Part shown: positions 1-64,000 of the stretch, piece after piece
Layout: every line of letters starts with the position of its first letter
Position numbering within the stretch: the first letter of the stretch is position 1
NCBI RefSeq assembly: GCF_900111025.1
Contig: NZ_FOFN01000001.1
Span: forward strand, 1,240,001-1,304,000
Direction: 5' to 3'
Origin: Hyunsoonleella jejuensis
GTDB taxonomy: Bacteria; Bacteroidota; Bacteroidia; Flavobacteriales; Flavobacteriaceae
DNA length: 64,000 nt
Program-made: the position numbers and the translations under genes
The notes under the pieces: generated by a model
The model's database searches: none
The model's input: the letters and a program-made list of their open reading frames with translations, nothing else
What the model was told of the DNA's origin: nothing

Positions 1-277
1 AGGTGTTGCCACCGCCCGTAAATATACCTTCGGCATTTTCAATCGCCTCAGAGGGGTTTTTATACGTATGCAGTCCTACTACATTTATGCCAATTTTTGC
101 AAATGCTTTTTTCGCAACTTCGGTATAATCATCATGAGATATTCCACTAGGTCTCGCGTAAGGCACAAAAACTATGGTTTTTACCTCTTTAAAAAAAACA
201 GAGAGTTCTTCTATAATATAGTCTAAATAGCTGCTGCCGTGAACAGTAGAGGTGCTGGCAATAATTATATGTTTCAT
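1..277 (-). CDS. pepE: Peptidase E (alpha-aspartyl dipeptidase), N-terminal part
   Basis: The minus strand opens with ATG at 277 and stays open to the window edge (92 residues). The product starts MKHIIIASTS, continues with a FVPYAR segment, and reaches GGGNT at the edge, which matches the conserved GGGNTF segment of peptidase E (family S51). That family is cytoplasmic and cleaves dipeptides with N-terminal aspartate. The catalytic Ser would lie beyond the window. It is divergent from the secreted-protein genes that follow. The truncation is only the window boundary. Confidence 0.85.
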   Translation of the reverse strand, partial: MKHIIIASTSTVHGSSYLDYIIEELSVFFKEVKTIVFVPYARPSGISHDDYTEVAKKAFAKIGINVVGLHTYKNPSEAIENAEGIFTGGGNT

Positions 278-428
278 ATTAAAATTAATTGAGCCTAAAG
301 CTAATTAATTTTTTAACAAATATTAAGAAGAGCATATTTTAGAAAATGAGTTTTAAGTCGTATTTTTAAAGAAAAGAAAGCGTTGCTTGGTGTATATATA
401 GTAATACTTTTTACTAAAAACCTAACCT

Positions 429-1232
429 ATGAGAAAGATTTTATGTGTATTACTGCTATTTAGTATGGCGCATTTTAGTGCTCAAAACTTTACTAGAACC
501 GATGTTGAGGGTAAGATCGTAGTAGAGCATAACGACGTTTCTGGAATTACAATTTTTAATGCGTCATCTGATAAAGGAACAATAACAGATGTTAACGGCG
601 AGTTTACTATTGCTGTTATGGAGAACGATGTTATTGAGGTTAGTGCTTTGCAATTTCAAAATTTGAGCTTTAAGGTGAACAAAGCTATTGTCGCTTCTAG
701 AAATATGAAAATATTTTTGATAGAGGAAATAAATAAGTTAGATGAGATTGTAGTTCGTGCTAAAGGTTTGACAGGAAATTTGGGGACAGATATTGATGGC
801 TCTAAAACGTTTAATCCCAAATTAGACGCCCTTTATTTTGGTGTGAAACATAGTAGTGAGTATAATTTTGAAACCGATTATAAAACCAAAGTGGTTAATA
901 TTGGAGATGATATACAACGTAATAGATTTTATAATGGATTGAATATTGTAAACGTTGTTGACCAATTGCTGTTACCCATATTTAGATCGGAAGCTAAGGA
1001 AAAAAAGACTTCAGGAATACCAGAAGTGCCTGCTGAATCCGTTAAATATTATTTCGCTTCAGAATTTTTGGTAGACAATTTTAAGATTCCAGAACATCGA
1101 GTTGAAGATTTTATTGCCTATGTAGAAAGTGGAGATTTTGATTTTACCCTGCTTAATTATGGAAGAGAGCTAGAGTTCCTAGAGTTGTTGAACACGAAGA
1201 GTATAGAGTTTTTAAAAAAGGACAAAGGATAA
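429..1232 (+). CDS. Secreted carboxypeptidase-regulatory-like domain protein (paralog 1)
   Basis: A 267-residue protein with a signal peptide ending near residue 18 (HFSAQ). Residues about 25-110 form a carboxypeptidase D regulatory-like beta-sandwich, of the type that opens many Bacteroidota outer-membrane proteins: a V-x-G-K-I start, TDVNGEFTI, then KLDEIVV. Here no TonB barrel follows; the rest (110-267) has no domain I recognise. The next gene is a paralog sharing ITDxxGxFTI, a KAI(V/I)AS segment and LTGNL-x-(T/S)DI just after the domain. Function unknown; it is probably an envelope protein. The neighbouring pepE, DUF6702 and M1 peptidase genes give no direct role. Confidence 0.8.
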   Translation: MRKILCVLLLFSMAHFSAQNFTRTDVEGKIVVEHNDVSGITIFNASSDKGTITDVNGEFTIAVMENDVIEVSALQFQNLSFKVNKAIVASRNMKIFLIEEINKLDEIVVRAKGLTGNLGTDIDGSKTFNPKLDALYFGVKHSSEYNFETDYKTKVVNIGDDIQRNRFYNGLNIVNVVDQLLLPIFRSEAKEKKTSGIPEVPAESVKYYFASEFLVDNFKIPEHRVEDFIAYVESGDFDFTLLNYGRELEFLELLNTKSIEFLKKDKG

Positions 1233-1319
1233 ATCTAGGTGGTTTAACAAAATTTTAGAAGCAATTTTTAATTTGTTTAAGACATTACTCCCGACATTTA
1301 TGGCTTAAAGTATTCACCA

Positions 1320-2105
1320 TTGAAGCCGAAATTGTTTTTTGTTTTTTTATTTTTCTGTAATGCGGCAATGGCACAATATATTGATATTGCTGGAAAGGTA
1401 GAAAGTACGGCCGATATTGAAAATATACATGTTATCAATAAAACAGCTAAAAAATTTACTATAACTGATGCAAGAGGTGTTTTTACAATTCCCGTAAGCT
1501 TAAATGATACCTTGAGTTTTTCTTCGGTTCAGCATGAGCCTAAAATAATAATTGTTTCAAAAGCTATTATAGCTTCAAAAACAGTTACCGTCTTATTGGT
1601 GGAGCAAGTAAACACGCTAAATCAAGTTACCGTTGGAAAAATACTCACGGGAAATTTGAGGTCTGATATTGGAAATGTTGAAGGTAAAGCACCCATAAAT
1701 TTTTATGATTTAGGTATACCTGGCTACACTGGCAAGATTGCAACCCAAAGCGAGCGTCGCCTTTCTGAGGCTGGAGAATTTAAACCTAAAATGTTGCTGG
1801 GGGCATTAACTGGTTCAATACCTTTAAATCCAATTATTAATGGTATAACAGGTAGGACAAAAATGCTCAAAAAAAGAGTAGAGCATGAACGCAACGAAGA
1901 ACTTATTGCTAAAGTAAGAGAAAAGTTTTCAGAAAGTCTATTTAGTATGTATGCACTAGATGAAGCATATAGAATGGATTTTTTCTATTTCTGTGAAATG
2001 GATGAGAATTTTTATAATAACTGTGCTGGCAAACCAAATTTAGAGGTATTAGTGTTTTTAAAAAGAAAACTTAAAGAATATAAAGTCAATCAAAAAGAAA
2101 AGTAA
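1320..2105 (+). CDS. Secreted carboxypeptidase-regulatory-like domain protein (paralog 2), TTG start
   Basis: A 261-residue paralog of the preceding gene. It has a signal peptide (MKPKLFFVF to about AMAQ, residue 19) and a carboxypeptidase-regulatory-like beta-sandwich at about 22-105 with ITDARGVFTI and an LTGNLRSDIG segment. The start must be TTG at 1320. The frame has a stop at 1278, and the only other codons between are unsuited to initiation, while TTG gives a complete signal peptide. The C-terminal half is basic and helical-looking, with no recognised domain. It lies 87 nt after its paralog, probably from a tandem duplication. Confidence 0.75.
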   Translation: MKPKLFFVFLFFCNAAMAQYIDIAGKVESTADIENIHVINKTAKKFTITDARGVFTIPVSLNDTLSFSSVQHEPKIIIVSKAIIASKTVTVLLVEQVNTLNQVTVGKILTGNLRSDIGNVEGKAPINFYDLGIPGYTGKIATQSERRLSEAGEFKPKMLLGALTGSIPLNPIINGITGRTKMLKKRVEHERNEELIAKVREKFSESLFSMYALDEAYRMDFFYFCEMDENFYNNCAGKPNLEVLVFLKRKLKEYKVNQKEK

Positions 2106-2139
2106 ATTTTGGCACAAGTTTTGAAAACTTGAAAATAGT

Positions 2140-2147
2140 TACTTTTG
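2140..2147 (+). promoter_or_regulatory. -7 promoter box TACTTTTG for the DUF6702 gene
   Basis: Exact match to the Bacteroidota -7 consensus TAnnTTTG. A TTTG lies at 2120-2123, 16 nt upstream, slightly close for a -33 box. The box lies 18 nt before the ATG at 2166. A TTG that could be read as an earlier start (2145) is the end of this box, which argues for the ATG. Confidence 0.55.
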
Positions 2148-2165
2148 TCAATACTTTTTATTATT

Positions 2166-2669
2166 ATGAAATCACTTAAAATCATAATTCCTGTAGTTTT
2201 TACGCTATTGCTATCGTCTTTTACAACATTACATAAGTACTATGTAAGTAATACCCAGATAGAGTATGTTAAAGACAAAAAGTCTCTACAAATTATAACA
2301 AGGGTTTTTATTGACGATTTTGAAAATGTACTCAAAGAACGGTATGATGATATGTTGTCTTTTGATGATAAGAATTCTAAAATGATTGATGTTTACACTG
2401 AAAAATATCTAAATGAAAAACTCAAGATAAGTATCAATGGCCAAGCTAAATCGTTAATTTATATTGGTAAAGAAATAGAAATGGGTATTGTAAAATGTTA
2501 CTTAGAGATAGAAGAGGTTCAAAGTGTCAATACCATTACCATAACAAATCAGTTGTTGTACGACTTGTTTACAGAACAACAAAATATTATAAAGCTTAAT
2601 ATTAACTCTAAGAAGAAGAGTTATGTGCTTACCAAACAAAACGATAACGCAATGTTAAATTTTAATTAA
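2166..2669 (+). CDS. DUF6702 family protein
   Basis: A 167-residue product starting MKSLKIIIPVV with a hydrophobic N-terminal signal segment to about residue 20, then TLHKYYVS, the typical opening of DUF6702 proteins. Family features include SLQIITRVFIDDFENVL and a mixed alpha/beta body of about 150 residues. Function is unknown in the family. It lies directly upstream of an M1 metallopeptidase, an order I recall as common in flavobacteria. The ATG at 2166 is preferred over an in-frame TTG at 2145 because that TTG is part of the promoter box and the signal peptide fits the ATG. Confidence 0.85.
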   Translation: MKSLKIIIPVVFTLLLSSFTTLHKYYVSNTQIEYVKDKKSLQIITRVFIDDFENVLKERYDDMLSFDDKNSKMIDVYTEKYLNEKLKISINGQAKSLIYIGKEIEMGIVKCYLEIEEVQSVNTITITNQLLYDLFTEQQNIIKLNINSKKKSYVLTKQNDNAMLNFN

Positions 2670-2696
2670 ATTAAAGTTTAAACTAAGCCAAAGTCT

Positions 2697-2704
2697 TATT
2701 TTTG
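2697..2704 (+). promoter_or_regulatory. -7 promoter box TATTTTTG for the M1 peptidase gene
   Basis: Exact TAnnTTTG match in the 111-nt spacer before the M1 peptidase. A TTTA at 2677-2680 is a weak -33 candidate. The transcript would carry a leader of about 70 nt before ATG 2781. Confidence 0.5.
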
Positions 2705-2780
2705 CTCGCGTTGTACGCTAAAAAGCTAAAACCTGTTAGCGGTTTTAATATTTTTCCTAAAAAATTATAATAGTTACGTA

Positions 2781-5084
2781 ATGAAATATCTTCTGTATTA
2801 TTTTTTATCTGTTGTTTTTATATCCTCAGGTATTTATGCACAGGAGCAACAAGAGTCTGCTCCAAAAAAAGGTCATACTAATAACAATAAATTCAAACAG
2901 TTGTACGATGAATTTTCTACTCCAAATGTGTATAGAGCGGCATCGGGAGCTCCAGGACATGCTTACTATCAACAAAAGGCAGACTATAAAATGGATATTG
3001 TTTTGGATGACAAGAATGCAAAGTTATCTGGTTTTGAGACTATAACATACACCAATAATTCACCTGATGTTCTAAAATATTTATGGGTACAGCTAGATCA
3101 AAATAAACGTGCAAAAGACTCCAAATCGCCATTGATTGAAGGTGGTAACGTAAGTCCAGTGTTATACCCAAGTCAATTCTCCAAACAGTTTCTAGAAGAA
3201 AGTTTTGATGGCGGTTTTAATATTCAAGAAGTTAAGGACGCTAAAGGAGGCGCATTACCATATATGATAAATCGTACCATGATGCGAGTAGAATTGCCAA
3301 ATCCAATGGAGACAGGAGATGAATTTACATTCTCCATAAAATGGTGGTACAATATTAACGACCATGTTAAACACGGTGGTCGCTCAGGATACGAGTATTT
3401 TCCAGAAGATGGTAATAGAGCCTATGTTATTGCACAGTTTTTTCCAAGAATGGCAGTGTATAGTGATGTTGAAGGTTGGCAAAATTCTCAGTTTTGGGGA
3501 CGAGACGAATTCGCACTAACTTTTGGAGATTATGAAGTAAATATTACGGTGCCTGCAGATCATATTTTGGACGGTACAGGTGTTTTAACCAATAGAAAGG
3601 AAGTGTTTTCTAAAGAAATGATGCGCCGATACGAGCAGGCTAAAAATTCATACGATAAGCCAGTTATAATTGTGTCGCAAGAAGAAGCTGAAGCTGCAGA
3701 GAAAAGCTTTTCTAATAGTACAAAAACGTGGAAATTAAAAGCTGAAAACGTTCGCGATTTTGGTTTTGCAACGTCTAGAAAGTTCATTTGGGATATGATG
3801 GCGGTTAAAATCGGAAACAAAGATGTTATGGCCGTGTCTTTATATCCAAAAGAGGGTAATCCGCTTTGGGAAGAATGGTCAACTAAGGCTGTTGCAAGTA
3901 CGTTGAAGTCATATTCTAGAATGACGTTTGATTATCCGTACCATAAAGCTATTTCAGTTCATGCGAAACAACAAGGAATGGAATATCCAATGATTTGCTG
4001 GAATTACGGCCGTCCAAAAGAAGATGGCACTTACAGCGATCGCGTAAAATATGGCATGATGGGCGTTATTATCCATGAAGTTGGTCATAACTTTTTTCCA
4101 ATGATTGTGAACAGTGATGAGCGCCAGTGGACATGGATGGATGAAGGCTTAAACACATTTATGCAATACGTGGCAGAACAAGATTTTGGCGAGGCTTATC
4201 CAGATGCCTTATCAGAAAAAGATGAGCATTTCCCATCTGATAGAGGGCCTGCACATATGATTGTACCTTACATGAGTGGAAATCAAGATTACATTGCACC
4301 AATAATGACAAAAGGCTTAAATACCTATCAATTCGGAAATAATGCCTACGGTAAACCAGCTACAGCTCTAAATATATTAAGAGAAACTGTGATGGGACGC
4401 GAGTTGTTTGATTATGCGTTTAAGGAGTATGCAAATCGATGGATGTTTAAGCACCCAACCCCTGAAGATTTCTTTAGAACAATGGAAGATGCTTCGGCAT
4501 TCGATTTGGATTGGTTCTGGAGAGGATGGTTTTACACTACAGATTGGGTGGATATAGGCATTAAAGAGGTTAAAAAATACTATGCAACCTCTGAACCTAA
4601 TGCATACATGAGAGATGTAATGGAGAAAAGGGGGATTAAAAAAGAACAGTTAAGGCCTCTGGTTTACATGGTAGAAGAAGGAAGTGAAGATGTAAATGAA
4701 AGAGTAAAAAATCAAGATTTAGCAGACGTACAAACGGTTAAAGAGTATTTAATGGACAATTTTTCGGCTGAAGAACGTCAAAACATTAAAGCACCCAAAT
4801 ATTTTTACAATGTTACTTTCGAAAAACCAGGAGGATTGGTTATGCCAATTATTGTAGAATATACATATGCAGATGGTTCTAAAAAAAGAGAAACCTTTCC
4901 AGCGCAGATATGGCGATTTAACGATAATGAAGTAAGTAAAGCCATCGCAAGTGACAAGGAAATTGTAAGTTTTACTGTTGATCCGGACAGGGAAACTGCT
5001 GATATCGACACAGCCAATAATTCTTGGCCTAAAACAGAAGAGCCTGGGGAGTTTGAAAATTTCAAACAGAGCATACAAGGGTAA
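2781..5084 (+). CDS. M1 family metallopeptidase (aminopeptidase N-like)
   Basis: A 767-residue secreted zinc peptidase. The signal peptide ends near residue 20 (IYAQ). An N-terminal beta domain (about 50-310) precedes the thermolysin-like catalytic domain with HEVGH at 432-436, and the third zinc ligand Glu455 lies in WMDEGLNTF, the HExxH-x18-E arrangement of clan MA. The exopeptidase GAMEN-type motif is not obvious; KQQGMEYP (around 395-402) occupies that place. The family removes N-terminal residues from peptides; a periplasmic or cell-surface role is inferred from the signal peptide. It ends 17 nt before an intrinsic terminator. Confidence 0.93.
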   Translation: MKYLLYYFLSVVFISSGIYAQEQQESAPKKGHTNNNKFKQLYDEFSTPNVYRAASGAPGHAYYQQKADYKMDIVLDDKNAKLSGFETITYTNNSPDVLKYLWVQLDQNKRAKDSKSPLIEGGNVSPVLYPSQFSKQFLEESFDGGFNIQEVKDAKGGALPYMINRTMMRVELPNPMETGDEFTFSIKWWYNINDHVKHGGRSGYEYFPEDGNRAYVIAQFFPRMAVYSDVEGWQNSQFWGRDEFALTFGDYEVNITVPADHILDGTGVLTNRKEVFSKEMMRRYEQAKNSYDKPVIIVSQEEAEAAEKSFSNSTKTWKLKAENVRDFGFATSRKFIWDMMAVKIGNKDVMAVSLYPKEGNPLWEEWSTKAVASTLKSYSRMTFDYPYHKAISVHAKQQGMEYPMICWNYGRPKEDGTYSDRVKYGMMGVIIHEVGHNFFPMIVNSDERQWTWMDEGLNTFMQYVAEQDFGEAYPDALSEKDEHFPSDRGPAHMIVPYMSGNQDYIAPIMTKGLNTYQFGNNAYGKPATALNILRETVMGRELFDYAFKEYANRWMFKHPTPEDFFRTMEDASAFDLDWFWRGWFYTTDWVDIGIKEVKKYYATSEPNAYMRDVMEKRGIKKEQLRPLVYMVEEGSEDVNERVKNQDLADVQTVKEYLMDNFSAEERQNIKAPKYFYNVTFEKPGGLVMPIIVEYTYADGSKKRETFPAQIWRFNDNEVSKAIASDKEIVSFTVDPDRETADIDTANNSWPKTEEPGEFENFKQSIQG

Positions 5085-5100
5085 CACCTTAGAAAATAAA

Positions 5101-5132
5101 AAAAGCCGATGTTTAAACAGCGGCTTTTTTTT
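5101..5132 (+). terminator. Intrinsic terminator after the M1 peptidase
   Basis: AAAAGCCG (5101-5108) pairs with CGGCTTTT (5121-5128), with a GTTTAAAC palindrome in the loop and a T-run to 5132. It lies 16 nt after the peptidase stop codon. Confidence 0.85.
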
Positions 5133-5152
5133 ATGCTCTCAAAACAACTCAC

Positions 5153-5160
5153 TATATTTG
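5153..5160 (+). promoter_or_regulatory. -7 promoter box TATATTTG for tatA, very close to the start codon
   Basis: Exact TAnnTTTG match only 4 nt before the GTG at 5165. A start point a few bases downstream would give a leaderless or nearly leaderless tatA mRNA. No clear -33 box is visible because the terminator ends just upstream. Confidence 0.5.
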
Positions 5161-5164
5161 TACT

Positions 5165-5452
5165 GTGATACACTATTTTACATTTTTATTTATTAGTGGT
5201 GGCGAAATCGCCTTTATACTATTCATAGCTATTATGGTTTTTGGTGCCGATAAGTTGCCAGAAATCGCTCGTGGTTTGGGTAAAGGCATGCGCACACTAA
5301 AAGATGCCACCAATGATATTAAGCACGAAATCACCAAAACAGCTGAAAATCATGGTATAGACACCAGTATCACTAAGGACGTGAAGCAAGAGTTAGATAA
5401 GGTAAAGGATGATTTAGAGGATTTTACGGGTTCTGTAAAAAGAAAGCTCTAA
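5165..5452 (+). CDS. tatA: Twin-arginine translocase subunit TatA/TatE family
   Basis: A 95-residue protein with one N-terminal membrane helix (about 5-24, FISGGEIAFILFIAIMVFG), the hinge FGADKLPEIARGLGKGMR and an acidic amphipathic tail. This is the standard TatA architecture, forming the pore of the twin-arginine export system with TatC, which is not in the window. GTG at 5165 is the only reasonable start: no ATG lies before the membrane helix, and other flavobacterial TatA proteins begin a few residues before FISGGEI. The promoter box sits 4 nt upstream. It is followed by a convergent operon and a palindromic repeat. Confidence 0.92.
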   Translation: MIHYFTFLFISGGEIAFILFIAIMVFGADKLPEIARGLGKGMRTLKDATNDIKHEITKTAENHGIDTSITKDVKQELDKVKDDLEDFTGSVKRKL

Positions 5453-5475
5453 CAATTCACTAATAATAAAATTTT

Positions 5476-5553
5476 GGGCGTTACCCTATCGGGTCAGGCT
5501 TTCGGCAGTCGCTCTCTGCGAGGAGCTTCAACAAATGCCTCAATCCTTAACGC
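5476..5553. repeat. Palindromic interspersed repeat, GGGCGTTA/TAACGC family, copy 1
   Basis: A 78-bp element bounded by GGGCGTTA (5476) and TAACGC (to 5553), which are inverted repeats. The interior contains GGTCAGGCTTTC, then CGCTCTCTGCGAGGAGC, then CAATCCT. A second copy at 42562-42661 shares the ends, GGTCGGGCTTTC and CGCTCTCTGTGAGGAGC. It sits between the convergent tatA and O-methyltransferase genes. Apparent reading frames across it are not genes. Confidence 0.8.
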
Positions 5554-5620
5554 GGGAATGCTTGCTAGATTTGTTATAAATTTTAGGTTTGAGCCCTCCT
5601 GTGAAGCAAAAAGCCTTTTC

Positions 5621-6265
5621 TTATATCTTTCTACTTATCGTCAAACCATCTCGAATAGGCAAAACCACGGTTTCAATACGCTTATCTTCTTTTAGCAGTT
5701 TGTTATATGCAATCAAAGCAGGTGTAGAAGTATCCTCTTTTTTAAATGTGCTATCCAGAACTTTTCCACTCCAAAGTACATTGTCCGATAAAATTATACC
5801 GCCAGGGTTTAGCTTGTCAATAATAATCTTAAAATAGTTAGCGTAGTTCTCTTTATCGGCATCAATAAACACTAAATCAAATGTTTTGTCAAGCTCAGGT
5901 ATAATATCTAAGGCGTTTCCCAAATGTTGAAAAATTTTTTCACCGTATTCAGATGTGTCAAAATATTTCCGTTGAAAATCTACTAATTCTTCATTAATAT
6001 CAATAGTGTGAAGTTCGCCATCTAACTGCATACCCTCAGCTAAACACAAGGCTGAATAGCCAGTGTAAGTGCCAATCTCTAGGATGTTTTTCGGGTTTAC
6101 CAATTTAGAAATCATACTTAAAACACGTCCTTGATAATGTCCACTCAACATGCGGGGTTGCAATATTTTTTGATAGGTTTCTCGTGTTAATTGTTGCAAT
6201 AACTCTGGTTCATCCTCAGAGTGGGCAACCACATAATTATCTAAATCTTCTGGAATAAAATGCAT
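5621..6265 (-). CDS. Class I SAM-dependent O-methyltransferase (COG4122 type)
   Basis: A 214-residue protein from ATG 6265 (MHFIPEDLD). The SAM motif NILEIGTYTGYSALCLA lies at about 60-76, an acidic ribose-binding HTIDIN follows, then FDLVFIDADK, a possible metal-binding region of this catechol/caffeoyl-CoA O-methyltransferase fold, and ILSDNVLWSGKV. The family methylates hydroxyl groups of small aromatic substrates. As the last gene of the kynurenine operon it could act on a hydroxylated intermediate such as 3-hydroxykynurenine or 3-hydroxyanthranilate, but that is inference. The frame stays open upstream to 6322 only because it crosses a palindromic repeat, so the extension is rejected. Confidence 0.88.
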   Translation of the reverse strand: MHFIPEDLDNYVVAHSEDEPELLQQLTRETYQKILQPRMLSGHYQGRVLSMISKLVNPKNILEIGTYTGYSALCLAEGMQLDGELHTIDINEELVDFQRKYFDTSEYGEKIFQHLGNALDIIPELDKTFDLVFIDADKENYANYFKIIIDKLNPGGIILSDNVLWSGKVLDSTFKKEDTSTPALIAYNKLLKEDKRIETVVLPIRDGLTISRKI

Positions 6266-6278
6266 AATCAAAATAAGG

Positions 6279-6336
6279 TCGAGCGCAGTCCAAACCTCAC
6301 TGTTTAAAAATATAAAAACCACTCGACTGCGCTCGA
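6279..6336. repeat. Inverted repeat with TCGAGCGCAGTC arms between O-methyltransferase and ACMSD genes
   Basis: TCGAGCGCAGTC (6279-6290) and its exact reverse complement GACTGCGCTCGA (6325-6336) flank an AT-rich 34-bp centre. The right arm can also fold alone (CTCGA-CTGCGC-TCGAG). It occupies most of the 87-nt spacer between the two cistrons: 13 nt upstream of one start and 16 nt after the other stop. No gene-specific role is evident. Confidence 0.8.
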
Positions 6337-6352
6337 GCGGATATCGATTTTC

Positions 6353-7438
6353 TTAAGTTAAAATACGATCAACTAACTGGGTTTTTCCGTTTTCATCATT
6401 GCCAAACAACCACTGTAGCACATTATCTTCCCAAATAGCGTCATATTCTGTTTCAGTAATAATTTTTCGTTCTATGGCTAAATCCAATAATTTTCCAGGA
6501 TAAGACGATTGGGGTTCACTTTCCATTTCCCCAAGAGGATAAGGATCGTCTAACCCCATTAAAACTTGTTTAGCGCCATGGTTGCGTATCAACAGTTCTA
6601 ATCCACCGGTATCATGAACAAGTGTATCAAAGAAAATATTCTTGTGTCCCACAGCTTTTCTAGGGTGATGTTTACCTTCAAACAAGTCTGGTCTTCCATC
6701 AAATCCTTGAATACGTCGTCCTAAATTTATTTGTGCTAATTGTCCACCATGAGCAAAACAGGTGCGCATATTCGGGTACTTTTCTTGATAGCCATTCAAT
6801 GTTAAAAAATGGTAGGCATCTGCACACTGTGCTAACATCCAAATTAAATGAAATCTCCAAGCGGTATCCTCTAAATTTATAAATTTTTCGCCATCGTAAG
6901 GATGAATTTCTACAGCAAGATTGTATTTATTCGCTAACTCAAAAAGAGGTTCATTTTCTTCATCAAAAATACAACGCCACGTTCCGATAGTATCCATATA
7001 GTGCGTAGGCAAACATAATAAACGCATACCGAGAGTTTCCACACAACGTTCAATTTCCCAGCATGCACTTCTAATAAATCCAGGATGTACTACAAAACCG
7101 CAGGTAAATTTATCAGGATGTTCATGTTGAATCCGCGCATTAAAATCATTCTGAAAACGCAATGCTTTTTTCATTTCTTCAACGCGCAATCCGTTACCGT
7201 ATAGCTGTGATAGGTTTAAAACCACAGCATGATCTATTTTATTACGCTCCATCCAAGAGAGCTTTTCATTGAGGAAAAAACTAGAATCTGTTACAGGGCG
7301 TTTCCAGCCCTTTTGCAGCATAAATTTCCGGTCTTTATCTACCCAGAAAATACCCTTTTCACGCATAAACTCCGGGATTTCTTCGGGATAAGGGAGCAGG
7401 TGCGAATGACCGTTAATTCTAAGTTTACGTTTTTTCAT
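6353..7438 (-). CDS. 2-amino-3-carboxymuconate-6-semialdehyde decarboxylase (ACMSD)
   Basis: A 361-residue amidohydrolase-superfamily protein. Metal ligands of ACMSD can be placed: His11 and His13 (NGHSHLLP), His179 (EIHPYDG), His230 (CFAHGG) and Asp297 (GLDDPYPLGE). The segments GFDGRPDLF and FDTLVHD closely match the mammalian and Pseudomonas enzymes. It decarboxylates ACMS to 2-aminomuconate semialdehyde with zinc, diverting the pathway from quinolinate and NAD towards catabolism. Its substrate is made by the dioxygenase encoded just upstream in the operon. The intercistronic spacer is almost wholly a palindromic repeat (7444-7520). The cytoplasmic location is inferred from the lack of a signal. 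Confidence 0.93.
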   Translation of the reverse strand: MKKRKLRINGHSHLLPYPEEIPEFMREKGIFWVDKDRKFMLQKGWKRPVTDSSFFLNEKLSWMERNKIDHAVVLNLSQLYGNGLRVEEMKKALRFQNDFNARIQHEHPDKFTCGFVVHPGFIRSACWEIERCVETLGMRLLCLPTHYMDTIGTWRCIFDEENEPLFELANKYNLAVEIHPYDGEKFINLEDTAWRFHLIWMLAQCADAYHFLTLNGYQEKYPNMRTCFAHGGQLAQINLGRRIQGFDGRPDLFEGKHHPRKAVGHKNIFFDTLVHDTGGLELLIRNHGAKQVLMGLDDPYPLGEMESEPQSSYPGKLLDLAIERKIITETEYDAIWEDNVLQWLFGNDENGKTQLVDRILT

Positions 7439-7443
7439 TTTTG

Positions 7444-7520
7444 TTATTCCTGCGAATGCAGGAACATCTTTTAAAATTAAGCTTTAATAACCAAGATTCC
7501 TGTATTCGCAGGAATGATAA
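7444..7520. repeat. Inverted-repeat element with TTCCTGCGAATGCAGGAA arms filling the ACMSD/dioxygenase spacer
   Basis: The left arm 7444-7470 (TTATTCCTGCGAATGCAGG then AACATCTT) and right arm 7493-7520 are near-perfect reverse complements, and each arm contains its own CCTGCGAATGCAGG-like palindrome. The element begins 5 nt upstream of the ACMSD ATG and ends 2 nt beyond the dioxygenase stop codon, so it is the whole spacer. In the mRNA sense it ends with GCAGGAATAACAAAA before ATG, giving an AGGA at ribosome-binding distance. Confidence 0.85.
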
Positions 7521-7522
7521 TG

Positions 7523-8056
7523 CTAATCTATTTTAACCTTCTTTGGTGGTTGCATGACTTCGCCACAATTGGGGCAACTGCGTTTATCGGTATCGCCGTA
7601 GTATTTGTCAAAAATCTTTGGCATATCGGTTTCAATATTGTCTAAAGTAAAATCTTCCTCGTACAATTTAGTTACACAATTTTCGCAAAACCATAGCAAG
7701 GTATCTTTCATGCCTTTTGGGCGCTTATATTCAATAACTAAACCAACTGTATTTGGTCCACGTTGCGGAGAATGTGGTACCTTGGGGGGCAATAAATAAA
7801 TATCACCTTCTTTAATATGTACATCTTTTGGAGTACCCTTGTCAATAATTTTTAAAACAATATCCCCTTCAACTTGATAGAAAAACTCAGGTGTTTCATT
7901 GTAATGGTAATCCTTTCGGTTATTGGGCCCGCCCACTACCATAACGATAAAATCTGCATCTTTCCAAACTACCTTGTTGCCAACAGGAGGTTTTAATAAA
8001 TGACGATTCTCTTCAATCCAAGCCTTAAAATTTATTGGTGATGTTAAATTGCTCAT
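7523..8056 (-). CDS. nbaC: 3-hydroxyanthranilate 3,4-dioxygenase
   Basis: A 177-residue cupin that opens 3-hydroxyanthranilate to ACMS. The catalytic iron ligands are His51, Glu57 and His95, and active-site arginines are at 47 and 99. The C-terminal rubredoxin-like iron site has all four cysteines (124, 127, 161, 164). These positions agree almost residue for residue with the Cupriavidus enzyme, so the family call is firm. It lies between the SDR and ACMSD genes in the operon. Its ATG is 3 nt from the edge of an inverted-repeat element that supplies AAGAGGGG ahead of the start. Confidence 0.96.
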   Translation of the reverse strand: MSNLTSPINFKAWIEENRHLLKPPVGNKVVWKDADFIVMVVGGPNNRKDYHYNETPEFFYQVEGDIVLKIIDKGTPKDVHIKEGDIYLLPPKVPHSPQRGPNTVGLVIEYKRPKGMKDTLLWFCENCVTKLYEEDFTLDNIETDMPKIFDKYYGDTDKRSCPNCGEVMQPPKKVKID

Positions 8057-8059
8057 ATA

Positions 8060-8192
8060 AAGCCCCTCTTAATCTCCCCAAATAGGGAGAAACTCAAATC
8101 GGGTATTTGAGTTTTGTTGAATTAAAATTATATATAAAGATAATACATCTTCTGTGATTTCTCCCTCCCTTTGGCAGGTTTGGGAAGGGCTT
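8060..8192. repeat. Composite inverted-repeat element, copy A (SDR/dioxygenase spacer)
   Basis: A 133-bp element. Left arm AAGCCCCTCTTAATCTCCCC with AAATAGGGAG; then a hairpin AACTCAAAT-cgggta-TTTGAGTT; an AT-rich centre; then a right arm that is the left type inverted, ending GGGAAGGGCTT at 8192. It fills the spacer: 3 nt from the dioxygenase ATG and 2 nt from the SDR stop. Related elements lie at 10845-10961 and 12350-12508. The terminal inverted arms suggest a small non-autonomous mobile or REP-like element; there is no coding capacity. Confidence 0.85.
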
Positions 8193-8194
8193 TT

Positions 8195-8977
8195 TTATAA
8201 AGATTTGGTTCTTCCACCATCCACAGGAACATTTATACCATTAATGTAACTGGCAGCTTCACTTGCTAAAAACACAATAGCATTTGCTGTTTCTTTAGGT
8301 TGAGCAAATCGTTTTACTGGCGTGTAATTTTTCATGATCTCTGTCATTTCTTCAATAGTCCTATCTTCCAATTTTGCCTTAATTTTAATAATTTCCGTTA
8401 AGCGCTCAGTATCGGTAAAACCTGGTAACACATTATTCACGGTTATGCCAAATTCTGCAACTTCAATAGATAACGTTTTGCTCCAATTACCCACAGCGCC
8501 TCTAATAGTATTACTTACGCCAAGTCTTGGAATTGGTTCTTTAACAGAGGTTGATATTACATTAATAATCCTTCCAAAGCCCTCAGCTTTCATAAACGGA
8601 ATGGTAGCTTGTGCTAACAAATGGTTACATTTTAGGTGCATGGTAAAAGCATTTTCAAAAGCTTCTAAACTAGCATTTATAATTTCCCCACTTGCAGGCC
8701 CTCCAGTATTGTTTACCAAAATATGAAAACCATGTTCCCGTTCTATAAACTTAATGACCTGTTCTTGCAGATCTCTAGGATTTAGAAAATCGGCTACCAA
8801 ATAACTATGGTTTCTATGTTGAGGTAATTCGGCTAATACTTCTTTGAGCTTTTCCCTATTTCTGGCTACTAACGTTACGTTTACACCTTCTTGTGCCAGT
8901 GCAATTGCTGTTGCTTTTCCTATGCCTTGGGTGCTTCCGCAAACAAGGGCGTTTTTGTTGTTTAAGTTGAGGTTCAT
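8195..8977 (-). CDS. SDR-family protein of the kynurenine operon with altered catalytic residues
   Basis: A 260-residue short-chain dehydrogenase/reductase fold. It has a glycine-rich GSTQGIG (14-20) where TGxxxGIG is usual, NNTGG (89-93) for NNAG, ISTS (141-144) at the catalytic serine, and the C-terminal INGINVPVDGG. The active-site YxxxK is replaced: alignment of RGAV with the usual KAAV puts Ser155 in place of Tyr and Arg159 in place of Lys. The annotated beta-ketoacyl-reductase-like SDR subgroup without a perfect tetrad fits. Its place between the semialdehyde dehydrogenase and the dioxygenase suggests a job in the lower pathway, for example on 2-aminomuconate or its deaminated product, but this is inference. 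Confidence 0.85.
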   Translation of the reverse strand: MNLNLNNKNALVCGSTQGIGKATAIALAQEGVNVTLVARNREKLKEVLAELPQHRNHSYLVADFLNPRDLQEQVIKFIEREHGFHILVNNTGGPASGEIINASLEAFENAFTMHLKCNHLLAQATIPFMKAEGFGRIINVISTSVKEPIPRLGVSNTIRGAVGNWSKTLSIEVAEFGITVNNVLPGFTDTERLTEIIKIKAKLEDRTIEEMTEIMKNYTPVKRFAQPKETANAIVFLASEAASYINGINVPVDGGRTKSL

Positions 8978-8995
8978 TTATTATGGGTTGGTTAA

Positions 8996-10435
8996 TTAAT
9001 ATTTTATACACACATTTTTAGGTTCAGTAAAAAAGCGCAAAGCTTCAAATCCACCTTCACGGCCAATGCCAGAAGCTTTTGTGCCGCCAAAAGGCGTTCG
9101 TAAATCGCGTAACATCCAAGTGTTTACCCAAACAATGCCAGATTGCAGCATACTACTCATTCTCATCGTGCGCTTTAAATCATTAGTCCAGAGTGTTGAA
9201 GACAAGCCATATTTTACGTTATTGGCCATCTCTAGAACTTCTTTTTCGGTTTTAAAGGGCATGAGCGTTACTACTGGCCCAAAGATTTCTTCTTGATTTA
9301 TCTGGCATTCATTATTGGAAACTTCTATTACAGTCGGTTGCATATAATAGCCATTTTTAAAACCTTCAATAATGACTTTATTTCCGCCACATAGAATTTT
9401 GCCACCTTCTTTTTTAGCAATATCAACATAGTGTAACACTTTTTCTAAATGGGATTTTGAAACCAATGCGCCAATATCCGTATTGGGTTCAGAAGGATGT
9501 CCTAATTTTAGGTGTTTCACTTGCTTAACAAAATCTGTTTTAAATTTATCATAGATAGCATCTTCCACAAAAATTCTGCTACCACATAAGCAAATTTGCC
9601 CTTGATTAGAGAAGGAAGAACGCACCGTGGTCTCTAGCATGTCATCATAATCACAATCAGCAAAAATGATATTTGGATTTTTCCCACCTAATTCAAGAGA
9701 TAATTTCTTGAACATAGGAGCTGCAATTTTAGCGATATGGGCTCCTGTTTGTGTGCCTCCAGTAAATGAAATCGCTTTAATATTTGGGTGCTCCACGATG
9801 GCTTGTCCAGTAGTATTGCCTAAGCCATGAACAATATTTAAAACCCCATGAGGGAGGCCAGCTTTATTTATTAGTTCACCCAATAGAAAAGCCGTTATTG
9901 GCGTAACCTCACTTGGTTTGGCAACCACACAATTACCTGCAGCAATGGCAGGAGCAATTTTCCATGTGAATAAATAGAGTGGAAGGTTCCACGGTGAAAT
10001 ACAGCCAACAACACCTATAGGTTGGCGTAGTGTGTAATTTATGGCACTTTGGCCTGTACTTTCATGACTTTCACTGGCAAATTGGGTAATAGCGTTTCCG
10101 AAGAATCTAAAATTACTCGCTGCTCTTGGAATATCTATAGCTTTTGCTAAACTAATAGGTTTCCCATTGTCTTTACTTTCTGCTTCTGCAAAACGGTCTA
10201 GGTTTGCTTCTAGCAATTCCGAGATTTTAATTAAAATCCTACTGCGCGCTTCTAGCGTAGTTTTAGACCATGATGAAAACGCAGCTGTTGCACTTTGATA
10301 AGCTTTTTCTACGTCGTCTTTTGAAGAGTTAGGGATTTGTCCGTAAACTTCACCATTTGCAGGGCAATAATTATCTATCCAATTATTAGAAATAGGATTT
10401 TCAAATTTACCGTTGATGAAGTTTTGGACTTTCAT
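8996..10435 (-). CDS. 2-aminomuconate 6-semialdehyde dehydrogenase
   Basis: A 479-residue NAD-dependent aldehyde dehydrogenase. It has the oxyanion and cofactor segment SPWNLPL (147-153), general base Glu248 (LELGGK), nucleophile Cys282 (NQGQICLCGSR) and the EEIFGPV motif. The GQICLC context resembles 2-aminomuconate and 2-hydroxymuconate semialdehyde dehydrogenases. It oxidises the unstable ACMSD product to 2-aminomuconate, preventing its cyclisation to picolinate. Its ATG directly abuts the stop of the upstream deaminase gene (0 nt), suggesting translational coupling; 18 nt separate it from the SDR gene. Substrate assignment rests on operon context plus motif. Confidence 0.92.
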   Translation of the reverse strand: MKVQNFINGKFENPISNNWIDNYCPANGEVYGQIPNSSKDDVEKAYQSATAAFSSWSKTTLEARSRILIKISELLEANLDRFAEAESKDNGKPISLAKAIDIPRAASNFRFFGNAITQFASESHESTGQSAINYTLRQPIGVVGCISPWNLPLYLFTWKIAPAIAAGNCVVAKPSEVTPITAFLLGELINKAGLPHGVLNIVHGLGNTTGQAIVEHPNIKAISFTGGTQTGAHIAKIAAPMFKKLSLELGGKNPNIIFADCDYDDMLETTVRSSFSNQGQICLCGSRIFVEDAIYDKFKTDFVKQVKHLKLGHPSEPNTDIGALVSKSHLEKVLHYVDIAKKEGGKILCGGNKVIIEGFKNGYYMQPTVIEVSNNECQINQEEIFGPVVTLMPFKTEKEVLEMANNVKYGLSSTLWTNDLKRTMRMSSMLQSGIVWVNTWMLRDLRTPFGGTKASGIGREGGFEALRFFTEPKNVCIKY

Positions 10436-10840
10436 TTATAACTTTTTAAAGGCCACAACCTTAATCTCCACTACCAAATCAGGGTGAGGTAATTGATGAA
10501 CCGCTACGGTAGTTCGTGTTGGTCCATTTTCCTTGTCAAAAAACTCTGCATAAGCTTTATTATAGCCTGCAAAATCATTCATATTTACTAAAAAGGTTGT
10601 AACGTCTACCACATTTTTTAATGAGGCTCCAATTTTGGTTAGGTTCTTCTCAATATTTTTTAAAACTTCTCGGGTTTGTACTTCTATATTTAGGTGTTTT
10701 GTACCCATTTCGTCAATAATATCTACCCCTGCAATGGTGTTGTCGGGTCGCCTAGAACTAGTTCCAGAGACAAAAATAAAATCGCCAACTCTTTTGGTAT
10801 GTGGATAAGCTCCTCTTGGTGTTACTGATTTGTCGTTCAT
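10436..10840 (-). CDS. 2-aminomuconate deaminase (RidA/YjgF family)
   Basis: A 134-residue RidA-fold protein: [19 protein letters not shown] near the N-terminus, [11 protein letters not shown], and [21 protein letters not shown] with the conserved Arg that binds the substrate carboxylate. The family hydrolyses enamines and imines; this branch (like AmnD and NbaF) deaminates 2-aminomuconate to 4-oxalocrotonate. The neighbouring dehydrogenase supplies the substrate. The start at 10840 has AGGAGG about 9 nt upstream in the mRNA, contributed by the adjoining repeat element, unusual for a phylum that rarely uses Shine-Dalgarno sequences. Confidence 0.9.
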
Positions 10841-10844
10841 ATTT

Positions 10845-10961
10845 AAGCCCCTCCTAACCTCCCCAAAAGGGAGGAATTCTTACTCGGGTGGATAAGAATT
10901 TATTGTTATTTGTGTAAAGCGCAACCTTTCCCTTCCTTCGGAAGGGGTAGGGAAGGCTCTT
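10845..10961. repeat. Composite inverted-repeat element, copy B (kmo/deaminase spacer)
   Basis: A 117-bp element. Left arm AAGCCCCTCCTAACCTCCCC with AAAAGGGAGG, then a hairpin ATTCTTA-ctcgggtgga-TAAGAAT, an AT-rich centre, then an inverted right arm (CCCTTCCTTCGGAAGGGG, ending GGAAGGCTCTT). It starts 4 nt from the deaminase ATG and ends at the base before the kmo stop codon. It has the same order of parts as copy A, including a CGGGT hairpin loop. Confidence 0.85.
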
Positions 10962-12419
10962 TTATCTTAATCCAGCAATTCTATCGTCTTCTAAAATTGC
11001 TTCTGTTTCATTTTTCACCTTGTCTAATATCAATTGTATATCATCTGATGGTGAAATTACACCATCTGATAGCATATTTAAAATAGCCTTGTCTTGCGCT
11101 CGCCCCCTTAACATCGCCTCACGATAGCCGATGTCCTCATTAAAAGTAACCAAACTATATTTTGATGCATATTCTTTTGGGAAATGTTTTTCTAGTGCCA
11201 TTTCTATTTTTCGTTTTTCCTGGAAAATAGGATTAGCCACATGGTCTTTCATCTCATGGAAATTATCAATAGCCAAATCAGCAATGGCATCGGTATCCTT
11301 CTTTCTGCTTTTTTCATATTCTTGGAAAACGGTTTCCCAATCACCTTTATGTTTGTTTAAAACCGCATCAAATTCAACAATATCTTCAAACGATGCATTC
11401 ATACCTTGTCCGTAAAACGGTACAATAGCATGTGCCGCATCACCCATTAACAGTGTATTGCCCTTATAATGCCAAGGTGAACATTTTATGGTGCCTAGAG
11501 GTGCTGTTGGGTTTTCAAAAAAATCGTCTGTAAGATTCGGCATTAAGGCCAAGGCATCAGGAAACTCTTTTTGAAAAAATTCTAAAACGATTTTTTCATC
11601 AGTTAGATTATTAAAATTGTATTCGCCGTCATCATAACTTAAAAAAAGTGTTACCGTAAAACTTCCGTCTAAATTAGGTAGCGCTATCAACATAAAACTC
11701 TTGCGAGGCCAAATATGCAATGCGTTTTTGTGTATTTTATAACCGCCATTAGGCTTGGGTAAGATACTCAGTTCTTTATAGCCATGGGATAGGTAGGATT
11801 GAGAAAAACTAAACAAAAACTTTTTACCCAAATAATAACTTTTTCGCATAGCGGAACCGGCGCCATCTGTAGCAATAATTATATCTGCATCTTCAATAAA
11901 TTCTTCTTTTGTACGATAATCTGTAAAGCGAGCTGTGGTTTTTTCAAAATCCACCGATGTGCATTTTTTATTAAAATAGATGCTCACATTTTTGTGCTGT
12001 TCAGCTTCATCTAAAAGTAATGCATTTAAACCGCCTCGAGAAATAGAGTTGATATATTCGTGGTCTCTGCCACTGTAATTAGATTGAAACGTGTTGCCGT
12101 TTGCATCATGAATCATTCTCCCATGCATAGGAATACAGAGTTGATTCACTTTTTCATCAATCCCTACGAGTTTCATGGCTTTGTTACCTCTGTCTGAAAA
12201 TGCCAAATTTATAGAACGACCAGCACTAATATCTACTTTTCTTAGGTCTGGGCGCATTTCGTAAACAGCAACGTTGTAGCCTCTTTGACCTAAGCGTAAC
12301 GCTAATAGAGAACCGCATAGTCCTGCACCTATGATTAATATGTTTTGAGAAGCCCCACCTAAATCTTTCCCATTGGGGAAGACTTTCTCACTCTTACTTT
12401 TGATTTCTTTTTCTATCAT
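10962..12419 (-). CDS. kmo: Kynurenine 3-monooxygenase with repeat-encoded N-terminal extension
   Basis: A 485-residue FAD monooxygenase. The dinucleotide-binding ILIIGAGLCGS begins near residue 27, RSINLAFSDRG is a KMO signature, and GDAAHAIVPFYGQGMNA is the second FAD motif. It hydroxylates L-kynurenine to 3-hydroxykynurenine with NADPH and O2. The oddity is the first 25 residues: homologs normally start a few residues before the Rossmann strand. Here residues 13-24 (VFPNGKDLGGAS) are encoded by an arm of the interspersed element at 12350-12508. ATG 12419 is the only Met codon upstream of the FAD motif, so translation must cross the repeat. The lack of the C-terminal membrane anchor of eukaryotic KMO suggests a soluble enzyme. 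Confidence 0.94.
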   Translation of the reverse strand: MIEKEIKSKSEKVFPNGKDLGGASQNILIIGAGLCGSLLALRLGQRGYNVAVYEMRPDLRKVDISAGRSINLAFSDRGNKAMKLVGIDEKVNQLCIPMHGRMIHDANGNTFQSNYSGRDHEYINSISRGGLNALLLDEAEQHKNVSIYFNKKCTSVDFEKTTARFTDYRTKEEFIEDADIIIATDGAGSAMRKSYYLGKKFLFSFSQSYLSHGYKELSILPKPNGGYKIHKNALHIWPRKSFMLIALPNLDGSFTVTLFLSYDDGEYNFNNLTDEKIVLEFFQKEFPDALALMPNLTDDFFENPTAPLGTIKCSPWHYKGNTLLMGDAAHAIVPFYGQGMNASFEDIVEFDAVLNKHKGDWETVFQEYEKSRKKDTDAIADLAIDNFHEMKDHVANPIFQEKRKIEMALEKHFPKEYASKYSLVTFNEDIGYREAMLRGRAQDKAILNMLSDGVISPSDDIQLILDKVKNETEAILEDDRIAGLR

Positions 12420-12508
12420 GTCTTGTCATCCTGAACGTGTTTCAGGATCTCATTATGTTTTAATTTATTTTGGTTCCCTCTCTTTTGGAGAGGGCTAGGG
12501 AGAGGCTT
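12350..12508. repeat. Composite inverted-repeat element, copy C, overlapping the kmo start and kynU end
   Basis: The left arm 12350-12384 (AAGCCCCACCTAAATCTTTC then CCATTGGGGAAGAC) lies in the kmo reading frame. The inverted right arm 12472-12508 (ending GAGAGGGCTAGGGAGAGGCT) lies in the kynU frame. Between them are the kmo start codon, a separate hairpin at 12425-12450 and the kynU stop. Arm sequence and orientation match copies A and B. It therefore seems to be the same element, longer, with both flanking genes extending into it. Confidence 0.75.
12425..12450. repeat. Hairpin repeat ATCCTGAA/TTCAGGAT nested in copy C
   Basis: ATCCTGAA (12428-12435) pairs with TTCAGGAT (12441-12448) around a 5-nt loop. 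The sequence GTCATCCTGAACGTGTTTCA is of the kind I recall as scattered through flavobacterial intergenic regions. It lies 6 nt upstream of the kmo start and 9 nt after the kynU stop. Confidence 0.65.
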
Positions 12509-13758
12509 ATTCTATCAACCAATCGATACACATCTTCAAACGAATTATAAAGCGGTACAGGTGCACAACGAATTACATCTGGTTCGCGCCAATCGCTGAT
12601 TACACCTGCTTCTGTTAATTTAGTATGTAATGATTTGTCAGCATTCTTAACCTGAATAGAGAGTTGACAACCACGTTCATTTGGATTGCTTGGTGTAATA
12701 ATTCTAATTACATCTTCACCTAAATCTTTCAATAAAAACTCAAAATATCCTGTTAGTTCTTTTGACTTGGAGGTTAACTGTTCCATACCAACTTCAGCAA
12801 ATAAGTCTAATGAGGCTCGTATGGCTGCCATTGATAGAATTGGCGGATTGCTTAACTGCCAGCCTTCAGCACCAGGTAATTGGTCGAATGCATCGCGCAT
12901 CTTAAAGCGTGTGTTTTTATTGTGGCTCCACCAACCTGCAAATCGGTTTAAATCTTTTCGGTAGGCATGCCTTTCGTGTACAAAACACCCTGATAAACTT
13001 CCAGGGCCAGAATTCAAATATTTGTAAGTACACCATGCTGCAAAATCGGCTCCTGAATCGTGTAAATTTAATTGCACATTGCCTGCGCCGTGGGCACAAT
13101 CAAAACCAACAATGCAACCATATTGATGACCTATTTCAGTAATTCGTTTTAGGTCGAAAAACTGACCTGTGTAATAGTTTACGCCTCCAATCATTATTAA
13201 GGCAATCTCATCACCTTGGATTTCTAAAATAGATTCTAAATCCTCATAATTTAACAGTTCTTCACCTTCGCGAGGTTTCCAGAAAACTAAACCTTCTTTC
13301 TCATCAAAACCATGATGGCGCAATTGAGATTCCACGGCATATTTATCGGAAGGAAATGCATCACTTTCAATCAATATTTTATAACGTTTTTGCGTGGGTT
13401 GGTAGAACGATACCATTAAGAAGTGTAAATTTGCCGTTAGCGTATTCATAACCACCACTTCAATAGGTTTCGCGCCCACAACGTTCGCCATGGCTTCGGT
13501 TAAATATTCGTGATAGTTTAACCATGGGTTTTTAGCTTCAAAATGTCCCTCAACGCCTAAAGTAGCCCAATCTTCAAGTTCTTGGTTTACGTAAGTTTTA
13601 GTGTTTTTGGGTTGTAGCCCTAAAGAATTTCCTGTCATATAAATCAAATCATTTCCATGCTTATCTTTTGGAATATGAAATTGATTTCGGTATGATTTTA
13701 AAACATCATTTTGGTCTTGTTCTAAGGCGTAATCCAGACCTAATTTGTAATCGGACAA
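12460..13758 (-). CDS. kynU: Kynureninase
   Basis: A PLP-dependent enzyme of about 432 residues cleaving 3-hydroxykynurenine to 3-hydroxyanthranilate and alanine (and kynurenine to anthranilate). TGNSLGLQP near the N-terminus, FDCAHGAGN with the PLP-contacting Asp, CTYKYLNSGPG with the Schiff-base Lys (246 from this start), and GWQLSNPP are typical. No ATG exists in the N-terminal region. TTG 13758 (giving MSDYKLGLDYALEQ, the usual family start) is chosen over TTG 13785, which is the end of a TAnnTTTG promoter box. The last 15 residues (SLSLALSKREGTKIN) come largely from an interspersed repeat arm. First gene of the operon. Confidence 0.93.
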   Translation of the reverse strand: MSDYKLGLDYALEQDQNDVLKSYRNQFHIPKDKHGNDLIYMTGNSLGLQPKNTKTYVNQELEDWATLGVEGHFEAKNPWLNYHEYLTEAMANVVGAKPIEVVVMNTLTANLHFLMVSFYQPTQKRYKILIESDAFPSDKYAVESQLRHHGFDEKEGLVFWKPREGEELLNYEDLESILEIQGDEIALIMIGGVNYYTGQFFDLKRITEIGHQYGCIVGFDCAHGAGNVQLNLHDSGADFAAWCTYKYLNSGPGSLSGCFVHERHAYRKDLNRFAGWWSHNKNTRFKMRDAFDQLPGAEGWQLSNPPILSMAAIRASLDLFAEVGMEQLTSKSKELTGYFEFLLKDLGEDVIRIITPSNPNERGCQLSIQVKNADKSLHTKLTEAGVISDWREPDVIRCAPVPLYNSFEDVYRLVDRISLSLALSKREGTKIN

Positions 13759-13782
13759 TGTGTTTTTGTTTTCGGTTTCTAA

Positions 13783-13790
13783 CAAAAATA
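13783..13790 (-). promoter_or_regulatory. -7 promoter box TATTTTTG for the kynurenine operon
   Basis: Reading on the minus strand, TATTTTTG runs 13790 to 13783, an exact TAnnTTTG match, 24 nt before the preferred kynU start at 13758. No clear TTTG -33 box is seen. The divergent gene at 13876 has TATCTTTA (13852-13859), one mismatch from the same box. No regulator gene or obvious operator lies nearby. Confidence 0.5.
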
Positions 13791-13875
13791 AGCATTATAA
13801 ACTTAGAAATGAAGCCTAAAAAATATCGCATAATGCATATGCAAATTTTCGTATCTTTAGTAAAAACTTAAAGCT

Positions 13876-14295
13876 ATGGGGAAAATAAAAGAATATTCAA
13901 ACGGAGAAACTACAGTGATTTGGGAAGCAGGAAAGTGCATTCATTCGGCTATTTGTGCTAAGGGATTGCCAAAAGTTTTTCGCCCTAGATTGAGACCATG
14001 GATTAAATTAGATGAAGCAGAAACAGAAGCGATTATTAACCAGGTAAAGCAATGTCCTTCTGGTGCGCTACGGTATTATATGAATGATGAAAAAGACAAC
14101 GCTTCTGAAACTTTAGAAACCAAAGTTGAGGTTTTAGAAAATGGACCATTGTTAGTGTATGGTACTCTAAAAGTAGTGGACAAAGAAGGGAATGAGGCTA
14201 TTAAAAATAAAATTACGGCGTTTTGCAGGTGTGGAAAATCAGAAAATAAACCCTATTGCGATGGCGCACATGTAAAAGCAGAATTTAAAGGCTAA
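13876..14295 (+). CDS. Fe-S protein with Fer4_19 and CDGSH domains
   Basis: A 139-residue protein. The N-terminal half (about 1-65) is the divergent mono-cluster ferredoxin domain Fer4_19, with WEAGKCIHSAICAKG and QCPSGALRY carrying cysteines for a cluster. The C-terminal half (about 90-137) is a CDGSH domain with FCRCGKSENKPYCDGAH, the Cys-Cys-Cys-His ligand set of a 2Fe-2S cluster. The fusion is common in bacteria and its partners are unknown; an electron-transfer or iron-handling role is inferred from the domains. It is divergent from the kynurenine operon, but no functional link can be shown. A hairpin follows at 14318. Confidence 0.88.
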   Translation: MGKIKEYSNGETTVIWEAGKCIHSAICAKGLPKVFRPRLRPWIKLDEAETEAIINQVKQCPSGALRYYMNDEKDNASETLETKVEVLENGPLLVYGTLKVVDKEGNEAIKNKITAFCRCGKSENKPYCDGAHVKAEFKG

Positions 14296-14317
14296 ACAAG
14301 TATTGCCTGAAAAAGAT

Positions 14318-14349
14318 AAAAGCGCTTCAATTTATAATTGAGGCGCTTT
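14318..14349 (+). terminator. Hairpin after the Fer4_19/CDGSH gene
   Basis: AAAGCGC-t-TCAAT and ATTGA-g-GCGCTTT form a strong stem around a short TTATA loop, 22 nt after the stop codon. Only three T residues follow the stem, so termination on the plus strand may be weak. Confidence 0.6.
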
Positions 14350-14431
14350 GGATATATATAGACGCGTATGCGGAAAAAACGTTATACTTTATTTACGAAA
14401 TTGGTCGTACTTTAGATGTTTTACTTACAAC

Positions 14432-15232
14432 ATGAATCAACAAAAATCTTTTTTCGAAACCAATAAGGCAACTTGGAATACTAAAGTCAAAGTTCATGCC
14501 AAAAGTGAGATGTATGACATTGAAGCATTTAAAAATGGAAAATCCTCTTTAATGCTTTATGAATTGAAGGCTCTCGGAGATGTTTCAGGGAAATCGTTGT
14601 TGCATTTGCAGTGTCATTTTGGTCAGGATACTTTGAGTTGGAGTAGGCTAGGAGCTAAATGTACAGGTGTAGATTTGAGTGATGAAGGTATAAAACTAGC
14701 CAAACAATTAAATGCGGAATTAAATTTAGATGCCGAATTTGTGTGTTGCAATGTTTTAGATACTTCTGAGTTTGTAAAAGATGAATTTGATATTGTATTT
14801 ACAAGTTACGGCGTAATTGGATGGTTGCCAGATTTAAAACCATGGGGACAAATGATTTCTGAACGCTTGAAGCAAGGTGGTACATTTTTTATGGCAGAAT
14901 TTCACCCGATTGTTTGGATGTTTGATTATTTAGAAGAAAAACCTATTATGACATATGGCTATATGCAAGATGACGTGATTTATGAAGAATATGAAGGCAC
15001 TTATGCCAATGAAAATTCCAAAATGATAAGTAAAGAATACGCTTGGAATCATGGTTTGGGTGAAGTAGTTACGGCTTTAACCGAAGCAGGATTGCATATT
15101 GAATATTTAAAGGAATATGATGAAAGTCCTTATGATGTATTGCCTGATTTAATAAAAACAGACGCTGGAATGTACGTAACAAAAGATAAACTATATCCTT
15201 TAATTTTTACTTTGAAGGCAATGAAGGTTTAG
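14432..15232 (+). CDS. Class I SAM-dependent methyltransferase
   Basis: A 266-residue protein from ATG 14432 (MNQQKSFFETN). Methyltransferase motifs are SLLHLQCHFGQDTLSWSRLG (about 54-73, motif I, with LHLQCHFG), a CTGVDLSD acidic loop, and FDIVFTSYGVIGWLPDL (post-motif). The LQCHFGQDT form of motif I marks a widespread small-molecule methyltransferase group of uncertain substrate. The frame is open 28 codons further up, but that stretch crosses the preceding hairpin and lacks methyltransferase character, so the later ATG is used. A single gene with no clear operon partner. Confidence 0.87.
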   Translation: MNQQKSFFETNKATWNTKVKVHAKSEMYDIEAFKNGKSSLMLYELKALGDVSGKSLLHLQCHFGQDTLSWSRLGAKCTGVDLSDEGIKLAKQLNAELNLDAEFVCCNVLDTSEFVKDEFDIVFTSYGVIGWLPDLKPWGQMISERLKQGGTFFMAEFHPIVWMFDYLEEKPIMTYGYMQDDVIYEEYEGTYANENSKMISKEYAWNHGLGEVVTALTEAGLHIEYLKEYDESPYDVLPDLIKTDAGMYVTKDKLYPLIFTLKAMKV

Positions 15233-15462
15233 GGTAGAGTTTTTGGAAGCGGAACGTGTTTTTATTTGTTATATACCCATGTTGTAGGTAGTTTTTATTT
15301 AAATTCAGTTCCGAAAATGAAAGGTGTTTTTAGATTTCTAAAAAGTTCGATAAAGTTTCGCCGTCATTAGAATAATCAAGATATTTTCCTTGAACCGCTA
15401 TCCCAGAAACCATATAAAATCAAATTAAATCTAACTATTGTGGTCATTCTATGATAATTCAT

Positions 15463-15470
15463 TAAGTTTG
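15463..15470 (+). promoter_or_regulatory. -7 promoter box TAAGTTTG for the BNR-repeat gene
   Basis: Exact TAnnTTTG match with a TTG at 15438-15440, 22 nt upstream, as a possible -33 box. It would give a leader of about 40 nt to ATG 15517. The rest of the 284-nt spacer (15233-15516) holds no gene or strong hairpin that I can see. Confidence 0.55.
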
Positions 15471-15516
15471 AGCTAATCACTTTTTCACAATTCTTTTTTC
15501 ATAAAAAAACCAAACC

Positions 15517-18500
15517 ATGAGAAACCAATTCTTCACATTGCTGCTATATTTCTGTTCAGCTTTTCTTTTTGCTCAAAATGAAACAGTTAAACCTTGGTCA
15601 GACAAAAATTTTGAAGGTCTGAAACTACGAAGTATAGGACCTGCGTTTATGTCTGGTAGAATAGCAGATATTGTTATTCACCCTGCAGATGATAATACTT
15701 GGTATATTGCTGTGGCCTCAGGAGGAGTTTGGAAAACAGTAAATGCTGGAGTCACTTGGAATCCTATATTTGATAAAGAAGGTTCCTTTGCCACTGGCTG
15801 TGTGTCCATTGACCCTAATAATCCTCATGTTGTCTGGGTAGGTACTGGGGAAAATGTCGGTGGCCGTCATTTATCGTTTGGCGATGGAGTATATCGAAGT
15901 GATGATGGAGGAGCGAATTGGAAAAATATGGGTCTGAAAAATTCTAACCATATTTCGAAAATTATTATTCATCCTGAGAATTCGGATGTGATATGGGTAG
16001 CCTCACAAGGTCCGCTTTGGACAAAAGGCGGTGAAAGAGGATTGTATAAATCTATCGATGGTGGAATAACTTGGAAGCGGACTTTAGGAAATTCTGAATG
16101 GACGGGTGTAACCGATATTGTGATTGACCCTCGCAATCCTGACCAAATGTATGCTGCAACTTGGGATAGGCACCGAACTGTAGCTGCCTATATGGGTGGA
16201 GGTCCAGGTACAGGATTGTATCGAAGTTCAGATGGAGGAGATACATGGGAAAAACTAAAAACAGGTTTACCTAAATCTAATATGGGAAAAATTGGTTTAG
16301 CTATTTCTCCTCAGAAGCCCGATGTGTTATACGCTGCTATCGAATTAGACAGACGGAAAGGTGGCATATATCGCTCAATGGATCGTGGCTCAACTTGGAA
16401 AAAAATGTCTGATGCGGTATCCGGTGCAACCGGACCACATTATTATCAAGAGTTATATGCTTCACCGCATCAGTTTGATAGATTGTATTTAATGGATGTG
16501 AGGGTGCAGGTTTCAGAAGATGGTGGGAAAAATTTTCGTCGTATGAAGGAACAACATAAGCACTCTGACAATCATGCTCTGGCTTTCAGAAATGATGATC
16601 CGGATTACTTATTGATGGGGACAGATGGAGGTGTTTACGAATCTTTTGACTTAGCAGAAAATTGGCGTTTTATGGGGAATCTTCCTTTGACTCAATTTTA
16701 TAAAGTGGCGGTAGATGATGCAGAACCTTTTTATAATATCTACGGCGGTACACAAGATAATTCGACTGAGGGCGGCCCTTCTCGCACAGACAATATACAT
16801 GGTATTCAAAATTCAGACTGGAAAGTAGTTTTGGACTGGGATGGACACCAACCAGCTACGGAGCCAGGTAATCCCCATATTATGTACGGACAACGTCAGG
16901 AGGGAACCTTGTCCAGAATTGATATGATTACTGGTGAGGTGATGGACATTCAACCGCAACCTGGAGCAGACGAAGATTATGAACGCTATAATTGGGACGC
17001 CCCAATTTTGGTGAGTCCTCATGCACCGGAACGAATTTTTCATGCATCACAAAGACTTTGGGTATCTGATAATCGTGGCGATGACTGGCGTATTCTATCA
17101 GGAGATTTAACTCGTGACCAAAATCGTTTAGAATTACCGATTATGGGAAAACAACAAAGTTGGGATAATGCATGGGACTTGAACGCCATGTCCAATTATA
17201 ACACGATTACTTCTATCGCCCAATCACCACTTGATGAAAATCTAATATACATCGGTACCGATGATGGGTTGATACAAGTGACAGAAGATTATGGGAATAC
17301 TTGGCGAAAAATAGAAGTTAGTGTCATAAAAGGGATGCCAAAGACACCTTATATCAACGACATCAAAGCAGATTTACATGATGCGAATACAGTTTATATA
17401 GCGATGGATAATCACAAGTATGGCGATTACCAACCTTACATTTTAAAAAGTATGGATCGGGGTAAAACTTGGAAACCTATTCAAAATAATTTACCTAAAA
17501 GGAACTTAGTTTGGCGTCTTGTCCAAGACCATGAAAAAAAAGATTTGTGGTTTGCAGGAACTGAATTTGGTATTTATTTTTCTCCCAATGCTGGTGATAA
17601 ATGGATAAAACTCCAAGGTGGTGTTCCAACCATATCGTTTCGAGACTTGGCGATTCAGCGGCGAGAAAATGATCTGGTTGCGGCTTCATTTGGACGAAGT
17701 TTTTATGTTTTTGATGATATAAGTGTGTTAAGAGAAGTAAATGATGAAGTTTTGAAAAACGAGGCTACTTTGTTTTCTACCCGAAAAGCATGGTGGTATA
17801 TTCCGCGTGGACATCTAGGTTTTGAAGGAAAAAAAGGAGATCAAGGGGCAAACCATTTTGTGGCGGACAATCCTCCTTTTGGAGCAGTGTTTACCTACTA
17901 TTTGAAAGATGACTTAAAAACAAAAAAAGAAATTCGAGCCACACAAGAAAAGAAAAATAAAGACAACATTGCTTTCCCAGGTTGGCAAGCCTTAGAAGGA
18001 GAACGCATGGAAAGTGAACCCAAAATTTGGCTAGAAGTCAAGGATTCTAATGGTACTGTTGTTAGACGTGTAAATGGTTCATCAAAGAAGGGCTTTCATC
18101 GCGTAGCTTGGGACTTGAGATATCCTTCACCAAACGCGATTTCCATGATAGAACCTCCAACACCCATGTGGGACGATAGACCAAAAGCTTTGATGGCTGC
18201 ACCAGGAACATATTCCGCTTCGCTTTTTCAACAAGTGGATGGAGTGGTAAAAGCCTTGTCCCAACCTATAGAATTTGAGGTTGTGCCTTTACGAAAAGGT
18301 GCAATGGAAGGTGCACCGCATTCAGAAGTGGCTGCTTTTTGGAGACAATATGAAGATGCAGTGCGTTCGCATTCTGCTATTCAAATGAGTTTAGCGAATT
18401 CTTTGATACGTGCAGAACGCATGAAAAAAGTATTGAGTCATTCGCCTACAGCAGCAGGTAGTTTTGATAATCGATTGGCAGAAGTACGAATGGAACTTTT

Positions 18501-18783
18501 GAAAATTGACCAAGATTTAAATGGTGAAAAATCCAAAGTAGAACCGGGAGAAAAAACGAAGCCAACTGTCGTTGGTAGATTATTTTCTTTACAAATTGGA
18601 ATTGACCATTCAACGTATGGTCCTACGACAAATCATAAAAACGCTTTACATCTGATTAATGGGCAATTGAGTTCATCACAGTCGCAATTGGAAATGAGTC
18701 AAGGGAAATTATCGCAGTTGGCAAAGGATTTGGTTAAGGCAGGCGCACCATGGATGGAAGGCGAAGCGCTGCCAAAGCATTGA
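15517..18783 (+). CDS. Secreted WD40/YVTN/BNR-like repeat protein (sortilin-like beta-propeller)
   Basis: A 1088-residue protein with a signal peptide ending near residue 20 (FLFAQ). At least eight Asp-box motifs of the S-x-D-x-G-x-x-W type are seen: YRSDDGGANW, YKSIDGGITW, YRSSDGGDTW, YRSMDRGSTW, VSEDGGKNF, VTEDYGNTW, LKSMDRGKTW and a degenerate one. They indicate one or two large beta-propellers over about 30-740. The C-terminal 300 residues are a separate region. Databases often call such proteins glycosyl hydrolases, but I see no catalytic residues to support that. Probably exported or surface-bound, role unknown. By eye its GC content is higher than its neighbours, hinting at transfer. 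Confidence 0.88.
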   Translation: MRNQFFTLLLYFCSAFLFAQNETVKPWSDKNFEGLKLRSIGPAFMSGRIADIVIHPADDNTWYIAVASGGVWKTVNAGVTWNPIFDKEGSFATGCVSIDPNNPHVVWVGTGENVGGRHLSFGDGVYRSDDGGANWKNMGLKNSNHISKIIIHPENSDVIWVASQGPLWTKGGERGLYKSIDGGITWKRTLGNSEWTGVTDIVIDPRNPDQMYAATWDRHRTVAAYMGGGPGTGLYRSSDGGDTWEKLKTGLPKSNMGKIGLAISPQKPDVLYAAIELDRRKGGIYRSMDRGSTWKKMSDAVSGATGPHYYQELYASPHQFDRLYLMDVRVQVSEDGGKNFRRMKEQHKHSDNHALAFRNDDPDYLLMGTDGGVYESFDLAENWRFMGNLPLTQFYKVAVDDAEPFYNIYGGTQDNSTEGGPSRTDNIHGIQNSDWKVVLDWDGHQPATEPGNPHIMYGQRQEGTLSRIDMITGEVMDIQPQPGADEDYERYNWDAPILVSPHAPERIFHASQRLWVSDNRGDDWRILSGDLTRDQNRLELPIMGKQQSWDNAWDLNAMSNYNTITSIAQSPLDENLIYIGTDDGLIQVTEDYGNTWRKIEVSVIKGMPKTPYINDIKADLHDANTVYIAMDNHKYGDYQPYILKSMDRGKTWKPIQNNLPKRNLVWRLVQDHEKKDLWFAGTEFGIYFSPNAGDKWIKLQGGVPTISFRDLAIQRRENDLVAASFGRSFYVFDDISVLREVNDEVLKNEATLFSTRKAWWYIPRGHLGFEGKKGDQGANHFVADNPPFGAVFTYYLKDDLKTKKEIRATQEKKNKDNIAFPGWQALEGERMESEPKIWLEVKDSNGTVVRRVNGSSKKGFHRVAWDLRYPSPNAISMIEPPTPMWDDRPKALMAAPGTYSASLFQQVDGVVKALSQPIEFEVVPLRKGAMEGAPHSEVAAFWRQYEDAVRSHSAIQMSLANSLIRAERMKKVLSHSPTAAGSFDNRLAEVRMELLKIDQDLNGEKSKVEPGEKTKPTVVGRLFSLQIGIDHSTYGPTTNHKNALHLINGQLSSSQSQLEMSQGKLSQLAKDLVKAGAPWMEGEALPKH

Positions 18784-18982
18784 TGGTTTTTCTTATTCAG
18801 AAACCTAAGTGGCTTAAATGGAGTCGGTCAACTTTTTTTAAGTGGATTTTTGTGTAATTATTGCCAACTCGTTATATAGTAACTTTTATCACTCATATTC
18901 CGTAAATATATCATGATATGGTAAGTTTTTTGTCACTGTTATACCATAAAGATAATTTTTTTATTTGTAAGAAAAAACTAAA

Positions 18983-19008
18983 AACTCCAATAGATTTCTA
19001 TTGGAGTT
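18983..19008 (-). terminator. Intrinsic terminator after msrA
   Basis: AACTCCAATAGA (18983-18994) and TCTATTGGAGTT (18997-19008) form a 12-bp inverted repeat. On the minus strand it is followed by TTTAGTTTTTTC, fitting termination of msrA; the plus side is less T-rich. The gap 18784-18982 before it shows no gene. Confidence 0.8.
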
Positions 19009-19040
19009 GTTAATTATTTTATTTTTAAAATCAATTTTAC

Positions 19041-19700
19041 TTAATGATTTTCCTTCAATAATTCCTTAGGAAATTGAGCTTGAAAGCGCTTTAATCTTGG
19101 GATAGAGACATTGCGTATATAACCATTATTTGGATGTAAACGCTCGTAGTTTTGATGGTAATCTTCAGCTACCCAAAACTTTTGAAAAGGATAGACTTCG
19201 GCGGCGATTTTAGCGTCTAGTTGTTTTGCCAAAGCTTGCTTTTTCTCTAAAATGATGTTCTTTTGCTCCTCATTTTGATAAAAAATAATGGAGCGGTATT
19301 GCGAGCCTTTATCTGGCCCTTGTCCGTTTACCTGTGTTGGGTTTTGCGATGCGAAATAAGCGTCAACAAGCGTTGAAAAGCTCACCACTTTTGGGTCGTA
19401 AATAACTTCTACGGCTTCGGCGTGTCCTGTACGGCCTGTGTTGCTGGCTTCATATGTTGGATTGTCGGTATAACCGCCAGAGTAGCCATTAATCACCTCG
19501 TCTACGCCTTTTATGCTTTCGTAAACTGCTTCTACACACCAAAAGCAACCGCTTGCAAAATACGCCTTTGCTTTTCCGTTTTCTAATGGTACTTCAACTG
19601 GTGTTGCGTTGATTACTTTTTGTTGCTTTTCGTTGTTTTGTGCTGCGTTTTGACAACTAAATAATAGCGCTAAGGCTAAAATGGTGAATAGGTTTCTCAT
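19041..19700 (-). CDS. msrA: Peptide-methionine (S)-S-oxide reductase, lipoprotein form
   Basis: A 219-residue protein from ATG 19700. The N-terminus is a lipoprotein signal with lipobox LLFSC (Cys16), so it is probably anchored in the envelope. The MsrA domain follows: GCFWC at 51-55 with nucleophile Cys52, GYSGGYTDNPTYE, GHAEAVEV, and the late segment EDYHQNY. It reduces methionine-S-sulfoxide in proteins exported to the periplasm. The frame is open further upstream to 19805, but that extension would bury the lipoprotein signal, so 19700 is used. Its own terminator follows. It appears monocistronic. Confidence 0.95.
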   Translation of the reverse strand: MRNLFTILALALLFSCQNAAQNNEKQQKVINATPVEVPLENGKAKAYFASGCFWCVEAVYESIKGVDEVINGYSGGYTDNPTYEASNTGRTGHAEAVEVIYDPKVVSFSTLVDAYFASQNPTQVNGQGPDKGSQYRSIIFYQNEEQKNIILEKKQALAKQLDAKIAAEVYPFQKFWVAEDYHQNYERLHPNNGYIRNVSIPRLKRFQAQFPKELLKENH

Positions 19701-19814
19701 TGTTTTTTCTTTTTCTAATAGACGTATAAAAATACAAAACCTTAAATGAGAAAATGTGAAAGTTGTTTTAAATATTGGTTTTACTTTGTTTTCAACTGCG
19801 TTCAAATTTTACAA

Positions 19815-19844
19815 ATAAAAAAAGCCCTCAAATTTTGAAGGCTC
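19815..19844 (-). terminator. Intrinsic terminator after the zinc-ribbon-like gene
   Basis: On the minus strand, an imperfect stem beginning GAGCCTTCAAAA and closing with TTTGAGGGCT is followed by seven T residues. It lies 24 nt after the stop of the gene at 19868 and is the end of the Nif3/zinc-ribbon operon. Confidence 0.8.
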
Positions 19845-19867
19845 TTAATTTTATTTGTGGAAATGGA

Positions 19868-20647
19868 TTATATTTTAGAAAATAACTTTTCCATTTTTGC
19901 TTTTTGTTCTTCAGCTAATGCGGCATCTACTAATATTCTTCCACTATGCTCGTCTGTAATTACTTTTTTACGAGAAGCTATTTCTACCTGAACTTGAGGT
20001 GGAATTGTAAAGAAAGAACCACCCGAAGCACCTCTTTCGATAGGCACTACTGCTAAGCCATTTTTTACATTCTTGCGAATTCTGTCGTAAGCAGCAACTA
20101 AACGCTCTTCTATCTGAGTTTTGTACTCCTCTGACTTGGCAATTAAAGCTTGCTCTTCTTTTTCAGTTTCTGCTAAAATAGCATCTAACTCACCTTTTTT
20201 GTGCTTTAAATGTGTTTCGCGCTCTTTTAACTGATCTTTTGTAGCAGAAATTACTTCTTTCTTTTGCTCAATTTGTGCCTTAAATTCTTTGATGTGTTTT
20301 TCGGCTAACTGAATTTCTAGTTCCTGAAATTCTATTTCTTTAGAAAGTGAGTTGAATTCTCTGTTATTTCTAACATTTTTTTGTTGCTCACCGTATTTTT
20401 TAATAAGTGCCTTAGACTCTTCTATAAGGTTTTTTCTAGAGGAAATATCGTTGTCTATTACCGCTAAATCGTTTACTAATTTGTCTAATCTTATATTTAA
20501 TCCGGCAACTTCGTCTTCTAAATCTCTCACTTCTAAAGGCAATTCTCCGCGTACATTTCTTATTTCGTCAATGCGAGAATCTATAAGTTGTAAATCGTAA
20601 AGAGCTCTTAAACGCTCTTCTACAGTAACTTCTTTCTTTTTAGCCAT
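19868..20647 (-). CDS. Coiled-coil protein with degenerate C4 zinc-ribbon domain (DUF164/CdsZ-like)
   Basis: A 259-residue protein. Residues about 10-190 are charged heptad-rich coiled coil, and the last 60 resemble the C4 zinc-ribbon domain of the CdsZ/HP0958 family (GGSFFTIPPQ and SGRILVD). All four expected cysteines are absent: the usual CGGC is SGGS and the later CxxC position reads EHSG. The domain cannot bind zinc as in relatives, although its surrounding residues are well kept, so the fold may be retained. The ATG lies 3 nt after the Nif3 stop, so the two are cotranscribed, an arrangement also known in other bacteria. Role unknown. Confidence 0.83.
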   Translation of the reverse strand: MAKKKEVTVEERLRALYDLQLIDSRIDEIRNVRGELPLEVRDLEDEVAGLNIRLDKLVNDLAVIDNDISSRKNLIEESKALIKKYGEQQKNVRNNREFNSLSKEIEFQELEIQLAEKHIKEFKAQIEQKKEVISATKDQLKERETHLKHKKGELDAILAETEKEEQALIAKSEEYKTQIEERLVAAYDRIRKNVKNGLAVVPIERGASGGSFFTIPPQVQVEIASRKKVITDEHSGRILVDAALAEEQKAKMEKLFSKI

Positions 20648-20650
20648 ACT

Positions 20651-21745
20651 TTAAAAATACTTAACAGGATTGGTATTTGTCTTTGATAAAATGATTGCAA
20701 AATTAGTAATTTTTTTCGTAAGATACTCTACTAAAAGATTTTTTGTGAATTGTTCACTTTCATAATGCCCAATGTCGGCTAAAAGAATGCTATTTTCGGC
20801 TGCGAAAAAGTCGTGATATTTCAAATCGGCAGTCACAAAGGCATCAGCTCCCGCAGCTTTAGCACTAGTAATTGCAAAGCTCCCCGAGCCTCCTAAAACT
20901 GCTACTTTTTTAATGGTTTTGTTTAAAAATGTAGAATGACGAATACAGCCAGTTTTCATTGTAGTTTTAAGCTTGTTGAGAAAATCTGTTTCCGATAGCG
21001 GTGTTGACAAATCACCTATCATTCCCATACCTATATGTTGGTTTTTATTTTCTATGGTAACCACCTCATACGCTACTTCTTCATAAGAATGGCTATCGAA
21101 CAACGTTTTTAAAACCCGTGATTCTAAGTGTTTAGGGAAAGTAATAGTAATTTTAGTTTCAGCTTCAGTATGCGTTGTGCCTTTTTTTCCAAGGCTTGGG
21201 TTAGAAGCTTCGTTGCCTTTAAACGTGCCGAAACCGTCTACGTTAAAACTGCAATTATCGTAATTACCAATGCTACCTGCGCCAACATTAAATAGAGCGA
21301 CGCGCAATGCCTCTGCTTCATTTTTAGGCACATAAGTTGTTAGTTTTTTTATGGTATCGTTTTGTGGTATTAATATTTGTTTGTTTTGTAATTCCAATTG
21401 ATTACAAATCATAGTATTCACACCGTTAAATGCATTGTCTAGTGCGGTGTGCATACTATAAATAGCAATATTGTGTTGTATAGCTTTCATTACAACACGC
21501 TCCACATATGTTTTGCCATTAAGTTTTTTTAAACCTTTAAAAATTATGGGATGAAAACTTACAATAAGGTTACAATTTTCTGCTATAGCTTCATCTACAA
21601 CAGTTTCCAATGTGTCAAGTGTTACTAAAACTCCAGTCAATTCAGTGTTTTTATTACCTACTAAAAGACCAACATTGTCAAAGTCTTCGGCATAAGATAA
21701 TGGCGCCAAAGTTTCTAAATGATTTATAACATCTTGTACAATCAT
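20651..21745 (-). CDS. Nif3-like dinuclear metal centre hexameric protein
   Basis: A 364-residue NIF3/DUF34 protein. Metal-site residues are visible in SFHPIIFKG (His65), MHTALDNA (His99, Asp103) and the C-terminal DIGHYESEQ (His and Glu). The 130-residue insertion between the two halves (about 130-235), with GNYDNCSF, is the CutA-like middle domain found in the longer family members. The family binds two metal ions and forms hexamers; its activity remains uncertain, and a GTP cyclohydrolase-like label in databases is not supported by sequence here. It starts an operon with the coiled-coil gene and is divergent from lpxK. Confidence 0.92.
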   Translation of the reverse strand: MIVQDVINHLETLAPLSYAEDFDNVGLLVGNKNTELTGVLVTLDTLETVVDEAIAENCNLIVSFHPIIFKGLKKLNGKTYVERVVMKAIQHNIAIYSMHTALDNAFNGVNTMICNQLELQNKQILIPQNDTIKKLTTYVPKNEAEALRVALFNVGAGSIGNYDNCSFNVDGFGTFKGNEASNPSLGKKGTTHTEAETKITITFPKHLESRVLKTLFDSHSYEEVAYEVVTIENKNQHIGMGMIGDLSTPLSETDFLNKLKTTMKTGCIRHSTFLNKTIKKVAVLGGSGSFAITSAKAAGADAFVTADLKYHDFFAAENSILLADIGHYESEQFTKNLLVEYLTKKITNFAIILSKTNTNPVKYF

Positions 21746-21762
21746 AATTTATTTATTTGCTT

Positions 21763-21770
21763 CAAAGATA
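21763..21770 (-). promoter_or_regulatory. -7 promoter box TATCTTTG for the Nif3 operon
   Basis: On the minus strand TATCTTTG runs 21770 to 21763, exact TAnnTTTG, 17 nt before the ATG at 21745. The same spacer must also drive lpxK on the plus strand, where only a weak TACATTCG is seen. Confidence 0.6.
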
Positions 21771-21791
21771 AAATATTATACATTCGCTTAA

Positions 21792-22799
21792 ATGAAGCTG
21801 CTTAGAAAAATATTATTTCCCATAGTACCCATTTATTATCTGGTTACTTGGTTACGAAATAAGCTATACGATTTAGGTATGAAACTATCAACTTCTTTTG
21901 ATGCGCCAGTAATTTGTGTAGGCAATTTAAGCGTTGGTGGAACTGGCAAAACGCCAATGATTGAATATTTAATTTCACTTCTAAAGGATGATTACAAGGT
22001 AGCAACCTTAAGTAGGGGCTACAAGCGCGAAACAAAGGGGTTTCAATTAGCAGAAAAAACAACTGCTATGGAAGCTATAGGTGACGAGCCATTTCAATTC
22101 CATAATAAGTTTGGGGGGTCTATTCGTGTTGCTGTTGATGGCAATCGTACTAATGGGATTAAACGTTTATTGCGTCTTGAACACGCTCCTGAGGTTATTT
22201 TGCTTGATGACGCATTTCAACACAGAAAAGTAAAGGCGGGCTTTAACGTTATGCTCACCACCTATAACCATCCTTTTTTTAAGGATATAGTTTTGCCAAC
22301 TGGCAATTTGAGGGAGCCAAGAAAAGGTTACAAAAGAGCAGATATTATTATCGTTACCAAATGCCCAAACCATTTAAGTGATGTTGAAAAAGCAACATTT
22401 ATTAAATGTATAAGGCCATTAAAAAAACAACATGTTTTTTTTAGCTCTATTGCGTATTCCAATGAAGTAGTATCTAAAACATCAAAAGTAGATTTATCTC
22501 ATTTTAACGATTTTACTTTGGTGACAGGTATTGCCAATGCAACACCTTTAGTTGATTTTTTAAACTCTAAACACTTAAAGTTTAAGCACCTAAATTTCAA
22601 AGATCATCATGATTTTTCTCAGGAAGATATTTCTAAATTAGAATCTCTTAAGACCATACTCACTACGGAAAAAGATTTTATGCGTTTGCAGCGTTATAAA
22701 TCTTTAGAGGACAAGTTGTTTTATTTGCCGATAACAATAAAAATTTCTGAAAGTGAGACGTTTAACGATTTAGTACACTCCTTTGTGAAATCATTTTAA
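21792..22799 (+). CDS. lpxK: Tetraacyldisaccharide 4'-kinase
   Basis: A 335-residue inner-membrane-associated kinase that adds the 4'-phosphate to the lipid A precursor. The N-terminal hydrophobic helix (about 8-22) and the Walker A GNLSVGGTGKT (44-54) placed early in the chain are diagnostic; LSRGYKR and VILLDDAFQHRKV (Walker B-like DDAFQH) complete the LpxK signature. The sequence shows that this organism makes phosphorylated lipid A. The last four bases overlap the end of the convergent histidine-kinase gene, so the two transcripts must run into each other. Confidence 0.95.
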   Translation: MKLLRKILFPIVPIYYLVTWLRNKLYDLGMKLSTSFDAPVICVGNLSVGGTGKTPMIEYLISLLKDDYKVATLSRGYKRETKGFQLAEKTTAMEAIGDEPFQFHNKFGGSIRVAVDGNRTNGIKRLLRLEHAPEVILLDDAFQHRKVKAGFNVMLTTYNHPFFKDIVLPTGNLREPRKGYKRADIIIVTKCPNHLSDVEKATFIKCIRPLKKQHVFFSSIAYSNEVVSKTSKVDLSHFNDFTLVTGIANATPLVDFLNSKHLKFKHLNFKDHHDFSQEDISKLESLKTILTTEKDFMRLQRYKSLEDKLFYLPITIKISESETFNDLVHSFVKSF

Positions 22800-25027
22800 G
22801 CAGTAGCGGATTTTTTATTCGACAAGGCATTGAAAAGCTTCTTTTCAAATTCTTCTTGTTTGAATGGTTTGGGGATAATATCGGTAAAGCCAGCTTCCTC
22901 AAACTCGTGCATTTTATCTTCAATAGTAACGGCTGTAAGTGCAAAAATGGTAAGTTCCTTATCAAAAGTCCTTACAATTTTAGTAGCCTCTATACCGCTA
23001 ATTCCTGGCATATGAATATCCATTAAAATAATATCGTATTTGTTCTCTTTAATTTTATCAACTGCAGCTTCACCATTATCCACAATTTCACAGTTGAGCT
23101 CCATTTTAGTTAAAATCTTTTTGGTTATCATTTGGTTGATTTTGTTGTCTTCAACTACTAAAATTTTAACCGTACTTAAATCAATATTTTGTTTGGCTTC
23201 AAGTTGTTTAACTTCTTTTTTAACCAAAGTTTCTTTGGCTTCCTTGTATTCTAAAGGAATTTCGAAGAAAAATGTAGTGCCTTTTCCAAGTTCGCTCTGT
23301 AAATAAATTTTACCCTTTAAAATTTCAATTAAACCTTTAACAATAGATAGTCCTAAACCTGTGCCACCATATTTTCTGTTGATTTGAATGGAGCCTTGAG
23401 AGAAACTTTCAAACATATTATCCTGCTTCTCTTTAGTAATACCAATACCATTATCCTCTACTTCAAAACGAAGATTATAGGTGTCGTTTTCCTGACCTAT
23501 TTTGTAAACTCTAATCCAAATATCGCCGTCCTTGGTAAACTTTATAGAGTTGCCGATAAGGTTAATCAATATTTGGGAAATCTTTAATTGGTCTGCAATA
23601 AAGTTTTCGGGCAGGTCTTTGTCGTATTCAAAATGAATCGTGATGTTGTTGTCTAATGCCGAATTATTAAGCGCTAAAATAATATTGTTAATCTTCTTTT
23701 TAAGATTAAAAGGTTCTGGCTCTACCTCTACCTTATTGGCTTCGATTTTATTAATTTGAAGGATGTCATTAATAAAAGTCAATAAATAATCACCGGAAAA
23801 TTTAAGGGATTTTAAATGTTGTATTTGCTCGGGTTTTGGGTCTTCATCCAGTAGCATATTACTAAGGCCAGTTACGGCATAAAGCGGTGTTCTCAATTCA
23901 TGTGTTACTGTAGATAAGAAATTTGCCTTTGTTTTAGAGGCAAGTTCTGCTTTTTCTTTGGCGATAATAAGCTCATTATTTTTCTTATGGAGCATATTAT
24001 TCGTCTTTAACCTAATATTGTTGTTTTTGTATAATGAAAGTGTAAGTAATGATAGAATCGTAATGAGCGCAACACTAAGTATAGATATAAGCGTACTTAA
24101 ATCATTTTTACTATTAGCTTCTTCTAACTGTGCCTTTTGTTTTTTATTACTTTCAATTTGATCATTAATCAAAAACTCTATCCTTTTTTCTGGGGAAAGA
24201 TTGTCACGTTTTACATTTCTTAATGAATCTGATAGTCTTACATGAGATTTTAAATAATTGGTAGCCAATTCATAATTTTTAGTACTCTCATAGATATTGC
24301 TTAATACCAAAAGCCCAGAGTTTTCGACAGATTTTAATCCATTGGTTTTTGCAATCTCTAAACCTTCTTTGGTAAAACTTAATGCTTTTTCATGGTCGTT
24401 TAAAATATTATGAACCTTACCATGATGAACCAATGCGCTGCATAATGTGCTATTAAGGTTTTCCTTTCTGGAAAGCACAATAGCTTGTTCGATGAGTTCT
24501 CGAGCTTTTCTATAATTTTTCAGTTCAATATAAGCATTACCCTCAGCTAATAAAGTCCCAGCAAGTTCAGATTGCATCTGTTCTTCTTGAAATTTTGATT
24601 TGGCTGCGCGATAAGAGTCTAACGCTTGATAAATATTACCTTTTGCCATATAAACATCACCAAATGTTTTATACGAGCGACCAAGATTTTTGTTGTCGTT
24701 TATAATGCGTTGCATTTCAACTGCAGCAGTGAGTGCTTTTATTGCGGCGTCTTCTTCCTCTATAATTAAATGAAGATTTCCTTTCATGGATTGAATTAAT
24801 CCAATACTTTTTTTGTTATCGGAATTTTGAGCCAGCTCTAGAGCTTCGTCAAGCGTTTTTTGTGCCTCAAAATATTTGAAGTTTTCAATGTCCTTTTGAG
24901 ACTGCTCGATGCGGTAGTTGATGTTGTTTTGAATAATCTCAGGATCCTTCTCAATGGTATTTTGAGAGGATATCATGATTGATTGCAACATCAAAACAAT
25001 AAATATGTATTGTTTTATTTGGGACAT
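22796..25027 (-). CDS. TPR-containing hybrid sensor histidine kinase/response regulator
   Basis: A 743-residue protein from ATG 25027. It has a signal or membrane segment at the start, tetratricopeptide-like helical repeats (about 30-270) that would lie outside the membrane, a membrane helix (about 312-334), a coiled coil, HisKA with phosphoacceptor His376 (THELRTP), a HATPase with the N box NLIGNSIKFT, DNGIGI and GGTGLGLSI, and a receiver with Asp670 (LMDIHMPG). The family senses through its TPR region and relays phosphate internally. The output partner is not adjacent. An in-frame TTG at 25039 is possible but less likely than the ATG. It ends overlapping lpxK by 4 nt. Confidence 0.92.
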   Translation of the reverse strand: MSQIKQYIFIVLMLQSIMISSQNTIEKDPEIIQNNINYRIEQSQKDIENFKYFEAQKTLDEALELAQNSDNKKSIGLIQSMKGNLHLIIEEEDAAIKALTAAVEMQRIINDNKNLGRSYKTFGDVYMAKGNIYQALDSYRAAKSKFQEEQMQSELAGTLLAEGNAYIELKNYRKARELIEQAIVLSRKENLNSTLCSALVHHGKVHNILNDHEKALSFTKEGLEIAKTNGLKSVENSGLLVLSNIYESTKNYELATNYLKSHVRLSDSLRNVKRDNLSPEKRIEFLINDQIESNKKQKAQLEEANSKNDLSTLISILSVALITILSLLTLSLYKNNNIRLKTNNMLHKKNNELIIAKEKAELASKTKANFLSTVTHELRTPLYAVTGLSNMLLDEDPKPEQIQHLKSLKFSGDYLLTFINDILQINKIEANKVEVEPEPFNLKKKINNIILALNNSALDNNITIHFEYDKDLPENFIADQLKISQILINLIGNSIKFTKDGDIWIRVYKIGQENDTYNLRFEVEDNGIGITKEKQDNMFESFSQGSIQINRKYGGTGLGLSIVKGLIEILKGKIYLQSELGKGTTFFFEIPLEYKEAKETLVKKEVKQLEAKQNIDLSTVKILVVEDNKINQMITKKILTKMELNCEIVDNGEAAVDKIKENKYDIILMDIHMPGISGIEATKIVRTFDKELTIFALTAVTIEDKMHEFEEAGFTDIIPKPFKQEEFEKKLFNALSNKKSATA

Positions 25028-25047
25028 TTTTAGATTCAATAGGTCGA

Positions 25048-25055
25048 CAAATATA
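25048..25055 (-). promoter_or_regulatory. -7 promoter box TATATTTG for the hybrid kinase
   Basis: On the minus strand TATATTTG runs 25055 to 25048, exact TAnnTTTG, 20 nt before ATG 25027. The spacing supports that ATG as the start. Confidence 0.6.
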
Positions 25056-25106
25056 AATATTTATTCGATAAAATACATTTTTTTATCGATAAATTACATA
25101 TTTTTA

Positions 25107-25985
25107 TTAATTAATATGCTTTTGAGCCTTATAAGATGACCGTACTAGAGCACTACTTTCTACATGTCTAAATCCTAAATCGAGACCTATTTCTTTGTAT
25201 TCGTCAAACTCATCGGGGTTTATAAAGCGCTTAACAGGTAAATGTTTTTTACTTGGTTGTAGGTATTGTCCTATAGTTACAACATCCACATCATTTTCCC
25301 TTAAATCATGAAGCGTTTCTATAATTTCCTCTCGTGTTTCTCCCAAACCAAGCATAATTCCAGACTTTGTACGTCGTTGTCCTTGTTGTTTTAAGTATTT
25401 TAAAACCCCCATACTTCTGTCGTATTTCGCTTGAATACGTACTTCGCGTGTTAGTCGTCTTACGGTTTCAATATTATGAGACACTACTTCAGGAGCTACA
25501 TTTATTATTCTATCAATATGCCTTTCAATTCCTTGGAAATCAGGAATAAGTGTTTCTAAAGTCGTTTCAGGATTCATTCTGCGTACAGCGTTTACGGTTT
25601 CCGCCCACATTATACTACCCATATCTTTTAAGTCGTCTCTATCAACGCTTGTTAATACGGCATGTTTAATATTCATTATTTTTATGGAGCGTGCTACTTT
25701 TTCTGGTTCGTCCCAATCAACAGTTTCGGGTCTTCCTGTTTTTACGCCACAAAAACCACAAGAGCGTGTACAGATGTTTCCCAAAATCATAAATGTGGCT
25801 GTACCTTCACCCCAACATTCACCCATATTTGGGCAGCTGCCGGATGTACAAATGGTATTTAGTTTGTACTTGTCAACTAGCCCTCTTAATTCAGTATATT
25901 TTTTTCCTGTTGGAAGCTTCACGCGCAACCATTTAGGTTTGCTTTGTCGCTCAGGTAATATATTAGAAATTGTTTCCTTTTCCAT
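25107..25985 (-). CDS. lipA: Lipoyl synthase
   Basis: A 292-residue radical SAM enzyme inserting two sulfurs into octanoyl chains on lipoate-dependent dehydrogenases. The auxiliary cluster motif [12 protein letters not shown] and the radical SAM motif CTRSCGFC are both complete, and the C-terminal RSSYKA carries the serine ligand of the auxiliary cluster. ATG 25985 is used. An open extension to 26060 would overlap the Nramp gene and passes through an exact promoter box, so it is rejected. With its own promoter it can be expressed independently of the upstream operon. Confidence 0.96.
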
Positions 25986-26002
25986 TGCTAAAAATTGAAC
26001 TG

Positions 26003-26010
26003 CAAAGATA
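26003..26010 (-). promoter_or_regulatory. -7 promoter box TATCTTTG for lipA
   Basis: On the minus strand TATCTTTG runs 26010 to 26003, exact TAnnTTTG, 17 nt before ATG 25985, in the 49-nt spacer after the Nramp gene. Confidence 0.6.
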
Positions 26011-26034
26011 CGAAGTATTCTGTTAAAAGGTAAG

Positions 26035-27279
26035 TTACAGTGTTGTAAGATACCAAGCACTAAAACCTATTAAAAAAAGGATACCAAACCAACTTAAAAC
26101 ATGCATATTTTTCGATGGTTGCCAATCTTTTGGAGTGTGTCGTCCTGAAATAAGAATGTAGTTGATAATAGCGTAAAATGGCGCTGTGATAAACGATAGA
26201 ATTGTGGCAATTTTAATGAGCAGTCCCATTTCAGAACCTAAAAATAAAAAGATGTAAATAGTGCCCAGACAGAGCAAAACAATCCAAAATAGATATCCGA
26301 ACTTAAACGTTCTATCCAAAAGCAATTCCGAAGTTCTATCCATGGCTCGTGGTGAAGCATCAAGTGTGGTTAGAGTTGTGCTAAACATAGTGGTAAATGC
26401 AGCAACCCCGATAATGATGTATGCCCAACTACCTAGACTTTTGGTATACATATCAATTAATTGGCCTGCGAAAATACCTGCCGAACTATGAAACGTTTCA
26501 CCGCTACTAAACATTACTAAGGCGCCTAGGAGAACAAAACAGAAACCTAAAATGATGGTGCCAATATAACCAACGTTGAAATCGAATAGAGCACCTTTTG
26601 TAGAGAAATCTACCTGTGTCTTTTTCTTCTCCAATGTCCAGAGTGAATGCCAAACCGAAATATCTAAAGGTCCAGGCATCCAACCCATAAATGCAATTAA
26701 GAATGCAATTTCTAAACTGTTTTTTGGCAATACTTGAGCTATAGAAAGTGGTGTGCCAGTATTGAACATTGCCATTATTACAGCAGCAATAGTGCTGATG
26801 GATAGTATAATAATGATAACTTTAATAAGATTATCTAACAGTTTGTATTTTCCAAAAAGTAACAAAGTGAGGCAAATAGCCAAAATGAGTATAGACCAGA
26901 TTTGAACGCTATTTAAAGCTACACCGCCTATTTGTGTAGTTTCAAATTCATAGAATAAAGTTGAAGCAATGCCTGCAGTAACTATGGTAACGGCCATTTG
27001 TATCACAAACATGGTGCCTAAGGTTAATACGTAATAGGCTATTAACGTGCTTTTGCCCAATTTTTTGTAGCCATCTAGCAAGCTTTCGCCCGTGGCTGCT
27101 GCATACCTTGGGCCATATTGAAAAAACGGATATTTAAAAAGTGTTACTAAAAATAAAGCCCAAATTAAGCCCAGACCAAAATCGGCACCAGCTCTCGTAG
27201 ATTGTACCAAATGTGATACGCCAATGGCAGCGCCAGCAAAAAGTAAGCCCGGACCAAGATTTTTTAGTTTTTCAACCAT
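26035..27279 (-). CDS. Nramp-family transporter lacking the canonical DPGN motif
   Basis: A 414-residue integral membrane protein with about 11 hydrophobic segments. The opening [13 protein letters not shown] and later STRAG align with TM1 of Nramp (Slc11) metal/proton symporters, but the metal-binding DPGN is replaced by Gly20-Val-Ser-His23. TM6 keeps a MP pair (GWMPGPLD). Loss of the TM1 Asp and Asn ligands suggests a substrate other than Mn or Fe, or a different coordination; this is inference. The gene is last in an operon with a sigma factor (8-nt overlap) and a glycosyltransferase. The family assignment is firm, the substrate is not. Confidence 0.87.
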
Positions 27280-27823
27280 TTTTATTAGTAATCACTTCAG
27301 CTAGCAGTTTTTTAGCACGAAGCAACTTTACTTTTACATTGTTTATGGGTTCGTTTAATTCTTTAGAAATTTCTTTATAACTCAACTCCTGGAAGTATCG
27401 GAGATTAATGACTTTTTGATAATGTGGTTTCAGTTTTTTAATGTCTCGAAGTAAATTGGCTAAATTTTGTTCAGTAATTAACTTGTCTTCAACAGTAGGC
27501 GATTCATCAAGGATTTGAAACGCTTTTCTATCGTCTTTTGAAATAATGTGTTTTATCGAGTTTTTTTCTTTTCTAACTAAATCAATATGAATGTTTTTGG
27601 AAATAGTAATCAACCAGGTTTTGAAAGTGTAATTTTCATCAAACGTTTCAATTCTATCGAAAGCCCTAGAGAAGGTTTGAATGGTAATATCCTCAGCATC
27701 ATTTTCATTCTGAACGCGCTTTAGCTGAAATCCGTAAACATCGTCCCAATACAAATCCAATAGATAATTAAAGGCTTTTTGGTCGTTTTTTTTAGCGCGA
27801 GAGATGGCTTCGTTTATTTCCAA
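27272..27823 (-). CDS. ECF-type RNA polymerase sigma factor
   Basis: A 183-residue sigma-70 family protein. Region 2 (about 10-80) has DAEDITIQTFSRAF and TWLITISKN; region 4 (about 120-178) has LRYFQELSYKEISKELNEP, with a helix-turn-helix and the LLRAKKLL end. The start is TTG 27823, overlapping the end of the glycosyltransferase gene by 10 nt; no ATG is available before region 2. No anti-sigma gene is adjacent: the overlapping neighbours are a glycosyltransferase and an Nramp transporter, both of which could be expression partners. It may be controlled by transcription alone or by a distant partner. Confidence 0.9.
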   Translation of the reverse strand: MEINEAISRAKKNDQKAFNYLLDLYWDDVYGFQLKRVQNENDAEDITIQTFSRAFDRIETFDENYTFKTWLITISKNIHIDLVRKEKNSIKHIISKDDRKAFQILDESPTVEDKLITEQNLANLLRDIKKLKPHYQKVINLRYFQELSYKEISKELNEPINNVKVKLLRAKKLLAEVITNKNG

Positions 27824-28929
27824 TGGTTGGGTTTTGAAATAATATTTGATATAAAGATAGCTAATTGAGAAACAATTAAAAACAATTCTAGCACCGGTAG
27901 GAGTAAAATCAGGTCGGTTTCATTAAGTTTTTTTGCTGATAGTCCGTATGAAGAAAATTGACTTGCCAATCTTATTAAAATGAGTAAACATACAACAATT
28001 GGAAAATGCCAAAACGCCAGTAATAGAATAGATAATAGCCAAAATAAAAAGCTAGAGATATAAAATAATGCTAGAATAAATTTATGATTTAATTTGTAAT
28101 GCTTTGCCGTAGAAATATGTCTGCGTTTCTGTCTTATCCAGCTTTTAAAAGACATTTTGGGAACTGATGTTGTAAAGCTATCAGGTGAAATACAAATACG
28201 TGTATTTGATTTTGTGGCGGCTTCATTTATGAATAAATCATCATCTCCCGAGTGGATGTTCATATGTTTCATAAAACCATTCACTTTAAAAAATTGTGCT
28301 TTTGTATAGGCTAAATTCCTGCCAACACCCATGTATGGCATTCCTATTTTTGCAAGAGAAAAGTAGGATATGGCAGCTATTAATGTTTCAAACCGAATAA
28401 GTTTATTTAATAGTGAATTTTTAATTTTTGAATAAGCCCCATAACCTAATACAATAGAGGTTTCAGAATTAAAATTGGAAACCATTTCTCTTATCCAATA
28501 TTTTGAAAGGGGTTTGCAATCGGCATCTGTAAATAATAAAATATTATGTTCGGCCGCTTTTATACCAAGGGTTAATGGGTATTTTTTATTACCCCAAAAG
28601 ATTTCAACGGGCTCTACATTAACAATTTTGATGTTTCGATGAGATTTTGAAAAGTCTTCCATAACCTCTAAAGTATCATCATGAGATCCATCGTTTATCA
28701 AAACAATTTGAAAATTCTCATACTCTTGCCGAATCACTGAGGGTAAAAACAATTTTAGGTTTTCAGCTTCATTCTTCGCACAAATAATTACGGATACGGG
28801 AGCTTTAGAATTTGTAACGACCGATTTAGGTTTGAAAAAAGCAAGTTTCCCAAAGACGTGCAATAAAAAGAACACTTGAATTAAAACAACTACAATAAGG
28901 GAGTAGAGTGCAATATCAAGAATAATCAT
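27814..28929 (-). CDS. Membrane glycosyltransferase family 2
   Basis: A 371-residue protein from ATG 28929. One N-terminal membrane helix (about 3-26) precedes a GT-A domain with VSVIICAKNEAENL, INDGSHDDT, the DxD motif FTDADC, GDDDLF and a QKRRH in the place of the QxxRW motif. Three further membrane helices occupy about 290-365. It resembles membrane GT2 enzymes that elongate or transfer sugars at the inner membrane; acceptor unknown. It follows a small cysteine-rich gene by 3 nt and overlaps the sigma-factor gene by 10 nt, so it is the second gene of a four-gene operon. Confidence 0.88.
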   Translation of the reverse strand: MIILDIALYSLIVVVLIQVFFLLHVFGKLAFFKPKSVVTNSKAPVSVIICAKNEAENLKLFLPSVIRQEYENFQIVLINDGSHDDTLEVMEDFSKSHRNIKIVNVEPVEIFWGNKKYPLTLGIKAAEHNILLFTDADCKPLSKYWIREMVSNFNSETSIVLGYGAYSKIKNSLLNKLIRFETLIAAISYFSLAKIGMPYMGVGRNLAYTKAQFFKVNGFMKHMNIHSGDDDLFINEAATKSNTRICISPDSFTTSVPKMSFKSWIRQKRRHISTAKHYKLNHKFILALFYISSFLFWLLSILLLAFWHFPIVVCLLILIRLASQFSSYGLSAKKLNETDLILLLPVLELFLIVSQLAIFISNIISKPNHWK

Positions 28930-28932
28930 CAA

Positions 28933-29139
28933 TTAGTTGGAATGTTGCGGTTCATTACATTCGCTAAATTGATCTGGAGTTTTTCCACAAAAACCACAAG
29001 CCTCACCATCTTTATTTAACATTGGGTTTTGGCTAGCGCAGGTTCCTGCGAATTTACCATCTTTTTTTGCCCAAATTTTAATAGCAATACCAGCAACACC
29101 AACACCTAAAAGAAGTAATGTGATAAGTAGAAGTTTCAT
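28933..29139 (-). CDS. Small membrane-anchored protein with four cysteines
   Basis: A 68-residue protein. An N-terminal hydrophobic helix (about 2-21) is followed by a short exposed tail with Cys34, Cys48, Cys51 and Cys61. The ACGFCG pair plus two flanking cysteines could hold a metal or cluster, or form disulfides. I do not recognise a named family, although small proteins of this look occur in other flavobacteria. It begins the operon with the glycosyltransferase, sigma factor and Nramp transporter. A metal-related role would fit the transporter but is inference. Confidence 0.75.
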   Translation of the reverse strand: MKLLLITLLLLGVGVAGIAIKIWAKKDGKFAGTCASQNPMLNKDGEACGFCGKTPDQFSECNEPQHSN

Positions 29140-29155
29140 GAAATTTTATTTTGTG

Positions 29156-29163
29156 CAAAGATA
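29156..29163 (-). promoter_or_regulatory. -7 promoter box TATCTTTG for the four-gene operon
   Basis: On the minus strand TATCTTTG runs 29163 to 29156, exact TAnnTTTG, 16 nt before ATG 29139. A TTTG lies 10 nt upstream, too close for a standard -33 box. Confidence 0.6.
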
Positions 29164-29292
29164 CAGATTTTACAAAAAAATGGCTGTAAAATACACATTA
29201 TAATTAAGGTGTTGTGACGGTTTTATATTTTAGGTGTCTCATTACTAATGAAATATGTTTTTTAGTACTAACCAATTAAATATTATATCATC

Positions 29293-29979
29293 ATGAAAAA
29301 ATTATTTGCAGAATTTTTCGGAACATTTTGGCTGGTTTTTGGAGGTTGTGGTAGTGCAATTTTTGCCGCTGCCTTTCCAGAAGTTGGTATCGGGCTTTTA
29401 GGGGTATCGCTTGCATTTGGTTTAACAGTTTTAACCATGGCCTATGCTGTAGGGCATGTTTCTGGAGCGCATTTTAATCCAGCTGTATCATTAGGCTTAT
29501 GGGCTGGAGGTAAATTTGAAGGAAAACATCTTTTAGGCTATATTATCGCACAACTTATTGGTGCCATTGCCGCTGCAGGAACACTTTACCTTATTGTTTC
29601 TGGTAAATCTGATTTTACTGACATTGGCGGTTTTGCAGCTAATGGTTATGGAGAATTATCTCCTGGAGGCTATAGCATGGTGTCGGTTTTGGTAACAGAA
29701 TTTATACTTACTATGTTTTTTCTTTTAATTATTTTAGGAAGTACATACCCAAAAGCGCCAAAAGGATTTGCTGGTATCGCCATAGGTTTAGCGTTAACTT
29801 TAATTCACTTAATTAGTATTCCAATTTCAAATACATCAGTTAACCCAGCAAGGTCTACAAGTCAGGCCTTATTTGCTGGTGGAGATTTTACCGCACAATT
29901 GTGGTTGTTTTGGTTAGCTCCAATAGCTGGTGCAATAGTGGCTGGATTTATACATAAAACATTTTTCGATAAGGAATAA
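29293..29979 (+). CDS. aqpZ: Aquaporin Z
   Basis: A 228-residue water channel with six membrane helices. Both pore motifs are intact: HFNPAVSLG (NPA 62-64) and SVNPARS (NPA 184-186). The selectivity filter reads Phe42, His172, Thr181, Arg187, equivalent to the water-specific filter of Escherichia coli AqpZ (F43, H174, T183, R189), which makes glycerol transport unlikely. It sits alone on the plus strand between two minus-strand operons and ends at a strong bidirectional terminator. A TATATTTT at 29224-29231, one base off the -7 consensus, may be the promoter. Confidence 0.96.
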
Positions 29980-30016
29980 AGACAATAACCTTTAATAAGA
30001 GTTATTAATAGCAATT

Positions 30017-30051
30017 AAAAAGCCTCTTTTCATTTGGAAAAGAGGCTTTTT
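30017..30051. terminator. Bidirectional intrinsic terminator between aqpZ and the anti-sigma gene
   Basis: A perfect 15-bp stem: AAAAAGCCTCTTTTC (30017-30031) and GAAAAGAGGCTTTTT (30037-30051), 5-nt loop. The A and T tracts serve both strands, ending aqpZ (stop 29979) and the anti-sigma gene (stop 30080). Confidence 0.9.
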
Positions 30052-30079
30052 CAATATTAAAGCGATGCTAATTTGCTTT

Positions 30080-30865
30080 TTATTGTAAGCTAATTTCTGC
30101 TACAGTGTTTTCTAATGATGCTACCGCATTACCACCTTTAGGTTCTATGGTAATATTTAAGCCTCTTGCATTTTCCGTAAACGGAATTCTCTTTAATTGT
30201 CTGTCGGTTTCGTTCAAAATACCTAAACTCACCATTTTACCTTGTAAATCTGCCCAGATTTGATAGCATTGTTCTTCAGGTAATTGCGGAAGCGATACCA
30301 CATCAATCATAGATGTTTTTTCCTTAGGGTTAATATAGGCAACAGTTTTTAAGTTTCTAGCACGATTGTTACCTTTCATAATATATTTGTAGGTATCTGG
30401 ATCGTTTAAACGCTTAAACTGCTCCATAACGGCGTCCAACTTTTTGTTGTTCATTTCTATATCACTTCTCAAATCAAATATTTCATCGACAACCACCTGA
30501 TTTTCTTCAGCTAGCTTTTGATTTTGATTGTAGAATAAATACGTGCTTGCCGCAAACACAATGGCTGCAACACTAGCGGCAATGCTTAATTTATACCATT
30601 TTTGGTATCTTTCCCTGCGCGTTAGTTTTATAACTGGTGGATCAAGTTCTTCTAATACATTATCTAAAATATATTTCGGCGCTTCTACAGCATTGCTTTT
30701 TGCAACAATTTCTAGGTTATGTTGCAGTGTGTTATATGCGTTTTGTACTTCTGGATATTTTGAAATGTAGGTTTCAACCTGTGTCGTTTCGGCAGCAGTT
30801 GTTGTGCCCATTAGATATTTATCTAACAGACCTGAATTTAAAAAAGTAGTTATTTTCTCATTCAT
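30080..30865 (-). CDS. Anti-sigma factor, RskA type
   Basis: A 261-residue membrane protein. The N-terminal cytoplasmic part (1-75) with LLDKYLMGTTT resembles the sigma-binding zinc-less anti-sigma domain; a membrane helix lies at about 93-112. A coiled stretch (about 115-150) and the extracytoplasmic RskA domain follow (about 155-260: YQIWADLQGKMVSLGIL, PKGG). It would hold the sigma factor encoded 12 nt upstream until released. The sigma-anti-sigma gene order and shared promoter support this. The signal is unknown. Confidence 0.9.
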   Translation of the reverse strand: MNEKITTFLNSGLLDKYLMGTTTAAETTQVETYISKYPEVQNAYNTLQHNLEIVAKSNAVEAPKYILDNVLEELDPPVIKLTRRERYQKWYKLSIAASVAAIVFAASTYLFYNQNQKLAEENQVVVDEIFDLRSDIEMNNKKLDAVMEQFKRLNDPDTYKYIMKGNNRARNLKTVAYINPKEKTSMIDVVSLPQLPEEQCYQIWADLQGKMVSLGILNETDRQLKRIPFTENARGLNITIEPKGGNAVASLENTVAEISLQ

Positions 30866-30877
30866 GACTTGGTTTAA

Positions 30878-31408
30878 TTAAGGATTGTAAATTTTTTTCA
30901 ATTCCCGCAATCCAATTTTTAATCTCGATTTTATAGTCCCCAACGGAATATCTAGCTCATCGCTGGCTTCCTGTTGTGTCATACCTTCAAAAAATAGCGC
31001 ATTAATCACTATTTGATACTTCTCATCCAAGGTGCCTAAATGCTTTTTAATATCTAAAACATCTTGGTTTAAAGAGTTCGTTGTAATTTTATATACGCTA
31101 GAATTGTCGATTTGGACTTCTTTCTCGGTTTTATTTTTTAAAGACCTGGTTTTATCAATAGCTGTATTGTATGCAATTCGGTAAAGCCAAGTAAACAATT
31201 TGGCCTTAGAGGCATCGTATTTTTTTGCATAACGCCAAATTTTTACAAATGTTTCCTGTAAAACGTCTTGTGCTGTTTCTTCATCAGTAATCACCTTTCG
31301 TATCACGCCATAAAGTGCATCAGCATAGTTTTCATAAAGTAAAGAAATAGCACGTTTGTCGCTATTTTTCAATAAACTAACTATTTCTTTTTCTATGTTT
31401 GAAATCAA
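30878..31408 (-). CDS. ECF-type RNA polymerase sigma factor (SigK-like)
   Basis: A 176-residue sigma factor. Region 2 includes TAQDVLQETFVKIWRYAKKYD and FTWLYRIAYNTAID, and region 4 includes GMTQQEASDELDIPLGTIKSRL. The start must be TTG at 31408, since no ATG occurs before region 2. It is cotranscribed with the RskA-type anti-sigma gene. This pair usually controls its own expression and an envelope or oxidative response in other bacteria; the target here is unknown. A promoter box for the general sigma factor lies 48 nt upstream, and the gap to murB carries no terminator. Confidence 0.9.
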   Translation of the reverse strand: MISNIEKEIVSLLKNSDKRAISLLYENYADALYGVIRKVITDEETAQDVLQETFVKIWRYAKKYDASKAKLFTWLYRIAYNTAIDKTRSLKNKTEKEVQIDNSSVYKITTNSLNQDVLDIKKHLGTLDEKYQIVINALFFEGMTQQEASDELDIPLGTIKSRLKIGLRELKKIYNP

Positions 31409-31455
31409 TGTAAGGTGGTTTAATTAGTTGTTGCTTAATTAGAACTGATAAACGC

Positions 31456-31463
31456 CAAAGTTA
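31456..31463 (-). promoter_or_regulatory. -7 promoter box TAACTTTG for the sigma/anti-sigma operon
   Basis: On the minus strand TAACTTTG runs 31463 to 31456, exact TAnnTTTG. A leader of about 45 nt to the TTG start would follow. A separate ECF-type promoter could not be recognised. Confidence 0.5.
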
Positions 31464-31477
31464 GAAATTTATTTAAA

Positions 31478-32494
31478 CTACAGGATATTTACTTCAGCTT
31501 CAATTGAAATGCCAAACACACGTAAAACAGTTTTCTGAATTAATTTTGAAAGCTTTAGAATATCAGAGCCTTTGGCGTCTCCATAATTTACAAGAACTAA
31601 AGCTTGTTTTTTATGCACGCCATAATTGCCAAAGCGTTTCCCTTTAAATCCTGCTGTTTCAATAAGCCAACCAGCTGGAACTTTTACTTCACTTTCTGAA
31701 ATAGGATAGCTTGGGATGTTCTTAAAATTCTCCTGAAGTTTTTCAAATTTTACTTTTGAAATTACTGGGTTTTTGAAAAAACTTCCGCTGTTACCAATAT
31801 CCTTCGGGTTTGGTAATTTACTCTCTCTAATGGCAATAACTGCTTTTGAAATATCTTGAATAGTTGGGTTTTTAATGTTTTGAGCTTCCAATTCTGAAGT
31901 TATGGCGCCATAAGCTACACTAAGTTTGTGTTTATGCTTCGTAAGTTTAAATACCACAGAAGTGATACTATATTGTCCTTTTACGTCATTTTTAAAAATG
32001 GAATTTCTATAACCAAAATTGCATTCATCTTTAATAAACGTTTTTGCCTGTAGGGTTTCAATGTGTATGGCGTCACAGGATATAAAAGTGTCTTTTAATT
32101 CTATGCCGTAGGCACCAATGTTTTGAATGGGTGCAGTACCAACGTTACCAGGGATGAGCGATAGGTTTTCGAGCCCGCCAAAATCTCTTTCCAAACACCA
32201 TAACACAAACTCATGCCAGTTTTCACCAGCATTTGCCTTTACCCAAACAAAATGGTCATCTTCATTTTCTATAGTAATGCCTTTCAGGTTTATGTGTATT
32301 ACAAGTTTTTTTTGGTCTTGTGTAAGTAGCATATTGCTGCCCCCTCCTAAAAGTAACTTTTTCGGAAAATGCTTTAGGGCTAAAACCTCTTTTAATTCTT
32401 CAATGGTTGACACTGCAACAAAATGCTCTGCTTTTACATTAATACCAAATGTATTGTAGTTTTTTAAAGATATATTTTTTTCAATTTGTATCAA
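31478..32494 (-). CDS. murB: UDP-N-acetylmuramate dehydrogenase
   Basis: A 338-residue FAD enzyme that reduces UDP-N-acetylglucosamine enolpyruvate to UDP-MurNAc for peptidoglycan. Opening NYNTFGI, the FAD segment LLGGGSNML, the IPGNVGTAPIQNIGAYG block, and YRNSIFK (type I enzyme with the Tyr loop) are all present; a GSFFKNP carries the catalytic Ser, and EAEVNIL ends the chain with the catalytic Glu region. The start is TTG 32494, overlapping the upstream aminotransferase stop by 4 nt, so it is translated by coupling. The pairing with an aminotransferase is probably only transcriptional. Confidence 0.95.
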   Translation of the reverse strand: MIQIEKNISLKNYNTFGINVKAEHFVAVSTIEELKEVLALKHFPKKLLLGGGSNMLLTQDQKKLVIHINLKGITIENEDDHFVWVKANAGENWHEFVLWCLERDFGGLENLSLIPGNVGTAPIQNIGAYGIELKDTFISCDAIHIETLQAKTFIKDECNFGYRNSIFKNDVKGQYSITSVVFKLTKHKHKLSVAYGAITSELEAQNIKNPTIQDISKAVIAIRESKLPNPKDIGNSGSFFKNPVISKVKFEKLQENFKNIPSYPISESEVKVPAGWLIETAGFKGKRFGNYGVHKKQALVLVNYGDAKGSDILKLSKLIQKTVLRVFGISIEAEVNIL

Positions 32495-33681
32495 TCTTTA
32501 TACACTTTTAGGCCTTCCTTAATAATATTAGCAGCTTTTATCAAGCTTTTTTTGTTAAGTACGTAAGCAATTCTAATTTGGTTGATTCCTACACCAGGTG
32601 TAGAATAGAAACCTCCAGCAGGAGCAACCATAACCGTTTCATTATCAATGCTAAATGATTCTAGAAGCCATTGGGCAAAATAATCCGCATTTTTTATGGG
32701 AAGCTCTGCAATACAATAGAAAGCACCTTTTGGTATAGCAACTTTTACACCGTCAATGTTTTGTAATTCAGCAATTAAAGTATCTCGTCGCTCAATATAT
32801 TCTTGCTTCACATCGTCAAAATAGCTTTGGGGTGTGCTTAGCGCAGCTTCACTGGCAATTTGTGCATATGTTGGCGGACTAAGACGTGCTTGGGCAAATT
32901 TTAAAACCGTATGTCTTACGATTTCATTTCTAGTAACCAAACATCCAATTCTAGCACCACACATGCTGTACCGTTTAGAAACAGAATCAATCATTATGGT
33001 GTGTTCATCTAAATCTTCTAATTCCATAATAGAATAATGGGAGTTGCCATCATATGTAAACTCTCGGTAAACTTCATCTGAAATTAAAAACAAATCGTGC
33101 TTTTTAACTAAAGCTGCCAATTGCTCAATTTCTTCTTTGGAATATAAGTAGCCTGTAGGGTTGCCAGGGTTGCAAATCATTATGGCTTTAGTGCGTGCAG
33201 TAATTAATTTTTCAAATTCTGCTATTGCTGGTAATGCAAAATTATCTTCAATTTTAGAAACTATAGGTCTTACCTTTATACTTGCAGCTGTGGCAAATGC
33301 AATATAATTGGCATAAAAAGGTTCGCATATAATTACTTCGTCATCAGGATCCATAATACTTCCAAATATAAAAGCAATGGCTTCACTTGCTCCAGTAGTT
33401 ACAATTATATCGTTATGCGATACTGAAATATTATGGTGTGCGTAGTAATTTGCAATCTTTTTTCTATAGGTATCAGAACCTTCAGAACGTGAATAAGATA
33501 AAATCTCAACATCATTTTCCTTAACTGCTTTTAGGGCTACTTCTGGGGTTTTAATATCAGGCTGACCAATATTGAGATAATAGATAAATTTACCTTCTGC
33601 TTCAGCTTTTTCAGCATAAGGCACAAGTTTGCGTATAGGAGATTCAGGCATATTTCGCCCTTTATGAGATATTGAAGGCAT
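32491..33681 (-). CDS. PLP-dependent aminotransferase (aspartate aminotransferase class I)
   Basis: A 396-residue fold-type I aminotransferase from ATG 33681 (MPSISHKGRNMPESPIRKL). YYLNIGQPDI opens the small domain; TTGASEAI contacts PLP; NPGNPTGYLYS has the cofactor-binding Asn; and DSVSKRYSMCGARIG carries the Schiff-base Lys. The C-terminal INQIRIAY has the substrate carboxylate Arg. Probably transaminates aspartate or aromatic amino acids; specificity cannot be read. An in-frame TTG at 33702 is possible but less likely. Overlaps murB by 4 nt. In a window with kynurenine genes it is distant and not evidently part of that pathway. Confidence 0.9.
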   Translation of the reverse strand: MPSISHKGRNMPESPIRKLVPYAEKAEAEGKFIYYLNIGQPDIKTPEVALKAVKENDVEILSYSRSEGSDTYRKKIANYYAHHNISVSHNDIIVTTGASEAIAFIFGSIMDPDDEVIICEPFYANYIAFATAASIKVRPIVSKIEDNFALPAIAEFEKLITARTKAIMICNPGNPTGYLYSKEEIEQLAALVKKHDLFLISDEVYREFTYDGNSHYSIMELEDLDEHTIMIDSVSKRYSMCGARIGCLVTRNEIVRHTVLKFAQARLSPPTYAQIASEAALSTPQSYFDDVKQEYIERRDTLIAELQNIDGVKVAIPKGAFYCIAELPIKNADYFAQWLLESFSIDNETVMVAPAGGFYSTPGVGINQIRIAYVLNKKSLIKAANIIKEGLKVYKD

Positions 33682-33804
33682 GTAAAAACTGTTAAGCGGC
33701 AAAGTTGCAAAAATTATCTTAAAATTTTTTTAAAAAACGAAGCTAAATTAACAACACACTGTAAAGATTTGTAACTTGATTTGGAATAGATTGTTGTAAT
33801 TATA

Positions 33805-35148
33805 ATGAAGCGGTTTTTATTTATAATGTTTTTTTGCCTTGGGTGTTTTAGTACCGCATTAGCTCAAGGGCATTTCATGGTTCATAATAAAAAGGGAAAG
33901 GATAAAATTAGTTTCAAGCTAATTAATAACCTTATTGTATTTCCTGTTGAGGTAAATGGTGTAGAACTTTCGTTTATTCTAGATACAGGCGTTAGTAAGC
34001 CCATTATCTTCAACATAGTTAATGTTTCCGATAGTTTAAACATAAAAAATACTGAAACCATTCTTTTAAGAGGTTTAGGTGGAGGCGCTTCAATTGAAGC
34101 ATTAAAATCAAAGCATAATGTCATAAAAATTGGCGATGCCATTAAGGTAGATCAAGATTTATATGCTATTTACAGCAAATTTTTAGATTTTACCCCAAAA
34201 TTAGGTGTGCCAGTGCACGGTATCATAGGTTTTGATGTTTTAAAGGATTTAATTGTTGAAATAAATTACTCCAAACGGTTTTTAAAACTGCACAACCCAT
34301 ACAAGTTTGTCTATAAAGACTGCCCCAATTGTGAAGTGTTTAATTTAGAATTTTACAACAATAAGCCATACATATACGGTATGGTGTATAACAATAAAGA
34401 GAATATTCCTGTGAAACTTTTAATTGATACAGGAGGGAGCGATGCGTTATGGCTTTTTGAAAATGAAGAAAAAAAAATAACATCTGGCAATCAATATTTT
34501 GATGATTTTTTAGGGCATGGACTTAATGGCAGTGTGTATGGTAAGCGTTCTAAAATTGATGCATTTTCCTTAAAGGATTTCAGGTTGAAAAATGTAAATG
34601 TAGCGTACCCAAATGCTGAATCCATTAATTTTAATAATATGATGGAAGACCGCAATGGTAGTATTTCTGGAAACATATTAAAACGTTTTAATGTTATTCT
34701 AGATTATGCTAGAGCAAAAATAACATTGAAAAAAAACAGCAACTTTAAAAAGCGCTTTAGTTATAATAAATCGGGTATTGTTCTGGAGTATAATGGTTAC
34801 AGGTTTGTAAAAACTAGGAATAAGGGTATTGAGATAAAAAATCAAGGATATAACGATCCTGAAAGTCCAAATTATATAGCATTACATAATAATTACGAAA
34901 TAAGCTTAAAACCGGCGTTTGCTATTGTAGAATTGCGGAAAGGTTCGCCAGCGGAAAAAGCAGGCTTGTTAAAAGGGGATGTGATTTTAAATATTAATGG
35001 TAAAAGCACACATAATTATTCGTTACAACAGATTACTCGGTTCTTTCATGCAGAAGAAGGAAAAACAATAAAGCTTGTTGTAGACAGAGACGGTTATAAA
35101 CGTACATTTAGTTTTAAGTTAGAAAACCCATTGCATAAAAAAACCTAG
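33805..35148 (+). CDS. Secreted aspartyl protease-like protein with two retropepsin-type motifs and a PDZ domain
   Basis: A 447-residue protein with a signal peptide ending near residue 20 (TALAQ). Two aspartyl-protease-like motifs are present: FILDTGVSKP (Asp60) and LIDTGGSDALW (Asp208). Each sits in a flap-like beta domain, so one chain could form both halves of an active site. A PDZ domain (about 370-440) holds GSPAEKAGLLKGDVIL. Bacteroidota homologs are annotated as aspartyl protease family with PDZ. Substrate unknown; the location is probably periplasmic or surface. The TAG stop lies inside the terminator stem that follows. Confidence 0.86.
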   Translation: MKRFLFIMFFCLGCFSTALAQGHFMVHNKKGKDKISFKLINNLIVFPVEVNGVELSFILDTGVSKPIIFNIVNVSDSLNIKNTETILLRGLGGGASIEALKSKHNVIKIGDAIKVDQDLYAIYSKFLDFTPKLGVPVHGIIGFDVLKDLIVEINYSKRFLKLHNPYKFVYKDCPNCEVFNLEFYNNKPYIYGMVYNNKENIPVKLLIDTGGSDALWLFENEEKKITSGNQYFDDFLGHGLNGSVYGKRSKIDAFSLKDFRLKNVNVAYPNAESINFNNMMEDRNGSISGNILKRFNVILDYARAKITLKKNSNFKKRFSYNKSGIVLEYNGYRFVKTRNKGIEIKNQGYNDPESPNYIALHNNYEISLKPAFAIVELRKGSPAEKAGLLKGDVILNINGKSTHNYSLQQITRFFHAEEGKTIKLVVDRDGYKRTFSFKLENPLHKKT

Positions 35149-35165
35149 ACAATTTTGTCTAGGTT
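35142..35165. terminator. Bidirectional terminator overlapping the PDZ-protease stop codon
   Basis: AACCTAGACAA (35142-35152) and TTGTCTAGGTT (35155-35165) form an 11-bp stem. The stop codon TAG (35146-35148) of the upstream gene is in the left arm. Downstream C and T-run end the plus transcript; the A-run at 35137-35143 serves the minus DUF1573 gene. Confidence 0.8.
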
Positions 35166-35189
35166 CTTTATTTTATAAAAGTAGTTTTT

Positions 35190-35615
35190 TTATTGTTCAA
35201 TAACACTTTTATCCTTTTTTTCTAGAACGCTGCTCTTAGTAGGGTCAATCACTAAACCTTTAATTTTTAAAGCAACAGTAGGTGTTTCTGCATTAGACAT
35301 TACTGTAATAGTTTTTCTAATCGGATTCACTCTATTTGTGTCATATTTTACTTCTATCTCCCCTGTTTCACCTGGCATTATTGGTGCATCAGGCTTTTTA
35401 GGAATAGTACATCCACAACTAGAACTAACTTTAGATATAATTAAAGGTGCATTCCCTGTATTGGTAAATTCAAATGTTCTTACACCGTTCGAGCCTTTTT
35501 CTATAGTACCATAATCGATGGTAGTATCCTTAAACTCAATTTTTGCTACTTTCTCTTGAGCATTAAGTGAAAAACTAATTAACCCTACAAATAAAAGTGT
35601 AAATAAATGTTTCAT
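35190..35615 (-). CDS. DUF1573 domain protein
   Basis: A 141-residue secreted protein with a signal peptide to about residue 20 (LNAQ). The DUF1573 domain (about 25-125) shows DYGTIEKGSNGVRTFEF, SSCGCTIP and GETGEIEVKYD, an Ig-like beta sandwich common in Bacteroidota envelopes. Function unknown; the Cys pair in SCGC may form a disulfide or bind metal. It is divergent from valS and convergent with the PDZ protease, sharing its terminator. Confidence 0.88.
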   Translation of the reverse strand: MKHLFTLLFVGLISFSLNAQEKVAKIEFKDTTIDYGTIEKGSNGVRTFEFTNTGNAPLIISKVSSSCGCTIPKKPDAPIMPGETGEIEVKYDTNRVNPIRKTITVMSNAETPTVALKIKGLVIDPTKSSVLEKKDKSVIEQ

Positions 35616-35751
35616 CTTTTTGTATTTAATGGTTATTATTTTGTTGTAAACATAGGTACTTTTTCCACAACTTGCAAAAATAATAGACGAATTGCATTAA
35701 TCTTAACATATAGCGCTTCATGCTTTGCTTTCACAGGAAAAGAAATATAAG

Positions 35752-35759
35752 TACTTTTG
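35752..35759 (+). promoter_or_regulatory. -7 promoter box TACTTTTG for valS
   Basis: Exact TAnnTTTG match. A TTTG at 35724-35727 lies 24 nt upstream, rather distant. The TTG that ends this box is in frame with valS and could be mistaken for its start; transcription from here would exclude it, leaving ATG 35790. Confidence 0.55.
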
Positions 35760-35789
35760 CCAACTAAAAGTCAAAAACTGTTCCAAAGT

Positions 35790-38426
35790 ATGCAAATTCC
35801 ATCAAAATACGATGCAAGTAGGGTAGAAGATAAGTGGTATGATTACTGGATGAAACACAATTATTTTCATTCAACACCTGATGAAAGAGAGCCTTATACT
35901 ATAGTAATTCCACCGCCGAATGTTACAGGTGTATTGCACATGGGGCATATGCTAAACAACACTATTCAGGATGTGCTAATACGTCGGGCAAGATTGCAAG
36001 GAAAAAATGCATGTTGGGTTCCTGGTACAGACCACGCATCTATTGCTACCGAAGCTAAAGTAGTGGCAAGACTTAAAGAACAGGGTATTGATAAAAATGA
36101 TTTAAGTCGAGAAGAATTTTTAAAGCATGCCTGGGATTGGACACACGAATACGGCGGTGTTATTTTAGAGCAATTAAAAAAGTTAGGATGCTCCTGCGAT
36201 TGGGATCGTACTAAGTTTACTATGGATGACGACATGTCAGAAGCCGTCATTAAAGTTTTTGTTGATTTGTACAATAAAGGCTTGATTTATCGCGGGTACC
36301 GTATGGTGAATTGGGATCCTGAAGCTAAAACTACATTGTCAGATGAAGAGGTAATCCATGAGGAACGACAAGGTAATTTATACTACATAAACTATAAAAT
36401 AGAAGGAAGTGATGATACGTTAACTATCGCTACTACCAGACCTGAAACTATTTTTGGTGATACTGCTATTTGTATTAACCCAAATGATGAACGTTTTAAG
36501 CATCTAAAAGAAAGAAAGGCCATTGTGCCTATTTGTAATCGTGTGGTGCCAATTATAGAAGATGAATATGTAGATTTAGAGTTTGGTACAGGATGTTTAA
36601 AAGTAACACCAGCACATGATGAAAATGACAAAGTTTTAGGCGATAAACATAATTTGGAGGTTATTGATATTTTTCACGATAATGCCTCTTTAAACAGTTA
36701 TGGTTTACAGTTTGAAGGCTTAGATCGTTTTGAAGCGAGAAAAGCAGTTGCCAAAGAATTGGAGAGTTTAGGCGTTTTGGTAAAAACCGAAATCCATATT
36801 AATAAAGTAGGAACTTCGGAGCGTACTAAAGCAGTTATTGAACCGAGATTAAGCGATCAATGGTTCTTAAAAATGGAAGACTTAGTAAAACCTGCTATTA
36901 AAGCAGTTTTAGGCGAAGATAATGCAATACAGTTATTTCCTAAAAAATTCGAAAACACGTATCGTCACTGGATGGAAAATATTCGCGATTGGAATATTTC
37001 TCGTCAGTTACTTTGGGGGCAACAAATTCCTGCCTATTTCTATGGTGATGGAAAAGAGGATTTTGTAGTTGCCGAAACTATAGAAGATGCTGTTACATTA
37101 GCACGGGTTAAAACTTCAAACTCCAAGTTGCTAGCGTCTGACTTAACACAAGATAAAGATGCTTTAGATACTTGGTTCTCCTCATGGTTGTGGCCAATGA
37201 GTGTTTTTGATGGTATTAGAAACCCAGAAAACGAAGAGATAAATTACTATTACCCAACTAACGATTTGGTAACTGGTCCAGATATTCTATTCTTTTGGGT
37301 AGCACGTATGATAATTGCTGGTTATGAATTTAGGGGTGAAAAACCATTTGAAAATGTGTATCTCACTGGTTTGGTAAGAGATAAGCAACGCAGAAAAATG
37401 AGCAAATCGCTTGGGAACTCACCAGACGCCTTAAAATTAATTGAAGCATATGGTGCAGATGGAGTTCGTGTTGGTTTGTTGTTGAGTTCTGCAGCGGGTA
37501 ACGATTTATTGTTTGATGAAGCATTATGCCAACAAGGAAAAGCCTTTGGGAACAAGATCTGGAATGCATTCCGATTGGTGCAAGGTTGGGAAATAAATGA
37601 AAGTTTAGGGCAACCCGAAACTGCAATAGTAGGATTAGAGTGGTATGAAGCTAAATTTCAAAAAGCTTTAGCGGAAATTGAAGATCACTTTAATAAGTAC
37701 CGGTTAAGTGATGCCTTAATGACGATTTACAAATTAATCATGGACGATTTTTCATCATGGTTATTGGAAATTGTTAAACCAGCTTACCAACAACCAATTG
37801 ATGCTAAAACCTATAATGCTGTAATTAATGCCTTTGAAAACAATTTAAAAGTATTGCATCCTTTTATGCCGTTTTTAACTGAAGAAATTTGGCAATTTAT
37901 TTCTGAAAGAACTCCGGAAGAAGCTTTAATAATCGCTAAATGGCCAGAACATAAATCTGTAAATTCTGCATTAATTTCTGAATTTGATTTTGCTTCAGAA
38001 GTTATTTCTGGGATTAGAAACATTAGAAAACAAAAGAATATTGCATTTAAAGATGCAATTCCCTTTTCAATAATTAACAACGAAAATGCAACACCGACTT
38101 TTGATGCAGTAATTGCTAAATTAGGTAATCTTGAAGCTATAGACTATGTAAATGAAGCAGTAGATGGGGCATTGACCTTTCGTGTAAAATCCAACGAATA
38201 TTTTGTACCCATGGCTGGTGCAATAGATATTGAAGCAGAAATTAATAAGCTAACGGAAGAATTGAATTATACTGAAGGGTTCCTAAAATCTGTTCAAAAA
38301 AAATTATCAAACGAACGTTTTGTGAATAACGCACCAGAGCAAGTCGTGGCAAGCGAAAAGAAAAAGGAAGCCGATGCCTTGGCTAAAATAGATACAATAA
38401 AGGCTAGTTTAGCAAGTTTAAAGTAA
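35790..38426 (+). CDS. valS: Valine--tRNA ligase
   Basis: An 878-residue class I aminoacyl-tRNA synthetase from ATG 35790 ([10 protein letters not shown]). The HIGH motif reads [13 protein letters not shown], the KMSKS motif [10 protein letters not shown], and the CP1 editing domain (about 200-350) has [13 protein letters not shown]. The tRNA-binding coiled coil at the C-terminus (about 815-878) is present, with [13 protein letters not shown]. Essential for translation. An earlier in-frame TTG at 35757 belongs to the promoter. The strong terminator at 38508 separates it from convergent secA. Confidence 0.97.
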
Positions 38427-38507
38427 ATACCATTTTTTCTGCTTTGTAGAAAGATTCTACATTAGGTTCTACTCAAGACTAGAACTAATATAATGTAGAT
38501 ATGAGAA

Positions 38508-38546
38508 AAAAATGTCCTGATAATAGATTGTTATCAGGACATTTTT
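38508..38546. terminator. Bidirectional terminator between valS and secA
   Basis: AAAAATGTCCTGATAA (38508-38523) pairs perfectly with TTATCAGGACATTTTT (38531-38546), 7-nt loop. A-runs and T-runs on both sides serve both convergent genes. The sequence 38427-38507 before it holds nothing I can name. Confidence 0.88.
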
Positions 38547-38583
38547 ATGTTAAGATGCTTCCATCTTTAAAATAAATGAATGT

Positions 38584-41500
38584 TTAGTCCTCAACCAAAA
38601 CCCAATCACCTTTAGCAATTAGAGGTTCGGCTTGTTTGTATTTTAAAGTTTTGTTTTCACCGTTGATAACGTGCTTTATGGTAACGCGATCGTTGCGTCC
38701 AATTTTTGGTCTGTCACGTACTATAGTTTCTACAATTTGTGGCTGACGTTGGGTGTTACCAGCAGCTCTACTTTGTGAAGAACGTTCGTCCAAATTAGGA
38801 ATTTCCTCTTTAGAGGTCTCTACTTTTTCACGTTTTCTCGCTCTGGCTTCTTGAATAGTATCTTGTGTTTCCTGAGGTAATTCACCTTTAAATAAGAATG
38901 AAATTACATCTTTATTCACTTCGTCAATCATAGCTTTAAACAATTCGAAAGCCTCAAATTTATAAATCAATAATGGGTCTTTTTGCTCATGAACTGCTAA
39001 CTGTACCGATTGTTTCAATTCGTCCATTTTACGTAAATGGGTTTTCCAAGCGTCATCAATAATAGCAAGTGTAATGTTTTTTTCAAAATCGGTAATTAGT
39101 TGTTTACCATTGGTTTCATAAGCTTTTTGTAAATCGGTAACCACATTTAAGCTTTTTACGCCATCGGTAAAGGGCACTACAATACGCTTAAATTTATCAC
39201 CTTGATTTTCATATACATTTTTAATCACAGGAAATGCAATTTCCGCATTGCGCTCCATTTTTTCCCTGTAGCTTTCAAAAGCTGTTTTGTAAATTTGAGA
39301 GGTAATCTCTTGAGACGATAACTTTCCAAATTCCTCTTCTGAGATAGGAGAACTCATAGAGAAATAACGAATCAATTCAAACTCAAAGTTTTTAAAGTCG
39401 TTAGCATCTTTATTGGTTTGCGAAATATTTTCCGAAGTATCAAAAATCATATTTGCTAAATCCACTCTAAGACGTTCCCCATGTAAAGCATGCTTACGAC
39501 GTTTGTAAACCACCTCACGCTGTGCATTCATTACATCATCATATTCTAATAAACGCTTACGAACCCCAAAGTTGTTTTCCTCAACTTTTTTCTGTGCACG
39601 CTCAATAGATTTAGAAATCATGGAGTGCTGAATAACTTCGCCTTCCTTTAGGCCCATGCGGTCCATCATTTTCGCTATACGCTCACTACCAAACAAACGC
39701 ATTAAGTTATCTTCAAGAGATACATAAAACTGAGAACTTCCAGGATCTCCTTGACGACCTGCACGACCACGCAACTGCCTATCTACACGACGTGAATCAT
39801 GGCGCTCTGTGCCAACAATAGCTAAACCACCGGCTGCCTTTACTTCATCAGATAATTTAATATCTGTACCACGACCGGCCATATTTGTTGCTATGGTTAC
39901 TTGCCCAGATTTCCCTGCCTGATCTACAATCTCAGCTTCTCTTTTGTGTTGTTTCGCGTTTAAGATGTTATGTGGAATCTTACGAATACTCAACATCTTT
40001 CCAAGTAATTCTGATATTTCAACAGAAGTTGTACCAATTAATACTGGGCGACCAGCTTGTGATAACTTGGTAACTTCATCAATAACAGCATTATATTTTT
40101 CACGTTTAGTTTTATACACCAAATCGTCTCTGTCGTCACGGGCAATAGGACGATTTGTTGGTATCTCAACAACATCTAATTTGTAAATTTCCCAGAATTC
40201 GCCAGCTTCTGTAACAGCTGTACCCGTCATACCAGATAGTTTGCGATACATTCTGAAGTAATTTTGTAAGGTAACAGTGGCGAAAGTTTGTGTAGCGTCT
40301 TCAATTTTCACATTCTCCTTAGCTTCAATCGCTTGATGTAGTCCGTCAGAATAACGGCGCCCATCCATAATACGACCCGTTTGCTCATCTACAATCATCA
40401 CCTTGTTGTCCATCACAACATATTGGGTGTCTTTCTCAAAAAGCGCATAGGCTTTTAACAATTGATTTAAAGTATGAATCCGCTCAGACTTTACACCAAA
40501 CTCCTTAAATAGCTCCTCTTTCAGTTCAGCTTCTTTTTCTTTTTCAAGATTTTGTTCTTCAATTTTTGCTATTTCTATACCTATTTCTGGCAGTACAAAG
40601 AAATCGGGATCGTTCTTTCCGGAGATATATTCAATACCTTTATCGGTCAATTCAATCTGATTATTTTTTTCTTCAATCACATAATACAATTCCGCATCTA
40701 CCTTTGGCATTTCGCGATTATTGTCCTGCATATAAAAGTTTTCGGTTTTCTGCAATAACTGCTTTACACCTTCTTCAGACAAAAATTTAATTAAGGCCTT
40801 GTTTTTCGGCATACCACGATACACACGCAATAATTGAAAACCTCCTTCTTTATCATCACCTTCTTTAATTAATTTTTTGGCTTCAGCTAAAACACCTGTT
40901 AAATATTTACGTTGTACGGCAACTATATCATCAACTTTTGGTTTTAGTTCATTAAACTCATGTCGGTCTCCTTTAGGAATTGGACCTGAAATAATTAATG
41001 GTGTACGTGCATCATCTACCAAAACAGAATCCACTTCATCCACAATAGCATAGTGGTGTGGACGTTGCACCAAATCTTCAGGAGCGTGCGACATGTTATC
41101 ACGTAAGTAATCAAAACCAAATTCGTTGTTTGTACCGTAGGTAATGTCGGCATTGTAAGCTTTTCGTCGTGCTGCGGAGTTTGGTTGGTGGTAGTCTATG
41201 CAATCTACACTCATACCATGAAATTCAAAAATGGGGGCCATCCAAGCGCTATCACGTTTTGCTAAGTAATCATTTACTGTAACCAAATGTACACCCTTCC
41301 CAGCAAGAGCGTTTAAATATACAGGTAGTGTAGCTACAAGTGTTTTACCTTCACCAGTTTGCATTTCGGCAATTTTACCTTGGTGTAAAGCTATACCACC
41401 AATTAATTGCACGTCGTAGTGCACCATGTCCCAAGTAATAGGTTTTCCTGCGGCATCCCAGGAGTTGGCCCAGGTAGCATTATCACCATCAAGCGTTACG

Positions 41501-41937
41501 TATGTTTTTTCACCAGATAAACTTCTGTCGAACTCGTTAGCTTTAACAGTAATTTCAGTATTGTTTACAAAACGTTTCGCGGTTTCCTTAACTACGGCAA
41601 AGGCTTCTGGTAAAATCTCATTTAAAACATCTTCGGTAATCGCATAGGCATCATCTTTAAGTTTGTCAACTTCCTCATAAATATCTTCACGTGCATCAAT
41701 GTCTTCAGTGTTTTCAGCTTCTTCTAAAAGATTGGAAATCTGTTCGTCTATAGTCTTATTTGCCTCAGCAATTTTAGCCTTAAACTCTGCCGTTTTTCCT
41801 CTTAACTCATCGTGTGATAAGGCTTCAAGTGCACTTTCAAAAGTCTTAATTTCATCAACTATTGGCGTTATCGCCTTAACGTCTTGTTTTGATTTGTCTC
41901 CAACAAATACTTTTAAGACCGAATCTAAAAATCCCAT
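38584..41937 (-). CDS. secA: Preprotein translocase subunit SecA
   Basis: A 1117-residue SecA motor. Walker A MQTGEGKTLVAT, the DEVD box (VDEVDSVLVDDARTP), GRGTDIKL and RQLRGRAGRQGDPG (helicase motifs V and VI) are present. The extra length against the usual 840-900 residues comes mainly from a charged insertion of about 200 residues between the first nucleotide-binding domain's DEVD region and the DEQTGR segment; a similar insertion is typical of Bacteroidota. The C-terminus ends GDWVLVED and lacks the CxC zinc motif that binds SecB elsewhere. The gene has a long leader with a hairpin repeat. The minus-strand neighbour upstream is a DUF2795 gene. Confidence 0.96.
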   Translation of the reverse strand: MGFLDSVLKVFVGDKSKQDVKAITPIVDEIKTFESALEALSHDELRGKTAEFKAKIAEANKTIDEQISNLLEEAENTEDIDAREDIYEEVDKLKDDAYAITEDVLNEILPEAFAVVKETAKRFVNNTEITVKANEFDRSLSGEKTYVTLDGDNATWANSWDAAGKPITWDMVHYDVQLIGGIALHQGKIAEMQTGEGKTLVATLPVYLNALAGKGVHLVTVNDYLAKRDSAWMAPIFEFHGMSVDCIDYHQPNSAARRKAYNADITYGTNNEFGFDYLRDNMSHAPEDLVQRPHHYAIVDEVDSVLVDDARTPLIISGPIPKGDRHEFNELKPKVDDIVAVQRKYLTGVLAEAKKLIKEGDDKEGGFQLLRVYRGMPKNKALIKFLSEEGVKQLLQKTENFYMQDNNREMPKVDAELYYVIEEKNNQIELTDKGIEYISGKNDPDFFVLPEIGIEIAKIEEQNLEKEKEAELKEELFKEFGVKSERIHTLNQLLKAYALFEKDTQYVVMDNKVMIVDEQTGRIMDGRRYSDGLHQAIEAKENVKIEDATQTFATVTLQNYFRMYRKLSGMTGTAVTEAGEFWEIYKLDVVEIPTNRPIARDDRDDLVYKTKREKYNAVIDEVTKLSQAGRPVLIGTTSVEISELLGKMLSIRKIPHNILNAKQHKREAEIVDQAGKSGQVTIATNMAGRGTDIKLSDEVKAAGGLAIVGTERHDSRRVDRQLRGRAGRQGDPGSSQFYVSLEDNLMRLFGSERIAKMMDRMGLKEGEVIQHSMISKSIERAQKKVEENNFGVRKRLLEYDDVMNAQREVVYKRRKHALHGERLRVDLANMIFDTSENISQTNKDANDFKNFEFELIRYFSMSSPISEEEFGKLSSQEITSQIYKTAFESYREKMERNAEIAFPVIKNVYENQGDKFKRIVVPFTDGVKSLNVVTDLQKAYETNGKQLITDFEKNITLAIIDDAWKTHLRKMDELKQSVQLAVHEQKDPLLIYKFEAFELFKAMIDEVNKDVISFLFKGELPQETQDTIQEARARKREKVETSKEEIPNLDERSSQSRAAGNTQRQPQIVETIVRDRPKIGRNDRVTIKHVINGENKTLKYKQAEPLIAKGDWVLVED

Positions 41938-41961
41938 ACTGTATATTTTTATATTTACTTA

Positions 41962-42025
41962 TCATTCTGAATGCAATAAAGAATCTAATACATTTATTGA
42001 GATTCTTCGCTTCAATCTAAATGAC
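41962..42025. repeat. Imperfect inverted repeat in the secA leader (TCATTCTGAATG family)
   Basis: TCATTCTGAATGCAATAAAG followed by AATCTAA (41962-41988) pairs imperfectly with TGAGATTCTTCGCTTCAATC followed by TAAATGACA (41998-42025). Both ends carry the CATTC/GAATG-type sequence that I recall from dispersed flavobacterial hairpin repeats. It lies between the secA promoter box (42074) and the start codon, so the secA mRNA leader would contain the stem. Confidence 0.7.
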
Positions 42026-42073
42026 AAAAGTTTTATTTAATTGTCTAGTGGCAACGCTTTACGTAAGCGCTTT

Positions 42074-42081
42074 CAAAGATA
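42074..42081 (-). promoter_or_regulatory. -7 promoter box TATCTTTG for secA
   Basis: On the minus strand TATCTTTG runs 42081 to 42074, exact TAnnTTTG, giving a leader of about 130 nt to the secA ATG at 41937. This is the best promoter candidate in the spacer. Confidence 0.55.
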
Positions 42082-42121
42082 CATTTTGTTCTACTTTTTC
42101 GGGTTGAAATGGACAAAAAAA

Positions 42122-42142
42122 AAGCCTCAAATCGAGACTTTT
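42122..42142 (-). terminator. Terminator after the DUF2795 gene
   Basis: On the minus strand AAGTCTC-gatt-TGAGGCTT (one G-U pair) is followed by about nine T residues. It is 24 nt after the stop at 42166. Confidence 0.75.
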
Positions 42143-42165
42143 TAATAATTCTTTATGCTTTGTAT

Positions 42166-42387
42166 TTAATATTCATCTTCATTCCAGAGGTAATCCTCGT
42201 CGGTTGGATAATCAGACCAGATTTCTTCAATCGAATCGTATGAGTCACCTTCATCTTCAATAGACTGTAAGTTTTCTACAACTTCCAACGGTGCTCCTGT
42301 TCTAATAGCGTAATCTATCAATTCGTCCTTTGTGGCTGGCCATGGCGCATCACTTAAATACGATGCTAATTCTAAAGTCCAATACAT
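42166..42387 (-). CDS. DUF2795 domain protein
   Basis: A 73-residue acidic protein. MYWTLELASYLSDAPWPATKDELIDYAIRTGAP matches the DUF2795 pattern in which a short helical fold includes a W-P-A-T-K-(D/E)-E-L/F segment; the remaining 30 residues are strongly acidic. Function unknown in the family. It is a single gene with its own box and terminator. Its small size and acidic character are typical. Confidence 0.86.
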   Translation of the reverse strand: MYWTLELASYLSDAPWPATKDELIDYAIRTGAPLEVVENLQSIEDEGDSYDSIEEIWSDYPTDEDYLWNEDEY

Positions 42388-42408
42388 TTCTTAATGTTTA
42401 ATTTTTTG

Positions 42409-42416
42409 CAAAAATA
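42409..42416 (-). promoter_or_regulatory. -7 promoter box TATTTTTG for the DUF2795 gene
   Basis: On the minus strand TATTTTTG runs 42416 to 42409, exact TAnnTTTG, 21 nt before the ATG at 42387. Confidence 0.55.
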
Positions 42417-42561
42417 ATTTTTTAGTTTAAACACACAAGAAAAAAGTAAAATATTTAATCATTAATTAAAAGAACGTATCTCTTTGTACTCTAAACATCA
42501 TGAAATTATTTACGTATCGTTAATAATAACGGAACATAACAGCTTTTTAAGTAATTAATTT

Positions 42562-42661
42562 GGGCGTTACCACAACACTTCGACAAGCTCAGTGCAAGCG
42601 GTCGGGCTTTCACTACTCGCTCTCTGTGAGGAGCTCAAACATACCGTTCAATCCCTAACGC
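42562..42661. repeat. Palindromic interspersed repeat, GGGCGTTA/TAACGC family, copy 2
   Basis: A 100-bp element with GGGCGTTA (42562) and TAACGC (to 42661) ends, sharing GGTCGGGCTTTC and a CGCTCTCTGTGAGGAGC core with copy 1 at 5476-5553. It has an extra segment, CTTCGACAAGCTCAGTG, that is itself palindromic in part, and 8-bp outer arms GTAATTAA and TTAATTAC. It lies in the 325-nt gap 42388-42712 between two minus-strand genes. Nothing else in that gap resembles a gene. Confidence 0.8.
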
Positions 42662-42712
42662 GAAGTTAATTACGTCTATTTGCTGTAAAATTTAGATTAA
42701 TGAAAGCCGTTT

Positions 42713-43285
42713 TTACCTCTTTTCAGGAATCCATTTAATTTCATTTGCTTGTAAATCATGTGACAACTTTCGTGCCAGTACAAAAAGGTAGTCAGAAAGG
42801 CGGTTAAGGTACTTTAAAGCATTATCCTCAAAAGGTTCTAAGTCATACAGCGCAGAAGCTAATCGTTCTGCACGTCTACAAACACAACGGGCTATATGAC
42901 AGAATGACACCGTTTGGTGGCCACCAGGAAGCACAAAATGCGTCATTGGTGGTAAGGCCTTATTCATGGTGTCCATTTCCTGCTCTAAAAGTTCAATATC
43001 GGCGGCTTTTATTTTTTCAATGTTTAAACGTTCTTTACCATTTTTCAGAATAGCTTTTTCTGGATCGGTTGCTAAAATTGCTCCAACAGTAAAAAGTTTA
43101 TCTTGAATAGTCATTATTAGTTCTTGGTAATGCTTATGGATATCTTGATCTCGAATTAACCCCAAATGTGAGTTGAGTTCATCAACAGTGCCATAACTAT
43201 CGATTCGAATATGGTGTTTTGGTACGCGCGTTCCGCCAAAAAGAGCTGTAGTGCCTTTATCTCCTGTTTTTGTGTAAATTTTCAT
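42713..43285 (-). CDS. Cob(I)yrinic acid a,c-diamide adenosyltransferase, PduO type
   Basis: A 190-residue ATP:cob(I)alamin adenosyltransferase. The N-terminal KIYTKTGDKGTTALFGGTRV is the family's ATP-binding loop, DSYGTVDELNSHLGL includes the conserved aspartate, and CRRAERLAS and the C-terminal LNRLSDYLFVLAR complete the five-helix bundle signature. It makes adenosylcobalamin from reduced cob(I)alamin. No other cobalamin gene is in the window, so salvage of taken-up B12 is the likely context. The gene appears to be alone. Confidence 0.95.
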   Translation of the reverse strand: MKIYTKTGDKGTTALFGGTRVPKHHIRIDSYGTVDELNSHLGLIRDQDIHKHYQELIMTIQDKLFTVGAILATDPEKAILKNGKERLNIEKIKAADIELLEQEMDTMNKALPPMTHFVLPGGHQTVSFCHIARCVCRRAERLASALYDLEPFEDNALKYLNRLSDYLFVLARKLSHDLQANEIKWIPEKR

Positions 43286-43402
43286 TTCTTTTCTCGCAAT
43301 GACGTAAAACCGTCAAAATTTTAGTCAAATTTAAGGGAAATATGGCGAAAGGACTAATTCCAAAAAATATCTTTTACTAAAGATGGGCTTCAATATCTTT
43401 AC
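43286..43402. other. Intergenic stretch with a short CTCGCAATGACG fragment
   Basis: The 444-nt gap between the adenosyltransferase and the OmpA gene contains CTCGCAATGACG at 43293-43304, which is probably a remnant of a dispersed repeat (its reverse complement CGTCATTGCGAG is a common flavobacterial repeat end, from memory). No gene is seen here. The remainder holds a possible small ORF (43403-43534) and the OmpA promoter. Confidence 0.4.
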
Positions 43403-43534
43403 TTACTCATCTTTTTTCATGCAGTTCCTTCTAAACATGGCATTTTTATGTTTACGCTCTCGCTTTTTACTTAGCATATTGGAAATTATTCTTATTAAAA
43501 GAAAAATACTCGCAAGAATTAGGATATCAATCAT
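43403..43534 (-). CDS. Possible 43-residue single-pass membrane protein
   Basis: ATG 43534 to TAA 43403 on the minus strand encodes MIDILILASIFLLIRIIS, a good membrane helix, then a basic tail (SKKRERKHKN and FRRNCMKKDE). The hydrophobic-then-basic layout is that of a real small membrane protein, and it occupies an otherwise empty 444-nt gap. No TAnnTTTG box is evident upstream and no relative is known to me, so this is tentative. Confidence 0.4.
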   Translation of the reverse strand: MIDILILASIFLLIRIISNMLSKKRERKHKNAMFRRNCMKKDE

Positions 43535-43698
43535 TTAAATCGGTTTCTGCATTTCGTTAAAGTTGTCTTTAAACAAACTGTCTTATTTCTGAACCTATAG
43601 TAAAAACTGTAATAATTATAAATAATAATTTGTATTTATAACGAGATCATATTTTCATTTAAAATTAAGAAATTAAAGTTTTTTTAGAAGAAAAAATT

Positions 43699-43706
43699 TA
43701 CATTTG
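43699..43706 (+). promoter_or_regulatory. -7 promoter box TACATTTG for the OmpA-family gene
   Basis: Exact TAnnTTTG match, 23 nt before ATG 43730, preceded by a T-rich stretch but no strict TTTG at the -33 position. Confidence 0.6.
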
Positions 43707-43729
43707 TTACTACACAAACACCAAACTTC

Positions 43730-45706
43730 ATGAAGAAAATTACGTTAGCGATCCTCTGGCTGTTAGGGGCTTCTGTTTTCTTGCAAGCACAATCATACAT
43801 AGGGTTTAATTCAGATAATTATAGTGGTGTAAACGCCATTACTTTAAACCCAGCAAATATTACTGATTCACCTTACAAATTCGATATAAATATAGTAGGA
43901 CTAAGTGCGTTTGGAAGTAACGATTATTTTGGTGTAAATATATTTGATACGTTTAAGGATGGCTATAGCTTTGATTTAGAGTCGACTAAGTCTCCAAGAG
44001 ATGATAATAGAGGTGCTGGAAATATTGATATTTTAGGACCTTCGTTAATGTTTAATCTTACTCAAAATAGTACAGTTGCTATTTTTACTAGAGGACGATT
44101 ATTTATTAATGCTAATGATATTGATGGTGCAACCATGGCTTCTATAGATGATGATACCACTAAAGATTACAATATAAATGAAGAAGCGTTTAATGGCGTG
44201 GGGCATTCGTGGGCAGAATTTGGTGTGGCCTATGCCAGAACTATTTTAATGAACAATCGTAGTAAATTAAAAGGTGGTTTTTCATTGAAATATTTAAAGG
44301 GTTTAGGTAGTGCCTATGCATTTGCAGAAAATGTAACCTTTATTTATGATTACGACGGCACAGATTTAGGCGGAGGTAACACCACAGGAAGTATTTCCTC
44401 TTCTGGAACATTAAATATAGCTCGTTTTGAAGAGTTTGATTCAGATAATTACGACTATAAGTCACCTAAAAACTCAAGTGGGTTTGGATTTGATTTTGGA
44501 GTAACGTATGATTGGAATCCAGATGGGTTTTCTGGAGAAGGCGTAAATGATTATAAAATAAGAGTTGCTGCAAGCGTTACAGATATTGGGTACGTTAACT
44601 ACAAAAATGGTATTAAGGAGATTTATAATATTAATAATACCAATGTAAGTGAGGAAGATTATAGAAATGCTGAAAGTATTGGTGATTTCCTGAACGATTT
44701 TTATACTAAGGGAGAGGCAGGTACTGGGTACAAAATTGATTTGCCTTCTGCGCTTCACATCAATTTTGATTGGAATTTGAATTCAAAACTGTTTTTAAAC
44801 TTCAATTCGGATGTTTCCTTAATGTCTGCAAATAGGATTACTGCCAACCGCATTATAAATACTTATTCCTTAACACCGCGTTACCAAAGTAAATGGTTTA
44901 GTTTTTATTTGCCTTTTAGCATGGTTGAGCGCAATGGTTTACGGCTGGGGGCAGGTTTAAGGGCAGGGCCTTTATATGTTGGTTCTGGATCTGTGATTTC
45001 AGCATTTGCTAGTGATGATAACCAACAGGCCGATGTGTATGCGGGGTTGAAAATCCCATTTTACAAAAACACGTCTAAAGATAAAGATGAAGATGGTGTT
45101 GTAGATAAAGAGGATGAATGTCCTAACGCATTTGGACCTGAAGAAAATAATGGTTGCCCATGGGGCGATAAGGATGACGATGGTATTTTAGATAACGAAG
45201 ATACTTGTCCCGACCAGGCGGGCCCTATTGAGAACAAAGGCTGCCCTTGGAAAGATACTGATGGCGATGGTGTTATTGATAAAGATGACGAATGTATGTT
45301 TGAAGCTGGTACAATTCCAAACAATGGTTGTCCCGAAGAAGAGGTGACTGAAGAAGTTCAAAAAAGTCTAAATGCCTTTGCAAGAACTATTCTGTTTGAT
45401 TCTAATACGGCTATGATAAAAACGGAATCTACTGGTGTTTTGAATGAGATCGTATCAATTTTAAAAGAGTATCCAAGTTCTGGATTTACTATCGAAGGCC
45501 ATACGGATAGTACTGGTGGTGATGAGTTAAATAGAGAGCTATCAGAAGCTAGAGCCAATGCTGTAAAAGACTTTTTGGTAAGAAACGGAATAGATACAAA
45601 CAGGTTGCTTACCGTTGGTTACGGAGAAAGTAAACCTATTTTTAGCAATAAAACACGATATGGAAGATCAAGAAATAGAAGGGTTGAAATCAATTTAATT
45701 GATTAA
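43730..45706 (+). CDS. OmpA-family outer-membrane protein with DUF5723-like barrel and thrombospondin type 3 repeats
   Basis: A 658-residue protein with a signal peptide to about residue 20 (FLQAQ). Residues 20-445 look like a beta-barrel of the DUF5723 type (SYIGFNSDNYSGVNAITLNP). Three calcium-binding thrombospondin type 3 repeats follow (about 447-535; DKDEDGVVDKEDECP and two relatives ending NGCP or KGCPW), and the C-terminal OmpA peptidoglycan-binding domain has IEGHTDSTGG and RRVEINLID. It probably tethers the outer membrane to the wall. The stop is only 3 nt from the convergent methyltransferase stop. Confidence 0.92.
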   Translation: MKKITLAILWLLGASVFLQAQSYIGFNSDNYSGVNAITLNPANITDSPYKFDINIVGLSAFGSNDYFGVNIFDTFKDGYSFDLESTKSPRDDNRGAGNIDILGPSLMFNLTQNSTVAIFTRGRLFINANDIDGATMASIDDDTTKDYNINEEAFNGVGHSWAEFGVAYARTILMNNRSKLKGGFSLKYLKGLGSAYAFAENVTFIYDYDGTDLGGGNTTGSISSSGTLNIARFEEFDSDNYDYKSPKNSSGFGFDFGVTYDWNPDGFSGEGVNDYKIRVAASVTDIGYVNYKNGIKEIYNINNTNVSEEDYRNAESIGDFLNDFYTKGEAGTGYKIDLPSALHINFDWNLNSKLFLNFNSDVSLMSANRITANRIINTYSLTPRYQSKWFSFYLPFSMVERNGLRLGAGLRAGPLYVGSGSVISAFASDDNQQADVYAGLKIPFYKNTSKDKDEDGVVDKEDECPNAFGPEENNGCPWGDKDDDGILDNEDTCPDQAGPIENKGCPWKDTDGDGVIDKDDECMFEAGTIPNNGCPEEEVTEEVQKSLNAFARTILFDSNTAMIKTESTGVLNEIVSILKEYPSSGFTIEGHTDSTGGDELNRELSEARANAVKDFLVRNGIDTNRLLTVGYGESKPIFSNKTRYGRSRNRRVEINLID

Positions 45707-45709
45707 TCA

Positions 45710-46483
45710 TCATGTTCTTATTTTAAAGTCTTCCTTCAGTTGCTCTTTTCTAAAGAAAGCCATGCCCCAAGAAAAAGTATCAATAGTTACGGTGACTTTA
45801 GGGTGGTGCTTTATGATTTCCCAAGCTTCTGTCATGCCTTTAGACCAATAGATGTCATCGAAAATAAATATCGAATCATTATGCGCTTTAGGCAAAAGTA
45901 TTTCAAAATATTTAAGTGTTGCTTCTTTCTGGTGGTTGCCGTCAAAAAAGATTAAATCGAATTTTGGAACATCAATTTTTGGGATGACTTTTGAAAAATC
46001 ACCGGTTAATATTTCAATATTATTTAGTTTTTGAAGCTTAAGTTGGGTTTTAGTATATGTTGAAATTTCGGGACAACCTTCAATACTAATAATATTAGCA
46101 TTTGGATTGCCTAAAGCTAATGCCTGTGTTGCAAAACCTAAGGATGTGCCGAGTTCTAAAACTGTATTTGGTTTAAAATATTTTGATATTCTGAATAATA
46201 GCTTCGCGTTTTTATTTGAAATAGCAACATGTTTAGCAATATTTGAAACAGCTCGGGATGCTGACTTTAGTTTTTTGCTTCCAGCACCAAAATCAGTAAC
46301 TTCAAGTTCAAGGTCAACTTCTTTTAGACGTTTTTTAAAGTCTATAATAGTTTGATAGTCGCTATATTCCGACTTATCATAGAAGCATTTGGTTACTAAA
46401 TTATACACAAAAGGTGAGTGTATCCCATGTTGGTTAGAGGATTTTAAAAGGAATTTTATATATTCTTTTATTTGGTATAGCAT
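45710..46483 (-). CDS. Class I SAM-dependent methyltransferase (Methyltransf_24-like)
   Basis: A 257-residue protein. The SAM motif VLELGTSLGFATQALA (about 108-123) is followed by ISIEGCPE and FDLIFFDGNH, the pattern of Methyltransf_24 and predicted O-methyltransferases, with FIFDDIYWSKGM in the C-terminal half. The N-terminal 80 residues (including SNQHGIHSPFVYNLV) form a segment recurrent in Bacteroidota homologs. Substrate unknown. It is probably cotranscribed with the ABC-F gene 48 nt upstream. Confidence 0.85.
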   Translation of the reverse strand: MLYQIKEYIKFLLKSSNQHGIHSPFVYNLVTKCFYDKSEYSDYQTIIDFKKRLKEVDLELEVTDFGAGSKKLKSASRAVSNIAKHVAISNKNAKLLFRISKYFKPNTVLELGTSLGFATQALALGNPNANIISIEGCPEISTYTKTQLKLQKLNNIEILTGDFSKVIPKIDVPKFDLIFFDGNHQKEATLKYFEILLPKAHNDSIFIFDDIYWSKGMTEAWEIIKHHPKVTVTIDTFSWGMAFFRKEQLKEDFKIRT

Positions 46484-46531
46484 TGCCTAAGTTCAAAGGG
46501 TTGTGCGCTTTCGCAATTAACAAGAAATTAA

Positions 46532-48394
46532 TTAACCTTCCAGTTTAGCTGATAATTCAAACCATCGTTCTTCCTTTAATTCAATGGTTTCTATAATACC
46601 TTGCAATTGCTTGGAAAGCTCATTAATTTCTTCTTGAGTTAAGTCTGGATTATTAAATTTACTTTCCAACTCTTTTTTATCAAAAGCCAATGCATTAAGT
46701 TTACTTTCAATATTTCGTAGTTCTTTTTCTTCGTTAAATGAGAGTTTAGAGGCTTCATTTTGTTTCCAAGACTGTTTTTCTTTTTTGTCTTCTACGGTTT
46801 TTATTTCTATAGGCTGGCTATCTTCATATATTCTGTAATCAGTGTAGTTCCCAGGAAAATCTTCAATAATACCCTCACCTTTAAAAACAAATAGATGGTC
46901 CACAATTTTATCCATGAAATAACGGTCGTGCGACACCACAATGATGCAGCCGGGGAAATCTAAAAGGAAACTTTCTAATACATTCAGTGTTACAATGTCT
47001 AAATCGTTAGTTGGTTCATCCAAAATTAGAAAATTAGGATTTTGAATAAGCACTGTACATAAATACAGGCGTTTACGCTCACCACCACTTAGCTTCTCAA
47101 CAAAATCATATTGTTTTTTTCTACTGAATAAAAAACGCTCTAAAAGTTGTTGTGCACTTATCTGTCTACCCTTTTTTAAAGGAATATAATCTCCAAATTC
47201 TCTAATAACATCAATTACCTTTTGTTCTGGTTTTATGCTAATGCCGTTTTGGGTATAGTAACCAAATTTAACCGTGTCTCCTTTTACCACCTTTCCGGAA
47301 TCGGGTTGATCGGTTTGAGTTAAAATATTTAAAAATGTAGTTTTACCAGTACCGTTTTTTCCAATAATACCGACACGTTCACCTTTTTTAAATGTATAAT
47401 CGAAACTATCTAAAAGTATCTTGTCTTTAAATGCTTTTGATACTTTATGAAACTCCATGATTTTACTGCCAAGGCGTTCCATATTCAATTCTAGCTGAAT
47501 TTGGTGTTCTTTTCTTCTTTGATGTGCTTTATGTTTTATTTCGAAGAAGTCATCTATTCTAGATTTCGACTTTGTGGTGCGGGCTTTTGGTTGGCGCCGC
47601 ATCCATTCCAATTCTTTTTTAAACAATTGCTTGGTCTTTCCTGCTTCGGCTTCTTCTCGTTCCCTTCTTTCGTGTTTCTTTTCTAGGTAATAGGAATAGT
47701 TTCCTTTGTAACTGTAGAGTTCTCCATTGTCGAGTTCAATTATTTCGTTGCAAACACGTTCTAAAAAGTAGCGATCGTGCGTTACCATGAACAATGTAAT
47801 ATTCTCCTTGGCAAAAAAATCTTCCAACCATTCAATCATTTCTAAATCTAGATGATTGGTAGGTTCGTCTAAAATCAATAAATCAGGTTTATTAATTAAG
47901 GCGTTGGCCAAGGCTAAACGCTTTTTTTGCCCACCAGAAAGTGTACTTACCTTTTGTTCTAAATTTTCAAGCTTTAGTTTGAATAGTATTTGTTTGTAAA
48001 GCGTCTCGAAATCCCAGGCTTGGTGGCGTTCCATAGCATCGAAGGCAGACTGGTAGGTTTCCGTGTCCTCAGGGTTTAAAAGCGCTTTTTCATAGGTGGA
48101 AATTACTTTTAAAACAGGGTTGTCGCTCGCTAAAATAGTGTCTTCAACAGTTAAGGATTTATCAAACTTGGGGTCTTGAGATAAAAACGACACCTTAATG
48201 TCTTTTCTATAAATAATATTACCAGAATCTGCTACATCATCCCCCGATAATATGTTTAGAATAGATGTTTTTCCAGTGCCATTTTTGGCTATGAATGCAA
48301 TTTTTTGATCTTTATGGACGCTAAATGAAATATTTTCAAAAAGTGTGAGTTCTCCATAAGACTTAGATATGTTTTCAACTGTTAAGTAATTCAA
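46532..48394 (-). CDS. ABC-F family ATPase (Uup-like)
   Basis: A 620-residue soluble protein with two ABC domains: Walker A AKNGTGKTS and GKNGTGKTT, signatures LSGGQKKRLALA and LSGGERKRLYLC, and a Walker B DEPTNHLDLE and DEPTNDLDIV. The inter-domain linker (about 235-300, basic) and a C-terminal coiled coil (about 540-618) resemble Uup and related ribosome-associated ABC-F factors rather than transporters. It probably helps translation on the ribosome; resistance roles are known in other ABC-Fs but not shown here. Start is TTG 48394, as NYLTVENISKSYG must begin at the N-terminus. Confidence 0.9.
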   Translation of the reverse strand: MNYLTVENISKSYGELTLFENISFSVHKDQKIAFIAKNGTGKTSILNILSGDDVADSGNIIYRKDIKVSFLSQDPKFDKSLTVEDTILASDNPVLKVISTYEKALLNPEDTETYQSAFDAMERHQAWDFETLYKQILFKLKLENLEQKVSTLSGGQKKRLALANALINKPDLLILDEPTNHLDLEMIEWLEDFFAKENITLFMVTHDRYFLERVCNEIIELDNGELYSYKGNYSYYLEKKHERREREEAEAGKTKQLFKKELEWMRRQPKARTTKSKSRIDDFFEIKHKAHQRRKEHQIQLELNMERLGSKIMEFHKVSKAFKDKILLDSFDYTFKKGERVGIIGKNGTGKTTFLNILTQTDQPDSGKVVKGDTVKFGYYTQNGISIKPEQKVIDVIREFGDYIPLKKGRQISAQQLLERFLFSRKKQYDFVEKLSGGERKRLYLCTVLIQNPNFLILDEPTNDLDIVTLNVLESFLLDFPGCIIVVSHDRYFMDKIVDHLFVFKGEGIIEDFPGNYTDYRIYEDSQPIEIKTVEDKKEKQSWKQNEASKLSFNEEKELRNIESKLNALAFDKKELESKFNNPDLTQEEINELSKQLQGIIETIELKEERWFELSAKLEG

Positions 48395-48469
48395 AGAAAT
48401 TATTTTTTAGAAATATTGGATAAAAAACCAAAAAATCCGATTAAAGTTTTATTATTCACGATGAAAGGT

Positions 48470-48477
48470 TATATTTG
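48470..48477 (+). promoter_or_regulatory. -7 promoter box TATATTTG for the polysaccharide locus
   Basis: Exact TAnnTTTG match, 21 nt before ATG 48499. It is the only strict box found near the start of the 15-kb plus-strand run, so it may drive the locus. A TTG in this box (48475) is in frame but would be upstream of the transcript start. Confidence 0.55.
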
Positions 48478-48498
48478 TCATATCTCAAACCCCATGGA

Positions 48499-49299
48499 AT
48501 GAAGCAATTTGTTTGGTTTTATCTGCTAATTTTTGGCCTTTTTTTTAATTCATGTATTACTAATAAAGACCTTGTTTATTTACAAGATAAAGGTACAACT
48601 GTTGATAATTCTGCACAAATACAAAGTTTGTCGACACCATACAGGGTGCAAGTTAACGATATTCTTAGTATAAATATTAAATCTTCTGATAGTGAACTAA
48701 AAAAATTAGTTGAGATTTTCCAACCAACAGAACAGGCTAGTGGGCTTGTAAACAATCAAAGTTTATATTTTAGTGGTTTTACTGTAGACTTACATGGTAA
48801 TATAGAGTTCCCCATACTTGATAAAATTAACGTATTGGGTTTTACCACAGATGAGATTGAAACTAAAGTTAAGCAAGCACTATTAGATAAGTATTTAAAG
48901 GACGTTTCTAAAATTTTTATTACCGTTAAGTTGGCTGGGTTGCGCTTTACTGTTACCGGAGAGGTTAATGGAGGAGGTGTGCTTACTTTATTTCAAGACC
49001 GAGTTAATATTATTGAAGCTTTAGCTAATGCTGGTGATATAAAGGATACAGGAGATAGAAAAGATGTTTTAGTTGTAAGGCAATATCCTGATGGACAAAA
49101 AATTCACCATATAGATTTAACGGATAAGGCTGCAATGAAATCTCCATTTTATTTTATTAAGCCCAACGACATGATTTTAGTCAAACCACTTAAAAGAAAA
49201 GCATTGGGTGCAGGCCAAACAGCTACACAGAATATTACTACTTTTGCAAGTATTTTTTCTGTGTTGTTAACCACATACATTTTAATACGGGGTAATTAA
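48499..49299 (+). CDS. Polysaccharide export outer-membrane lipoprotein (OPX, Wza-like)
   Basis: A 266-residue OPX protein from ATG 48499. The lipoprotein signal has lipobox LFFNSC. The Poly_export domain (about 45-145) has YRVQVNDILSINI, and the following SLBB domain contains FTVTGEVNGGGV. A C-terminal helix (about 240-262) would cross the outer membrane. It would form the exit channel for the polymer with the BY-kinase gene 9 nt downstream. First gene of the locus, with the promoter 21 nt upstream. Confidence 0.92.
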   Translation: MKQFVWFYLLIFGLFFNSCITNKDLVYLQDKGTTVDNSAQIQSLSTPYRVQVNDILSINIKSSDSELKKLVEIFQPTEQASGLVNNQSLYFSGFTVDLHGNIEFPILDKINVLGFTTDEIETKVKQALLDKYLKDVSKIFITVKLAGLRFTVTGEVNGGGVLTLFQDRVNIIEALANAGDIKDTGDRKDVLVVRQYPDGQKIHHIDLTDKAAMKSPFYFIKPNDMILVKPLKRKALGAGQTATQNITTFASIFSVLLTTYILIRGN

Positions 49300-49307
49300 C
49301 ACTTGCT

Positions 49308-51758
49308 ATGAACGACGAATTTGAAAATATAGACTCCAGTCCAGCATTTGATATTAAGGCGTTCCTTCTAAAAGCACTCAGTTATTGGAAGTTGTTTTTA
49401 TTGTGCGTTGGTGTAGGTGTATTTATTGTTTATCAACAAAATATACGTAAACAGCAATCTTTTAGACTAAGTACTAAAATTTCTATTGAAGAAGATAAAA
49501 ACCCATTATTTTCCACAAATACCAGTTTAACATTTAACTATGGAGGTATATCAGGAAAAGTACAAACAATTATAAATACACTACAATCAAGAAGCCTACA
49601 TGAACAAGTAGTTGATAATTTGCAATTTTATGTAACGTACCTTAAAGAATCTCGTTTTCGTAAAGACGATATTTATAAGGATGCGCCCTTCAGATTTGAA
49701 ATCGACACAACGGTATATCAGGTTTTAAATTCACCGGTAAAAATAACCTTCAAGGAAAACAACCAATTTGAATTAGAATTTAACTTCGAATCTAATCAAA
49801 TTACAACCCAAAAGTATTCTACCCAAGCACTTATTACGCAAGATGTTTCTATGGGAGTGACTACAACAACCCATACTTTAGGTGAGTTTATTAGTTTACC
49901 TTATTTTAAAGGAAATATTGTACTAGCTGAAGAAAGAACCGTAAAACCTGGAGACATTTATTTTATTAAACTTTTATCATTTGATGCTGTAGTAGCTACA
50001 TATCGAGGGAGATTAGCCATAGGTAACCCCAGAAATTCTTCAATTATTAACCTAAGTATGGTAGATAACAATACTAAAAAAATTGAAGATTACTTGAATG
50101 AAACTGTTAGGGTATTAACAAAAGAACAACTAGAGAGAAAGAATCAATTTGTTACTAATACTATCAATTTTATCGACAGCCAGTTAAGTAGAGTAAAAGA
50201 CTCGTTAGAAGGCAACTCCAATGCTTTAAATACATACCGTTCTAAAATTGGTATTTATAACTTAGATCAAGAGAGTGAACTTATTACTCAAAAACTTTCT
50301 GATTTAGAGTTACAGCGAGATGATATTAATAGAAAAAAGGCGTATTATACTAGTTTAAAATCTTATTTAGAAAATAGTACGTCTTTTACAGAGTTACCCG
50401 CGCCATCAGTTGCTGGAATAGATGATTCTAATATCTTAAGCAACATTTCTAAAATAAATACACTTTCAGTTCAAAAGGCAAAATATGAGGCTTCCGTAAA
50501 ATCGGGTGCATCTATTTTTGATGAATTGAACATGCAAATAAATGGTTTAAAGCAAGTATTATTAGAAAACATCAAATCTTCAACCTCCGGATTAGATAGA
50601 GAACTTAATGTACTAAATAGTAAAATATCTAGGCAAAAATCTCAATTTAGTCGTTTGCCAGAAGATCAGCAAAATTTGTTAGATATTCAAAGACAGTATG
50701 TGTTAAATGAGAAAACCTATAACCTTTTTCTATCAAAAAGAGGTGAGGCAGATATCATAAAAGCAGCTACCGTTTCGGACATTATTTGGATAGATTCAGC
50801 TAAAAATACTGGAGCGCAACCTATTGATTTAAAATTAAGTTCTAGATACATTTTTGCCATATTTGGAGGGTTATTGCCACCTCTACTCTTGGCACTTTTA
50901 ATTACATTTTTTGATACCAGAATTCATAACCCACAAACTTTAGACAGTATTACAAATATTCCTATACTTGGTATGATAGGAAGAAATAATTTGGATAACA
51001 ATCTAGTAGTTCATAGAAAACCAAAATCTTCAGTATCCGAGTCGTTTAGAGCAATAAGATCTAGTTTGCAGTATATGTATAAACAGCATGATACAGCTAG
51101 TACTAAAACCGTTATGGTAACTTCTTCTGTTAGTGGTGAAGGCAAAACATTTTGTTCTATTAATATTGCTACTGTGTTTGCATTAAGTGGAAAAAAAACC
51201 ATTTTAGTTGGCTTAGATCTTAGAAAACCTAAAATTTTTGGAGATTTTGAAATAGAAAATGACATAGGAGCGGTAAACTATTTGATAGGTCAGAAAACTT
51301 TAGATGAAGTTACTCAAAAAACGAAGGTTGAAAACCTTGATGTAATCACTTCAGGCCCTATTCCTCCAAACCCTTCTGAGCTTTTGATAAACGAAAATAT
51401 GGATGTGTTAATGCAGAATCTTAAAGGTAAATATGATTATATTGTATTAGATACACCGCCAGTTGGTTTGGTTGCAGATGCTATTGAGTTAATACAATAT
51501 GCAGACGCATCGTTATACGTGATACGACAAGACTATACCAAGAAAGAAATGTTAAAACTAATTAACGACAAGCATAAAAAAGGAGAGATTAAAAACTTAA
51601 GCTTGCTGTATAACGGTTTTGATAAAAAAGGACGATATGGCTATGGTTACGGTTATGGTTACGGCTATGGAAATTACACCAACGGTTATCATGAGGATGA
51701 AAAACATAAATCATCTTTTTTTAATAGAATAATAACATTCCTTAATCCTTTTAAATAA
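49308..51758 (+). CDS. Polysaccharide copolymerase and BY-type tyrosine kinase (Wzc-like)
   Basis: An 816-residue inner-membrane protein. Two membrane helices (about 25-43 and 508-530) flank a large periplasmic coiled-coil domain with the Wzz/GNVR features. The C-terminal kinase has Walker A SGEGKT, Walker B IVLDTPP and a Walker A' segment VGLDLRKPKI in which the first Asp of the usual DxD is Gly. The tail has eight tyrosines in a run of repeated Tyr-Gly, the autophosphorylation cluster that governs polymer length or export. It is paired with the OPX gene. No matching phosphatase (Wzb) is in the window. Confidence 0.93.
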   Translation: MNDEFENIDSSPAFDIKAFLLKALSYWKLFLLCVGVGVFIVYQQNIRKQQSFRLSTKISIEEDKNPLFSTNTSLTFNYGGISGKVQTIINTLQSRSLHEQVVDNLQFYVTYLKESRFRKDDIYKDAPFRFEIDTTVYQVLNSPVKITFKENNQFELEFNFESNQITTQKYSTQALITQDVSMGVTTTTHTLGEFISLPYFKGNIVLAEERTVKPGDIYFIKLLSFDAVVATYRGRLAIGNPRNSSIINLSMVDNNTKKIEDYLNETVRVLTKEQLERKNQFVTNTINFIDSQLSRVKDSLEGNSNALNTYRSKIGIYNLDQESELITQKLSDLELQRDDINRKKAYYTSLKSYLENSTSFTELPAPSVAGIDDSNILSNISKINTLSVQKAKYEASVKSGASIFDELNMQINGLKQVLLENIKSSTSGLDRELNVLNSKISRQKSQFSRLPEDQQNLLDIQRQYVLNEKTYNLFLSKRGEADIIKAATVSDIIWIDSAKNTGAQPIDLKLSSRYIFAIFGGLLPPLLLALLITFFDTRIHNPQTLDSITNIPILGMIGRNNLDNNLVVHRKPKSSVSESFRAIRSSLQYMYKQHDTASTKTVMVTSSVSGEGKTFCSINIATVFALSGKKTILVGLDLRKPKIFGDFEIENDIGAVNYLIGQKTLDEVTQKTKVENLDVITSGPIPPNPSELLINENMDVLMQNLKGKYDYIVLDTPPVGLVADAIELIQYADASLYVIRQDYTKKEMLKLINDKHKKGEIKNLSLLYNGFDKKGRYGYGYGYGYGYGNYTNGYHEDEKHKSSFFNRIITFLNPFK

Positions 51759-51787
51759 TATCTCTTTTAAATTAATAAGGTGAAGCC

Positions 51788-52684
51788 TTGAAAAACGAAA
51801 ATTCAAATTCAGAGTGGTTATATACGATTTCTCCTAAAGGAAAATTTATCGATTTTAATTTTAAGGAGATTTGGCGTTATAAAGACTTACTGTTTTTATT
51901 CGTAAAGCGAGATGTTATAACCTTATATAAACAAACAGTTTTAGGGCCTCTATGGTATTTAATCCAACCACTAATTACTTCAGTAATTTTTACAATTATC
52001 TTTAATGGTATCGCTAACATTAACGTTGGCGCCAATGTGCATCCGTTTCTGTTTAATTTAGCCGGAGTTACTATATGGAATTATTTTGCTGAATGCTTAA
52101 AAGGCACTAGCGATTCATTTAAAAAAAACCAGAATATATTTAGCAAGGTGTATTTTCCAAGAGTGATTATGCCAATGACGGTGGTGATTTCTTCATTACT
52201 AAAATTCGGAATACAGTTTTTGATATTTATTGGTTTTTACTTGTTTTTTGCATTTCAAAATAAGGCAGGAACTATCGACTTTAATGCACTAATCTTGCTC
52301 CCTTTACTCGTATTGTTGATGGGATTATTAGGTTTAGGTTTAGGAATGATTATTTCGTCAATGACAACAAAATATAGAGACCTTTCTTTTTTAGTGGGTT
52401 TTGGTGTACAGTTGCTTATGTATGTGTCGGCGGTAATGTATCCAATACAAGATGCCGTTGAAAAGATTGAAAGCAATTTTCCACAATCGTCTTCTTATAT
52501 TAATCCAATAATAGAAAATAATCCATTAGCGTATATAGTGGAAACATTTAGATATATGTTTTTTTCGCAAGGGGAATTTTCTACAAAAAGTATTTTAATA
52601 ACTTTAATTGTTTCAGTTTGCATTGCTTTATTAGGGTTGGTAATATTTAACAAAACTGAGAAAAGTTTTATAGATACCGTATAA
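51788..52684 (+). CDS. ABC-2 type polysaccharide export permease (Wzm-like)
   Basis: A 298-residue membrane protein with six hydrophobic segments in the ABC-2 pattern, and VLGPLWYLIQPLIT, a sequence typical of Wzm/KpsM permeases. The N-terminal KEIWRYKDLLFLFVKRD is the cytoplasmic interface. It would move undecaprenyl- or lipid-linked polymer across the inner membrane with the ATPase encoded 2 nt downstream. The start must be TTG 51788: the earlier GTG at 51779 is followed at once by a stop. An ABC permease with a Wzc-like kinase is a hybrid arrangement. Confidence 0.92.
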   Translation: MKNENSNSEWLYTISPKGKFIDFNFKEIWRYKDLLFLFVKRDVITLYKQTVLGPLWYLIQPLITSVIFTIIFNGIANINVGANVHPFLFNLAGVTIWNYFAECLKGTSDSFKKNQNIFSKVYFPRVIMPMTVVISSLLKFGIQFLIFIGFYLFFAFQNKAGTIDFNALILLPLLVLLMGLLGLGLGMIISSMTTKYRDLSFLVGFGVQLLMYVSAVMYPIQDAVEKIESNFPQSSSYINPIIENNPLAYIVETFRYMFFSQGEFSTKSILITLIVSVCIALLGLVIFNKTEKSFIDTV

Positions 52685-52686
52685 TT

Positions 52687-53958
52687 ATGGCTGACATTAT
52701 TTTAAAAGCTGAAAATATATCAAAGCAGTACCGCTTGGGATTGGTCGGTACTGGTACAATAAGCCATGATTTAAACCGATGGTGGTATAAAATTAGAGGA
52801 AAGGATGATCCGTATTTAAAGGTGGGAGAAAGTAATGATAGAAGCACCAAAGGGAATTCAGATTATGTATGGGCACTACAGGATATAAATTTTGAAGTTA
52901 AGCGTGGTGAGGTTTTAGGTATTATTGGTAAAAATGGGGCCGGAAAATCTACACTACTTAAGATACTTTCTAAAGTTACGAGCCCCACAACTGGTGAAAT
53001 AAAAACCAGAGGACGTATAGCTTCTTTGTTAGAAGTTGGAACAGGTTTTCATGGTGAAATGACTGGGCGGGAAAATATTTATTTAAATGGTGCTATTTTG
53101 GGCATGACAAAAAAAGAAATTACTTCTAAAATAGATGAGATTATTGAATTTTCTGGATGCCAGCGCTATATAGATACACCAGTAAAACGTTACAGTTCTG
53201 GAATGACTGTAAGGTTGGCTTTCGCGGTTGCTGCTTTTTTAGAGCCAGAAATTTTAGTTATAGATGAGGTTCTTGCAGTTGGAGACGCTGATTTTCAAGC
53301 AAAAGCAATAGGTAAGATGCAAGATATTAGTAGAGGTGATGGAAGAACAGTGCTATTTGTAAGCCACAATATGTCATCGGTTAAAAGCTTGTGCACAAGA
53401 GCTATAGTTTTAAAAAATGGAGTAATTGGATTCAATGGGAGTACTGCCGATGCCATAAATAATTATCTTAAAAGTAAGAAAAACAACTTTTCACATACTG
53501 AGTTTGAGCATAGAAAAGGTACTGGTATTGTTAAAATTAAGAAAGTAGAAGTTTTTGGAGAACTTGAAGATATTAAGCCTCAATCAGGACATCCAATAAC
53601 ATTAAGATTTCAAATAGATAACCCAAGAAAAATAAAACTCCAAGATTTTGAGTTCGATCTAAGAATAGATGACAACTTAGATCAAAGAATTGCTTGGTTA
53701 AGTACCAAGCTTATTAAAAAAGAAAAAAATAGCACATTTAATTGCGTAGAATTTACAATTGACAGATTACAGCTTAATAATGGAATATATCATGTAACAA
53801 CCCATATTATTGTGAAAAATATTGTTTCAGATTGGATTCAAAAAGCATTTTCTTTTGAAGTGGATCAGGGTGATTATTATGATAATGGGTTTTTTGTTCC
53901 AAATACTCAAGGTAAAACATTGTTAGATTTTGAAATTAATTTTTCCGAGAATCAATAA
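52687..53958 (+). CDS. ABC-type polysaccharide export ATPase with C-terminal binding domain (Wzt-like)
   Basis: A 423-residue protein. The ABC domain (about 1-250) contains Walker A GKNGAGKST, signature YSSGMTVRLAF and Walker B ILVIDEVLAVGD; an insert of about 25 residues after SKQYRLG is typical of Wzt. The C-terminal part (about 280-420) is a beta-sandwich like the Wzt_C domain that recognises the polymer's non-reducing end in O-antigen ABC systems. The presence of that domain suggests a terminated or modified chain as substrate. Pairs with the permease gene; 2-nt spacing. Confidence 0.93.
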   Translation: MADIILKAENISKQYRLGLVGTGTISHDLNRWWYKIRGKDDPYLKVGESNDRSTKGNSDYVWALQDINFEVKRGEVLGIIGKNGAGKSTLLKILSKVTSPTTGEIKTRGRIASLLEVGTGFHGEMTGRENIYLNGAILGMTKKEITSKIDEIIEFSGCQRYIDTPVKRYSSGMTVRLAFAVAAFLEPEILVIDEVLAVGDADFQAKAIGKMQDISRGDGRTVLFVSHNMSSVKSLCTRAIVLKNGVIGFNGSTADAINNYLKSKKNNFSHTEFEHRKGTGIVKIKKVEVFGELEDIKPQSGHPITLRFQIDNPRKIKLQDFEFDLRIDDNLDQRIAWLSTKLIKKEKNSTFNCVEFTIDRLQLNNGIYHVTTHIIVKNIVSDWIQKAFSFEVDQGDYYDNGFFVPNTQGKTLLDFEINFSENQ

Positions 53959-53999
53959 GTGTGTTTTAGTCTTATTCTCATATGTTTAGATAAGAAATA

Positions 54000-54722
54000 A
54001 TGATCAGGAAATTAAAAAAAACAATTAAGACTCAGATTAGGCTTCAAAACGAAGTTAGATTGCAGTTGCTGGAATTAGAATGGGCAAACATTTATCATGA
54101 TAGTATTCGCGGTAAAAAAAGCTTAGAGCAGCTGTCTTTGAACATAGGTAGGTGGGCCGGTAATTATACGTTCTTTTATTTATTAAACAGGATATTAAAT
54201 GATTTTAAGCCAAAACAGATATTAGAGTTTGGATTGGGTGAATCTACCAAATTTATAATTACTTATATCAATAATTATTTAAATGACTCTGAACTCAAAA
54301 CTATCGAGCATGATGAAAAATGGAGACTACTTTTTTTTGAAAGCTTTACAGTCAATGATAATATTGATATTGAAATTTTAAAATTAACTGACCATGTCGT
54401 AAATGGTTATAAAACACATGGATATCTAGATTTATGTAAAAAAATAAATAGAAACTTTGATTTATATATTGTTGATGGCCCTTTTGGCTCAAATAACTAT
54501 TCTAGGTATGATATAGTTTACCTCATGGAAAATGTTTATAAAGAAGATGAGTTTATCATCCTTTTAGATGACTATCATAGGAAAGGAGAGAAAGAAACAG
54601 CTAAAGTTTTACTTAATATATTAGATTCAAAAGGAATAGTTGCGCACACTAGAGAATACGTAGGAAATAAAACAGTTTATGTTATAGCTACCAATAAATA
54701 TAGGTATGCAGTATCATTATAA
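54000..54722 (+). CDS. Methyltransferase-like protein of the polysaccharide locus (copy 1)
   Basis: A 240-residue protein. Motif I-like ILEFGLGESTKFI (about 74-86) and FDLYIVDGPFG (about 154-164), with IILLDDY further on, place it in the class I SAM-methyltransferase fold; the N-terminal 50 residues are basic helices (KTIKTQIRLQNEVRLQLLELEW). I know no named family. It is a paralog of the gene at 55697 (shared HDSIRGKK, LNIGRWAGNY, LEFGLGES, LYIVDGP). Each copy precedes a GT2 gene and overlaps it or almost touches it, suggesting that the pair acts on one sugar unit. Possible role: methylation of a sugar or of an acceptor. Confidence 0.75.
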   Translation: MIRKLKKTIKTQIRLQNEVRLQLLELEWANIYHDSIRGKKSLEQLSLNIGRWAGNYTFFYLLNRILNDFKPKQILEFGLGESTKFIITYINNYLNDSELKTIEHDEKWRLLFFESFTVNDNIDIEILKLTDHVVNGYKTHGYLDLCKKINRNFDLYIVDGPFGSNNYSRYDIVYLMENVYKEDEFIILLDDYHRKGEKETAKVLLNILDSKGIVAHTREYVGNKTVYVIATNKYRYAVSL

Positions 54723-55722
54723 AATAGATAATACAGTAGTATCCATAATAATTCCAACTTTCAATAAAGCTAAATTAGCGGTTGAAACTTTAAAAAGTGT
54801 AGCAAAACAAAGCTATACACATTGGGAATGTATTGTGGTTGATGATGGCTCTTCCTTAGAAGATTTTAGAGTTTTGGATGATTATGTTTCTTCAAACGAA
54901 AAATTCGCTCTTCATAAACGACCTTCACAATTAAAAAAAGGAGCAAATGCTTGTAGAAATTATGGATTATCCATTGCAAAAGGAACATACATTCAGTTTT
55001 TTGATAGTGATGATTTAATGCTGAAAGACTGCTTAAAAGGAAGGGTAGAAGCAATAGAAAAATCAAAGCTAGATTTGGTTGTTTTCTCAATGGGAATCTA
55101 TAACAAAAAAGGGTTTACAAATGATGATACGCAAGATGTTATAGTAGGCGATTGGGAAACTGCGCTAAACGCATTTATTGGTAAGAGTAGATTGCCTTGG
55201 AACTTGCAACGCACACTCTATAGAACTGCATTAATAAAAGATAAGTTGTTATTTAATGAAGATTTGAGTAGGTTTCAGGATGTTGAGTTTAATATTAAGT
55301 TGTTAAGTCGTTTACATCCCCAGTTTATGATTTTTACAAAGGTAGATTGTGTATACAGACGAGCTAGTTCTAATAATCCAAGAACAAAAGATTTTAATCA
55401 AAATGTATTTAATTCTATACCAGTTTTTTTAGATTCCATACATCTTGAGATGCCTCCAGAAATTTTGGCTAAAAACAGAGAGAATTTGCAGCAATGGTTA
55501 TTTAATTTGGTTGGTTTGTATGCTAATAACTCTATTGGAACAGGTGCTTTTAGTCATATAATTAATGAGACTTCAAATAAGCTGGGTTTAAATAGAAAAC
55601 AAAAAAATATTCTAAAACTTTTTTTTATAAGTAAAACAAAGTTAAATAACTTAAAAGGGGTAGTGAAGTTAAATTGGTATCTTAGAAAAAAATACAGTGA
55701 AAAGAATTATAAAGATAATTAG
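54706..55722 (+). CDS. Glycosyltransferase family 2 (copy 1)
   Basis: A 338-residue GT2. VSIIIPTFNKAK opens the GT-A fold, VVDDGSS carries the nucleotide site, ACRNYG and QFFDSDDLM include the DxD motif. No membrane helix is seen, so it acts at the inner membrane face on a lipid-linked acceptor. It overlaps the preceding methyltransferase-like gene by 17 nt and the next by 26 nt, which signals tight translational coupling. Two close paralogs follow at 56418 and 57371. Donor sugar cannot be read. Confidence 0.9.
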   Translation: MQYHYKIDNTVVSIIIPTFNKAKLAVETLKSVAKQSYTHWECIVVDDGSSLEDFRVLDDYVSSNEKFALHKRPSQLKKGANACRNYGLSIAKGTYIQFFDSDDLMLKDCLKGRVEAIEKSKLDLVVFSMGIYNKKGFTNDDTQDVIVGDWETALNAFIGKSRLPWNLQRTLYRTALIKDKLLFNEDLSRFQDVEFNIKLLSRLHPQFMIFTKVDCVYRRASSNNPRTKDFNQNVFNSIPVFLDSIHLEMPPEILAKNRENLQQWLFNLVGLYANNSIGTGAFSHIINETSNKLGLNRKQKNILKLFFISKTKLNNLKGVVKLNWYLRKKYSEKNYKDN

Positions 55723-56416
55723 AGAACAAATAAAACTACAAAGAAAATCTTATTTGCAGTTAAAGGAACTCGAATGGGCTCATGTTTTTCATGATAGTAT
55801 TCGAGGAAAGAAACCTTTAGAAAACCTACCTTTAAATATTGGAAGATGGGCAGGTAATTATGCTTTTTTTTATGTGCTTCATCGCATACTTTCTGATTAC
55901 AAGCCAGAGAATATATTGGAGTTTGGATTGGGTGAGTCTTCAAAATTTGTGTCTACATATATTGATAATTATTCTAAAATTTGTGAACACATTATAATAG
56001 AACATAACGACGAATGGCAAACGCTCTTTTTAGAAAAGTTTAGTCTATCAGACAAATCAAAGATAAAAATATTAAACCTCACAAAACAGAGTTATAAAAC
56101 TTTTGAGTATAACAGTTACAATAATATTCAAGATCATATTACAAAAACTTTTGATTTATATATAGTAGATGGGCCAATAAAGAGCCTTAGGTATTCTAGA
56201 TTTGATATTGTTACTTTAGCACAAAATTTTCGTTCAGATGACCAATTTATTATCCTTTTTGATGATTTTGAAAGGGACTCTGAAAAGGAAACAGCGAATG
56301 AGTTATTGTATGTTTTAAAGCAAAATAATATTTCAATAGAGACTAGGGAATTTATTGGAAATAAAAGTGTATTTGTAATAGCTACAAGCAACTATAAGTA
56401 TATAACTTCGGTTTAA
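55697..56416 (+). CDS. Methyltransferase-like protein of the polysaccharide locus (copy 2)
   Basis: A 239-residue paralog of the gene at 54000, alike along its whole length, with HDSIRGKKPLE, NIGRWAGNYAFFYVLHRI, ILEFGLGESSKFV and FDLYIVDGP. The start is GTG 55697, within the preceding GT2 gene (26-nt overlap); the N-terminal basic helices match copy 1, which supports it. Specificity may differ from copy 1 as the middle third diverges. Function is inferred only from fold and context. Confidence 0.75.
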   Translation: MKRIIKIIREQIKLQRKSYLQLKELEWAHVFHDSIRGKKPLENLPLNIGRWAGNYAFFYVLHRILSDYKPENILEFGLGESSKFVSTYIDNYSKICEHIIIEHNDEWQTLFLEKFSLSDKSKIKILNLTKQSYKTFEYNSYNNIQDHITKTFDLYIVDGPIKSLRYSRFDIVTLAQNFRSDDQFIILFDDFERDSEKETANELLYVLKQNNISIETREFIGNKSVFVIATSNYKYITSV

Positions 56417-56417
56417 A

Positions 56418-57371
56418 TTGAAAACACAATTAGTCTCAATTATAATTCCAGTATATAACAGAGCCTCTATCATAAGGTCAACTTTAGATACTATTGCAAA
56501 CCAAACATATCAAAATTGGGAGTGTATTATTGTGGATGATGACAGTAGTGACGATACCGAACAAGCCATTGCTTTGTATTCAAAAAAAGATTCAAGATTT
56601 GTGTTTGTAAAACGTCCAAATACTGAGGTTAAAGGCGCAAATAGTTGTAGAAATTACGGATTTACATTGGCCAAGGGAAGCTATGTTAACTGGTTTGATA
56701 GCGATGACATAATGAAACCAAATTTCCTAGAGCAAAAAGTAAATGCATTTACATCAGAATGTGATGCAGTGGTGCATAGAAACGATTATTCAAATTATAA
56801 TTTAACCGAGTTTAGAGATAGTAAGTTTATCCATAATAATGGTAAAAGTTTATTTTATAACTATGCTATGGAGTGCATAGAATTGCAAACCTGTTGTTTT
56901 ATGTGGAAACGTAGTTATCTTAAAGATAAGGGGTTGTTCAGTGAAGACATTATGAGATATCAAGATAACGAATTTCATATAAGAATGTTGGCTTTAAAAC
57001 CGAAACTTCAAATTTTGGATAAGGTGCTGGCTACCATTAAAAGCGGTGATGGCCACAAGAGTCAAATAAGTGCAAAAGTTAATTTAACCACCAAAAAATT
57101 ATATGATGTGTTTTACTACCGATATCAATGCTTGAAATTGGCAAAGGATTATACGTTAGATGCAGATGCAGCTTTTAATAAAACCATTGCAAAAAAAGCA
57201 CTTTGGGCATTTTATGCAGGCCTTAAGTTTGAAAAAAGTATGGTTAAGAGAATTAAAGACTTCATTGAATATTACTTAAAATTACAATATGTGTATTCAA
57301 GTCCGCAATTAACTTTGATGGATGCATTTAAATCTCAAATTTATATTCTTAAAATAATTGTATTTAAATAA
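56418..57371 (+). CDS. Glycosyltransferase family 2 (copy 2), TTG start
   Basis: A 317-residue GT2 paralog: VSIIIPVYNRAS, IIVDDDSSDD, SCRNYG and NWFDSDDIM. The start is TTG 56418, 1 nt after the preceding stop; the next codons encode KTQLVSIIIPVYN, so no later start is feasible. It pairs with copy 2 of the methyltransferase-like gene as the first GT2 pairs with copy 1. Two further acidic and basic C-terminal helices close the protein. Donor and acceptor unknown. Confidence 0.9.
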   Translation: MKTQLVSIIIPVYNRASIIRSTLDTIANQTYQNWECIIVDDDSSDDTEQAIALYSKKDSRFVFVKRPNTEVKGANSCRNYGFTLAKGSYVNWFDSDDIMKPNFLEQKVNAFTSECDAVVHRNDYSNYNLTEFRDSKFIHNNGKSLFYNYAMECIELQTCCFMWKRSYLKDKGLFSEDIMRYQDNEFHIRMLALKPKLQILDKVLATIKSGDGHKSQISAKVNLTTKKLYDVFYYRYQCLKLAKDYTLDADAAFNKTIAKKALWAFYAGLKFEKSMVKRIKDFIEYYLKLQYVYSSPQLTLMDAFKSQIYILKIIVFK

Positions 57372-58321
57372 TGATATCCATCATAATGCCCATATATAAC
57401 AGAGCACATGTAATAGAAGAAACTATAAATTCTATTAAGGGGCAAACCTATACCGATTGGGAATGTATTATAGTAGATGATGGGAGTACTGATAAAACGG
57501 TTGAAACTTTAAAACAATTAGTTAAAAATGACGAGAGGTTTCAACTTTATAAAAGACCACGCGATTTGGTAAAAGGCCCAAGTGCCTGCAGAAACTATGG
57601 GTTTACTAAAATAAAAGGCGATTATATACAATTTTTTGATAGCGATGATATAATGCATCCTGATCATCTAAAATTGAAAATGGAAGCTATTAAAAACAAT
57701 GATTTGGTGGTTTGTAAACTTCGGGCTTTTTCAGGAATTTTTACTGAAAAACTTTTTAATCAAGAAGATGTTTCACTTTTAATTAATCAACCCAACAACC
57801 TATTCGAAGCATTTGTTACAGGAGATTTTCCAATGATGATGGTAGCTCCGCTTTGGAAAGTAAGTAGCTTAAAACCGTATTTGCCTATAAGAGAAGATTT
57901 ACATATCCTCGAAGATCATGAATTATACGCTAGAGCATTATTTGAAAATAAGTCCTTAGCAATAATCAATAAAGAATTGATTTATTATCGTATTGGAGGA
58001 GAGTCCTCTACAGCTAATTTTTACAATAACGTCGATTATGGTTTAGCCTCATACTTTGAAGCTAAAGGTACCGTTCTAAAACTATCTCAATCACGGCCAG
58101 TTAAGTTATCAATTTTAAAAATGACTTTAGGTTTTTTTAGACAAGCACTTGCAGAGCGCAACTTTAAAGCTGGTAATAAGTGCTTAGGTTTTATAAGAGA
58201 AAAAGAGTTATGCTATAATTTTATTTTGAAGTTGAAATGCCTACGCATACGTTTTTTCTATGGAATATTTAAAATCATCAGAAAAGGAGATACCAAATTT
58301 AAACCGTTATTTAAGTTGTAA
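57371..58321 (+). CDS. Glycosyltransferase family 2 (copy 3)
   Basis: A 316-residue GT2: ISIIMPIYNRAH, IIVDDGSTD, ACRNYG and QFFDSDDIM, closely similar to the two GT2s before it. ATG 57371 overlaps the preceding TAA by one base (TAATG), as does the next gene. No methyltransferase-like partner is attached, so the tandem pattern is [MT-like, GT2] twice, then this single GT2. Confidence 0.9.
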   Translation: MISIIMPIYNRAHVIEETINSIKGQTYTDWECIIVDDGSTDKTVETLKQLVKNDERFQLYKRPRDLVKGPSACRNYGFTKIKGDYIQFFDSDDIMHPDHLKLKMEAIKNNDLVVCKLRAFSGIFTEKLFNQEDVSLLINQPNNLFEAFVTGDFPMMMVAPLWKVSSLKPYLPIREDLHILEDHELYARALFENKSLAIINKELIYYRIGGESSTANFYNNVDYGLASYFEAKGTVLKLSQSRPVKLSILKMTLGFFRQALAERNFKAGNKCLGFIREKELCYNFILKLKCLRIRFFYGIFKIIRKGDTKFKPLFKL

Positions 58322-59460
58322 TGAAGATTTTAATGGTTGCCATACCAAACCACCACTTTTTTCAATGGGTTAACCAACTGGAGAGTTCTGGGTATGAAGT
58401 ATATTGGCTTGATGCTAATGATGATGGAATAGCATCTCCTCGGATACAATGGGTATCTCAAATCAAAGGTTGGCGGTTAAAGAAGAATTATCCTCTAAGA
58501 CAAACTATTAAAAAAAGCCTTCCAAATTTATATAAAGTAATTCAGAAACTGAACGAAAAAAGTATAACAAGTGTTTTAGATGAAAGTATCAAAAACATAA
58601 AACCAGATATTGTACACTGTTTCGAAATGCAATTAACTGGGTTTTCAATTTTACCTGTGATGGAACAAAATAATATTCCTTTAATATATTCCTCATGGGG
58701 AAGTGATGTGTATTATTATAAAAAAAGGGGAACTACTGATGATGAGGTTAAGCACTTTATGAATAGAGTAGATGTATTGATTTCAGATTGCAAAAGAGAT
58801 GTTACACTACTTGATAAATTAGGGTTTAAAAAGAAATTTTATGTTTTCCCTGGCAATGGTGGTCTTCAGGTTGAGAAACACAAAATTAAACCGCAGAAGG
58901 AAAGAAACTTTATAGTGTTTAAAGGCTATCAATATGATTCAGGAGAGGCATTGCAAATCGTTAAAGCAATAGAAGTACTTCCATTGGAATTAATAAAGAA
59001 TATTGAATTTCATGTTTATAGTACGGATAAGGAAATTGAAAATTATATAAAGGAGTCTAACACTTTTAGAGAGCTAGTCTATAGAATTCATCCACGCCAT
59101 GAAAGACTTCAAAATGAAAAGTTATTAGAACTAATGGGTAAAAGTCTTATACATTTAGGTAATAATCTTTCTGATGGTATGCCAAATTCACTTTTAGAGG
59201 CTATGGCCATGGGGGCATTCCCTATTCAATCAAATCCAGGAGGAGCTACTTCCGAAGTTATAAAGCATGGGAAAAATGGCTTTTTAATAGAAAATCCTCT
59301 AGATTTTATTGCTATTTCTAAATTAATAAAAGCTGCCATAAAAGATTCACAATTAAGAATCAAAGCACAAGATTATAATGTGAGTTTTATTGAAAATAAT
59401 TATAAACGTGCTACCTTACGTCCAGAAATTGTTCAGTTGTATAAAGACATAATGTTATAA
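58321..59460 (+). CDS. Glycosyltransferase family 4-like
   Basis: A 379-residue GT-B enzyme. A Rossmann-like N-terminal half opens with MKILMVAIPNHHFFQWV, and the C-terminal half has GNNLSDGMPNSLLEAMAMGAFPIQSNPGGATSEVI, the GT4 donor-nucleotide motif. Retaining transfer of one sugar to the growing repeat is the expected role. It begins at a TAATG overlap with the GT2 gene, and 12 nt precede the next gene. Confidence 0.9.
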   Translation: MKILMVAIPNHHFFQWVNQLESSGYEVYWLDANDDGIASPRIQWVSQIKGWRLKKNYPLRQTIKKSLPNLYKVIQKLNEKSITSVLDESIKNIKPDIVHCFEMQLTGFSILPVMEQNNIPLIYSSWGSDVYYYKKRGTTDDEVKHFMNRVDVLISDCKRDVTLLDKLGFKKKFYVFPGNGGLQVEKHKIKPQKERNFIVFKGYQYDSGEALQIVKAIEVLPLELIKNIEFHVYSTDKEIENYIKESNTFRELVYRIHPRHERLQNEKLLELMGKSLIHLGNNLSDGMPNSLLEAMAMGAFPIQSNPGGATSEVIKHGKNGFLIENPLDFIAISKLIKAAIKDSQLRIKAQDYNVSFIENNYKRATLRPEIVQLYKDIML

Positions 59461-59472
59461 GGTTTAAGCCAG

Positions 59473-60351
59473 ATGGAAGTATCTTTTTTAATTGTTACAA
59501 AACACCGTGCAAAAGATTTAGCAATTACGCTTGATAAACTAAAGCTTATAATAGATAGTTCCCGTCATGAAGTTCTTGTATTTATTGATGGATGCTCAGA
59601 TACTGAAGTATTGGTAAATAGCTATGATTGGGTAGAATGGACAATCTCTAAAAAAAGCATTAGTGCATCACCAGCGCGTAATATTCTATATAAAAAAGCA
59701 AAAGGTGGCATTTTTATAGGTTTAGATGATGATGCACATCCGATAAGCAATAATTTTATTGCCTCAGTTGAAGCATGTTTTAATCAAAACCCTAAACTCG
59801 GAATCATTGCATTTCAAGAAGTCAGAGGATTGTTTGAATCAGATGCTCAAGCCCTCAAAAAATCAAAACAATTAGAAGCTCATCATGCAAGCGATTTCGT
59901 AGGTTGTGGTTTTGCAATACGAAAGCATGTTTATGATGTAACAAATGGGTTTCCGGTATGGATGGATATTTACGGAGAAGAAACTGCACTTGCCATAGAA
60001 GTTTTAGACATGGGATATACTATTTTATATAAGCCTAATATAAAAGTAAACCATAGGGTAGATGTGGAATTAAGAAAAAAAAGAGGTAGAAATTATTATA
60101 GATTTCAACGACAACTAAAAAACAGTATTAACTTTTATATAGTGTACTATAAGTATCCCTTAAAAAAGGTTCTAAAAGTATTATGGCATAACTTAGTCAA
60201 GTATGCTTTTAAAGATTCGAAATATTTTAAATGTTACGTCGTGGCGGTTTTTAAAACTATTATAGATTTATCAAGAGTTTTAAAGTATAGAAATCCGGTA
60301 CAGCAAGAAACTATTGAACAAAAAATAAATTTACAAGGTTTAAGGTATTAA
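59473..60351 (+). CDS. Glycosyltransferase family 2 (divergent)
   Basis: A 292-residue GT2 with a weaker signature: VSFLIVTKHRAKDL in place of VSIIIPT, FIGLDDDAHP as DxD, and GCGFAIRKHVYDVTNGFP in the acceptor region. It is not closely related to the three GT2 copies upstream. An amphipathic basic C-terminus (RKKRGRNYYRFQRQLK) may lie on the membrane. Donor unknown. Confidence 0.87.
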   Translation: MEVSFLIVTKHRAKDLAITLDKLKLIIDSSRHEVLVFIDGCSDTEVLVNSYDWVEWTISKKSISASPARNILYKKAKGGIFIGLDDDAHPISNNFIASVEACFNQNPKLGIIAFQEVRGLFESDAQALKKSKQLEAHHASDFVGCGFAIRKHVYDVTNGFPVWMDIYGEETALAIEVLDMGYTILYKPNIKVNHRVDVELRKKRGRNYYRFQRQLKNSINFYIVYYKYPLKKVLKVLWHNLVKYAFKDSKYFKCYVVAVFKTIIDLSRVLKYRNPVQQETIEQKINLQGLRY

Positions 60352-60369
60352 GCTTTTAATAAATAATTA

Positions 60370-61338
60370 ATGTTAGTTAAGATTTGTAGATATTATCGAT
60401 ATCCAGACATAAAAAGGCAAACTCCGAACCAATCTTTTAAATGGGGAGAGATTACCTTTACAGAGGATGAGGTTGATGCCTGTGATTTTTTGGTGACACT
60501 TGATTATCCTAAAACTGATGTTCGCGTTAAAGTAAACCCAAATAATATTTTACACTTGTGCTTAGAGCCAGCCAACGAAGTTTCTAAATACAGGCAATAT
60601 GCCAATAAAAAAGCATCAGTAATATATAATCAAATAAATCAAGGGGGCAAATATGTTTTAGCGCAACCGGCATTACCTTGGCATTTAGATAAAGATTACG
60701 ATTATTTTAAACAACTTCAACCAGAAGATTTACAAAAAGAAGATAAAATAGTTTGGGTAACAAGTAACCAACGTACCTCTATTCAGCATAATAAAAGAAT
60801 GGATTTTTTAGAGTCCATATCAGATTTACCATTTGTGCATCTATTTGGCAGAGGTATAAAGGAAGTTGATAGTAAATGGGATGTAATGAAAACATCCAAA
60901 TATACCATTGCCTATGAGAATTTTAGAAACGATTTCTATTGGACCGAAAAAATATCTGATTGTTTCTTAAGTTACAATGTGCCGTTATATTTTGGCTGTG
61001 AACGCATTGAAGATTATTTCCCAAGTGAAGCCATCATTCAAATTGATCCCCAGGATAAACATATAAAGCAGTTTTTAAAGGAAACTTTAAATTCTAAAGC
61101 ATACGAAACAAGATTGGAGGCAATTAAAGAGGCTAGAACATTAGTTTTAGATAAATATCAAATGTTTCCTTTTATAAGTAATCAAATTACTGAAATACTA
61201 TCTAAACGAGAGGTGAATAATGCTGAAAAAGAGATGATTCATTTGAAAGGCGGTAATGCCTATTATGATAATTACCCAAAATCTTTAGAAATTCAACGTT
61301 TGATAAGAAAGATAAAACATAAATTGAAAAATATTTAG
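60370..61338 (+). CDS. GT10 fucosyltransferase-like protein
   Basis: A 322-residue protein. The block KYTIAYENFRNDFYWTEKI followed by PLYFGCERIEDYFP is the GT10 family motif (alpha-1,3/1,4-fucosyltransferases; consensus Y-x-F-x-x-x-F-E-N-x-x-x-x-D-Y-x-T-E-K) that binds GDP-fucose. Here the usual Phe before Glu-Asn is Tyr (AYENF). The N-terminal acceptor half is divergent. Likely adds fucose or a related deoxysugar to the polymer. No GDP-fucose synthesis genes are in the window. Confidence 0.85.
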   Translation: MLVKICRYYRYPDIKRQTPNQSFKWGEITFTEDEVDACDFLVTLDYPKTDVRVKVNPNNILHLCLEPANEVSKYRQYANKKASVIYNQINQGGKYVLAQPALPWHLDKDYDYFKQLQPEDLQKEDKIVWVTSNQRTSIQHNKRMDFLESISDLPFVHLFGRGIKEVDSKWDVMKTSKYTIAYENFRNDFYWTEKISDCFLSYNVPLYFGCERIEDYFPSEAIIQIDPQDKHIKQFLKETLNSKAYETRLEAIKEARTLVLDKYQMFPFISNQITEILSKREVNNAEKEMIHLKGGNAYYDNYPKSLEIQRLIRKIKHKLKNI

Positions 61339-61354
61339 ATATCCATTCCAATAA

Positions 61355-62794
61355 ATGCTCTTTAATTCCATAGATTTTGCCATTTTTCTTCCAATAGTTT
61401 TTATGCTCTATTGGGTTGTTTGTGGTAAGAATTTAAAGCTTCAAAATATATTATTAGTCGTAGCTAGTTATTTGTTTTATGGTTGGTGGGATTATCGCTT
61501 TCTTGCCCTAATAGTATTTAGTTCATTAGTAGATTATACGATTGGCTTAAAACTAAAAAATGAAGGTAGAGTTCCGGTTAGGAAAACACTTTTGTGGATA
61601 AGTATATTAGTGAATCTGGGGTTTTTAGGTTTTTTTAAATATTACAATTTCTTTGTTGATAATTTTGTGTCTGCTTTTTCATTTTTTGGCAATGAAATAA
61701 AGCCTAATACATTGAACATTATATTGCCAGTTGGGATTAGTTTTTACACGTTTCAAACATTAAGTTACTCCATTGATGTGTATAGAAGAAAACTAGAGCC
61801 AACACGAGATTTGGTCTCGTTTCTTGCGTTTGTTAGCTTTTTCCCCCAATTAGTGGCAGGTCCTATTGAAAGAGCAACGAACCTACTGCCACAATTTTAC
61901 CAAAAAAGAAAATTTCATTACTCAAAAGCAACAGATGGCTGCAAACAAATTCTTTGGGGTTTATTTAAAAAAGTAGTAATTGCCGATAGTTGTGCCGAAT
62001 ATGCGAACTTGATTTTTAATAATTCTGCCGCTTATTCAGGTAGCACCTTATTTCTAGGCGCTTTGTTTTTTGCCTTTCAGATTTATGGTGATTTTTCGGG
62101 CTACTCAGATATTGCAATTGGTACTGCGAGACTGTTTGGTTTTAATTTGAAACAGAATTTTGCGTTTCCATATTTCTCAAGAGATATTGCTGAGTTTTGG
62201 AGACGTTGGCATATATCTTTATCTACTTGGTTTAGAGATTATCTATATATTCCGCTAGGAGGTAGTAGGGGCAGTACATGGAATAAAATAAGAAATACTT
62301 TTGTGATTTTTGTAGTTAGTGGGTTCTGGCATGGTGCCAATTGGACGTTTATTGTATGGGGTCTTTTGAATGCGCTTTACTTCTTGCCATTGCTACTTGG
62401 TAAACGCAATAGGAATCATTTAAACGTCGTTGCACAGGATAGTGTGTTGCCAAATATTAAAGAGTGTTTAGGTATGTTACTTACTTTTTTACTTACCGTT
62501 TTGGCTTGGATATTTTTTAGAGCAGAAAATATAACTCATGCATTTAATTACATACAGGAAATGCTATTAAAAGATTTTTTTACAATTCCTTTGATAAGAC
62601 CTAAAGATATCATCATTCTTGTTTTTGTTTTTATGATAATAGAATGGATTGGTAGAAAACACCAATATGCTATTGAAGTATTGTTTAGGAATAAATCAAG
62701 ACTATTAAAATGGAGTTTTTATATGATTTTGATGGCTTTAGTATTACTTTTTAGTAATGAAACACCACAAGAATTCATCTATTTTCAGTTTTAA
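61355..62794 (+). CDS. MBOAT O-acyltransferase (AlgI/DltB-like)
   Basis: A 479-residue multi-pass protein. PQLVAGPIERATNLLPQF, DGCKQILWGLFKK and FWRRWHISLSTWFRDYLYIPLGG are MBOAT family blocks, and VSGFWHGANWTFIVWG holds the putative catalytic His. It would pass acyl groups, most often acetyl, across the membrane to a partner. The directly following gene encodes an SGNH-like protein, the usual second partner. Together they probably acetylate the exported polysaccharide. Confidence 0.92.
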   Translation: MLFNSIDFAIFLPIVFMLYWVVCGKNLKLQNILLVVASYLFYGWWDYRFLALIVFSSLVDYTIGLKLKNEGRVPVRKTLLWISILVNLGFLGFFKYYNFFVDNFVSAFSFFGNEIKPNTLNIILPVGISFYTFQTLSYSIDVYRRKLEPTRDLVSFLAFVSFFPQLVAGPIERATNLLPQFYQKRKFHYSKATDGCKQILWGLFKKVVIADSCAEYANLIFNNSAAYSGSTLFLGALFFAFQIYGDFSGYSDIAIGTARLFGFNLKQNFAFPYFSRDIAEFWRRWHISLSTWFRDYLYIPLGGSRGSTWNKIRNTFVIFVVSGFWHGANWTFIVWGLLNALYFLPLLLGKRNRNHLNVVAQDSVLPNIKECLGMLLTFLLTVLAWIFFRAENITHAFNYIQEMLLKDFFTIPLIRPKDIIILVFVFMIIEWIGRKHQYAIEVLFRNKSRLLKWSFYMILMALVLLFSNETPQEFIYFQF

Positions 62795-63697
62795 ATGAGG
62801 CAATTTTTAAAACATATATGCGTATTTGGTTTGTTGTTTTTTCTTGTAGAAAAAGGGAGTTTCTTTCTACTTAAAGAGGCAAAAAACAATCAAGCTGATA
62901 AACGTTTAGAATATGTTATTGATGGAAAAATGCATAAGGATATTGTGATTTTTGGTTCGTCTATCGGGGCAGGAAATATACTGGCTGGTGAAATTCAAAA
63001 AGTTCAGAAACTCGACACTTATAATTTATCTTATCACGGTTCCGATGTAGTGTTGCACAAGTTTTTGTTAGAATCACTTTTGAAATATAATAAGGCTCCT
63101 AAAAAAGTAATTTTGGTAGTTGATAACCCTTTCTATTTCAAAAAAAACGCTCTAACTTTTAGAGATGATGTTTTAAAACCGTTGTCTCAATACGATTTTG
63201 TAAACAATGCACTTATTGAAACGGGCAACCAACCCTATTACAGCAAATTTTTGTATTTGGGAAGGTTGAATAAAAACATGATTAGTTTCAAGCAAAAATC
63301 TGGTAATAAAAATAACCCCCTAGATAGTTTTGGTTCACAGCCTTTGTTGAAGCTTGATAAGCATCCTTCGAACATTGAAAAGATTGGAAACAACTATACA
63401 ACTAATGTGGAAGACCAATTTAAAGTAGAGGCATTTGAGGATCTTCAAAAGTTATGTAAACAAAATAAAATTGAATTAATATGTGTATTGCCTCCAAGCT
63501 ACAGAACACATAATACAGTTTTTGTTAATCGTCTTAAGAGACTTATTGATAAAAATGTGAGTAAAGTATTTGTTTATAACACATCAAACAAGGCGTATCT
63601 TGATAGTTTAAATTATTATGATAATGCCCATTTAAATATTACTGGAGCCAAAATTTTCACTTCAGAACTAAACGATTACCTGTCTTCTTTAGATTAA
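62795..63697 (+). CDS. SGNH-like protein, probable partner of the MBOAT acyltransferase
   Basis: A 300-residue protein. An N-terminal membrane helix (about 6-22) anchors it. FGSSIGAGN (Ser55/Ser56) resembles the SGNH block I, and YYDNAHLN (Asp276, His279) resembles block V with a DxxH, giving a plausible catalytic triad as in DltD-like and AlgJ-like partners. It starts directly after the MBOAT stop (0 nt). It probably acts outside the membrane, transferring acyl groups to the polymer. The family name is not certain. Confidence 0.8.
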   Translation: MRQFLKHICVFGLLFFLVEKGSFFLLKEAKNNQADKRLEYVIDGKMHKDIVIFGSSIGAGNILAGEIQKVQKLDTYNLSYHGSDVVLHKFLLESLLKYNKAPKKVILVVDNPFYFKKNALTFRDDVLKPLSQYDFVNNALIETGNQPYYSKFLYLGRLNKNMISFKQKSGNKNNPLDSFGSQPLLKLDKHPSNIEKIGNNYTTNVEDQFKVEAFEDLQKLCKQNKIELICVLPPSYRTHNTVFVNRLKRLIDKNVSKVFVYNTSNKAYLDSLNYYDNAHLNITGAKIFTSELNDYLSSLD

Positions 63698-63715
63698 CGC
63701 GTTTTTTCAATAGAA

Positions 63716-64000
63716 TTAAAAGATGCTTGGGGCCACTTTTCTTAAAACATCAGAAAGTAAATTACTATCCGTAAAAATAAATTTTGTTTGATATATTAAA
63801 AGCAAAATTAAGTTGATATTCAATATCCTTTCTGATTTTATTTTGAGTTTTAACCATTCGGGATTTTCCAGCAGTTGATGGAAAAATAGAATCCCTAAAA
63901 ATATAAAACTAGTATACCATCGTATTTCTAAACTAGTTAAAACAACAAAGCAAAGTAAAAATGTGTAGCTCCATAAAAAAAGAAAAAACGATTTGGTAAA
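63716..64000 (-). CDS. C-terminal part of an integral membrane protein (runs off the edge)
   Basis: The minus strand is open from the right edge to a TAA at 63716-63718, giving at least 94 residues with hydrophobic stretches (FFLFLWSYTFLLCFVVL, then YTSFIFLGILFFHQLL, then LNINLILLLIY) separated by short basic loops, ending KVAPSIF. It has the character of a membrane protein C-terminus. No family is recognised. It is convergent with the polysaccharide locus, so it is probably not part of it. Confidence 0.5.
   Translation of the reverse strand, partial: FTKSFFLFLWSYTFLLCFVVLTSLEIRWYTSFIFLGILFFHQLLENPEWLKLKIKSERILNINLILLLIYQTKFIFTDSNLLSDVLRKVAPSIF

Follow-up and report, generated by a model that had tools for sequence, protein, structure and literature searches.

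A probably mobile palindromic repeat family at gene junctions of Flavobacteriaceae, with arms that also bracket an in-frame DUF559 domain

Three elements in the kynurenine operon of Hyunsoonleella jejuensis, here termed A, B and C, represent the same repeat. They probably belong to a family of mobile palindromic repeats in Flavobacteriaceae, in which two inverted hairpin arms enclose an AT-rich middle and some copies have a further hairpin inside, with a CGGGT loop. B and C are insertions that occupy otherwise tight junctions between genes and are not parts of the operon. Arms of this type also flank an in-frame DUF559 endonuclease domain, an arrangement that suggests, short of proof, the route by which the repeats spread. 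Palindromic repeats at gene junctions are a known kind, REP sequences and Rickettsia palindromic elements being similar; arms that bracket DUF559 are new.

We analysed a 64-kb window (64,000 nt) in which the inverted hairpin arms of A, B and C end in AAGCC...GGCTT (Table 1). A weight matrix trained on the six arms scored them at 18.7-25.7 bits against 14.6 for the next place, and scanning the window with it revealed no further arms. The left arms of A and B agree at 73% over an ungapped alignment of 45 nt. The proposal of the initial annotation that A, B and C share one element is supported. The CGGGT-loop inner hairpin reported for A and B was confirmed and recurs in other copies, its covariation being weak evidence because the 23 hairpins viewed were picked from 40 matches of a search that demanded at least 6 pairs. 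A and B do form complete intercistronic spacers, ending 2-4 nt from start and stop codons. The claim of three exact fills did not extend to C, which overlaps the KMO and kynureninase frames: the left arm reaches with its outer end into the KMO frame, 69 nt from where that frame starts, and the right arm likewise into the kynureninase frame, 47 nt from the stop. Arms at the KMO frame start are also present in L120, L124, L135, L138, L145 and L146. The repeat of a different family in the HAO-amidohydrolase spacer has arms (pair I2) that are 88% complementary, and similar words occur in junctions of relatives.

Table 1. Repeat features of the kynurenine operon in window coordinates; E values are those of model R1 in the own genome.
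Feature	Position	Strand	R1 E value	Description
Element A	8060..8192	-		whole spacer between SDR and 3-hydroxyanthranilate dioxygenase (HAO) genes
A left arm	8060..8093	+	3.1e-6	starts AAGCCCCTC; 3 nt to HAO start codon
A inner hairpin	8090..8114			AAACTCAAAT-CGGGT-ATTTGAGTTT
A right arm	8159..8192	-	1.5e-6	2 nt to SDR stop codon
Element B	10845..10959	-		whole spacer between KMO and RidA-like genes
B left arm	10845..10878	+	1.6e-9	4 nt to RidA-like start codon
B inner hairpin	10875..10900			AATTCTTAC-TCGGGTGG-ATAAGAATT
B right arm	10926..10959	-	4.1e-6	2 nt to KMO stop codon
Element C	12350..12508	-		overlaps ends of KMO and kynureninase frames
C left arm	12350..12385	+	0.0022	opposite strand codes ...KVFPNGKDLGGAS, KMO N-terminal extension
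Hairpin between C arms	12427..12453			TCATCCTGAACGTGTTTCAGGATCTCA; other repeat family; similar words in several relatives
C right arm	12473..12508	-	1.3e-4	codes kynureninase C-terminus (...SLSLALSKREGTKIN)
Different-family inverted-arm repeat	7441..7520			TTATTCCTGCGAATGCAGGAA...; fills HAO-amidohydrolase spacer 7439-7522

We searched with R1, a covariance model built from 23 arms; run over 1.1 Mb, it recovers each of the six window arms, all of them in its training set, with E between 5e-10 and 7e-4. The profile search of this genome and its relatives, proposed at the outset, returned 29 arms at E up to 0.01 and 42 at E up to 10 in the own genome, and 10 of 12 genus members, own genome counted, have 7-36 arms. 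In the stretches searched against Rfam, the element reaches no family's gathering score. Palindromic inserts stand in frame in recG, leuS, a hemW-like frame, kmo and kynU. By eye, most complete pairs of the own genome seemed to share one orientation, their left arm being at the start codon.

The arms are placed far from randomly, as had been surmised. In the own genome, 21 arm ends are intergenic, and 20 of them are no more than 10 nt away from a start or stop codon, where a uniform distribution would give 5% (35 of the 42 R1 matches entered this count). The same distance from a gene end holds for 22 of 24 in relatives with the kynurenine operon (43 of 48 non-window R1 rows used, five at E 0.07-0.31 dropped) and, across six more genomes of the genus, for 48 of 64 (60 loci hand-picked among the best matches listed; G004, G005 and G010 left out). 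Spacers of at most 15 nt contain 1010 of the 109363 intergenic bases in the kynurenine-operon relatives. Arms occupy tight gene junctions, gene ends and protein loops, where they are translated in frame or contribute the stop codon. A target motif for insertion was rejected, none having been found, and no target-site duplication was evident for the copies compared. Orientation bias was likewise rejected: among 95 of 96 arms from six genus genomes, starts and stops are faced by left arms about as often as by right arms (one without a facing gene was dropped, and the crude word rule for arm type left 20 of the 95 unassigned).

Random insertion and purifying selection alone, with junctions and tolerant loops being simply where insertions survive, is a possible but rather doubtful account of this placement. 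In its favour, copies within genes keep the reading frame and occupy loops or places near gene ends, and other repeat families share the same junctions. Long spacers, however, hold most intergenic bases and few arm ends. Because selective loss elsewhere fails to explain this avoidance of longer spacers, some junction preference likely remains. The earlier suggestion that selection had removed copies elsewhere is thus consistent with in-frame and gene-end survival but not with the avoidance of longer spacers.

Comparison with relatives, based on the same 43 arm rows as the placement count, separates the three sites. The KMO-RidA spacer, site of B, measures 0-11 nt in 33 of 74 relatives, some of the others holding other repeat families, and the KYNU-KMO spacer, site of C, measures 4-15 nt in 29 of 80 (leaving out three negative lengths in the short class). 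Junctions this short (0-15 nt overall) in so many relatives mark B and C as insertions. At the SDR-HAO junction, site of A, no spacer of 15 nt or less was found among 69 relatives; the spacer is 25-58 nt long in 24 of them, and 10 carry an arm-bearing element. Empty sites, by which the initial annotation would have judged insertion, therefore exist for B and C and not for A. At L117, the SDR-HAO junction holds Flavo-1 RNA (RF01705), which resembles A in its location and differs from it in sequence.

These junctions also bear on whether the repeats are functional intercistronic RNA elements, for instance as stabilising hairpins or by providing a GGAGG-like ribosome site ahead of the ATG, an explanation we consider very improbable. 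Its appeal lies in the stable predicted RNA folds of A (-42.0 kcal/mol for the mRNA-sense strand; z -3.6 relative to approximate dinucleotide shuffles), B (-43.0 kcal/mol, z -2.7) and C (-44.5 kcal/mol, z -3.9; both with a dinucleotide-shuffle control), in the left arm of B, which on the gene strand reads AGGAGGGGCTT shortly before ATG, and in the recurrence of arm-bearing elements at junction A. Against it stand the many relatives with empty junctions, the nearly equal facing of starts and stops by both arms, and the arm copies within proteins. A role of the element tied to the kynurenine operon, left open by the initial annotation, is rejected, as its junctions are empty or otherwise filled in many relatives and the arms show no orientation preference.

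A longer form is found in recG of the own genome, where a DUF559 endonuclease domain sits in frame between related arms. The insert scores 104.7 bits against PF04480 (DUF559; curated cut-off 20.6), and its arms match R1 weakly (E 2e-4 and 0.09). At this one site, examined in 19 of 30 fetched loci, the insert is absent (3 nt, one residue) from G001, G005, G007, G009, G012, G013, G014, G016, G018 and G038, and a DUF559 form of 438-447 nt is present in G000, G003, G006, G008 and G017. G004 has the left arm alone (42 nt) and G002 the right arm alone (39 nt); the lengths of the empty, DUF559 and single-arm forms are all multiples of three. Other short inserts, of unclear origin, occur in G011 (30 nt) and G042 (24 nt). 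In leuS (28 loci; some genomes are represented twice, and three loci lack usable anchors), site 1 carries DUF559 with arms in G002, G004, G034, G070 and G084, and a 93-nt form in G006 and G011 retains arm and linker sequence with the nuclease absent. Two other leuS sites carry single arms, and the G013 leuS insert showed no arm by eye. Many recG and leuS copies are common by descent, and their counts are not independent.

DUF559, which we take to be a Vsr-like, PD-(D/E)XK-type endonuclease, has a solved relative in 3hrl ('Endonuclease-Like Protein', E 2.6e-19), and 26 aligned domains share thirteen invariant columns, several of them acidic. Hairpins lie on both sides of 10 of 30 DUF559 domains in relatives, compared with 8 of 997 other ORFs (30 of 31 loci; L085, a weak partial match, left out). 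Class-wide, G+C-rich hairpins flank both sides of 15 of 30 DUF559 loci versus 8 of 1234 random places, and 27 of the 30 have a hairpin on at least one side (L326 on one). With the strength threshold set by the analyst's choice, a hairpin on either side was absent from 10 of 30 loci in relatives and 3 of 30 class-wide. This test replaced an inverted-repeat alignment around DUF559 that beat its own control in only 8 of 30 loci. Seventeen of the 30 class-wide domains stand in frame within leuS, metH, acs or hsdR. Arms at DUF559 differ in sequence from genome to genome. In G078, the arm around the DUF559 gene is not dispersed, its 3 matches all lying about 250 nt or less from the gene; DUF559 is present in G006, where no arm passes R1 at E 0.01, and G007 has 29 arms and no DUF559.

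The last genome fits an alternative that we regard as unlikely, although not negligible, in which these are ordinary REP- or MITE-like repeats that a Y1 (RAYT-type) transposase mobilises in trans, DUF559 being a passenger or near the repeats for other reasons. Y1_Tnp matches four places in the own genome, one of them within a 193-aa reading frame uninterrupted by stops, and REPs of other phyla lie less than 20 bp from the 3' ends of genes, can provide the stop codon and occur in ORFs (PMC3733652). A word search of the four own-genome loci, however, showed single arm-like words and no inverted pair, DUF559 is bracketed by hairpins far above control, and recG has arm-DUF559-arm and arm-only forms at one site, all of which disfavour a Y1 origin.

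Among known systems, REP/REPIN/BIME sequences (GTAG and CGTC superfamilies, RAYT-associated) resemble A-C: they are short hairpin units in inverted pairs near gene ends that may supply stop codons and sometimes lie within ORFs (PMC3733652). The family likewise consists of short imperfect palindromes, often in inverted pairs. Unlike REPs, its arm ends bear no GTAG or CGTC tag noticeable by eye, and related arms bracket DUF559, with no arm pair found by word search at the Y1 transposase loci of the own genome. REP copies usually exceed 100 per genome (PMC2817692), whereas the R1 counts given above are lower. Rickettsia palindromic elements share with our family in-frame palindromic inserts in genes, those of Rickettsia being in housekeeping proteins (PMC10969869 and PMC3733652); the sequence and phylum, the DUF559-bearing long form and the many copies in operon junctions set our family apart. 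MITEs, such as the QMITEs of Coxiella, are similarly small with inverted ends, can extend gene C-termini and outnumber their coding long form (PMC5896051). Terminal inverted repeats are present in our family too, and arm-DUF559-arm in recG is a candidate long form with related ends (Y1_Tnp being the sole IS type sought); no target-site duplication was evident, and, as a difference from MITEs, the candidate parent encodes an endonuclease domain. Homing endonucleases, with their intron or intein association, compare with DUF559 in recG and leuS in occupying a fixed in-frame site in conserved genes, with empty sites in relatives; unlike them, the DUF559 domain appears to stay in the host protein and has palindromic arms at both ends.

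It is plausible, from sequence arrangement, that DUF559 moves the arms. We consider it probable that the repeats are mobile and palindromic, with a DUF559-capable element and short relic forms, placed by biased insertion and selection with no kynurenine role needed. Arms of the A-C type would be the ends of an element able to carry the DUF559 domain, and full arm-DUF559-arm forms may shrink, still in frame, to a single arm. The short forms, A-C among them, would be non-autonomous copies or relics, moved by a DUF559-type nuclease or by some other enzyme that works on hairpin ends. The placement could arise from insertion that favours gene ends together with purifying selection, and a part in kynurenine catabolism would be unnecessary. 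More tentatively, Bacteroidota may harbour a mobile element class in which a Vsr-like DUF559 sits between hairpin arms, in frame in LeuRS, MetH, Acs or RecG, and spreads arm-only copies to operon junctions; the host protein itself would then carry the nuclease, and the spread of arm-only copies would parallel that of REPINs by RAYTs, with a nuclease of another fold. Such a class was not found in the literature searched.

If DUF559 moves the arms, it would be a second kind of mobilising enzyme for bacterial palindromic repeats, beside Y1 transposases. A domain of unknown function would gain a role, and essential proteins, leucyl-tRNA synthetase and methionine synthase among them, would be recurrent homes of a selfish endonuclease domain. 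In Flavobacteriaceae, the repeats account for unusual spacers and for proteins that carry insertions or are extended at the N- or C-terminus, sequence that annotators may read as functional.

Pfam searches placed kynureninase (KYNU), KMO (an FAD monooxygenase by Pfam, which we take to be this enzyme), a RidA-like protein, an aldehyde dehydrogenase, SDR, 3-hydroxyanthranilate dioxygenase (HAO) and an amidohydrolase in one minus-strand operon. Its elements A, B and C (see the table) each consist of two arms facing one another across an AT-rich middle. In a typical arm the tail AAGCCCCTCCTAA leads into a small hairpin, CCTCCCCAAAGGGGAGG; A and B carry an extra inner hairpin with a CGGGT loop, its stems differing between the copies. 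The proposal of the initial annotation that one repeat is shared by three junctions is borne out, as A, B and C are copies of the same repeat. Its description of all three as clean spacer fills is contradicted at C, whose arms are translated as a C-terminal extension of kynureninase and an N-terminal extension of KMO. Six loci from relatives (L120, L124, L135, L138, L145 and L146) likewise carry an arm where the KMO frame begins.

Repeats at the junctions of the kynurenine operon and its neighborhood
Feature	Positions	Location	Sequence
Element A	8060-8192	Operon junction, SDR-HAO
Element B	10845-10959	Operon junction, KMO-RidA
Element C	12350-12508	Operon junction, KYNU-KMO
Inverted-arm repeat of another family	7439-7522	Fills HAO-amidohydrolase spacer, 2 nt left on each side	TTATTCCTGCGAATGCAGGAA ... 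TTCCTGTATTCGCAGGAATGATAA
Inverted repeat	6266-6349	Near amidohydrolase-methyltransferase junction	GGTCGAGCGCAGTC/GACTGCGCTCGAGC

No further arm of similar score emerged from a scan of the window. In the source genome, a covariance model (R1) built from 23 arms yielded 29 matches at E up to 0.01, rising to 42 when the cut-off was relaxed to 10; at the 0.01 threshold, under stricter filters, 24 of 119 genomes had matches, with 7-36 arms in 10 of the 12 genomes of the genus, one in G011 and none in G006. Of 11 complete element pairs counted by eye in the genome, about 3 fall inside a single 4.5-kb stretch of the kynurenine operon (8060-12508). The junctions of this operon are also filled in many relatives (L115-L194), and the operon seems to be a hot spot.

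Arm placement is far from random. Among 35 arms examined in the source genome, the outer end was intergenic in 21 and inside an ORF in 14. Twenty of the 21 intergenic ends were no more than 10 nt away from a start or stop codon, against 5.2% expected if positions were spread evenly over the 40 remaining spacers of the window (binomial P = 4e-25, indicative only, given that a simple ATG rule defined the frames and that many copies share descent). Of the in-ORF arms, nine fell within 72 nt of an ORF end, four were in leuS and recG, and one was a doubtful match (E 0.14). The count for the 80 relatives with the kynurenine operon took in 43 of 48 arms: 22 of 24 intergenic ends came within 10 nt, and each of the 19 others was at most 69 nt from an ORF end. 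Across six genus genomes (60 loci, hand-picked from the best of the matches listed), 48 of 64 intergenic ends lay within 10 nt and 56 within 20 nt, and 30 of 31 in-ORF ends within 80 nt of an ORF end.

Mobile palindromic repeats are placed in this way, and the present family reached no Rfam gathering score in the stretches searched. REPs of other phyla lie near gene 3′ ends, supply stop codons and also occur inside ORFs, among them those of repair genes and tRNA synthetases (PMC3733652); the A-C family shares both the sites close to gene ends and the copies within ORFs. Rickettsia palindromic elements likewise lie inside ORFs as inserts read in frame (PMC10969869, PMC3733652), and QMITEs can extend genes (PMC5896051), as element C does.

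Relatives, located via KMO, revealed the state of each junction. The KMO-RidA spacer (74 relatives) measured 0-11 nt in 33 and 38-58 nt in 5, held R1 arms in 6 and words of other families in 15, and was unclassified in 15. The KYNU-KMO spacer (80 relatives) measured 4-15 nt in 29, a count that leaves out three more relatives with negative lengths, and 42-55 nt in 3, with R1 arms in 8, other-family words in 15 and 22 unclassified. Empty sites, sought for the shared element, were found at these two junctions; at SDR-HAO, none of 69 relatives had a spacer of 15 nt or less, the spacer being 25-58 nt in 24 and arm-bearing in 10. Because arms abut both stop and start there in several relatives, the old spacer seems to have been replaced rather than split. 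In one relative (L117, 10782-10866), the spacer before HAO is occupied by Flavo-1 RNA (RF01705). Sequences resembling it by eye occupy that position in further relatives, so that Flavo-1, too, may belong to the mobile repeats.

Repeats were also observed at other junctions. Words like those of the 6266-6349 repeat recur in junctions of some relatives. In locus L072, two genes that follow a SAM riboswitch are separated by a spacer of 387 nt (1513-1901). Arms bracket this spacer and adjoin the stop and the start directly (0 nt in each case), and further repeats seem to be nested inside it.

Within recG of the source genome, 438 nt inserted in frame at one site encode a DUF559 domain (PF04480) bounded by arms of the A-C type. 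Across 19 loci including this one, the site was empty (3 nt) in ten and held DUF559 in five including our own; G004 has only the left arm and G002 only the right, the site holds short sequences of unclear origin in G011 (30 nt) and G042 (24 nt), and every insert length is a multiple of three. By eye, a first leuS site carries DUF559 with arms in five genomes and an internally deleted form in two, G013 has a leuS DUF559 insert without visible arms, and single arms occupy two further leuS sites. The loop at the first site also holds, by eye, in-frame inserts resembling several palindromic families that differ by relative (L232, L240, L244, L247, L251).

The association recurs more widely when G+C-rich hairpins of a chosen strength are counted near the domain. 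Among 30 DUF559 loci of relatives, 10 had hairpins within 160 nt on both sides and 20 on at least one; the corresponding counts were 8 and 106 for 997 other ORFs, and 14 and 109 for 771 random places. Class-wide, DUF559 was present in 83 of 149 genomes, and 30 fetched loci gave 15 and 27 (random places, 8 and 198 of 1,234). In 17 of these loci DUF559 lies within a long Pfam-named frame: leuS (9), metH (5), acs (2) and hsdR (1), where it could be native. Twenty-six aligned domains, embedded and standalone, share 13 invariant columns, a sequence pattern consistent with a kept active site; the nearest solved chain is 3hrl.

That DUF559 mobilizes the arms is possible, though we consider it less likely than not, because several observations speak against such a link: G007 combines 29 arms with the lack of any DUF559 match, in G006 DUF559 is present while no arm passes E 0.01, the arm adjoining the DUF559 gene of G078 is not dispersed in that genome, and a third of relatives' DUF559 loci lack a hairpin of the chosen strength. 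Y1 transposases, present in the source genome, remain a rival as movers of the arms. Separately, in locus L031 (1429-3018; G000:C2 near 279864-280202), a Y1 transposase frame continues by eye in frame into a putative coproporphyrinogen III oxidase, and the translated motifs GFKNLVGL, GFENLAG and GLKELVGL repeat around the transposase part.

No report of palindrome-flanked DUF559 appeared in literature searched by title and abstract start, a collection with most subscription journals outside it and hence no proof of absence; judged by title, none of its papers naming DUF559 concerns palindromic repeats. The finding of palindromic repeats at operon junctions is real, and the association of DUF559 with such repeats beyond the operon is the point of interest.
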